Assembly: GCA_021462845.1 (NCBI GenBank) | Contig: JAJTXU010000026.1 | Span: 1 to 32,690, forward strand | Length of the DNA: 32,690 nucleotides | Direction of reading: 5' to 3' | Origin: Anaerolineales bacterium | GTDB taxonomy: Bacteria; Chloroflexota; Anaerolineae; Anaerolineales; Villigracilaceae | In this document: piece after piece, positions 1 through 32,690 of the stretch | How the letters are laid out: the number at the start of each line of letters is the position of its first letter | Numbering within the stretch: the stretch's first letter is position 1 | Program-made: the position numbers and the translations under genes | Notes under the pieces: generated by a model | Told to the model about the DNA's origin: nothing | Seen by the model: only the letters and a program-made list of their open reading frames with translations | The model's database searches: none

Positions 1-48
1 CGAGTCGATTCGGGGAAGAGCGAGAGTCGGTTGGTCATCCAAAAAGGA

Positions 49-429
49 TTAATGTTCGCCAAAGAACAAATCCCACCAGGTTTGAACGTTCGTCATCTGA
101 GTTGGCGTGGGCGCGGGCGTGTTGAGTTCGATGGGCGCGGCGCCAGGCTGACCAATCGGCACGATCGGCAGATCGCCTTCTTGCACGTAGTGACCATCGG
201 TGCGCGCCCATTCATCCACGGCGCCGTCGGAAGCCGCAAACGCCACCTGCGTTTGAAGCGCGGTTTGAGTTTGCACTGCCTGCGTGGCTTGCTGTTGCAC
301 AAGCTCATATTGCTTGTTGAGCAAATTCATTTCCTCGAGGCGGCGATTGAACTCGAGCACAATGAACACCAGCGCGATAACGCCGATGATTGTGGCAACT
401 CGTCGCGCATTGAAAGGGAGGGCGGGCAT
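49..429 (-). CDS. Septum formation initiator (DivIC/FtsB)-like single-pass membrane protein
   Basis: 126 aa ORF with an N-terminal TM segment (VATIIGVIALVFIVLEF) followed by a Gln-rich coiled-coil-like stretch and a Pro-rich tail; typical DivIC/FtsB layout. Confidence 0.6.
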   Translation of the reverse strand: MPALPFNARRVATIIGVIALVFIVLEFNRRLEEMNLLNKQYELVQQQATQAVQTQTALQTQVAFAASDGAVDEWARTDGHYVQEGDLPIVPIGQPGAAPIELNTPAPTPTQMTNVQTWWDLFFGEH

Positions 430-500
430 ATCTCAATCTTAATCGCTCTCTGATTCTCTGGCAAGCGGATATAATCGGACTTAAGATCTTGCTACGGAAA

Positions 501-577
501 TTTAACCGCGCAGGGCGCAAAGAACGCGAAGATTTAAAAAAGATTTCTTAGCGACCTTCGCGGGCTTAGCGGTTCAA
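501..577. repeat. Intergenic palindromic repeat, ACCGC(T/G)(A/C)AG...CTTAGCGGT family
   Basis: tttaaccgcgcagggcgcaaagaacgcgaag...cttagcgaccttcgcgggcttagcggttcaa; same termini as the two coding copies. Confidence 0.85.
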
Positions 578-597
578 TATTCTTGTCGGAGAGTCTT

Positions 598-1002
598 ATG
601 CCTCACGTCAAACAGATCAATCACGTCGCTGTTGTGGTAGATGATATGGACAAAGCCCTGTCGTTCTGGCGCGACGCGCTGGGGCTGGAACTGCATGAAC
701 TGCGCGACGTGCCCGCCGAGAAATCGCAGGTCGCTTTTCTTCCGCTTCAAGGCTCGGAAGTCGAACTGGTCTGCCCGACTTCGGATGACTCGGGCATTGC
801 GAAATATCTCGCCAAGCGCGGACCCGGTATGCATCACATCTGTCTGGAGGTTGACGATATCGAAGGCATGATGTCACAGTTAAGAACAAAAGGCGTGCGC
901 CTGATCAATGAAGAACCGCGCACCGCCGCAGACGGAAAGAAGTACGCATTCATCCACCCTGAAAGCGCGTCAGGCGTGCTGGTTGAACTGTATCAAATCT
1001 AG
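598..1002 (+). CDS. mce: Methylmalonyl-CoA epimerase (VOC superfamily)
   Basis: HVAVVVDDMDKALSFWRDALGLEL...GPGMHHICLEVDDIEGMMSQLRTKGVRLINEEPR...AFIHPESASGVLVELYQI is characteristic; ATG at 598 preferred over TTG at 583. Confidence 0.88.
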   Translation: MPHVKQINHVAVVVDDMDKALSFWRDALGLELHELRDVPAEKSQVAFLPLQGSEVELVCPTSDDSGIAKYLAKRGPGMHHICLEVDDIEGMMSQLRTKGVRLINEEPRTAADGKKYAFIHPESASGVLVELYQI

Positions 1003-1011
1003 TTCATAACA

Positions 1012-1050
1012 GACACAAAGAACGCGCAAAGGGGTTAGAAATCACCAGCG
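1012..1050. repeat. Degenerate or partial left half of the same repeat
   Basis: acacaaagaacgcgcaaaggggttagaaat resembles the inner left half at 2394-2415. Confidence 0.45.
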
Positions 1051-1074
1051 TTACAACCTTTGGGCCCAAGACAT

Positions 1075-2022
1075 ATGACACTCTGGCAACAATATATCAA
1101 ACCCAAGACTCTCGCCGAAGCCATGGACGCGTTCGCAACCGCGCCGCGTCCGTTGCTTCCCATCGCCGGGGGAACCGATTTATTGCTTGATCTGGAACAA
1201 GGTCGTCATTCGCCCGTCCAAACATTGGTGGATGTGACAGCGGTCGCCGAGATGACTCTCATCGAGATTCGGGATGATCAACTCTTCATCGGCGCCGCCG
1301 TGTCCGTCAACCGCGTCGCTCTGGACCCTCTAACTGTCCGCCATGCGGAGGCTTTGACCGAAGCCTGCGACTTGATCGCCGGTCCGCAAGTCCGCAACGT
1401 GGCGACCCTCGGAGGCAACGTCGCCCACGCCCTCCCCGCCGCCGACGGGACGATTGCCCTGCTCGCGTTGGATTCTTACGCAGAGATCGTAGGGATTGAC
1501 GATCCAATGGCGATTCTTGGTAATGGAGACTCTGCGAAGTTGCACCGTTTTCACCGACTTCTTCCGTTGAAGGATTTATTCCTCGGGCCTGGCAAATCAT
1601 CAATTAAGCATGGCGAAGAGTTAATTGTAGGATTTCAGATCTCGTTATCAAAACCCCATCAAGCCTCCTGCTTCAAGAGAATTATGCGTCCGCAGGGTGT
1701 GGCGCTTCCTATTTTGAATTGCTCCGTTTGGCTTGAACGCGAAAACGGCCTCATCAAAGATATTCGCATCGCCGTCGGTCCCGGCGGTGGGACTCCCTTC
1801 CGCGCCACGCAAGCCGAAGATGTTTTGCGTGGGAGATCTCTCACCAAGTCAACATTTGAATCTGCGCTGGATGCTCTGCTCGCCCAAGCCCAATTCCGCA
1901 CGAGCGCGAGGAGAGCAGGGGCAGATTACCGCAGGCATATTGTCAGCGGGTTGTTTAGGGATGTGATCGAGTCCGCGTGGATGCGAGCAGAAGGGAAAAC
2001 CACGGAGACACGGAGACACTGA
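1075..2022 (+). CDS. FAD-binding (medium) subunit of a xanthine dehydrogenase/CO dehydrogenase-family molybdenum hydroxylase
   Basis: PIAGGTDLLLDLEQG, GPQVRNVATLGGNVAHALPAADG motifs; immediately upstream of the FeS/Mo subunit. C-terminal residues and stop codon fall in a repeat (see findings). Confidence 0.85.
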   Translation: MTLWQQYIKPKTLAEAMDAFATAPRPLLPIAGGTDLLLDLEQGRHSPVQTLVDVTAVAEMTLIEIRDDQLFIGAAVSVNRVALDPLTVRHAEALTEACDLIAGPQVRNVATLGGNVAHALPAADGTIALLALDSYAEIVGIDDPMAILGNGDSAKLHRFHRLLPLKDLFLGPGKSSIKHGEELIVGFQISLSKPHQASCFKRIMRPQGVALPILNCSVWLERENGLIKDIRIAVGPGGGTPFRATQAEDVLRGRSLTKSTFESALDALLAQAQFRTSARRAGADYRRHIVSGLFRDVIESAWMRAEGKTTETRRH

Positions 2023-2118
2023 CATCGCGCCTGCAGCGGGTGCAAGTGGAAAAGAAATTAAAAACTCCGTGACTCACATGTCCCGATGATTTTCGGGAGC
2101 GACTCCGTGGTTCAAAAT
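1996..2118. repeat. CCACGGAG-type inverted-repeat element
   Basis: aaaaccacggagacacggagac at one end, gactccgtggttcaaaat at the other; a further hairpin cccgatgattttcggga nested inside. Confidence 0.8.
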
Positions 2119-2131
2119 TAGGAAGTGACCC

Positions 2132-5128
2132 ATGACTAATCAAATCTCTCTTACTGTCAATGGTATTCAACATACCCTCGAAGCCAGGGCGAATGAAACG
2201 CTTTCAGATTTGCTGCGGTATCGTCTGCGGCTCACGGGGACAAAGATCGGCTGTGACGAAGCCGAGTGCGGCGCGTGTACTGTCCTCGTGGATGGCGAGC
2301 CTGTGGTCTCGTGCATTTACCCAGCCGAGCGGGCGGAGGGGAAGACGGTGGTGACGATTGAGGGATTGGGGAATGAATTTACCGCTAAGCACGCTAAGAA
2401 CGCAAAGGAGTTAGAAAAGAAAGAGGAAAGAAGAAAGAATCTTAGCGACACTTCGATAAAACTCAGTGCAAGTCTTCGCGCTCTTAGCGGTTTAAATGCT
2501 CTTCATCCCTTACAAGAAGCATTCGTGGAGCATGGCGCGGTACAGTGCGGATTTTGCATCCCTGGGCAGATTATGACGGCGTATGCGCTGCTCGAGCGGA
2601 ATCCGAATCCGACGAGGGATGAGGTGCGGTTTGCGTTGAAGGATACGCTGTGCCGTTGCGCGGGGTATCCGACGATTGAAAATGCGATTCTTGCGGCGGC
2701 AGAATCGTTGCGGACGGGTGAACCTGTCAGGAAGCCGAATATTCCCGATTCGATTCACGTTCATCAATCGGTGGGACATACGCATCGGCGACCGGATGGG
2801 ATTGAGAAAGTCAATGGTCAGGCGATATACACCGATGACCTTGTCTTCGATAACATGTTATTCGCAAAAGTAAAACGCGCGATGATTCCGCATGGGTTCT
2901 TGAAGAGACTCGATGTTTCAAAAGCCAAAGAGTTGAAAGGTGTTGTCGCCATATTAACTGCCGAAGATATTCCTGCTGAAAGGAATCATGGACTGATCGT
3001 CTACGATTGGCCCGTGATGGTGGGTGTTGGAGAACGCGTCCGCTATGTGGGGGATGCGATCGCGCTCGTAGCGGCGGAAACGCTTGAGATTGCGAATCAG
3101 GCGTCGGCGTTGATCGAAGCGGAGTTCGACCTCCAGCCTGTCATCACAAATCCCGTGATGGCGCGTGAGGATGGAGTCCCACAAATTCACGAAAAGGGAA
3201 ACTTGCTCAAGCACATCAAAGTCCGCAAGGGCGATATGGAAAAAGGATTCGCCGAGTCGGATGTGATTCTCGAACATACATTTCATACGCCGACGTATGA
3301 CCACGCGTTTATTGAGCCTGAATGTAGTATCGGCGTGCCGTTGCCCGATGGGCGCATGGAAATTTATTGCGGTTCGCAAATTCCGTATCAGGATCGAACG
3401 CAAGTGGCGCGTGTGATGGGTTGGGATGAGTCGCGCGTGCGCGTTGTGGGACAGCTGATGGGCGGAGGCTTCGGCGGCAAAGAAGATGTGATGGGACAGA
3501 TCCACGTGGCGATGCTGGCGGACGTGACGAAGCGACCAGTGAAACTGCTGTTCGACCGTCATGAAAGTTTGCTCGTGCATCCGAAGCGGCACGCGACGCA
3601 GATCCGAATCAAGATTGGCGCGAAAAAAGATGGACGCATTATGGCGAGCGAGTCTGAGCTGTATGGCGACACGGGCGCGTATGCGTCGCTCGGCGAAAAA
3701 GTGATGACCCGCGCCACCACGCACTCGGCGGGTCCGTATGATGTGCCGAATGTGCGCGCCGATTGCTACGCCATGTACACCAACAACCCGCCTGCGGGTG
3801 CGTTCCGTGGATTCGGCGTGACGCAATCGGCGTTCGCGGTCGAGTCGATGATGGATATGCTCGCCGAGAAGTTGAACATCGAGCCTGTTGAACTGCGTCG
3901 CATCAACGCGCTGCATGTCGGGAGCATCACCAACACGGGACAGGAGTTGCGCGAGTCGGTGGGATTGATGGAGTGCATTGATAAAGTGTCAAGCGCCATG
4001 TGTCAGGTTTCAGGTTTGTCGGAGAAGGATTTGTTTAAGCCGAGAGTAGTTTCTGATGTTGACGAAGTGGACTTAACCGCTAAGCACGCGAAGAGGAAAG
4101 AAGAAAGAAGAAAGAATCTTAGCGGGCTTCGCGGTCTTAGCGGTTCAAATTATCTTGTTAGAGCATGGGGCTTTGCCGCCGCTTACAAGAACACGGGTCT
4201 CGGTGGCGGCGCGCCCGATATATCCAACGCGGAAGTTGAGTTGTACGATAACGGCATGTTCGAAGTGCGGAGCTCGTCCGCCGAAATGGGGCAGGGACTC
4301 GTCACCGTCATGCGCCTCACTGTCGCGGAGGAAATGTCTGTCCCTCCTGAGCAGGTCAACGTGTTGGTGATGGATACGGATTTGACTCCGAACGGAGGTC
4401 CGACGACCGCATCGCGTCAAACGTTTGTGACGGGGAATGCCTCGCGGTATGCTGCGAAGACTTTGCGCGATGCGATTACAGCGACGCTCGCTGAAAAATA
4501 TGACGTCAAGCCTGAGCAGATTCGTTTTGAAAATGGAATCGTCCACGCCAATGGACATTCGATGACATATGCCGAAGTCGCAAAAGAAATGAAAGCGATG
4601 GGACAACATCCGCGCGCGTTGTACGAATACGAAGCGCCGAAGACTCAACCTCTTGGCACAGGCGGCGACATGCACTTCGCCTTCTCGTTCGGCGTGCAAG
4701 CCGCCGAAGTGGAAGTGAATAAGTTGACGGGCGAAGTGCGCGTGCTGAGAGTCATCTCTGCCAATGACGTGGGCATGGCGGTCAATCCGCTGGGCTTGCA
4801 GGGACAAGTCGAGGGCGGCGTGATGATGGGGCTCGGCAACGCCATCACCGAAGAATTCCTCATGGACAATGGCTATGTGGTGAGTGACCGTCTGGCGCGT
4901 TATCGCATCCCTGGGATTATGCTCACGCCTGAGATCACGTCCATTATCGTGGAGCATCCCACCGCGGCGGGACCGTATGGCGCGAAGGGAGTTGGCGAGA
5001 TATGCAGTATCCCAACCACGCCCGCGATCACGAATGCGATTTATAATGCAGTGGGTGTGAGGGTGGATAAGTTACCAGTGGATCAGGAGTCCATTGCGCG
5101 GGAGATATGGGAGAGGGAGGAGAAATAG
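2132..5128 (+). CDS. Fused [2Fe-2S] + molybdopterin-binding subunit, xanthine dehydrogenase/aldehyde oxidase family, with two apparent in-frame repeat insertions
   Basis: CDEAECGACTVLVDG and CGFCIPGQIM...CRCAGYPTIENAI cluster motifs; GGGFGGKEDV, GAFRGFGVTQ and GAKGVGEICSIPTTPAI Mo-domain motifs; 998 aa single ORF. Confidence 0.88.
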   Translation: MTNQISLTVNGIQHTLEARANETLSDLLRYRLRLTGTKIGCDEAECGACTVLVDGEPVVSCIYPAERAEGKTVVTIEGLGNEFTAKHAKNAKELEKKEERRKNLSDTSIKLSASLRALSGLNALHPLQEAFVEHGAVQCGFCIPGQIMTAYALLERNPNPTRDEVRFALKDTLCRCAGYPTIENAILAAAESLRTGEPVRKPNIPDSIHVHQSVGHTHRRPDGIEKVNGQAIYTDDLVFDNMLFAKVKRAMIPHGFLKRLDVSKAKELKGVVAILTAEDIPAERNHGLIVYDWPVMVGVGERVRYVGDAIALVAAETLEIANQASALIEAEFDLQPVITNPVMAREDGVPQIHEKGNLLKHIKVRKGDMEKGFAESDVILEHTFHTPTYDHAFIEPECSIGVPLPDGRMEIYCGSQIPYQDRTQVARVMGWDESRVRVVGQLMGGGFGGKEDVMGQIHVAMLADVTKRPVKLLFDRHESLLVHPKRHATQIRIKIGAKKDGRIMASESELYGDTGAYASLGEKVMTRATTHSAGPYDVPNVRADCYAMYTNNPPAGAFRGFGVTQSAFAVESMMDMLAEKLNIEPVELRRINALHVGSITNTGQELRESVGLMECIDKVSSAMCQVSGLSEKDLFKPRVVSDVDEVDLTAKHAKRKEERRKNLSGLRGLSGSNYLVRAWGFAAAYKNTGLGGGAPDISNAEVELYDNGMFEVRSSSAEMGQGLVTVMRLTVAEEMSVPPEQVNVLVMDTDLTPNGGPTTASRQTFVTGNASRYAAKTLRDAITATLAEKYDVKPEQIRFENGIVHANGHSMTYAEVAKEMKAMGQHPRALYEYEAPKTQPLGTGGDMHFAFSFGVQAAEVEVNKLTGEVRVLRVISANDVGMAVNPLGLQGQVEGGVMMGLGNAITEEFLMDNGYVVSDRLARYRIPGIMLTPEITSIIVEHPTAAGPYGAKGVGEICSIPTTPAITNAIYNAVGVRVDKLPVDQESIAREIWEREEK
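2379..2494 (+). repeat. In-frame palindromic repeat insertion, copy 1, in the Mo-hydroxylase ORF
   Basis: ttaccgctaagcacgctaag...cttcgcgctcttagcggttta, translated TAKHAKNAKELEKKEERRKNLSDTSIKLSASLRALSGL. Confidence 0.88.
4073..4150 (+). repeat. In-frame palindromic repeat insertion, copy 2, in the Mo-hydroxylase ORF
   Basis: ttaaccgctaagcacgcgaag...cttagcgggcttcgcggtcttagcggttcaa, translated LTAKHAKRKEERRKNLSGLRGLSGS. Confidence 0.9.
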
Positions 5129-5147
5129 AAAGTGGAAACTCGTAATT

Positions 5148-5190
5148 GAAAACGGACTCTCAAGGTTTCAAGCCTGAGAGTCCGTTTTGG
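5148..5190. terminator. Bidirectional intrinsic-terminator-like hairpin between convergent genes
   Basis: aaaacggactctcaagg-tttcaag-cctgagagtccgtttt: near-perfect arms flanked by A- and T-rich ends. Confidence 0.8.
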
Positions 5191-5205
5191 GTGTAGGTTC
5201 CACGT

Positions 5206-5652
5206 CTACTCCGTTCGAGAACGCAACCATGCAATCACATCTCCCGGCGTGCCAATTTTGAAAGACAGGTCATTTAAATTGGCGTTCCCGATGAAATGTT
5301 CTTTATCGTGGCTGACAAACCAGTCGGGTTTTGCAGAGATAGCCTGCGCCAAGACATTCGCGTCTGGCTGATATTCGATCAAAGATTTTGCTAGATTCAT
5401 TTGTTTTGCTGTCGGCGCATCGCTAACTTCAATGTTTGCCTCATCGAGTAATTGCGCCAATAAACCCAATAAATGAGGAGCTTTGCGTTGCAAGACTTCT
5501 TCGGTTTCCTGCAAAACTCCTTTTCCCACCGTGAGATGAACTGTGTTTGCTTGCGATAGATGAAACAAAAGCCGCGCGCCGCCTGATGGCGACATGACCG
5601 CGGCAATGATCACACTGCTGTCCAGAAAGATTTCAGGGATTTTTTGCGGCAT
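5206..5652 (-). CDS. PIN-domain ribonuclease toxin (type II TA)
   Basis: IFLDSSVIIAAVMSPSGGARLL N-terminus, later YQPDANVLAQAISAKPDWFVSHDKEHF acidic motifs; 20 bp overlap with the upstream AbrB-like antitoxin. Confidence 0.8.
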   Translation of the reverse strand: MPQKIPEIFLDSSVIIAAVMSPSGGARLLFHLSQANTVHLTVGKGVLQETEEVLQRKAPHLLGLLAQLLDEANIEVSDAPTAKQMNLAKSLIEYQPDANVLAQAISAKPDWFVSHDKEHFIGNANLNDLSFKIGTPGDVIAWLRSRTE

Positions 5653-5896
5653 ACTCAGCCCGGACTTCGCGCAATGTCTTTAGCATGGACTCTAATGATT
5701 CGCCGCGCGATTCCAAATCGGTGCGGATCGTATCGGCGAGTTCGTCTATGCGCGAGCGTCGGGGGGAGAGCAGGAAAGAGCCGTTGCCCAAGTCAATTAG
5801 ATCGAGCGCTTCGCCTTCTTCCAATCCATATTTGTCGCGAAATTCTGCGGGCAGGGAGATTGTCCCTTCCTTGCGGATTTGAATTGTGGTCACCAT
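5633..5896 (-). CDS. AbrB/MazE-family antitoxin (SpoVT-AbrB domain)
   Basis: VTTIQIRKEGTISLPAEFRDKYGLEEGEALDLIDLGNGSFLLSP matches the swapped-hairpin AbrB pattern; adjacent PIN toxin. Confidence 0.82.
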   Translation of the reverse strand: MVTTIQIRKEGTISLPAEFRDKYGLEEGEALDLIDLGNGSFLLSPRRSRIDELADTIRTDLESRGESLESMLKTLREVRAEYAAKNP

Positions 5897-6025
5897 ATTC
5901 TTGCTCCTGTACTGATGCCGAAATTATACACTTTTCTTGATCACACTTTTCACTTAGGTTCGTTTTGTTGACTCTTTGGGATTTCATGGCACATCTCCCT
6001 CTTTTATATCGGGTAAAATCAGCGC

Positions 6026-7294
6026 ATGGATAAATTCCTCGGTTACCGCTGTTCGCTGTGCGGAGCGGAATACTCCCCCACCGAAGTTGCCTATACCTGC
6101 CCAAAAGACGGCGGCAACCTCGATGTTCTGCTTGATTACCCGTCGCTTAAGAAGAAATTTCAAGCCGAGGATATCACCAGCCGCGGAGATTTCTCGCTAT
6201 GGCGATACCTCCCCCTCCTGCCAGTGAACGAACTTGCAGGCGGCTCCACCCCTCTTCACACCGCAGGCGGGACGCCTGTTTTCAAGTTACCGACTCTGGC
6301 AAAACAACTCAACTTGCAAAACTTATGGCTCAAGGATGAGTCGCGCAACCCGACGGCTTCGTTCAAGGATCGCGCTTCCGCCATTGTGGTGGCGCGCGCG
6401 CATGAGATCGGCGCGGAGGTGGTGGTCACCGCTTCAACCGGGAACGCCGGCGCGGCTCTCGCAGGGATGTCTGCCGCGGTTGGGCAAAAAGCCGTCATCT
6501 TTGCCCCAAAATCCGCGCCGCCGGCGAAGGTGGCGCAGTTGTTGATCTTCGGCGCGAAAGTCATTCTCGTGGATGGCACGTACGACGACGCGTTCGACCT
6601 CACGATCAAATGCGCGGACGAGTTCGGCTGGTATTGCCGCAACACGGGCTACAATCCGTTCACCGCGGAGGGGAAGAAGACCGCCGCCTTTGAGATCTGG
6701 GAATGGTGGCAGGACGCGCACGCCAAATGGCACGAGGAGTTCGGCGAGGGGTTGGAGCATCCGCCGTTGACGATTTTCGTCTCGGTGGGAGACGGCAACA
6801 TCATTTCGGGAATCCACAAAGGTTTCAAAGACCTGGTTGAACTCGGTTGGATGGCGAACACGCCTCGCATCATCGGCGTGCAAGCGGAAGGGTCTGCGGC
6901 GATCTCGAACGCTTTCCACGCGAATACCGAAGCCATCAAGCCTGTCACTGCAAAGACGATTGCCGATTCAATCTCCGTGGACCTGCCTCGCGATGGCGCG
7001 CGAGCGGTCCGCGCGGTGAAGGAAACGGGCGGCACGTACGTTAATGTATCAGATGAAGAGATCCTCAGCGCCATTGCCGAACTTGGCAGGGTGGGCATCT
7101 TTGCCGAACCCGCCGGGGCGGCGGCGTATGCCGGGGTAGCGCGAGCAATTTCCACTGGGGTGATCGGAAGCGAAAATCCCATCCTGGTGCTAAATACCGG
7201 GAGCGGATTGAAAGACATCCGCGCGGCAATGCAGGCGGTCGCCGAGGCGCCGATCATTGAGCCCACGCTGGATGCCGTGAAAAAGTTGTTATGA
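6026..7294 (+). CDS. thrC: Threonine synthase (PLP fold type II)
   Basis: N-terminal zinc-ribbon-like CSLCGAEY...CPKDGG; LKDESRNPTASFKDRAS; TASTGNAGAALAGMSA; C-terminal GSGLKD. Confidence 0.88.
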   Translation: MDKFLGYRCSLCGAEYSPTEVAYTCPKDGGNLDVLLDYPSLKKKFQAEDITSRGDFSLWRYLPLLPVNELAGGSTPLHTAGGTPVFKLPTLAKQLNLQNLWLKDESRNPTASFKDRASAIVVARAHEIGAEVVVTASTGNAGAALAGMSAAVGQKAVIFAPKSAPPAKVAQLLIFGAKVILVDGTYDDAFDLTIKCADEFGWYCRNTGYNPFTAEGKKTAAFEIWEWWQDAHAKWHEEFGEGLEHPPLTIFVSVGDGNIISGIHKGFKDLVELGWMANTPRIIGVQAEGSAAISNAFHANTEAIKPVTAKTIADSISVDLPRDGARAVRAVKETGGTYVNVSDEEILSAIAELGRVGIFAEPAGAAAYAGVARAISTGVIGSENPILVLNTGSGLKDIRAAMQAVAEAPIIEPTLDAVKKLL

Positions 7295-8538
7295 AACATG
7301 ATACAGCCTGGAGTCTGACATTCCGCTACACAGCGGGGATCATTTCTTTTCTCGCCTTCGTTGTTTTTCTTTTCTATGCGCGTGATGTGGCGCGAAACCT
7401 TGTGGTTGCCGCATTCATCGCGTATTTGATCAACCCGGCGGTCGTATATCTTGTCAATAACACCAGAATATCTCGCAATGCGGCGGTGAACATTGTTTAT
7501 TTCACATCGCTAATCCTTCTCGTAGGCGTGCCTGCCACACTCGCGCCGATCTTCTATGATGAAGCGCAGGTGGTTTTCAAAGACCTGCTCAACCTTTCAA
7601 GTCAATTAAGCGCGGTGTTGATGCAACCCGTTCAAGTGGGCAACCTGGTCTTCCACCTCGAGGAATGGGGGCAGAGCCTGGCGCAACTACAGGGCGTGAT
7701 CACCACGCCATTGCCCAAAGATGCGTTGCACCTGCTCGAAACAACCTCTGTGGGCGTGCTATGGTTCCTCGTCATCCTCGTGGCGGTCTATCTGTTCTTA
7801 TCCGAATGGACAGGCTTGCGCGAAACCATGTTCGACTTCGCCCTCCCAGCGTACCGCGATGAACTCAGGGAGTTATATCGCCGCATCCGGCGCATTTGGA
7901 TGGCATATCTGCGCGGGCAGATCGTGTTGATGGTCATCGTCGGCGTAGTGTTCACCGTAACCTGGCTCATACTCGGTATCCCCGGCGCGCTGGCGCTGGG
8001 CTTGATCGCCGGCTTATTCACGCTCGTGCCAGATGTGGGCCCGTTCCTCGCCGCCGTGATCGCGGCAAGCGTTGCCCTGCTCGAAGGTTCGACATGGATC
8101 GACCTTCCAAACTTCTGGGTTGCGGTAATCCTCGTGGCTGTCTTTTTCGCTTTGATGACCGTGAAAAATCTTTTCCTGCGCCCGCTCATCATGGGACGCA
8201 GTGTGCATATGCACGAGGGTCTTGTGTTCATCGCCATCATCGCCGCCACCGTGCTCGAGGGCATTCTCGGCGCATTGCTTGTGGTACCGGTGCTGGCATC
8301 GGTCATCATCATTGCAGGATATCTCCAACGCAGGATTTTAGGCTTATCTCCCTTCGAAGACGACGGCAACACACAATTTGTAGCGCCGCCCGAAAAAGTG
8401 AACCCGCCCCGGCGCGGCTCGCGGAAATTTAAACTACTGGATCAAGCCCGCGCCTCGCGCGACCATTCGTTTGGCTCGTCCACCTCAACCACCTCCACGC
8501 GTGGGAAAAAAAACAACCGAAAGAAAACATATCCATGA
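7291..8538 (+). CDS. AI-2E family transporter (PF01594-type permease)
   Basis: Multiple TM segments, [22 protein letters not shown] and [27 protein letters not shown] motifs; ATGA overlap with thrC. Confidence 0.82.
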
Positions 8539-9467
8539 AAATTATCTTTTCGATCATCGCACCCATCTTCAATGAAAAAGAAAATCTGCCCGAACTGTAC
8601 CGCCGCGTGAAAGAGGTGATGGAGCAAACGCGCGAGTCGTGGGAGTTGATCCTTGTAGACGACGGCTCGTCGGATGAATCGAGCGACATGATCCGCGCGC
8701 TGGCAAAAAAAGATCAGCGTGTGCGCCCGGTCATCTTTGCCCGCAACTTCGGTCATCAAGTGGCGGTGACCGCGGGACTCGATTATTCGCGCGGTGACGC
8801 GGTCGTGATCATTGACGCGGACTTGCAAGACCCGCCCGAATTGATTCTCGACATGGCGAAGAAATGGCGGGAGGGGTACGAGGTGGTCTTTGCGGTGCGC
8901 GCCGAACGCGAGGGCGAATCGTGGTTCAAGTTGTGGACCGCTTCGCTGTTCTATCGCCTGATCTATCGCATCACCGATGTGAAAATTCCGCTCGACACGG
9001 GCGACTTCCGCTTGATGGATCGCAAAGTGGTGAACGTGATGAACCAGATGCGCGAGCGGCATCGCTTCTTGCGCGGCATGAGCGCGTGGGTCGGATTCAA
9101 ACAGATCGGCGTGGAATATAAACGCGCCGCGCGCACGGCGGGCGAGACGAAATATCCGTTCCGTAAAATGCTCCGCCTCGCCATCAACGCGGTGACAAGC
9201 TTTTCGTATTTTCCTTTGCAAGTGGCGACGGTCTTCGGTTTCTTCTCAGCGGGGATTGCCATCCTTGCTATGCCGGTCGTCATTTATCTTCGCGCAAGTG
9301 GATCGCAAGCATTTTTTGGGCAAGCGTCTACCTTGCTCGCTGTGTTGTTTCTCGGCGGCGTGCAGTTGATCTCGCTCGGAATCCTCGGCGAATATATCGG
9401 GCGGTTGTACGATGAAGCAAAAGGAAGACCGCTGTACATTGTAAGAGAAGCGCCCGAAGACAAATAA
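8535..9467 (+). CDS. Family 2 glycosyltransferase (DPM1/GtrB-like, two C-terminal TM helices)
   Basis: [20 protein letters not shown]...[10 protein letters not shown]...[12 protein letters not shown]...[22 protein letters not shown] overlap with the preceding gene. Confidence 0.88.
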
Positions 9468-9526
9468 ACGCAATACGTAGTACGGAGTATTCACTGTACT
9501 GCGTATTGCGTACTGCGTAACTGCAA
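9468..9526. repeat. Word-repeat array of the GTACTGCGTATTGCGTA type
   Basis: gcaatacgtagtacggagtattcactgtactgcgtattgcgtactgcgtaac; same words at 26434-26481 and 30938-30963. Confidence 0.8.
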
Positions 9527-9529
9527 CCC

Positions 9530-10891
9530 ATGAATTTTCTCAAAGATAAAGAATTTTTACGCGCCGCGCTGGCTCTGGCTGTGCCGATCGCTTTTCAACA
9601 GTTGATCACCGCCGGGCTCAACATGATTGACGTGTTGATGGTGGGTCAGTTGGGAGAAACGGCTGTCGCCGCGCTGGGGTTGGCGAACCAGATCTTCTTT
9701 CTGCTCGTCTTGTTCGTTTTTGGCGTGACGAGCGGTATGTCCATTTTCACCGCGCAGTTTTGGGGAAAAGGCGACACGGAGAGTATCCGCAAAGTGTTGG
9801 GGATTTGTCTCGTCGTCGCGGTTTCGGTTGCGGTGATATTCTCTCTGGCGGCGGTATTCATCCCTGCAACATTGATGTCGGTTTACACCAAAGATGCCGA
9901 GGTTATTAAACTCGGCAGTGACTACCTCCGCATTGTGGGGTTGAGTTACGTGTTGATGGCAATCGCATTCTCGTATATTTCGATCCTGCGGAGCATCACG
10001 CAAGTGGCATTGACCGTCGTCGTGTCTGTGGTGGCGTTGGGGTTAAAAACCATCATCGGATACACATTGATCTTCGGACATTTTGGTTTGCCCGCCCTGG
10101 GCGTGCGCGGCGCGGCAATCGGCACAGCCACAGGCTGGGCGTTCGAATGCGTGCTGTTGCTGATCCTTGTGTATGCTCGAAAAACCCCGCTCGCCGCCAA
10201 CCCGCTGAACTTCTTTCACTTCAACCGTTCTTTTCTATTCAACGTATTGCGCACGTCCATGCCTGCCGCTCTAAATGAAGTCATCTGGTCGTTCGGCATC
10301 ACCCTCTACAACGCAGTCTACGCGCGCATCGGCACTGATGCCATTGCCGCGATCAACATCAACGCCACGATCGAAGAGCTCATGTTTGTCTTATTCATCG
10401 GCTTGGGCAACGCCTGCGCGGTAATGGTCGGCAACAAGATCGGTGAGAAAGAAAAAGAGACCGCCTTCGAATACAGCCGCCGATTTACCATCATGGCTGT
10501 GGCGTTGGCGCTGATGGGCAGTGTGATCGTGTTCCTCTCGCGCGGATTTATCGCAAGTTTATATCAGGTCTCCGATTCAGCCATATTCGATTTGAAGAAC
10601 ATCATGCTGGTCTATTCGCTCTCCGCGTGGCTGCGCGTGTACAACTTCATGCTATTCATTGGCGCGTTGCGGGCGGGCGGCGACACGCGCTTCGCCATGT
10701 TCACCGAATTATTTTCGATCTGGCTCATCGGCGTGCCTGCCGCGCTCATCGGCGGATTTGTTTTGCATCTCCCCGTTTATTACGTGTACGCGCTGGTGTT
10801 GATCGAAGAGGTCGTCAAAGCGATCGTCATCACCTGGCGGTATCTCTCGCGCAAGTGGATTCACGACCTCGTCAACGCCACTGCGGACTGA
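9530..10891 (+). CDS. MATE family efflux transporter
   Basis: 453 aa, polytopic; ALPIAFQQLITAGLNMIDVLMVGQLGETAVAALGLANQIFFLL pattern. Confidence 0.9.
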   Translation: MNFLKDKEFLRAALALAVPIAFQQLITAGLNMIDVLMVGQLGETAVAALGLANQIFFLLVLFVFGVTSGMSIFTAQFWGKGDTESIRKVLGICLVVAVSVAVIFSLAAVFIPATLMSVYTKDAEVIKLGSDYLRIVGLSYVLMAIAFSYISILRSITQVALTVVVSVVALGLKTIIGYTLIFGHFGLPALGVRGAAIGTATGWAFECVLLLILVYARKTPLAANPLNFFHFNRSFLFNVLRTSMPAALNEVIWSFGITLYNAVYARIGTDAIAAININATIEELMFVLFIGLGNACAVMVGNKIGEKEKETAFEYSRRFTIMAVALALMGSVIVFLSRGFIASLYQVSDSAIFDLKNIMLVYSLSAWLRVYNFMLFIGALRAGGDTRFAMFTELFSIWLIGVPAALIGGFVLHLPVYYVYALVLIEEVVKAIVITWRYLSRKWIHDLVNATAD

Positions 10892-10995
10892 CATCCGCTT
10901 CTTTCCACGCCCGAACCTGTTCCCTGATACCCCGCCAGCCCGCCCCCGCTGACGTTTGCCAGCAGCGGCAATTTTCGCCACTACGCTGGTGCCGA

Positions 10996-11511
10996 TCATT
11001 TCAAAACTTTGGTGAAATACAAAGCCATATTGTCACCCACGATCACTTGTTCTCCGTAAACTAGAAAATGATCCTTGTAATGCAGTCCGCGCCCATCGGG
11101 GATATAGCCTCTTAACACATACATTCTTTGCGCCGCGCCATAATCGGGAGTCATGCCCACGCCGATGCCAGCCATGTCGCTGACTTTTGCAATTTCACAT
11201 TCGGCTTTCTCCATAAGCGCCGTGCCAATGCCCTGGCGGCGAAATTCTGGCAATACATTGAAATCGGTAATCTCAGGAATGTTCGCCTCTCGAAAAGGCG
11301 GATACGGCGAACTCCATTGTATCGTCAGATACCCTGCGAATTCACCCTCCACAAACGCGACATGGACATTTCGCATCCCCGATGCTTGCTCCTTGAGGTA
11401 ACGTTCATATTGGCTTGCAGGTTTATTCCAACCCAGTTTTTGGAAGGCTTCGGCAATCGTTGAAATATCCCTTTGTTCGAGAAAACGGATGAGTGGTTCA
11501 ACCTTTGGCAT
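10996..11511 (-). CDS. GNAT-family N-acetyltransferase
   Basis: EITDFNVLPEFRRQGIGTALMEKAE acetyl-CoA binding motif; ATG at 11511 (MPKVEPLIRFLEQRD) preferred over the upstream ORF start. Confidence 0.82.
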   Translation of the reverse strand: MPKVEPLIRFLEQRDISTIAEAFQKLGWNKPASQYERYLKEQASGMRNVHVAFVEGEFAGYLTIQWSSPYPPFREANIPEITDFNVLPEFRRQGIGTALMEKAECEIAKVSDMAGIGVGMTPDYGAAQRMYVLRGYIPDGRGLHYKDHFLVYGEQVIVGDNMALYFTKVLK

Positions 11512-11560
11512 GGCGCCTCCATTTCTGTGTGATTGCATTATAAATTGCGAATATAATCCC

Positions 11561-12289
11561 ATGATAGCCCGCCTCACTTTTCTCCTCCTTCTGTGTTTAA
11601 CTGCTTGCGCCGCTCCTGTACCAACCCTCGAAGAGACGACCTCCATGCCAACCATCCGTTACCTCGCGCTAGGCGACTCCTATACCATCGGCGAAAGTGT
11701 GGACGAGCCCGAACGCTGGTCCATGCAACTCGCATCCCTTATGGAATCCTCCCCCCAAATTGCGAAGCGATTTGGGGGGACTGAGGGGGGTCGGGTAGAG
11801 GTCACCATCATCGCCCGTACCGGCTGGACCGTGGACGAACTCTGGGATGGAATCCAAGCGCAGAAGATCAATCCGCCGTACGATTTGGTCTCGCTTCTGA
11901 TCGGCGTCAACAACCAATATCGCGGGCGCGACCTCGAAGAATATCGCGAGCAATTCATTTTCCTGTTGAACAAATCCATCGAGTACGCAGGCGGCGACGC
12001 GAACCGCGTCATCGTCCTATCCATCCCCGATTGGGGCGTGACTCCATTCGCAAGCGACCGCGACAGTAAGAAAATAGCGGACGAAATCAACCAATACAAT
12101 GCAGTCAACCGCGCAGAGACCGAAAAAGCAGGCGCGCATTACATTGACATCACGCCCATCTCACGCGAAGCCGTGAACGATCCGTCATTGATCGCTGGCG
12201 ATGGTCTGCACCCCTCTGGCAAAATGTACGCCGAATGGGCGAAACTTGCCCTGCCTGTTGCCTTGAAAATCCTCACCGCTGAACCCTGA
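11561..12289 (+). CDS. SGNH/GDSL hydrolase, probable lipoprotein, carrying an in-frame palindromic insertion
   Basis: Lipobox LLLCLTAC; block I ALGDSYTIG, ARTGWTVDELWDG, GVNNQYRG, GDGLHPSGKMY. Confidence 0.8.
   Translation: MIARLTFLLLLCLTACAAPVPTLEETTSMPTIRYLALGDSYTIGESVDEPERWSMQLASLMESSPQIAKRFGGTEGGRVEVTIIARTGWTVDELWDGIQAQKINPPYDLVSLLIGVNNQYRGRDLEEYREQFIFLLNKSIEYAGGDANRVIVLSIPDWGVTPFASDRDSKKIADEINQYNAVNRAETEKAGAHYIDITPISREAVNDPSLIAGDGLHPSGKMYAEWAKLALPVALKILTAEP
11748..11795 (+). repeat. In-frame palindromic insertion in the SGNH hydrolase gene
   Basis: ccccccaaattgcgaagcgatttggggggactgaggggggtcgg; CCCCCCAAAT/ATTTGGGGGG arms; translated SSPQIAKRFGGTEGGR. Confidence 0.75.
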
Positions 12290-12365
12290 TCACTGCTCAC
12301 TGATCACTGATCACTCGTAACTCGTAACATGTAACTTGCACCCTGCCCACTTTCCACTTTCCCCA
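12287..12365. repeat. Composite word-repeat array (TGATCAC / TAACTCGTAAC / CCACTTTCCACTTTCC)
   Basis: ctgatcactgctcactgatcactgatcactcgtaactcgtaacatgtaacttgcaccctgcccactttccactttcccc. Confidence 0.8.
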
Positions 12366-12376
12366 AGGAGCCCCTC

Positions 12377-13015
12377 ATGCCAAAAATCAACTACGACAAA
12401 CTGCAAGACTACCTCGCCTCCCTCGTGCCGCCGCGCAACGCGGAAATGCAAAAGATGGAAGAATATGCCGCAAAAAATAAATTCCCCGCCCTCGGCGCGG
12501 CGTGCGGATATTATTGCTATCAACTCGCGCGCATGATTGGCGCGAAATCTGTGTTCGAACTTGGCTCAGGCTATGGATATTCCACCGCGTGGTTTGCGAA
12601 AGCCGTCCGTGAAAATGGAGGCGGCGTAGTGCATCACACCGTTTGGGACGACAAACTCTCCGCGATGGCGAAGGAGCATCTCACGAATCTCGGCTACTCT
12701 GACATGGTCACATTTCACAATGCCGAAGCGGTCGAGTCGTTGCGAAAAACATCGGGTCCCTTCGACATCATCTTCAACGATATTGACAAAGAGGGCTATC
12801 CCGATTCGCTTCCCGTCATCAAAGAAAAACTTCGCTCAGGCGGACTGCTTATCATTGACAACATGATCTGGCACGGGCAGATCCTCGACTCGAACGACCA
12901 CGAGGAAACCACCGAAGCCATCCGCCGCTTCACCCGCGACGTGACGACTGACTCGGACTGGATAGTTTCTCTCGCCCCCATCCGCGACGGGATGATCGTG
13001 GCGTATAAGAAATAA
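12377..13015 (+). CDS. Class I SAM-dependent O-methyltransferase (family 3-like)
   Basis: VFELGSGYGYSTAWFAKA SAM motif; FDIIFNDIDKEGYPDSLPVIKEKLRSGGLLIIDNMIWHG. Confidence 0.87.
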   Translation: MPKINYDKLQDYLASLVPPRNAEMQKMEEYAAKNKFPALGAACGYYCYQLARMIGAKSVFELGSGYGYSTAWFAKAVRENGGGVVHHTVWDDKLSAMAKEHLTNLGYSDMVTFHNAEAVESLRKTSGPFDIIFNDIDKEGYPDSLPVIKEKLRSGGLLIIDNMIWHGQILDSNDHEETTEAIRRFTRDVTTDSDWIVSLAPIRDGMIVAYKK

Positions 13016-13141
13016 TCGGTGGTCGAGTAGTTCCGCGATGCTCGTCGCGGAACGTACCGAGACCACCAAGTTTCAAGAAATATTACTTTTGCATGTGGCT
13101 GGTGGTTTCGATACGCGCCTTTGGCGCTACTCAACCACCGA
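13016..13141. repeat. 126 bp MITE-like element with 15 bp imperfect terminal inverted repeats
   Basis: tcggtggtcgagtag (13016-13030) versus ctactcaaccaccga (13127-13141), 14/15 complementary; internal hairpins ttccgcgatgctcgtcgcggaa and cgcctttggcg. Confidence 0.85.
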
Positions 13142-13152
13142 CAAAGGAACCT

Positions 13153-14313
13153 ATGCCCTTCAACTTCGATATCGTCCCTGACCGTCGCAAACCAATCATT
13201 AGAGGCAAGTGGACTTCCTACCCTAAAGACGTGCTTCCCATGTGGGTAGCAGACGCGGATTTTCGCGTCGCGCCGCAGATCCAACAAGCCCTTCAAGAGC
13301 AAGTGATTCACGGCGTCCTTGGATATGAAGAACCATCGAAGGCGTTTTATACGATTGTTGTCAAACGCTTGAAGAAATTGTATGACTGGAATGTTGATCC
13401 CGATTGGCACGTTTACACTGCGGGCGTTAATAACGGATATAACATTGCCGCCCGAATTTTGTGCTCGAAAGAAAAAGGATATTTGATCCAGACTCCCGTC
13501 TACAACGAGTTTCTTGACACGGAAAAGAAGACGAGCGGAAAGCAGTATGTGGCTCCATTGGCGAAAAAAGTTGAAGGAAACCGAATCAAATATGAGGTTG
13601 ATTTTGACGCGTTTGAGAGGGGAGTCAAAAAATCGGGCATGTTCTTGCTGTGTCATCCGCATAACCCCGTTGGGAAGATTTATTCGCGCGCAGAATTGAA
13701 ACGCATGGCGGAGATTTGCATCGAGCATGACGTCGTCATGGTTTCGGATGAGATCCACAGTGAGTTGTTGTTGGGCGATGCGAAGTTTATGCCGCTGGCA
13801 AAAGTTTCGCGTGAAGTGGAGAAACACACGATCACGTTGATCTCGGCGTCGAAGGCTTTCAACGTGCCCGGGCTGGCGTGCGCGTTTGCGATCATCCCCG
13901 ATGAAGGATTGCGGAAAAAATTTCACACAGTGGCGAATGGAATGTCGTTTGAGGTGTCCACACCGGGACTCACTGCCGCGAGCGTGGCGTATGCGGGCAA
14001 AGCGGACGCGTGGTTGCGCGCGTTGCGCCGTTACCTCACAAGCAACCGCGATTTTGTTTTGAAATATGTTGAAAAGAATTTACCAGAGATTCGAATCACG
14101 AAACCAGATGCGACGTATTTGAGTTGGCTCGATTGTTCGGCGCTGAACCTCAAACCGTCTCCTTACGAGTTTTTCCTCAAGCAAGCAAATGTTGCCCTCA
14201 GTGATGGCGCGAAGTTTGGAAAAGGCAACGAGCAGTTTGTCCGTTTGAACTTCGGCACTTCGCGTAAGTTACTCAAACAAGGACTTGATCGGATGCGTAA
14301 AGCGTTGAAATAA
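13153..14313 (+). CDS. PatB/MalY-type PLP-dependent C-S lyase/aminotransferase
   Basis: FDIVPDRR...KWTSYPKDVLPMWVADADFRVAPQI; LLCHPHNPVGKIYSRAEL; MVSDEIHSELL; SASKAFNVPGLACAFAIIP. ATG at 13153; the upstream extension is repeat-derived. Confidence 0.87.
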   Translation: MPFNFDIVPDRRKPIIRGKWTSYPKDVLPMWVADADFRVAPQIQQALQEQVIHGVLGYEEPSKAFYTIVVKRLKKLYDWNVDPDWHVYTAGVNNGYNIAARILCSKEKGYLIQTPVYNEFLDTEKKTSGKQYVAPLAKKVEGNRIKYEVDFDAFERGVKKSGMFLLCHPHNPVGKIYSRAELKRMAEICIEHDVVMVSDEIHSELLLGDAKFMPLAKVSREVEKHTITLISASKAFNVPGLACAFAIIPDEGLRKKFHTVANGMSFEVSTPGLTAASVAYAGKADAWLRALRRYLTSNRDFVLKYVEKNLPEIRITKPDATYLSWLDCSALNLKPSPYEFFLKQANVALSDGAKFGKGNEQFVRLNFGTSRKLLKQGLDRMRKALK

Positions 14314-14324
14314 AAACCTAACTC

Positions 14325-14395
14325 GTCATTGCGAGCGTAGCGAAGCAATGACGGGGCGTTATTGGTAGGTCAGGCTTGTAGCCTGACGATTAAAC
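14325..14395. repeat. Two adjacent dispersed-repeat hairpins
   Basis: cgtcattgcgagcgtagcgaagcaatgacg and tcaggcttgtagcctga. Confidence 0.7.
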
Positions 14396-14434
14396 AAAAG
14401 GACGGATGGGGAGCACCCATCCGTCAAAAATTCT
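14396..14434 (-). terminator. Strong hairpin, probable intrinsic terminator for a minus-strand transcript
   Basis: gacggatgggtgctccccatccgtccttttg on the minus strand; also AAAA/TTTT on the other side. Confidence 0.6.
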
Positions 14435-14700
14435 AAAGTCCGGTAAGGAGTGGGGGAGTTGCCTCTTCTTTTTCGTTCGGAGAACGTTTGGAATAAAAGC
14501 CAAGGGCTTTCACCAAGTTAGGGCATCCCAGTCCTTCCTTCTATTGAGTTGTCAGGCGGGGTCTCTATGGCTACCTCCTTTCACTTGCACACATCATACA
14601 CCTCGTAAATTTGTTTTGCATTAAAAACAACCTACGCTTTCGTTAAAATTTGATTCTTGAAACAGATGTGCGTAATTAATTTCACTATCGCTCAGTTGAT

Positions 14701-15123
14701 TTATTTTTTCTTGATCTTGGCTAAAAACTTTGCGATTAATACACCGGCAGGCGCGGCGAGAACAAAAGCGAGAATACCCGCAAGTATCAAACCGATTCCA
14801 GCGATCGCGCCTGTCCATAGAAATCCATACACAACGCGATCCTCTTTTACCACATCGCCGTTTGAATCCACGCATTGCATCACATACGCGGTGCTGGGTT
14901 GTGAATTGCCGAACTCGTCAGTTGTAGTCGTTGCGTAGGTGCGAGATTGGGCTGACGTGCCTTCCGGGCAGATCAACGGCGCGACCGTCTGCATCGCAAA
15001 ATCCGTCACGGATGTGGCTCCGCCGATTATCATTGAAACAGGCAAGATGCACATAGAGATCGCTCCAAACGCAATCACCCAAACCAAACAACCCGAAAGC
15101 GCGCCCGCTGATGTTTGTTTCAT
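14701..15123 (-). CDS. Small two-TM membrane protein of unknown function
   Basis: MKQTSAGALSGCLVWVIAFGAISMCILP... and a C-terminal TM FLWTGAIAGIGLILAGILAFVLAAPAGVLI. Confidence 0.6.
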   Translation of the reverse strand: MKQTSAGALSGCLVWVIAFGAISMCILPVSMIIGGATSVTDFAMQTVAPLICPEGTSAQSRTYATTTTDEFGNSQPSTAYVMQCVDSNGDVVKEDRVVYGFLWTGAIAGIGLILAGILAFVLAAPAGVLIAKFLAKIKKK

Positions 15124-15187
15124 TTTGGTCTCCTTTACTCGGCGAGTATAATTCATTCAACAAACGAATTTTCTCAGGAGTGACTAA

Positions 15188-16654
15188 ATGACCACCATTG
15201 ACCTGACCGTAGACAAATCCCGCCGCGCGCGAGCCATCCAACGCGCCAAAGAAAAAAATATCGTCATCCCAACGTACGCGCAAATGAAAGACCCGTCGAA
15301 GATTCCCGCCAAAGTGAAGGATGAGTTGAAAGGCATCGGGCTCTGGGATATTCATCCGCGCAACCTCTTTCGGATCAACTGGCACAACCAGCCCACCGCT
15401 TCAGGCGGGACGTTTGGCGGAGTCAACTTCGTCGAGCTTCCCTCCTCTTTGACCGGCGTCCCTGCCCGCATCATAGCAGTCGTGGGGAAGTGGTTCCCGA
15501 CGGGAGCGCATAAGGTTGGGGCGGCGTTTAGTTGTCTCGTGCCGAGGCTGGTCACAGGTCAGTTTGACCCGACGACGCAGAAGGCGGTCTGGCCCTCCAC
15601 AGGGAATTACTGTCGCGGCGGCGCGTATGATTCCGCATTGCTGGGGTGTGAGTCTATTGCGATCCTGCCCGAGGGGATGTCGAAGGAGCGATTCGAATGG
15701 CTGGCGAAAGTCGCAGGTGAGACGATCAAGACGCCCGGGTCCGAATCGAACGTCAAGGAAATTTTCGATAAATGCTGGGAGTTGAAAAAGTCTGGTCAGG
15801 ATTTGATGATCTTCAATCAATTTGAAGAGTTTGGAAATTACCTCTGGCATTTTGAAGTGACGGGTCACGCGATGGAAGAGGTCTTCAAGCAAGTCGCGGG
15901 CAAGCATGGGCGCTATCGCGGCATGGCGTCTGCGACGGGTTCGGCAGGGACGATCGCCAGCGGCGATTACATGAAGAAGTTGTTCCCCGATTCGAAGATC
16001 GTCGCGAGCGAGGCGCTGCAATGCCCCACGCTTCTCGAAAACGGATTCGGCGCGCATCGCATCGAAGGCATCGGCGACAAACATGTGCCGTGGGTTCATA
16101 ATGTGAAAAATACCGATGTTGTCACCGCGATTGACGATAACGCCGTCGTCAACCTTGCGCGTCTGTTCAACGAAGAATCGGGACGACAATATCTCGTCGA
16201 ACAAGGCGTGCCAGAATCTCTAGTCTCCAATCTCGACTTGTTTGGTTTCTCTGGCATCTCAAATGTTTTGTCTTGTATCAAAACCGCCAAATATTACGAA
16301 ATGGACGAGAACGACGTGATGATCACCATCCTCACCGACTCGATGGAACTCTATCGCTCGCGCCTGCATGAGATGCATCAAGAGTTTGGCGAATACACCG
16401 AACGCAACGCCGCCGCCGACTTCGCCCGCTACCTGCACGGCGAATCCACTGATAATATGCTCGAACTCCGTTATCCCGATCGCCGCCGCGTGCATAATTT
16501 GAAATACTACACCTGGGTCGAGCAACAGGGACGCACGTATGATGAAATTCAAAAGCAATGGTATGAGCCAACTTATTGGACCGATGTGCAAGTGCAAGCC
16601 GATGAGATTGACGAGCTGATCGTTGAGTTTAACAAGGAAGTTGGAATCGCATAA
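15188..16654 (+). CDS. PLP-dependent fold type II enzyme (cysteine synthase/TrpB-like superfamily)
   Basis: GKWFPTGAHKVGAAFSCL (candidate PLP lysine), STGNYCRGGAYDSALLGCESIAILPEGMSKERFEWL, SATGSAGTIASGDYMKKLFP. Confidence 0.75.
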   Translation: MTTIDLTVDKSRRARAIQRAKEKNIVIPTYAQMKDPSKIPAKVKDELKGIGLWDIHPRNLFRINWHNQPTASGGTFGGVNFVELPSSLTGVPARIIAVVGKWFPTGAHKVGAAFSCLVPRLVTGQFDPTTQKAVWPSTGNYCRGGAYDSALLGCESIAILPEGMSKERFEWLAKVAGETIKTPGSESNVKEIFDKCWELKKSGQDLMIFNQFEEFGNYLWHFEVTGHAMEEVFKQVAGKHGRYRGMASATGSAGTIASGDYMKKLFPDSKIVASEALQCPTLLENGFGAHRIEGIGDKHVPWVHNVKNTDVVTAIDDNAVVNLARLFNEESGRQYLVEQGVPESLVSNLDLFGFSGISNVLSCIKTAKYYEMDENDVMITILTDSMELYRSRLHEMHQEFGEYTERNAAADFARYLHGESTDNMLELRYPDRRRVHNLKYYTWVEQQGRTYDEIQKQWYEPTYWTDVQVQADEIDELIVEFNKEVGIA

Positions 16655-16669
16655 TTCCTTTGCGATATA

Positions 16670-17302
16670 ATGAAAATCATGAGCGCAGTTTATCCCGCAT
16701 TCAAGTCTCGGTCAGTAGATGAGATCCTGAACGAGTCGGAGGCGTTTTTCATGAAAGAAGGCAAAGTTCACCTTACCCTGAAACGTCTCACGCAGGCGCT
16801 CCAAGCAGAATCCATTCCTTATGCGATTATTGGCGGCATGGCGCTCAACTTGTTGGGATATACCCGCGAAACTGTGGATGTGGGCATCCTGCTCACACCG
16901 CAAGGACTGGAGCGATTCCGCGAGCGGTTGGTGGGTAGGGGATACGTTCCAGCGTTCAACGGGGCAACCAAAAGTTTTCTGGATGCAGAAACTCGAGTCA
17001 AGGTGGAGGCTCTTGTCACCGGCGAGTACCCGGGTGATGGCAAGCCCAAACCTGTTGCCTTTCCTGAACCAGACTCGGTTAGTGTGGAGCGCGATGGTTA
17101 TCGCGTGATCACACTTGAGAAATTGATCGAGCTCAAACTTGCATCGGGTATGACCGCGCCGCACCGCCTGCGCGATCTCGCAGATGTGCAGGATTTGATC
17201 TCCCTCCTGGAATTGCCGCTGAAGTTAAGCGAGCAATTGGACTCTAGCGTGCGGAATGAGTATCGGCGGCTATGGGAAACTGTGCAACAAGCGCGGGGGT
17301 AG
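16670..17302 (+). CDS. Nucleotidyltransferase-fold protein (AbiEii/DUF6036-like)
   Basis: SIPYAIIGGMALNLLGYTRETVDVGILL with a G-G-x-A motif and T-x-D-like element; later RVITLEKLIELKLASGMTAPHRLRDLADVQDLI typical of this group. Confidence 0.65.
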   Translation: MKIMSAVYPAFKSRSVDEILNESEAFFMKEGKVHLTLKRLTQALQAESIPYAIIGGMALNLLGYTRETVDVGILLTPQGLERFRERLVGRGYVPAFNGATKSFLDAETRVKVEALVTGEYPGDGKPKPVAFPEPDSVSVERDGYRVITLEKLIELKLASGMTAPHRLRDLADVQDLISLLELPLKLSEQLDSSVRNEYRRLWETVQQARG

Positions 17303-17351
17303 TTTTTAACTCTCTGCAAAAAATGAGAGTGATCGTAGAAAAGGAGTTCGC

Positions 17352-17495
17352 ATGAAGGATGAATTATTCGACAAGTTGATTGCCAGTGTGCGCGAAGGCG
17401 GCAAAATCCTGCGCGGTAAAGCAAAGCCCTCCCGCGTATTTGTTATTAGAGCATCCAAAAACAGAAAAGCGAGTGCAAAACTTCAACTTGCATAG
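17352..17495 (+). pseudogene. Truncated HTH-type antitoxin (NadS/YiaG-like) N-terminal remnant
   Basis: 47 aa ORF MKDELFDKLIASVREGGKILRGKAKPSRVFVIRASKNRKASAKLQLA*; first ~32 residues resemble the N-terminus of short Xre-type antitoxins, then terminates before any HTH. Confidence 0.5.
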
Positions 17496-17573
17496 AAGCA
17501 CAAACGAATAGTTAGGTAAAACTGGCTGCGGTTAAGTACTACAATCAATCCATCTAATTCACGGAGGTTGACC

Positions 17574-18200
17574 ATGGCGCTGATCCAATTCACCCGTAAC
17601 TACCGCGACCTAAGCACGGATGCAGGTTTCCAGTTCGAGTTCTTCTGCGACCGTTGCGGAAACGGCTACCAGACCGAATTCCAAGCCTCGGCGATGGGAA
17701 CCGCAACCAATATTTTAGATGCCGCAAGCAATCTCTTTGGCGGAGCGCTTGGCAAAGCCGCGAACGTAGCCCGCGGAGTCCGTTCGGCGGGATGGGAGAA
17801 GGCGCACGATAACGCCTTTGCCGAAGCTGTAGAGGAAGCCAAGCCGCACTTCCACAAGTGCAAGCGGTGCGGCAAATGGGTGGACGATGATTGCTGGAAT
17901 AACGGACGTTCCTTGTGTAAAGACTGCGCCCCCGACATGCAGGAAGAGATGTCGTCCATTCAAGTGCAAGCCGCCATACGCGATGCGCAAGAAAAAGCCG
18001 ACACGGTGGATTACGTTTCCGCCGATCAATTCAAACAAACCATTGTGACAACTTGTCCGCATTGCGGCGCGAAAGCGAGCGGCGGAAAATTCTGCCAGGA
18101 GTGCGGCAAACCTCTCGCGGCGGAAAAGTTCTGCAAGAACTGCGGAGCAAAAATGGAAGCAGGCGCAAAATTCTGCGCCGAGTGCGGAACGAAGCAGTAA
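17574..18200 (+). CDS. Zinc-ribbon protein with multiple CxxC pairs
   Basis: GGAGG RBS at ~17562; FFCDRCGNGY, HKCKRCGKWVDDDCW, LCKDCAP, TCPHCGAKA, FCQECGKPL, FCKNCGAKM, FCAECGTKQ. Confidence 0.8.
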   Translation: MALIQFTRNYRDLSTDAGFQFEFFCDRCGNGYQTEFQASAMGTATNILDAASNLFGGALGKAANVARGVRSAGWEKAHDNAFAEAVEEAKPHFHKCKRCGKWVDDDCWNNGRSLCKDCAPDMQEEMSSIQVQAAIRDAQEKADTVDYVSADQFKQTIVTTCPHCGAKASGGKFCQECGKPLAAEKFCKNCGAKMEAGAKFCAECGTKQ

Positions 18201-18217
18201 AACCCGCGTTATCCAAA

Positions 18218-18437
18218 ATCATTAGTGGAAAGTGGAAGGTAGAAAGTAGAAAGTAGAAGGTAGCAAGCATGCCCGAGTTAAGTCGAAGGGTAGCGAGTAG
18301 AATCTACCCACCACTTTCCACTTTCTATCTCGCCCTCCTCAATCCTCTAATCCTCTAATTCTCTGCTCTTCCAGTCTCCAATCTCCAGTCTCCAATCTCT
18401 CCTCCTCATGCCCATCTCTCCCACTTCTCTAATTCTC
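18218..18437. repeat. Composite word-repeat array (GTGGAAAGTAGAAA / CCACTTTCCACTTTC / CAATCCTCTAATTCTC / CAGTCTCCAATCTC)
   Basis: Tandem quasi-periodic words read directly; runs into the start of the 18408 ORF. Confidence 0.85.
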
Positions 18438-18974
18438 GTTTGCCTCTTACCCTCTCCTCGAGATTTGGAAATCGCACGGCTCCTCGGCTGGTATCGAATC
18501 CCACTTCGCACCGCGCCGAAAGTTGTGGCAGTGGATTACCTCGCTTTCTATCAGCCCTCCGCGTTTGGCGATCACAGCGGACAGATCGAATTCATCGCGC
18601 AAGTGAAGGGACACGAACTCACCACGCGCGGCGAACTCCTCAAAGATGAGGCGGATCATCCGCGCGCGAAAGAGGAGTATTTCAAAATTCAACTCGGCGG
18701 GCTCGAGAAATTGAGCGAACCCATCCACTCCGACAAATGGAAGCGTCTCACCTTCCTCTACACAACGGGCGAATATCTGCTCAATGCAAAAATGCTCAAC
18801 GACCTCGTCGTTCAAAGCGAGGAGCGCGACCTGCTGTGGAAGAGTCTGCGCGAACGCGCCGAGAATGAGCAACTCTACAAGGTTGATCTGCCCGAAGCCG
18901 ACATCCCTCCCGATGTGTTGATCGCGTTGTTGGGAATCAAAGAATCGCAGGAACCCTATGGCGACTCTGATTAA
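18408..18974 (+). CDS. Conserved protein of unknown function
   Basis: 188 aa ORF, codon-like composition, 17 bp overlap with the dihydropyrimidinase start; first codons overlap a word-repeat array. Confidence 0.65.
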   Translation: MPISPTSLILVCLLPSPRDLEIARLLGWYRIPLRTAPKVVAVDYLAFYQPSAFGDHSGQIEFIAQVKGHELTTRGELLKDEADHPRAKEEYFKIQLGGLEKLSEPIHSDKWKRLTFLYTTGEYLLNAKMLNDLVVQSEERDLLWKSLRERAENEQLYKVDLPEADIPPDVLIALLGIKESQEPYGDSD

Positions 18975-20370
18975 GAACGGGACTCTCGTCACCGCCGAAA
19001 AAACATTTCAAGCCGATATATTGATTCAGGATGAAAAGATTCATCGCGTCTCTCCGGGACTTGAGGCTGATTCGGCGTTGACGATTGACGCGTCGGGCAA
19101 GCTGATCCTCCCCGGCGGCGTAGACCCGCACGTCCACCTCGACCTCCCCATGTTCGGCACCGTCTCCTCCGACGACCATTACACCGGTCACAAAGCCGCC
19201 GCCTTTGGCGGGACAACTACAGCGATGGACTTTGTAGTTCTGGAAGATAAGGGTTTTAAGTATTCTGTTGACCTCTGGCTCGAAAAATCCCAAAAAGCCG
19301 CGATTGACTATTCCTTCCACATGAACCTCACACAGTTCAACGACAACATCGCCAAACAGATTCCGTCCCTGCGCGAGATGGGAATCCAAACCATCAAAGT
19401 CTTCACCGCCTACAACGGACGCCTCCGCCTCGACGATGGCAGTATCTTCAAAGCCTTGCAGATCGCCCGCGACAATGGAATGTTAGTCATGGCTCACTGC
19501 GAAAACGGAGACGTGATCGAAACGCTGGTCACTCAAGCGCTGATGGCTGATCACCTGACCCCCGAATGGCACGCGCTGACTCGTCTCGCGTGGGGCGCAG
19601 TGGAAGCAACCTTTCGCATGGCGGCGATGGCTCAGCAAGCGGATACGCCCGTCTACATCGTCCACATGAACGCGGGCGGCGAAGTGGACATGCTCAAGTA
19701 CGCCCGCGAGCGCGGCGTCAAAGTGATGGGCGAGACCTGCCCGCAATATTTATTTTTCACGATTGATAACTTGCGTCAGCCCGATGGCGCGAAATGGATC
19801 TGCTCCCCGCCGATGCGAACAAAAGAGGACAACGCGCGCTTGTGGCAAGGATTGACCGAAGGCATCGTGCAAACCGTTGGCACGGATCATTGTCCCTTCT
19901 TCTTTGATGGGACGAAGCCGATTTTGTATGAAGGTGAAAAAATTGCCATCCCCGGCAAGGAATTAGGCAAAGACGATTTCACAAAAATCCCGAACGGACT
20001 ACCCGGGATTCAAGATCGCATGCCCGTGTTATGGACGACAGGAGTCCGCGCTGGGAAAATTACCGCGAATCAATTTGTCGCATACATGTCCACAAACCCC
20101 GCGAAGGTTTTCGGCTTATATCCGCGCAAAGGCGCACTGCTCGAAGGCTCCGATGCCGACGTTGTGATCTGGGACCCCGAAAAGAAAGTGAACTATGGCG
20201 TTGCCACGTCGCATCAACGCACGGACTATAACTTGTATGAAGGCTGGGAATTAACAGGCTACCCCGAAAAAGTCTTCCTGCGAGGCAAATTAATCGTGGA
20301 TGGAAACGAGTGGAAAGGGAAACGAGGGGAGGGTCAGTTTTTGAAAAGAGGGGAAGGTCAAATGATCTAG
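18958..20370 (+). CDS. Dihydropyrimidinase / D-hydantoinase family amidohydrolase
   Basis: LILPGGVDPHVHLDLPMFGTVSSDDHYTGHKAAAFGGTTTAMDFV; MAHCENGD; VYIVHMNAGGE; GETCPQYLFF; GTDHCPFFF; GAKWICSPPMR. Confidence 0.9.
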   Translation: MATLIKNGTLVTAEKTFQADILIQDEKIHRVSPGLEADSALTIDASGKLILPGGVDPHVHLDLPMFGTVSSDDHYTGHKAAAFGGTTTAMDFVVLEDKGFKYSVDLWLEKSQKAAIDYSFHMNLTQFNDNIAKQIPSLREMGIQTIKVFTAYNGRLRLDDGSIFKALQIARDNGMLVMAHCENGDVIETLVTQALMADHLTPEWHALTRLAWGAVEATFRMAAMAQQADTPVYIVHMNAGGEVDMLKYARERGVKVMGETCPQYLFFTIDNLRQPDGAKWICSPPMRTKEDNARLWQGLTEGIVQTVGTDHCPFFFDGTKPILYEGEKIAIPGKELGKDDFTKIPNGLPGIQDRMPVLWTTGVRAGKITANQFVAYMSTNPAKVFGLYPRKGALLEGSDADVVIWDPEKKVNYGVATSHQRTDYNLYEGWELTGYPEKVFLRGKLIVDGNEWKGKRGEGQFLKRGEGQMI

Positions 20371-20372
20371 GA

Positions 20373-20414
20373 GAGAACCCGGATTCCGGCGAGATATCCG
20401 GGTTCTCTTTTAGT
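20373..20414. terminator. Bidirectional terminator hairpin between convergent genes
   Basis: gagaacccggat-tccggcgagat-atccgggttctc followed by tttta. Confidence 0.85.
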
Positions 20415-20421
20415 TGCAATT

Positions 20422-21456
20422 TTAGAAGCCTGATCTCTTTGTGAAGTTCCGCAGTTCCCTCTTTGCGCGATTGATCTGTTTCAAATGAGGTTGCTTTTTG
20501 AGTGTGAATCCCACTTCCTCGGCAACGGGTTGCAGGAGGAGATAGAGCATATCATCTTTGATGAGGATTTCTTTGGGCGGGAGACCCTCCGCTAGTTTCT
20601 CCACGACGATGGCAGGGATGTCAGACCACATATCGTCGATGGAGGGAAGAGGAGTCAGCATGTCAACGCCCACGATCATGCCGCTTTCGTGGTCGGCAAG
20701 CATGAGCATAAATGGGAAGAACGGCCGTTCGTTTCGTTTTTCCTGAACGGGTTCTTCCATCATATAAAAATCAATTTCCAGGGTTAACTTTCCCGGCATC
20801 AAGGCGCGGAGATATTCGAGCGCTTCCTCATTCATCTTGAGGTCGAGTATCTTTTCCTCGCGAAATACGATCTGTTGTACGCTGTCTTCCCACGCGCCGT
20901 TATTTCTTACGCGTACCAGATAGTCCTGGTCAGTTACGGGCGTGAAAAGATTTGGGTTTTCTTTAAAGCGCGGCGCCATTTCCAACACTTGTTCCAAGGC
21001 GCAGATAAGAATCTTCGCTTCATCCCTTTCGATAAACCAGGGGAGGCAACCCGGGCGATAACTGCGGAATTGGGGCCAGGCTTTCGCGCCGCGATATTTG
21101 AGACCCAACTGTTTTATAACATCACGGTCTTCCTTGGCGATTATGTCTCGATCTTCGAAGGATGCCTGCAACTGTGGAAATTGTAATGCGAACTCGGGTG
21201 TGAGTTCGGGTCCTCCTGCGTGCATCTGCCAAAAGCCGCTCAATCCTCGTACTCCCTGATAGACGGCGACGGCAAGATGCTCGCCCAGCGTCCCCATCAC
21301 GCTGATGAATCCTAACTCTCCCGTCTCTGGCATCTGGATACCAAAGATATCGTCCTCCTCCATCCACTCCCAGGGCGCAAGGTCCTTGAGTTGCGCCATT
21401 AGATCGTAAAGTTTTCGCCATTCCTCAAGAGAGGGTGTGTGTTTCATAGTTTCCAT
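20422..21456 (-). CDS. DUF6930/DUF7309-like protein of unknown function
   Basis: 344 aa; LYDLMAQLKDLAPWEWMEEDDIFGIQMPETGELGFISVMGTLGEHLAVAVYQGVRGL pattern; family name from memory, needs a profile search. Confidence 0.6.
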   Translation of the reverse strand: METMKHTPSLEEWRKLYDLMAQLKDLAPWEWMEEDDIFGIQMPETGELGFISVMGTLGEHLAVAVYQGVRGLSGFWQMHAGGPELTPEFALQFPQLQASFEDRDIIAKEDRDVIKQLGLKYRGAKAWPQFRSYRPGCLPWFIERDEAKILICALEQVLEMAPRFKENPNLFTPVTDQDYLVRVRNNGAWEDSVQQIVFREEKILDLKMNEEALEYLRALMPGKLTLEIDFYMMEEPVQEKRNERPFFPFMLMLADHESGMIVGVDMLTPLPSIDDMWSDIPAIVVEKLAEGLPPKEILIKDDMLYLLLQPVAEEVGFTLKKQPHLKQINRAKRELRNFTKRSGF

Positions 21457-21518
21457 TTCATTGCCTCTTTTCCTTTTTGAGCAGATTCTTCAATCGGGCG
21501 CCTGCATACGCCCTTCGT

Positions 21519-21683
21519 TCATCCGGTAGTTGAACTGCTGGCTGAACCCTCCAACAACTCCCTTACCCTCTCATGCCCTGCATACACCCCGCGATACTTT
21601 TCAGGCAACAGCGCCGCGATTCTACACATCACTTCATCTGTCGCTCGTTGAACGGCGGCGATGGTCAATTTGTATAGCGCCAA
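21519..21683 (-). pseudogene. Remnant resembling the C-terminus of a 1-acyl-glycerol-3-phosphate acyltransferase (PlsC-like)
   Basis: Conceptual translation LALYKLTIAAVQRATDEVMCRIAALLPEKYRGVYAGHERVRELLEGSASSSTTG*; TDEVMxxIAALLPxxYRGVYA resembles PlsC-family tails. Confidence 0.4.
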
Positions 21684-21689
21684 ACGATT

Positions 21690-23444
21690 TCATCTCTTCG
21701 CGTGATGCAGACGATCTGTCGCCTCTTCGGTAAGCGGAATATACACTTGAATCCTCGTACCTTTCCCCGGCGCAGAATCGATATTGAGCAAGCCGCTCAC
21801 CAGTTCCGTTCGCTCGCGCAGGTTTACCATTCCCAGACTGCCACGCTTATCGTAGGATCGGTTCACCGATTCGACATCAAAACCCAAGCCGTCGTCCTCG
21901 ATCTCCAGCAATGCGATCCCGGTTTCAAAAGGTCTTAATCGCACCCAAATATGCACCGCGTTGGCATGTTTGCGCGCGTTGTTCGTTGCCTCTTCGATAA
22001 TATAGAAGATCACACCTTGCTTGCCCATCTCCATGTTTTCGAGCATCTTTTCATCGACATTAATGACGACGTTCTGTTGAAATGTCTCACGCATCTTTTC
22101 CGCCATCGCTTCGAGGGCGGCGGTAAGCCCTTGCGACTCAAGGATGAGCGGGCGCAACGTAAACAGCATGTGACGGATCTCCTTTGTGGTGCGATGCGCC
22201 AATTCTTCGATCTTCTTCAACTCATCCGTCGCCTCGTCGACATTTTTCGTCATCATGCGTCGCGCAATATTGATTCGCATCGCCATTGCCGCCACCGATT
22301 GCGTCGGGCCATCATGCAGGTCGCGCGCCAATTTTTTACGCGTCTCCTCCTGCACTTCGACCATGCGTTCTTTTTCCTCCACAAGGTCCTGGTATAACCG
22401 CGCGTTCTGCACCGCGATCACCGCCTGCCTGCCGATAATATCAAGTAAGCCGCGGCGTTCCGGCGTAAAATAATTCTGGTCGGGGTGGGCAAAGAGCATC
22501 ATGCCATACACGTTGAATCCGCTACGGAGGGGAAAGCAATACGCCGCGGTACAGGACCGTAGGGCAATGATACGACCGAGTTCGGGATCATACCCCACGT
22601 CGGTGGAAAGAAGCGGCTCGCCATCATCAAAAATTTTCTTGAGAATACCTTCATTGCCGTGCAGGTTAACGCGCATATCCGCGTTCGTGTACCGCCGCGC
22701 CGAACCGACGCGCAATTCATTCCCGCGAAACAAATAGACGGCGCTCACCAGCCGCTCGTCCAGTTCAGGTTCATCGGGATCGGCGGTAGGATTCAACGCC
22801 GAGTACCCAAGGTCAAGCGCAGAATCGAGCACGCGCTTGTAACTCAGCGTGGCTGTCAGCGTGGAGGTCAATTCATAGATGGCGCGCAGGCGTTCGCTTT
22901 CCATGTTACTGCGGCGCTCCTCCGCGTCCAACCGGGTGCGGCGCTGGAAACGTAAACGCCGCATCAACATCCGTCCCCCCACCCCGCACACCAGCGTAAA
23001 CAACACAGTGAGCGTTAATCCATTTGAAATGGAAAAAGTAAAGCCATTCACAAGCGAAGCGCGCGAAACAAACAACTGCCACGCGATGAACAAGGCGCCC
23101 GCCACCAACGACCCCATGAGTTCAAAATACACCGCGCCGGTGAGAATTGGGTACAACCCGGTCCATATCGAGGCGTTGCCCAGCCCGCCCTGCAAATAGA
23201 AAAATAAGGCGGCGAGCATAAAATCAACAGCCAGCACAATGTACCGATGAAAGCGGATGCGCAAGTTCATCCCCGCCACTATGCTCATGGCAATATTCCA
23301 CAACGCCATTAACAGAACAATAGTCAGCGAAACCGCGTTGATCAAATCGCGCAATCCCAATGACACAAGCAATCCTACCAGCGTCACCCAACGCAGGGAT
23401 ACCGCCAGCCAGTCTGCCACATACGGCGTTTCAAATTTACGCAT
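21690..23444 (-). CDS. Membrane-bound GAF-domain sensor histidine kinase (HisKA_3/NarX-DegS type)
   Basis: N-terminal TM region, GAF-like middle, KLARDLHDGPTQSVAAMAMRINIARRMM H-box, VIFYIIEEATNNARKHANA N-box, DDGLGFD...GSLGMVNLRERTELVSG. Confidence 0.88.
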   Translation of the reverse strand: MRKFETPYVADWLAVSLRWVTLVGLLVSLGLRDLINAVSLTIVLLMALWNIAMSIVAGMNLRIRFHRYIVLAVDFMLAALFFYLQGGLGNASIWTGLYPILTGAVYFELMGSLVAGALFIAWQLFVSRASLVNGFTFSISNGLTLTVLFTLVCGVGGRMLMRRLRFQRRTRLDAEERRSNMESERLRAIYELTSTLTATLSYKRVLDSALDLGYSALNPTADPDEPELDERLVSAVYLFRGNELRVGSARRYTNADMRVNLHGNEGILKKIFDDGEPLLSTDVGYDPELGRIIALRSCTAAYCFPLRSGFNVYGMMLFAHPDQNYFTPERRGLLDIIGRQAVIAVQNARLYQDLVEEKERMVEVQEETRKKLARDLHDGPTQSVAAMAMRINIARRMMTKNVDEATDELKKIEELAHRTTKEIRHMLFTLRPLILESQGLTAALEAMAEKMRETFQQNVVINVDEKMLENMEMGKQGVIFYIIEEATNNARKHANAVHIWVRLRPFETGIALLEIEDDGLGFDVESVNRSYDKRGSLGMVNLRERTELVSGLLNIDSAPGKGTRIQVYIPLTEEATDRLHHAKR

Positions 23445-23507
23445 GTTTCCAATGATACTCGAAAAGTATTAGGATATTTCCGCCCGAGTTTGCAGATAGA
23501 TTACGAA

Positions 23508-24239
23508 CTATGCCTCATACCCCATCTTCAACAAATAGCCGCCCATTTTCTCCTTCAACACCGCCTGCTGTTCGGCAGAATAGGATTCGCGGAAGCGTCC
23601 GATCTTGCCCTTGAAAAAATGCAGACCCTGTTGCCCTTCGCCTTTTTCTGGACGAAAAGCCTCGATCACTTTCTGGACGTCAGCTTGGTTCGCCCGTAGG
23701 CGGAGGAACTCGACCAGTCGAGTTGCCTCGCTGTCGTAATTCGTGAGCAAGTCTTCGTAACGCGCGATGAGCACATTTTTCTCGCGCGTCCACTTCTCCC
23801 AAATGCGGACGTAGTCCATGATGAACGCGAGACTCTTGTCGAAGTCGGTGAGATGCGAGAAGGCGTTGGGTCGTCCCTTTTGTAATGCGCGCTGACCGAA
23901 GTCGAACGCCGAGAGCATGGCGTCGCGGGGGTCGCGATAAATGTAGGTGATGTGAAGCAAGCCCACCCGTTGAAAGAGGCGGCTCGTCGGTGTCGGTCCC
24001 GCGTGCGCTTTGATCACGAACGTGTTGCCCATCAACGCGGGGATGGCAGTCATCCCCAACCGCCGCGCGGACAATACGCCGATGTTGCAATTCACTTCGG
24101 TTAATATTTTTTGTAATTTAAATTTTTCGCGGATGTCGCGCGCGTCGGCGCAACCCGTGGTCTTCATCAGGTCGTGGATGAGGTTGAAGTGCCAACCCGA
24201 ACCCGCGCGCGGCATACCAACTGAAAGAACGATCATCAT
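23508..24239 (-). CDS. Sulfotransferase-domain protein
   Basis: LSVGMPRAGSGWHFNLIHDLMKTTG (PAPS 5'-PSB-like) and ITYIYRDPRDAMLSAFDFG (3'-PB-like), ARYEDLLTN. Confidence 0.8.
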   Translation of the reverse strand: MMIVLSVGMPRAGSGWHFNLIHDLMKTTGCADARDIREKFKLQKILTEVNCNIGVLSARRLGMTAIPALMGNTFVIKAHAGPTPTSRLFQRVGLLHITYIYRDPRDAMLSAFDFGQRALQKGRPNAFSHLTDFDKSLAFIMDYVRIWEKWTREKNVLIARYEDLLTNYDSEATRLVEFLRLRANQADVQKVIEAFRPEKGEGQQGLHFFKGKIGRFRESYSAEQQAVLKEKMGGYLLKMGYEA

Positions 24240-25675
24240 TTCTCCAATTGCTCAGCCGCCGAGGACGGCGTTGGGAGCAAGTCATTTGATTCTAACGCAA
24301 ACGCCATCACACCCGCAAGAATTCCGAGGTTGATCCAAAGATTCGGCGTGGCAAACGAATCTTGCGTAATGTTGTAGATGGCAATTGCGATCCACGAGAA
24401 CAAGCCCGCAATGCCGAGATAACGCGCATAAGAATTTTTATGTTGCATGGCAGTCAGCGAATCAGCGAGAAGTGAAAACAAAAACGCGATGAACAGGATG
24501 AAGCCGATCAATCCTGTTTCAGCAAGCAAACGCGCGTATATGTTCTTCGGATTCGGATAGAGTTTGCTTTCAGGGTTGAGTTGTTTTGCAATTTCAGGGA
24601 CGACCGTCAACGACCAATCGGGGAGATGATCGTACATGTAAAATCCGCTCGCGCCCAAGCCCACGCCGAACACGGGACTCTCCTCATACACGCCCAACGC
24701 GCTGACCAGATACGCTGAGCGCGCGCCCGCCGAATTTTCGACGACGAATTCCTCCACGCTCTCCGCATCCGACTCAAACATGCGGGCGATGTATCCCTTT
24801 TGAGCGAGGAACAATCCCGCGCCGAGGAGCGATGCGATCACGAGAGTCAAAACCCCGAGGCGCAGAATCCAACTTTTAGAAACAAACCACTTCCACGTTG
24901 AGCAAAGTTCGCCACGACCGACGAGTAGAAACGTCAGCACAGTTGCCGCGCCTGCGGTGAGCAATCCGCCGCGTGAGTAGGTGGCGAGAATTAACACGCC
25001 AGCGAATCCCAACAAAATAATTTCAAGCCATTTGAAGCGCGTGACGCGCACGCCCGTCAACAGCGACGCGAACAGCCACGGCAGATACACGGTTGCGATC
25101 TGTCCCGCCAGCCACGCGGGTTCGTACGCCATGCCAGAGACTCGATTCGTCTTCACCAGTTCGCGCATCGAGAAAGCGAGTTGCCAGTGCGTGACAGTAA
25201 CCTTCGGAAGTATCGGCGTATAAAACGCGAGCGCCTGCACGCCGCTCCATGCCACATCTAACGCGAAGCCAGCGAGAATCCATCGCACCGAAAATTTCAG
25301 GTCGTCTTCGTTGCGATTCATCCACACCGCGGCGATGAAAAAGGATATGCCGATGACCAGCGTCGCCCACGCGCGGATAACGCGCCCGAAATATTCCTGT
25401 CCGCGCAAGGGAATCGGATCGAGCCACGCCCCGAAACTGCTGGCCAACAAAACGATCAGCACAAATCCCGCAAGCGGAGTCAACGCCCCCGCGCGCGGAA
25501 ACGATGTTCTTCCACGAAGCCATTGAACCAACAATAACGGCAACAACAACGCAATGGGATAAAACGCCAACGGGCGGACGAGCGTCCCTTCACCCATGCC
25601 GGGGAAATAACGAAAACTCGTGACGGGCAAAGCAATCAATGCTACGCCCCAGAGGAGGCGTGTCAACTTCGCCAC
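24236..25675 (-). CDS. O-antigen ligase/polymerase-like polytopic membrane protein
   Basis: 479 aa, ~12 hydrophobic segments; large loop with VFGVGLGASGFYMYDHLP; NPKNIYARLLAETGLIGFILFIAFL typical of Wzy/WaaL. Confidence 0.78.
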   Translation of the reverse strand: MAKLTRLLWGVALIALPVTSFRYFPGMGEGTLVRPLAFYPIALLLPLLLVQWLRGRTSFPRAGALTPLAGFVLIVLLASSFGAWLDPIPLRGQEYFGRVIRAWATLVIGISFFIAAVWMNRNEDDLKFSVRWILAGFALDVAWSGVQALAFYTPILPKVTVTHWQLAFSMRELVKTNRVSGMAYEPAWLAGQIATVYLPWLFASLLTGVRVTRFKWLEIILLGFAGVLILATYSRGGLLTAGAATVLTFLLVGRGELCSTWKWFVSKSWILRLGVLTLVIASLLGAGLFLAQKGYIARMFESDAESVEEFVVENSAGARSAYLVSALGVYEESPVFGVGLGASGFYMYDHLPDWSLTVVPEIAKQLNPESKLYPNPKNIYARLLAETGLIGFILFIAFLFSLLADSLTAMQHKNSYARYLGIAGLFSWIAIAIYNITQDSFATPNLWINLGILAGVMAFALESNDLLPTPSSAAEQLEK

Positions 25676-25694
25676 AGAGACTCCATGCGTAACG

Positions 25695-25754
25695 ACGTAG
25701 TAGCGACTTCAGTCGCTTTCACGGCAAGTTGACGACTGAAGTCGTCACTACGTG
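25695..25754. repeat. Palindromic dispersed-type repeat
   Basis: cgtagtagcgacttcagtcgc...gacgactgaagtcgtcactacg. Confidence 0.8.
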
Positions 25755-25783
25755 TTTTCCATTCAATGGGAGTCGAGATCACG

Positions 25784-25801
25784 CGACATAAATGTCGCGG
25801 T
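25784..25801. repeat. Short palindrome CGCGACATAAATGTCGCG
   Basis: 8 bp perfect arms around AA. Confidence 0.75.
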
Positions 25802-25811
25802 GCGTGAAACT

Positions 25812-26423
25812 TCATTTTGCTTTACCAAAAAACAAAACCACAAACGCGCTCACGGCAAGAAAACCGATTGCCCCGATCAACAAATATGTGCTTTGCGGCA
25901 AACTCCGCTCGGAGGGTAGATTCTCGACTTGGACTGCCTCAACACGAATAAACGGATTCAACCCATCGGAAGCAGCGACCTTCGCGTTGACTTCATCGGT
26001 GAACAGATGCGCCCACGTGGACGCGATCTGCACCGCTCCCCGCACGGTTGAATCCGTCGCGTAAAAATGCCAGCCGCCCTCCGCGGGTTGACTCAACTCC
26101 AATTTGCCGCGCAGTTCCTCAACGGGAATACCAAACTCAGATGAAAGTTGATCCATCACATCATCAGACCATGCGATGTCTTCGAGTTTGCGCGTCTCGC
26201 GTTCGAGATAATAAAAATATTGGCGGTCTGTGTCTTGCGGGAACGCTTCTTCCAAATTGAAGTCAACGATCACCGTTGCGCGCGCGCGATACGGCGGAGG
26301 CGCCACATAATACACCGCCGCGCCGATCACCGCGCCGAGGATCGCGCCAAGGACCCAAAAGCGCCAGGCTTTTAGCAGTCGAATTAGGTCATTGAGGGAG
26401 GGGGATGATAAAAGAGTCTGCAT
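25812..26423 (-). CDS. Wzz-like chain-length determinant / polysaccharide co-polymerase
   Basis: N-terminal LKAWRFWVLGAILGAVIGAAVYYVAPPPYRARATVIVDF, C-terminal TM LLIGAIGFLAVSAFVVLFFG. Confidence 0.75.
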   Translation of the reverse strand: MQTLLSSPSLNDLIRLLKAWRFWVLGAILGAVIGAAVYYVAPPPYRARATVIVDFNLEEAFPQDTDRQYFYYLERETRKLEDIAWSDDVMDQLSSEFGIPVEELRGKLELSQPAEGGWHFYATDSTVRGAVQIASTWAHLFTDEVNAKVAASDGLNPFIRVEAVQVENLPSERSLPQSTYLLIGAIGFLAVSAFVVLFFGKAK

Positions 26424-26433
26424 GGTTGGTAAT

Positions 26434-26483
26434 CATACTGCGTATTGCGTGCTTCGTATTACGTAATACGTAGTACGAAGTAC
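26434..26483. repeat. Word-repeat array TACTGCGTATTGCGTGCTTCGTATTACGTAATACGTAGTACGAAGTAC
   Basis: Shares words with 9468-9526 and 30938-30963; partly self-complementary. Confidence 0.8.
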
Positions 26484-26496
26484 CTTTTCAATCACG

Positions 26497-27279
26497 TTAC
26501 GCCAACATTCTTCGTCGCCGCCAATTCCAAATCGGCGCGATCAATTTTCGGATGTAATATTTTGTCACGATGGTCGAAAAGAACGAGCCGCCGTCGCGGT
26601 AATGCACGCGGATCATTTCGGGCCAACAGCGGTCATCGGCAACGATGGTCTTGCCCGACGTGTGCAAGCGGAAGTTTGCCCACGTCTGCGGCACATATTG
26701 TATCCGCGAACGCACCGCGAGACGCGTCCACAGATCGTAATCCATCGCAAAGTAAAACGACGGGTCGAGCGGTCCCACCTGCCGCCACAAGTCCGCGCGG
26801 AAGAACGCGGTCTGTTGCGGGATGTGGACGTATCCCTGCCGAAGCAGGCGCGCATCCGTTTGCGCCGAGTTGAATTTGCCGATCACGCGTCCGCTTTCGT
26901 TGATGAAGTTGCAATCGCCGTACACCATGCCCACCTCTGGATGTTCATACAGGAATTTCACCGCCGCGCCGACCGCGCCCGCCTCGTACGTGTCATCGGA
27001 GTTGATCCACGCAAGGATGTCGCCTTTTGCGCGCGCGAACCCCTTATTGATCGCGTCTGTCTGACCTTTGTCCTGCTCGCTCACCCACGAAGCGATTCGC
27101 CCTTCAAATTTTTTGATGACATCAACCGTCCCATCCGTAGACGCGCCATCCACGATGATGTACTCAATGCGCGGATAATCCTGCGCCAGCACGGATTGTA
27201 TCGTCGCTTCGATGTAACGCGCTTGGTTGAACGAGGGCGTGATGATGGAAACGACGGGGAGGGGTGAGGGGGAGGTCAT
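26497..27279 (-). CDS. Family 2 glycosyltransferase
   Basis: PVVSIITPSFNQARYIEATIQSVLAQDYPRIEYIIVDGASTDGTVDVIKK...ILAWINSDDTYEAGAV...DYDLWTRLA. Confidence 0.92.
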   Translation of the reverse strand: MTSPSPLPVVSIITPSFNQARYIEATIQSVLAQDYPRIEYIIVDGASTDGTVDVIKKFEGRIASWVSEQDKGQTDAINKGFARAKGDILAWINSDDTYEAGAVGAAVKFLYEHPEVGMVYGDCNFINESGRVIGKFNSAQTDARLLRQGYVHIPQQTAFFRADLWRQVGPLDPSFYFAMDYDLWTRLAVRSRIQYVPQTWANFRLHTSGKTIVADDRCWPEMIRVHYRDGGSFFSTIVTKYYIRKLIAPIWNWRRRRMLA

Positions 27280-27292
27280 GGGTGGGAAAGTT

Positions 27293-27332
27293 ATCAGTGA
27301 GCAGTAATTGGTAATTGGTAATTGGTAATTGG
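27293..27332. repeat. (TAATTGG)4 array with adjacent TCAGTGAGCAGT word
   Basis: tatcagtgagcagtaattggtaattggtaattggtaattgg directly abutting the sulfotransferase stop codon. Confidence 0.85.
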
Positions 27333-28268
27333 CTACCAGTTGAGATCGGGATAAAACAGGTGCGCGGATTCTTCTGTCATATCTCGGATGCGTTGAATCT
27401 CATCGGCGGATAATTTTGTTTTCCAAGTTTCAATGCTGGCGCGACTGTCCATTTTAACGGAGTGGGTTTTGCGGCGCGAGAGTTCGGTTGGGTTGTCGGA
27501 ACTGCTCGAGTTGAGGATTCGCTCCTCCGCGTGATGTGTGAAATCCAACCCCAGCGCGGCGTACAGGTCGCGGAAGCCGCCGACAGGATCACGCGAAAGG
27601 TCTTCGTGGCGCACAATGACGAGGCGCCGATCCAGCTGTCCCTGCGTGTGAACCGTTTTGTAGATCATCGTCCACAACAGGCTGGCTTGACCGATGACAT
27701 CATCCGCTTTGACGGCTTGCATTTGTCCACGATAGGATTCGAGATGATCGCGCATCAGCAGAGGTTGATCGAGCAGGTCGTTGAAATCGAAATTCCAGCC
27801 GAGGCGTTTGAGACTGCTGGCAAACGCGGCGGGGTGACGCACCGTGACAACGACCTTGAATTCGAATCGCTTTGCGAACCATGGGATCGAAAACACCGCG
27901 AACGGATCTTTGAGCAGGGCGCGTTGTCCGTGTTCGAGGGCGTCGTAAAAAATTTTGAAGTCGCGCCCCATGCGCAAAAAATCTTTGAGCGAACGCAGCG
28001 ACTTGATCTCGCTCCACGTGTGATAGCGATAGTCGAGCAGTTCCTCGAACGGCGCGAGAAATTCCGATTCGTTATCGTCGCAAATGTATTGATACCAATG
28101 CTTCACCCTCGCGCGCAACACGCCAGGGCGATGCAACACATTCAACGGCTCGCTAATGTACGCAACCTGCGGACCTGCAAGCATTTTGCCAACCCACGTG
28201 GTGCCGCTTCGATGTGCGCCAGTGACGAGGATGGGTTGCGTGTTTGAGTCTTGCGAATTGGTTTTCAT
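27333..28268 (-). CDS. Sulfotransferase-family protein
   Basis: PILVTGAHRSGTTWVGKML 5'-PSB motif; VVVTVRHPAAFASSLKRLGWNFDF; VRHEDLSRDP. Confidence 0.88.
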   Translation of the reverse strand: MKTNSQDSNTQPILVTGAHRSGTTWVGKMLAGPQVAYISEPLNVLHRPGVLRARVKHWYQYICDDNESEFLAPFEELLDYRYHTWSEIKSLRSLKDFLRMGRDFKIFYDALEHGQRALLKDPFAVFSIPWFAKRFEFKVVVTVRHPAAFASSLKRLGWNFDFNDLLDQPLLMRDHLESYRGQMQAVKADDVIGQASLLWTMIYKTVHTQGQLDRRLVIVRHEDLSRDPVGGFRDLYAALGLDFTHHAEERILNSSSSDNPTELSRRKTHSVKMDSRASIETWKTKLSADEIQRIRDMTEESAHLFYPDLNW

Positions 28269-28317
28269 AAGAATAAACCATTGACTTTACGTAATTTGAA
28301 ATTCCAAACTTTCAGCA

Positions 28318-28355
28318 TGTCATTCTCCCGAAGGACATCGGGAGGGTGACATTAC
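28318..28355. repeat. Palindromic element / terminator at the 3' end of the DUF6056-like gene
   Basis: atgtcattctcccgaaggacatcgggagggtgacatt hairpin; edge overlaps the TAA stop of the minus-strand gene. Confidence 0.7.
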
Positions 28356-29827
28356 GGTGCGATGATCGAATTCAAACCGTAGAACCGCGCCACGCAACGA
28401 TTGATCCAATCTTTCGGATTGTTTTTATATTCTCCGATGCCGCCTGGAGCGTCCAACTGCACGACGACGAGATCGGTCTCGCCGTTCGCAACGGCTTGAC
28501 GGATGAGCGCGTCGCGCTCGTCCCATTGCTGGGCAAAGGTTTGATACCCGTAATGAAGCGCGTACACATTCGGCGTCGCACGGATCGGATGAACGATCAA
28601 CGCGACAAGCAACAACGCGACAGCGACCTGTACCCACTTCTCGTTCACGATCGAACGCGCCTGCGACGCCAACATTCCCAGCACGCCGCCCTCGATCATC
28701 AATCCAAGCATGAACACGAAATGTGACGCGTATCGCGCGCGCGCCGCGGGGAACGTCCGCACGAACGCGCTCGGCGCATAACTGAATCCGATGACGATGA
28801 AGATGGCAACGGGAATGACGATCAACGCCATTCGTAAATACGACGCTTGGATGAACGCTCCATCTTTCTGGCTCGTCCCAAGCGCGAGAAACACAACCCC
28901 GAATGAAACTGCCAGCGCAACAACGATCAGCGTCGGATACGATTTGGTTGTTTCCAACAGGAACTGAGAGGTGTAAAGAATTACCTGACCGCCCAATTCG
29001 ATCGGATTGTAGATCGGCTCTTGGCGCATGATCCTGCCCAATCGATTCGACGTCCCTGGCGACGCCGCCGTGATCGAAATGGCGACGATCGCAGTGATCA
29101 ACCCAGCGACGAGAAACGTCAGCACATCGCGCCTCTGATGGAGTCGCTTCGTCCACCACGCAAGCGCGACAGCAACGAACATGATTCCCACCAACATTCC
29201 TGAAGTCGTTTCGCTCAATCCACCCGCAAAGAAAATCAAAACGGTAAACACGATACCAAACCAAACCGCGCGCGATTTTTCGTACGGTTTCTCAACATAG
29301 CGGATAAAAAATGCCGCGATGCCGATGAACCACAACAACGGTAGTGAATACGGAATGAGTCCCGTGCGCCAAAACAAAACTTGATACAACGCCGAAGTCT
29401 GATACAAACTCAACGCGATCGCCATGCACGCCAGCCACACATACCCAACCTTCGGAACGTGAATTTGCAAAAGTTTTCCCAACGCAACGAACATCCATGT
29501 GAGCAACGTCGCCCAGATCGCAAGCTCCACGCCCGCCATGACGCGAATGCCATCCACGCCGCCTAACTCGATCAATTGCGAAAACATCAAACGCGAATAA
29601 CTATTTCCCCACAACGAATACGCCCGCAACGTGGCTTCAACAATATTTTGTGATGTGTACAAATACGTGGACGCGCAATAATCATCCGCGAGATAGCGCG
29701 AAAAAGTTCCCAGATACGCATACACCGCCAATGGCACACACGCGCTCAACGCCCCGATGAAAAATAATAACGATATCCAGCCCGAATTTTTTTTCGTCAA
29801 ACTCATTCGTTCATTAACCTCATTCAA
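28352..29827 (-). CDS. Polytopic membrane protein, DUF6056-like
   Basis: YLADDYCASTYL near the N-terminus and repeated TM helices; GT-C-like topology. Confidence 0.65.
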   Translation of the reverse strand: MNEVNERMSLTKKNSGWISLLFFIGALSACVPLAVYAYLGTFSRYLADDYCASTYLYTSQNIVEATLRAYSLWGNSYSRLMFSQLIELGGVDGIRVMAGVELAIWATLLTWMFVALGKLLQIHVPKVGYVWLACMAIALSLYQTSALYQVLFWRTGLIPYSLPLLWFIGIAAFFIRYVEKPYEKSRAVWFGIVFTVLIFFAGGLSETTSGMLVGIMFVAVALAWWTKRLHQRRDVLTFLVAGLITAIVAISITAASPGTSNRLGRIMRQEPIYNPIELGGQVILYTSQFLLETTKSYPTLIVVALAVSFGVVFLALGTSQKDGAFIQASYLRMALIVIPVAIFIVIGFSYAPSAFVRTFPAARARYASHFVFMLGLMIEGGVLGMLASQARSIVNEKWVQVAVALLLVALIVHPIRATPNVYALHYGYQTFAQQWDERDALIRQAVANGETDLVVVQLDAPGGIGEYKNNPKDWINRCVARFYGLNSIIAP

Positions 29828-29860
29828 TGTTACGAGTCAGTATAACATACCACCTTTTCG

Positions 29861-29955
29861 TGTCATGCTGAGCGGAGCGAAGCATCTCTCCTCTCGTTTG
29901 AAATCTTCTTGGCGTGGTAGAGATTCTTCGTCGCTCCGCTCCTCAGAATGACATG
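29861..29955. repeat. 95 bp inverted-repeat element, GTCATGCTGAGCGGAGCGAAGCATCTC type
   Basis: Left gtcatgctgagcggagcgaagcatctc, right gagattcttcgtcgctccgctcctcagaatgacat. Confidence 0.85.
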
Positions 29956-29966
29956 TTTCAGACACG

Positions 29967-30905
29967 CTAAAATTTTTTATCTTTCACTCTTCGCGACCGC
30001 CGTGATAAAAACTCTGAGCGAACAAATTCGAGTCCCAACACATTCAACAAAGCGGATGCAAAAATATTCAGCCGCGCCAACGCCGTCGGCGGGTGGATGA
30101 AGAACGCGCGCGCCCACGCCTTCAGCGCGAGCCACGCCTTCCCGCCGTCGAGCAGATACCGCGCGTCAACTCGATGCGCCGATGCGCGCGCGCGTCTTTC
30201 GACGGGTCGAATTGCCTCGCCCAACTTCGGCTGACTCTCCGCCCAAGCCAAAATGCGGAAGGCTTCGCGCCCAAACTCTGCCGCTTTGGCGCGATTCTTC
30301 GCCTCTGCATGATAACGCGCCGCCGCCCACGTTTGATCCACGTGAAGGATTTTTCCATGTCCCGCGATTCGAATCCACAAATGATGGTCGAGTAGAAAGT
30401 GGAAAGTGGGATCGAGCATCCCTGCTTTTTCCAACACGGATCGGCGGAAGAACACAGCGGGCTGACCGATGATCTGAAAGCACAATAAATCTTGCAAGGA
30501 TAATTGCTTGTACGTCAGTGTATTGAACGGATTACCGCGTTCATCCACAGCCAGCATGTTTCCATACACTAACACCGCATCGGGATTTTCTTCAAACACT
30601 TTCACCGCCGCAGAGATCGTACCGGGCAAATAGGTATCGTCCGAGTTCAGCCACGCGATAATCTCGCCCGTCGCATGTGCCAATCCCTTGTTGATCGCCT
30701 CCGCCTGACCCGAATCCTTTTCGCTCAGCCACCATGCGAGTTTGTCTGCATATTTTTTGACGATCTCCACCGACCCATCCGTAGACGCGCCATCCACGAC
30801 GATGTATTCGAGGCGTGGATAATCCTGCCCCAGCACAGATTGGATCGTCTGCTCGAGGTAGCGGGCTTGGTTGAAGGAGGGGGTGATGATGGAGACGAGG
30901 GGCAT
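29967..30905 (-). CDS. Family 2 glycosyltransferase
   Basis: PLVSIITPSFNQARYLEQTIQSVLGQDYPRLEYIVVDGASTDGSVEIVKK...IIAWLNSDDTYLPGTI. Confidence 0.92.
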   Translation of the reverse strand: MPLVSIITPSFNQARYLEQTIQSVLGQDYPRLEYIVVDGASTDGSVEIVKKYADKLAWWLSEKDSGQAEAINKGLAHATGEIIAWLNSDDTYLPGTISAAVKVFEENPDAVLVYGNMLAVDERGNPFNTLTYKQLSLQDLLCFQIIGQPAVFFRRSVLEKAGMLDPTFHFLLDHHLWIRIAGHGKILHVDQTWAAARYHAEAKNRAKAAEFGREAFRILAWAESQPKLGEAIRPVERRARASAHRVDARYLLDGGKAWLALKAWARAFFIHPPTALARLNIFASALLNVLGLEFVRSEFLSRRSRRVKDKKF

Positions 30906-30907
30906 GG

Positions 30908-30990
30908 GATGAGTTACAAGTTGCGAGTTACGTTAATCGTACTGCGTATTGCGTATTGCGTAATCGTAAATCGAGAATCGTAAATCTAAA
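30908..30990. repeat. Composite word-repeat array between the GT2 and DUF115 genes
   Basis: gagttacaagttgcgagttacg + tactgcgtattgcgtattgcgtaa + tcgtaaatcgagaatcgtaaatc. Confidence 0.85.
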
Positions 30991-31846
30991 ATAGTGAGTC
31001 GTATTCTACTTTCGGAAAAATCGTCAGCTTGCCTCCGACCGTCGCGTCAACCACTTCGCGCCCTGCTTTGCGATAGGCATCATGCGCAAGTGCATACCCG
31101 ATCTCGGAGGTATCCAGGTCAGGCAGTTGCCATTTCACGCCTTTGCCAAAATAATTCGGCATGAAATGATTCGGATCGTCGCCTTGCGAAACGACGGTTT
31201 TGTTCGCATCGCCTTTGTCGGCAAAATTGTGATCCACGCCGATGAGGATGGCTTTCTCGATGCCCATATGAAACGCAAGTTGGAGCGCGAGATTGGTCAC
31301 GGTCGCGCCCTCCCACACTCGCCCGCGGACATCTCTTGCAAAGCGAGGTCCTGTGTAGGTGGTGTAGATGAAGGTTGGGAGAGAAGAGATTGGAGATTGG
31401 AGACTGGAGACTGAGCGCTCGAGAATTGGAGGATTAGAGAATTGGGATTTAAAATGTTGGCGTGATCGCCAGGCGATGAATTTTGGGATGGTCAGCGCGG
31501 AGATGTCGTTTACGAATTGCTCGACGACGAGATCGTTCGTCACGCAGAGGTAGGATGTGGTGAATCCCCATTCGGGGAACGCGAGATAGATTCGGTTCAT
31601 GCCGAAGGTGATCTCGTTCTTCAATTTGCTCGTGTCGGTCTGCTTGAGGCTGGGACCGTTGCCGATGATGAAGGCGCGTTTCTCCTTGTGGATATTTTTC
31701 ATTTCGGCAAGCCGGCGAATACTTTCCCTGCGCCACGGATGCAAGTAGGCGGCGGGCAATTCAGGCACACGTCGGAGCGAATCGTATGCATCCCGTGTGA
31801 AACGCCAAAGCGATTGTGGAATCAACGATTTGAGAGTTTGTTTCAT
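30986..31846 (-). CDS. DUF115 / MptE-like glycosyltransferase-type protein with an in-frame word-repeat insertion
   Basis: RAFIIGNGPSLKQTDTSKLKNEITFGMNRIYLAFPEWGFTTSYLCVTNDLV; GRVWEGATVTNLALQLAFHMGIEKAILIGVDHNFADKG. Start ATG at 31846 (MKQTLKSLIPQSLWRF). Confidence 0.75.
   Translation of the reverse strand: MKQTLKSLIPQSLWRFTRDAYDSLRRVPELPAAYLHPWRRESIRRLAEMKNIHKEKRAFIIGNGPSLKQTDTSKLKNEITFGMNRIYLAFPEWGFTTSYLCVTNDLVVEQFVNDISALTIPKFIAWRSRQHFKSQFSNPPILERSVSSLQSPISSLPTFIYTTYTGPRFARDVRGRVWEGATVTNLALQLAFHMGIEKAILIGVDHNFADKGDANKTVVSQGDDPNHFMPNYFGKGVKWQLPDLDTSEIGYALAHDAYRKAGREVVDATVGGKLTIFPKVEYDSLF
31378..31452 (-). repeat. In-frame word-repeat array inside the DUF115 CDS
   Basis: Minus strand aatcccaattctctaatcctccaattctcgagcgctcagtctccagtctccaatctccaatctcttctc; same words as 18340-18402. 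Confidence 0.85.
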
Positions 31847-32196
31847 GCGGGGAGAAATTCCCGTCGAGCCGCGAGCAGGGCGATCAGAGTGGCAAAATTC
31901 AACAAAACGAAGAGTAGATCTGCCAAGCCAAATTGGTCGAAGATCGTCGGGAGAATGTTGAAAGCCAGCACAAGGAGCGAAAAATAAAACGACCACTTTG
32001 TTCTTATGCCCAGCCACCATGCGCAGAAGAGAAAAAGTGCGCCATCCACGAACATGGCGAGGACATAGAAGGTGTATAAACCAGCCTGATTGGGGCTTGA
32101 AGCGTTTCGCAAGAGCGAGCCAATTCCAAGTAAAAAAAGAACCACGCCGGTGAAGATGAATATCGAGCGAGTTGAATCAATTGCCGAGCGATTCAT
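31843..32196 (-). CDS. Small polytopic membrane protein, unknown function
   Basis: Four predicted hydrophobic segments; ATGA overlap with the downstream gene. Confidence 0.65.
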   Translation of the reverse strand: MNRSAIDSTRSIFIFTGVVLFLLGIGSLLRNASSPNQAGLYTFYVLAMFVDGALFLFCAWWLGIRTKWSFYFSLLVLAFNILPTIFDQFGLADLLFVLLNFATLIALLAARREFLPA

Positions 32197-32197
32197 T

Positions 32198-32690
32198 TTA
32201 TTCTGTGCTCAGTCTCGCGGTTGCGCCGCCGTCCACCACTAACGCCTGACCTGTCATAAATGACGATTGTTCATTATCCGCGAGAAAATAAATCGCATGG
32301 GCGATCTCTTCAGGCTTGCCAACTTTGCCGCTGACGGTTTTGCGAGCGAGGTTATCCAATCGCTCATTCATGTCGCCGTGACCCACATGACCGCGCCCCA
32401 GCCCCGCGCGGAGCATGGGAGTATCCACCGCGCCAGGGAGAATGGCGTTGACGCGGATGTTGTCGGGCGCGAACTCGATTGCCATGGCGCGGGTGAGTGC
32501 GAGCAATCCGCCCTTCGATGCGGCATACGCGGCAATGTTCGCCGAGGTCTGAATCGCATGGACAGACGAAACGTTCACCACCGCGCCGCCTCCCGCCGAT
32601 TTCATCAACGGATGCGCCAACTTCACGAACAAAAACACCGAACGCAAATTCGACGCCATGACCGCGTCCCACTCGTCAACAGTGGTTTCT
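32198..32690 (-). CDS. SDR-family oxidoreductase (5' end beyond the window)
   Basis: VVNVSSVHAIQTSANIAAYAASKGGLLALTRAMAIEFAPDNIRVNAILPGAVDTPM...FMTGQALVVDGG; YxxxK catalytic motif. Continues past the right edge. Confidence 0.9.
   Translation of the reverse strand, partial: ETTVDEWDAVMASNLRSVFLFVKLAHPLMKSAGGGAVVNVSSVHAIQTSANIAAYAASKGGLLALTRAMAIEFAPDNIRVNAILPGAVDTPMLRAGLGRGHVGHGDMNERLDNLARKTVSGKVGKPEEIAHAIYFLADNEQSSFMTGQALVVDGGATARLSTE

Follow-up and report, generated by a model that had tools for sequence, protein, structure and literature searches.

Protein-coding palindromes are best known from Rickettsia, and selfish DNA in protein genes has been largely a curiosity of reduced genomes. Y1 transposases are thought to move REPs, which are short hairpins. 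Palindromic elements inside the protein genes of Rickettsia are established (Ogata et al. 2000, 2002, via PMC10969869), and according to that review these RPEs are about 150 bp long and encode a conserved peptide. Intragenic GTAG/CGTC REPs were described in 2013 (PMC3733652). These repeats are mostly intergenic, but some lie in repair and tRNA-related ORFs, including those of tRNA synthetases, and different REPs occupy about the same recB site in two Xanthomonas species (PMC3733652). Miniature repeats of the REPIN/MITE type are non-autonomous, palindromic and dispersed, with occasional intragenic copies (PMC3116915, PMC2229807).

Here we compare with these systems a palindrome that is read in frame within a hydrolase gene of an Anaerolineales genome. 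The palindrome lies in a stretch of 32,690 nucleotides that was analysed as a whole and is called the window below. We consider it likely that the palindrome belongs to a class-wide, non-autonomous palindromic repeat family left by past insertions, whose in-frame copies in permissive surface loops survived as linkers. Within the open-access literature we found no description of this C6-stem-G6 family, no account of comparable inserts in Anaerolineae or of families repeatedly exchanged at one site, and nothing relevant on palindromic in-frame insertions or MITEs in Chloroflexi.

The hydrolase palindrome and its site among relatives

The ORF at 11489-12289 of the window matches GDSL/SGNH hydrolases (domain profile PF13472, E = 1.9e-20). 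This is the mechanical ORF; the likely start listed in Table 1 was picked from the signal peptide. The hairpin with its tail lies in frame at 11750-11790 and reads in full TCCCCCC-AAATTGC-GAA-GCGATTT-GGGGGGA, then CTGAGGGGGG. Its 14-bp arms are 93% complementary around a loop of 3 nt. Folded as single-stranded DNA, it reaches -13.9 kcal/mol (z = -3.8), and none of 200 shuffles was as good. At three or fewer mismatches, no chance copies of the palindrome are expected in the window. On the strength of the folding shuffles, the mismatch expectation and the reversed controls described below, we rejected a chance origin. An intrinsic terminator was rejected because the hairpin has no T run and is embedded in a conserved domain whose homology continues to its left and right, and an assembly artefact because the palindrome is common to three separate genomes.

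Table 1. Positions in the window of the hydrolase gene, its palindrome and a second repeat insert
Feature	Position	Strand	Basis
SGNH/GDSL hydrolase gene with lipoprotein-type signal MIARLTFLLLLCLTAC	11561..12289	+	PF13472 match; homologues in relatives
C6-stem-G6 hairpin: TCCCCCCAAATTGC / GAA / GCGATTTGGGGGGA	11750..11780	.	Folding, family matches
Conserved G-rich tail CTGAGGGGGG	11781..11790	+	Tail shared by distant genomes whose stems differ
Translated insert SSPQIAKRFGGTEGGR, residues 87-102	11747..11794	+	Absent from most homologues
CTTAGCG/CTTCGCG repeat insert in molybdenum-hydroxylase gene 2132-5128	2375..2510	+	Flanks VVTIEGL...LHPLQEAF, shared with the G014 orthologue

The insert lengthens by about 11 residues the loop that joins helix 1 to the following strand. 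In the predicted structure (mean pLDDT 88), this loop runs between helix 77-86 and strand 102-109, and the block 91-100 has the lowest confidence inside the folded part (pLDDT 76). The palindrome is predicted to be translated as an extra surface loop. The first-pass annotation had placed a palindrome in frame in an SGNH hydrolase, and this is borne out by the sequence, the PF13472 match and the folding (z = -3.8). The insert that it put at 11748-11795 is also present, with its codons one base further left, at 11747-11794. Its expectation that such hydrolases usually pass from helix to strand within a few residues agrees with the homologues without the insert, which reach the VEVT strand 10-11 residues sooner. 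It had proposed an alignment with exactly such homologues; they exist, the sister lineage G012 among them, and the protein studied here has about 11 residues extra. When we looked for homologues that have the peptide but no palindrome, every homologue found with an intact peptide also had the DNA palindrome.

A homologue of the hydrolase is encoded in 26 of the 61 genomes searched, our own included. Three genus members carry the palindrome: G000 (this genome), G010 and G013, the last two with nearly the same peptide and the palindrome TCCCCCCAAATTGCTTCGCAATTTGGGGGGA(T/C)(T/C)GAGGGGGG. Shorter or decayed inserts lie at the same place in G005, G007, G008 and G025, those of G005 and G007 (loci L013 and L012) being decayed remnants. 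The hydrolases of G012, G001, G003, G009 and most others lead directly from helix to strand and are 10-11 residues shorter. In a nucleotide tree built with the element columns excluded, the three intact copies form one clade (100/99), and the sister G012 is without the element (92/86). The junction is blurred, with an element of 41 bp and a net gain of 30-33 bp. Rather than being fresh, the insertion may predate the divergence of several genus members.

Between G010 and G013 the palindrome is identical over 30 nt although 17% of the flanking sites differ (P about 0.003); fourfold-site divergence between the two genes is 39%. This identity is compatible with selection, a young insert or renewed insertion. 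The core is AAATTGC-GAA-GCGATTT in the window copy and AAATTGC-TTC-GCAATTT in G010 and G013. Inverting the 17-nt core lowers the differences between G000 and the other two from 5 to 2, suggesting that the hairpin core was probably flipped in place. The remnant in G005, TCCCACCAACTTACGAAATCGATTGGGGG, shows the GAA form, and these few sequences hint that GAA may be the older state of the core.

A C6-stem-G6 family across the class

The exact palindrome occurs once in its own genome and, in the genus, only in the orthologous hydrolase gene. Besides it, this genome has just a single C6..G6 hairpin whose AAAT stem is related (G000:C279:18882). We rejected the unique, gene-specific hairpin that this exact search implied, because a free core combined with the fixed C6/G6 frame and tail revealed a family. 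Using the pattern TCCCCCCN{3,30}GGGGGGAN{3,6}AGGGGGG, in which the core is free, we found the frame TCCCCCC-(variable stem)-GGGGGGA..GAGGGGGG in 15 of 18 genus genomes, and the reversed control gave 0 matches. Across the class, 115 of 396 genomes have the family, with up to 133 matches per genome (71+62) compared to 0-3 in the control; these counts are pattern matches summed over forward and reverse, so a symmetrical copy can count twice. The possibility raised in the first-pass annotation that the palindrome is unique in its genome is thus literally true of the exact palindrome but not of the family, as other genomes reveal. The intergenic copies that it suggested seeking were not found for the exact palindrome in its own genome, and the family came to light only via other genomes.

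The family consensus is GCTTCCCCCC-stem-GGGGGGAYTGAGGGGGG, with the outer frame often extended on the left by CCCCCCTC. Elements measure about 40-60 bp, and the window element 41 bp. In distant genomes the form is TCCCCCC-core-GGGGGGA(C/T)TGAGGGGGG, and the core is often near-uniform within a genome but differs between genomes. The same tail accompanies other stems there, as in TCCCCCC-TAGCA-GGGGGGACTGAGGGGGG and TCCCCCC-GTTGAC-GGGGGGATTGAGGGGGG. The GGGGGGA and tail CTGAGGGGGG of the window copy correspond to this class-wide ending. Family elements are read in several reading frames and in both orientations. Among genus cores of equal length, 96% of cells are paired and compensatory changes are present. 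Core covariation was 0.172 compared to 0.053 in shuffles, of which 0 of 500 were as high, and sliding the partner lowered it. Pairs were counted on equal-length cores only; a mixed-length MAFFT alignment was out of register and was left out.

We then compared the positions of family hairpins with genes called on the fetched stretches by a simple hexamer-based caller. In the genus loci, 42 of 46 family hairpins lie wholly inside a called gene, and 27 of 30 distinct sites are in frame inside genes when orthologous sites are grouped by hand. By comparison, of 109 strong hairpins outside the family in 800 kb of G012 and G014, only 14 fall within genes (Fisher p = 2e-15), a contrast that is against terminators and REP-like repeats. 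Compared with the coding fraction of 82-87%, 27/30 is no enrichment (binomial p = 0.6), and there is therefore no evidence of targeting to genes. By these gene calls, most surviving genus copies are predicted to be translated. The same 27/30 does not fit easily with a purge of out-of-frame hits, unless copies between genes disappear more quickly.

The host proteins include LeuS (in its editing domain), ValS, AlaS, RlmN, an Elp3-like radical SAM enzyme, HemD, mevalonate kinase, lipoate ligase, CinA, a PcrA-like helicase and an amidohydrolase. Many copies fall within the domain or model match of the host, and homologues that lack the insert can be aligned across both of its flanks for the SGNH hydrolase, for AlaS (G006) and for RlmN (G012 and G017). 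We do not regard confinement to genes as a family trait, since distant high-copy genomes hold copies mostly between genes (11 of 14 sampled copies in G394 and 8 of 10 in G217) and since 27/30 stays within the coding fraction; in G331, 4 of 10 copies are intergenic.

Several other repeats were observed in the window and in relatives. A further palindrome family, GTAGGGGCGACCCGNCGGGTCGCCCCTAC, tagged with GTAG and lying mostly between genes, occurs in G012 (loci L072-L091), with 16 motif matches in 400 kb; it is absent from the G014 sample. In G000:C279, near 2980 (L129), a composite hairpin holds a GACGAACTTCAGTC palindrome inside CCCCCCAAAT...ATTTGGGGGG, and a similar composite occurs in G002 (L121); in both, one palindrome may be nested in another. 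An intergenic inverted repeat at 25695-25753 of the window (ACGTAGTAGCGACTTCAGTCG...CGACTGAAGTCGTCACTACGT, arms of 21 nt, 90% complementary) has a ACTTCAGTC core in common with these composites. Low-complexity intergenic runs (TGATCACT/CGTAAC, GTAGAAAGT and CCAGTCTCCAATCTC) lie at 12290-12350, 18225-18400 and 31370-31445 of the window, some of them reappearing inverted elsewhere in it.

Gene sites that hold different palindromes

In AlaS, palindromes occupy a site between GGQVDDTGYIRS and WEIEVT. The C6-stem-G6 element is present there in G013, G002 and G005, and in G014 and G008 it lies in the other orientation with an extra GTCCCGAAGGGAC hairpin. The site holds CCCTCTCCC..GGGAGAGGG with a GGTGAGGG flank in G011, G015, G007 and G004, GGCAGTTCAACTGCC palindromes or near relatives in G017, G010, G012, G009 and G000 (this genome), and GAGCGGAGC-like motifs in G001, G016 and G003. 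It is empty in G006. On a tree built without the insert columns, the five AlaS states need 9 changes where the least possible is 4. Both the C6-G6 and the CCCTCTCCC state must have changed several times, given the branches with good support. Copies of the CCCTCTCCC family are dispersed, numbering 9 and 6 in two stretches of 400 kb where 0 are expected. When dispersal of the GGCAGTTCAACTGCC palindrome was sought, it was found only in AlaS among the loci examined, and we therefore count it as a palindrome and not as a proven repeat family. AlaS also has a second palindrome-bearing region at about query residues 717-729, with (G)GCAGTTCAACTGC(C) palindromes (L278 in G013, L295 in G000, and L279), so that as many as three palindromic inserts are found in this single essential gene.

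Two further sites are shared. The RlmN site before RRTLCIS carries C6-G6 elements in G014, G008 and G001. In G007 and G005 it is occupied by a repeat that matches the window's CTTAGCG/CTTCGCG family; the best alignment scores are 34 and 57, where shuffles reach at most 24 and 23. At exactly the position of the CTTAGCG/CTTCGCG insert in the molybdenum-hydroxylase gene (Table 1), the 78% identical orthologue in G014 has a C6-G6 element (locus L113). The CTTAGCG/CTTCGCG and C6-stem-G6 families are unrelated. The molybdenum-hydroxylase ORF contains a second in-frame CTTAGCG/CTTCGCG inverted repeat at 4070-4160, and the G014 orthologue has other inserts at both CTTAGCG places.

The first-pass annotation had proposed that in-frame tolerance is not specific to one element. 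The AlaS, RlmN and molybdenum-hydroxylase sites, which hold different families in frame, support this proposal, and tolerance of unrelated palindrome families holds more widely than was stated. A stronger idea is that certain surface loops of essential proteins in this genus act as exchange sites, where unrelated palindromes replace one another in frame over species divergence because a resident palindrome draws in the next one or recombines with it. We put this forward only tentatively and think it rather unlikely. If it were true, palindromic repeats would be a standing source of loop variation in proteins.

Origin of the copies and comparison with known elements

In the origin that we favour, the palindrome is one copy of a short non-autonomous repeat with a constant frame, TCCCCCC...GGGGGGA(Y)TGAGGGGGG, around a variable base-paired core. 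Comparison of sequences establishes the family, its structure, its in-frame position in known genes, its presence and absence among relatives and the different families at shared sites. Copies would have entered the chromosome in the past, as we infer by insertion of a mobile element. Gene-breaking insertions would have been lost and in-frame copies in permissive loops would remain, translated as short linkers that the protein tolerates but does not need. We likewise infer that the inserts are neutral. The remaining copies would decay slowly and sometimes flip, and the same permissive loop could be hit again, leaving different palindrome families at one place in different species. No insertion event was observed directly; a clean empty/filled pair of near-identical strains was not found, and target-site duplications were not visible at the SGNH or AlaS sites.

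The paired stems could instead reflect selection on the hairpin, either as an mRNA structure that pauses translation at the loop or through the loop peptide, in which case the palindromes at a site would be functional replacements of each other. This would account for an AlaS site that keeps its structure while the sequence is swapped, for an SGNH palindrome that G010 and G013 share without a difference over 30 nt despite 39% fourfold-site divergence, and for the compensatory changes in stems. However, most SGNH and RlmN homologues and the AlaS of G006 manage without an insert, G005 and G007 have decayed remnants, and the host proteins are unrelated. All donor families are palindromic, moreover, so replacement of palindrome by palindrome needs no selection, and we regard this explanation as quite unlikely. 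Formation in place, by C/G runs and replication template switching that build and correct hairpins in unconstrained loops with no mobile element, would explain why stems differ between sites yet stay paired. The G000 core, which is the inverse of the G010/G013 core (GAA compared to TTC loop), likewise fits a template switch or a flipped hairpin. What local formation cannot give is the dozens to >100 matches to the frame and tail GGGGGGAYTGAGGGGGG that distant genomes contain, each genome having just one core or a few. We consider it very unlikely as an origin, but template switching may reshape copies after arrival.

A further alternative is that the copies are ordinary GTAG/CGTC REP elements moved by a RAYT (a Y1 tyrosine transposase). 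Their size, hairpin form, asymmetrical tail, intergenic abundance (G394, G217) and intragenic cases resemble REPs (PMC3733652), and Y1 proteins are encoded in G217, G118, G331 and genus genomes. On the other hand, the Y1 domain was not found in three of the highest-copy genomes, G394 (94% complete), G180 (94%) and G245 (85%), and the RAYT route is therefore not supported, though assembly incompleteness leaves room. No GTAG/CGTC tag lies next to the stem; some copies have GTAG, but only beyond the outer run of G, and none is present at the window element. The genus, furthermore, has a separate GTAG-tagged palindrome, GTAGGGGCGACCC..GGGTCGCCCCTAC. We regard ordinary REPs as a highly improbable source.

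The phenomenon of palindromes in protein genes here extends to a large class of uncultured bacteria whose genomes are of ordinary size, with a family that appears new and with several families at shared gene sites. At one position, many species can be compared as to whether an insert is present, absent, decayed, inverted or replaced. Such comparison makes it testable whether the inserts are neutral passengers, by which route they enter and whether loops once entered are entered again. The inserts would also explain odd proline/glycine-rich linkers in predicted Anaerolineae proteins.

Compared with known systems, the family resembles the RPEs and the protein-coding palindromes of Wolbachia in placing in-frame palindromic repeats in unrelated genes, where they encode extra peptides, and in having both genic and intergenic copies. 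It differs from RPEs as the review PMC10969869 describes them (~150 bp, conserved peptide) in its size of ~40-60 bp, its constant C6/G6 frame and variable core, its reading in several frames and both orientations, and its occurrence in Anaerolineae. By a comparison of descriptions, the element is not a Rickettsia RPE proper: the hosts are MAGs of Anaerolineales / Ca. Villigracilaceae, and the element is 41 bp long and read in several frames. Like GTAG/CGTC REPs, the elements are short hairpins with some copies inside ORFs, including those of tRNA synthetases, but they have no stem-adjacent tag and no Y1 in three of the highest-copy genomes, and genus copies are mostly intragenic. Like REPIN/MITE repeats, the family is non-autonomous, palindromic, dispersed and sometimes intragenic; unlike them, it has no visible target-site duplication, and the Y1 search found no parent transposon. 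Compared with a MITE, the hairpin itself is the inverted repeat. The kind of element is thus known; what appears to be new is this family, its occurrence in the phylum and the repeated exchange of families at sites in common.

Follow-up and report, generated by a model that had tools for sequence, protein, structure and literature searches.

A degenerate heptanucleotide array in frame within a loop of an MptE-like (DUF115) protein of an Anaerolineales bacterium

How does a tandem repeat of a mostly extragenic type come to lie, in frame, within a conserved gene? The question is raised by a minus-strand gene in a 32,690-nucleotide stretch of Anaerolineales DNA (the window), in which a reading made from the sequence alone had proposed that an array of repeated words is translated inside a DUF115/MptE-like protein. 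Sequence, frame and coordinates of the array were found to be as claimed. The gene and its array are as follows.

30986..31846, minus strand: MptE-like/DUF115 protein gene (PF01973), 286 aa, host of the array
31382..31450, minus strand: in-frame word-array loop, residues 134-156 (KSQFSNPPILERSVSSLQSPISS), delimited by sequence, orthologue comparison and the lowest-pLDDT block
31386..31413, minus strand: TCTCCAR heptamer core (peptide SSLQSPIS), TRF period 7 with 95% matches
about 31421..31444, minus strand: AATTCTC/AATCCTC-type words (peptide QFSNPPIL), read from the sequence

The host protein scored 41.6 bits against PF01973 in Pfam, above the gathering cut-off of 34.6. Its best fold matches in Foldseek were the Maf glycosyltransferase 5mu5 and the archaeal HPPK/MptE protein 8sd5; domain and fold are those of the MptE-like/DUF115 and Maf glycosyltransferase family (PF01973), to whose fold the loop array does not belong. 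The fold is also weakly like that of sialyltransferases, and a sequence search of the PDB returned a weak sialyltransferase match alone (E 0.16). Orthologues are present in 143 of the 152 genomes of the family, and the GNGPS and WEGATVT motifs are invariant in 72 aligned sequences. The gene belongs to a run of glycosyltransferase and polysaccharide-type genes (names taken from translations), and the host is probably a glycosyltransferase-like enzyme of a polysaccharide locus.

In the coding direction the array has AATTCTC-type words first and TCTCCAR words next, in units of about 7 bases. In the AlphaFold2 model (mean pLDDT 89.7) the insert forms the loop between helix 127-137 and strand 159-161, and residues 141-150 are the lowest block, at 52. 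Inverted repeats of at least 8 nt were absent from 31330-31500, and the idea that the array is palindromic or a MITE was rejected. The RNA fold of the array was weak (-2.5 kcal/mol) and without significance, and a structured RNA was rejected.

Elements of a MITE-like kind do occur elsewhere in the window. The xanthine dehydrogenase-type gene at 2132-5128 carries two such inserts in frame (2381-2491 and 4075-4145), with 19-nt inverted ends ACCGCTAAG...CTTAGCGGT and the translation TAKHAKNAK...; their half-site pattern had 41 matches in the genome against 0 for the control. At the first insert site (2381-2491), congeners hold other repeats, e.g. the palindromic CCCTCTCCC..GGGAGAGGG, or almost nothing.

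The level at which the repetition arose was read from the pooled loops. At lag 7, base identity was 0.478, compared with 0.292 for codon shuffles (z 20.5), and lags 8, 14 and 15 were raised (z about 10), these z values, like the p values below, being overstated because orthologues are related. Lags 3, 6 and 9 were not raised. The repetition therefore arose in DNA, and a peptide-level repeat is ruled out. Every loop length is divisible by 3. Since 7 is not a multiple of 3, a pure array encodes the identical heptapeptide whichever of a strand's three frames is read, and its stop content is therefore set by word and strand. None of the six frames of TCTCCAR holds a stop (SPISNLQ/SPVSSLQ and LEIGDWR/LETGDWR), and genes carry its arrays in either orientation. 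For CAATTAC, CATCCTT, ATCAGTC and AATTCTC just one strand is open, the one seen in the loops read. Openness is not special in itself, as a given strand is open in 69% of all cyclic heptamer classes.

Further arrays were found in the window, among them the intergenic array with the same words that the sequence-only reading had pointed to; it lies between two ORFs.

18336..18399, plus strand: intergenic array with the AATTCTC and TCTCCAR word families of the host (TRF period 7/8/14; sequence)
18224..18267, plus strand: intergenic heptamer array of the word AGTAGAA, neighbour of the preceding array (TRF)
27304..27332, minus strand: intergenic CAATTAC array (TRF), with CAATTACCAATTACC matches at 27310 and 27317
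30938..30962, minus strand: heptamer array CGTATTG/CAATACG, directly downstream of the host gene (TRF)

In the 4.17 Mb genome, the 17-base two-unit TCTCCAR pattern CTCCARTCTCCARTCTC had 82 exact matches against 0 for the reversed control; the array is therefore not a product of chance. Stretches around the matches were merged into 55 clusters and the flanking frames scored by codon usage, the counts resting on pattern searches, 49 fetched stretches and the window. Thirty-seven of the 55 clusters are not within a frame that is coding on both sides. The arrays are thus predominantly extragenic, and the host gene bears out the idea of a mostly extragenic element that is here coding, in frame in a conserved gene. 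The word "recruited", used in that reading, is to be taken as inserted, tolerated and presumably translated. The other 18 clusters, distributed over 17 genes, are enclosed by frames that are coding-like on both sides, so that the window's genome holds at least 18 arrays within coding sequences; arrays of TrpS and Pth were left out because they precede the likely start. The array falls within a Pfam domain span in 12 of the 17 genes, and two large proteins have no Pfam domain over it.

Within the domain span: EPSP synthase AroA, glycyl-tRNA synthetase beta (GlyS), QueA, URO-D, SpoU methylase, GHMP kinase, FemAB, short-chain dehydrogenase, two glycosyltransferases, DUF2298 and the window's MptE-like gene
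Between domains: MutL, MocA-type oxidoreductase, G5-domain protein

Compared with the best solved AroA, the AroA insert lies between two aligned blocks, and QueA has extra residues at the array position relative to 1vky. Among the matches listed for a 24-base TCTCCAR pattern, most were Chloroflexota/Anaerolineae records, with others scattered in Cyanobacteria, Bacteroidota, Verrucomicrobiota and other groups.

What the same loop holds in relatives was read in 75 orthologues of the host gene. Most often the loop is short, measuring 22 aa from KFIAW to the FxYT strand, and CAATTAC- or CAATTGC-like words frequently encode it; the loop of the window's gene is about 15 aa longer. The CAATTAC word of the intergenic array at 27304..27332 fills the loop in many orthologues. 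A distant orthologue group has an even shorter loop without words (QRMPEDM). The expectation that orthologues would run directly from the SR..F block to FIYTTYTGP was borne out by these distant sequences, which pass almost directly from AWxSxRHF to FLYTTYTGP (e.g. AWHSNRHFQRMPEDMIFLYTTYTGP). An SSLQSPISSL-like peptide free of the nucleotide words was not encountered, as L032, L033 and L049 all carry them. Longer loops hold arrays of various words, distributed as follows.

AATTCTC and TCTCCAR: window, L032, L033, L049
CAATTAC, interrupted by a CCTTCGACAGGCTCAGGGC element: L034, L057
ATCAGTC/ATCAGTG: L137, L138, L155
CATCAGC and CATTCTC: L139
CATCCTT: L120
CACCAAC: L133, L135, L154
AACGTT: L142, L156
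CCTGAAA: L148

A tree from which the loop had been left out required 14 changes among 9 loop states, with a minimum of 8; this is a quick tree with many weak branches. A frame break in G095 was not scored as array damage because it falls just after the loop. The CCTTCGACAGGCTCAGGGC-type element also lies in frame within or beside word arrays, in the DUF115 loop of L034 and L057 and in the DUF2298 gene of L100.

These loops bear on the main rival account, growth in situ, by which a chance CAATTAC-like repeat in the ancestral loop (from the QLPITQLP motif) would have given rise to all arrays through local slippage and point mutation. Three CAATTAC- or CAATTGC-like words stand in the short loop of most orthologues, and the CAATTAC words of many short loops fall on the conserved QLPITQLP motif, so that local seeding is possible; mixed arrays, in which ATCAGTC words precede CAATTAC words (L137, L138), resemble additions beside an old seed. 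However, the unrelated families CATCCTT, AACGTTC, CCTGAAA and CACCAAC share the one loop site. The tested loop words are, moreover, those abundant elsewhere in each genome. Four words (TCTCCAR, ATCAGTN, CAATTAC and CATCCTT) were counted in 44 genomes, and the loop word was commoner in carrier genomes for TCTCCAR (p=0.002), ATCAGTN (p=0.009) and CAATTAC (p=0.003), each p value drawing on between 4 and 11 carrier genomes, close kin among them. The CATCCTT count was highest in G128, its only loop carrier. G132, G142 and G140, with 0 to 4 matches in total for the four words, have short loops; G020 has a TCTCCAR loop yet few such words genome-wide (9). Slippage alone would not yield genome-matched words, and growth in situ is therefore unlikely as the sole process.

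Word switching at the loop, as in the DUF115 gene, was also seen in orthologues of AroA, QueA and MutL. The QueA loops of congeners, which range from one without words to arrays of TCTCCA, ATGGTCA and AATCGAA, likewise speak against growth in situ.

QueA loop without words: L200
CAATTAC: L202
TCTCCAR: L199, L201
ATGGTCA-type: L205
AATCGAA/AATCGCA: L206, L208, L209
GATCACTG-type: L207, L209, L211

In the MutL gene of G023 (L235/L236), the frame is broken just after a ATCAGTTA-type array in the linker, which may reflect either a true frameshift or a fault of the assembly.

Pairwise dN/dS of array-bearing genes was 0.09-0.18, and the host genes are therefore maintained. Together with intact frames, these low whole-gene values argue against an assembly artefact or a misread frame, a suspicion that the 362-contig draft state of the window's genome invites. 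Most of the genomes compared are drafts; arrays recur at this loop in many independent assemblies, among which G011 consists of one contig and G014 of two. The independent assemblies rule out an artefact of assembly, and this class of explanation is to be regarded as extremely improbable. Selection for the loop itself, as a flexible linker, for surface display or for variation of activity, could be suspected from the recurrence of arrays at the same loops of several proteins, always in frame. The peptides are, however, unrelated between species, orthologues without an array are common and conserved, and the enzymes affected are unrelated. The loop is of low confidence in the model, and tolerance accounts for the pattern; functional recruitment is thus quite improbable.

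Presence of the arrays, a frame compatible with translation, recurrence at the same sites, turnover of words and purifying selection on the hosts were all observed, and the genome and its relatives hold many heptamer arrays with species-specific word sets. We use the term STRR-like for these arrays, after the heptanucleotide tandem repeats (STRRs) of cyanobacteria. In the reading that we consider probable, the insert is a degenerate STRR-like heptamer array in a tolerant surface loop, which entered by copying or template switching and was filtered by selection, its peptide being most likely passive. Arrays would be copied or template-switched into sites and not only grown from local sequence, with short shared motifs or microhomologies such as CCAAT possibly aiding entry; afterwards they would change through slippage and point mutation. 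Selection would purge arrays causing a frameshift, containing stops or falling in structured parts, and the survivors would be in-frame, stop-free arrays in flexible loops. Among the genomes compared no copying event was caught, neither as a donor-recipient pair nor as a target-site duplication. A bolder proposal, which we offer tentatively, is that active copying at the DNA level (template switching or conversion at CCAAT-like motifs) moves arrays and, time and again, substitutes words particular to each species for peptide loops of housekeeping enzymes.

The arrays were compared with two kinds of known element. According to work cited in PMC4679880, heptamers are, among longer simple repeats, the most abundant class in the majority of the prokaryotic genomes that have been surveyed. 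TAACTGA repeats are described in Beggiatoaceae, Cyanobacteria and Bacteroidetes (PMC4679880), and GGGAATC-type repeats in Xanthomonas and Nostoc (PMC4692102). As described there, they are degenerate 7-base tandem units, dispersed, mostly extragenic and of mixed families, as here (PMC4679880, PMC4692102), and the present arrays showed the STRR-like traits of tandem 7-base units (TRF, lags 7 and 14), dispersal and mostly extragenic position. The family ATCAGTT (TCAGTTA) found here is the reverse complement of the TAACTGA repeat, of which, according to PMC4679880, one orientation is translatable (LSVISYQ) and a few sets lie inside ORFs. The heptamers of these papers are placed mainly between genes, with few coding cases described (small hypothetical proteins and one ORF-internal set; PMC4679880, PMC4692102); unlike them, the present arrays lie in conserved enzymes, at recurrent loops, with words replaced between relatives.

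Rickettsia palindromic elements (RPEs), as summarised in PMC10969869, are in-frame selfish DNA in conserved genes. Like the arrays here they are also extragenic, stand in frame in unrelated conserved genes and are structurally tolerated (PMC10969869). By the same account they are palindromes of about 150 bp with a conserved peptide of their own, whereas the present arrays have neither an inverted repeat nor a fixed peptide. In-frame insertion in unrelated conserved genes was found (17 genes) and palindromic structure was absent; the arrays thus behave like RPEs but are not RPEs. In the searchable literature, with STRR papers in subscription journals outside its scope, no description was found of heptamer arrays that succeed one another in the loops of housekeeping enzymes, and the literature searched held nothing on heptanucleotide or tandem repeats in Anaerolineae. 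Each of the two phenomena, heptamer repeats and in-frame selfish elements, is known; their combination was not found described.

The origin and effects of heptamer repeats are poorly understood. Orthologous sites with several word families and array-free alleles, in genes under purifying selection, offer a natural experiment on the passage of junk DNA into protein; they allow a comparative test of whether arrays spread by copying or by slippage, and map the protein loops that tolerate inserts. For annotation, peptides such as SPISNLQ, QLPITNY, SVISDQ, FILHPSS or LETGDWR in bacterial proteins may be translated intergenic repeats. If arrays are indeed actively copied, the process would amount to a natural programme of loop-insertion mutagenesis.
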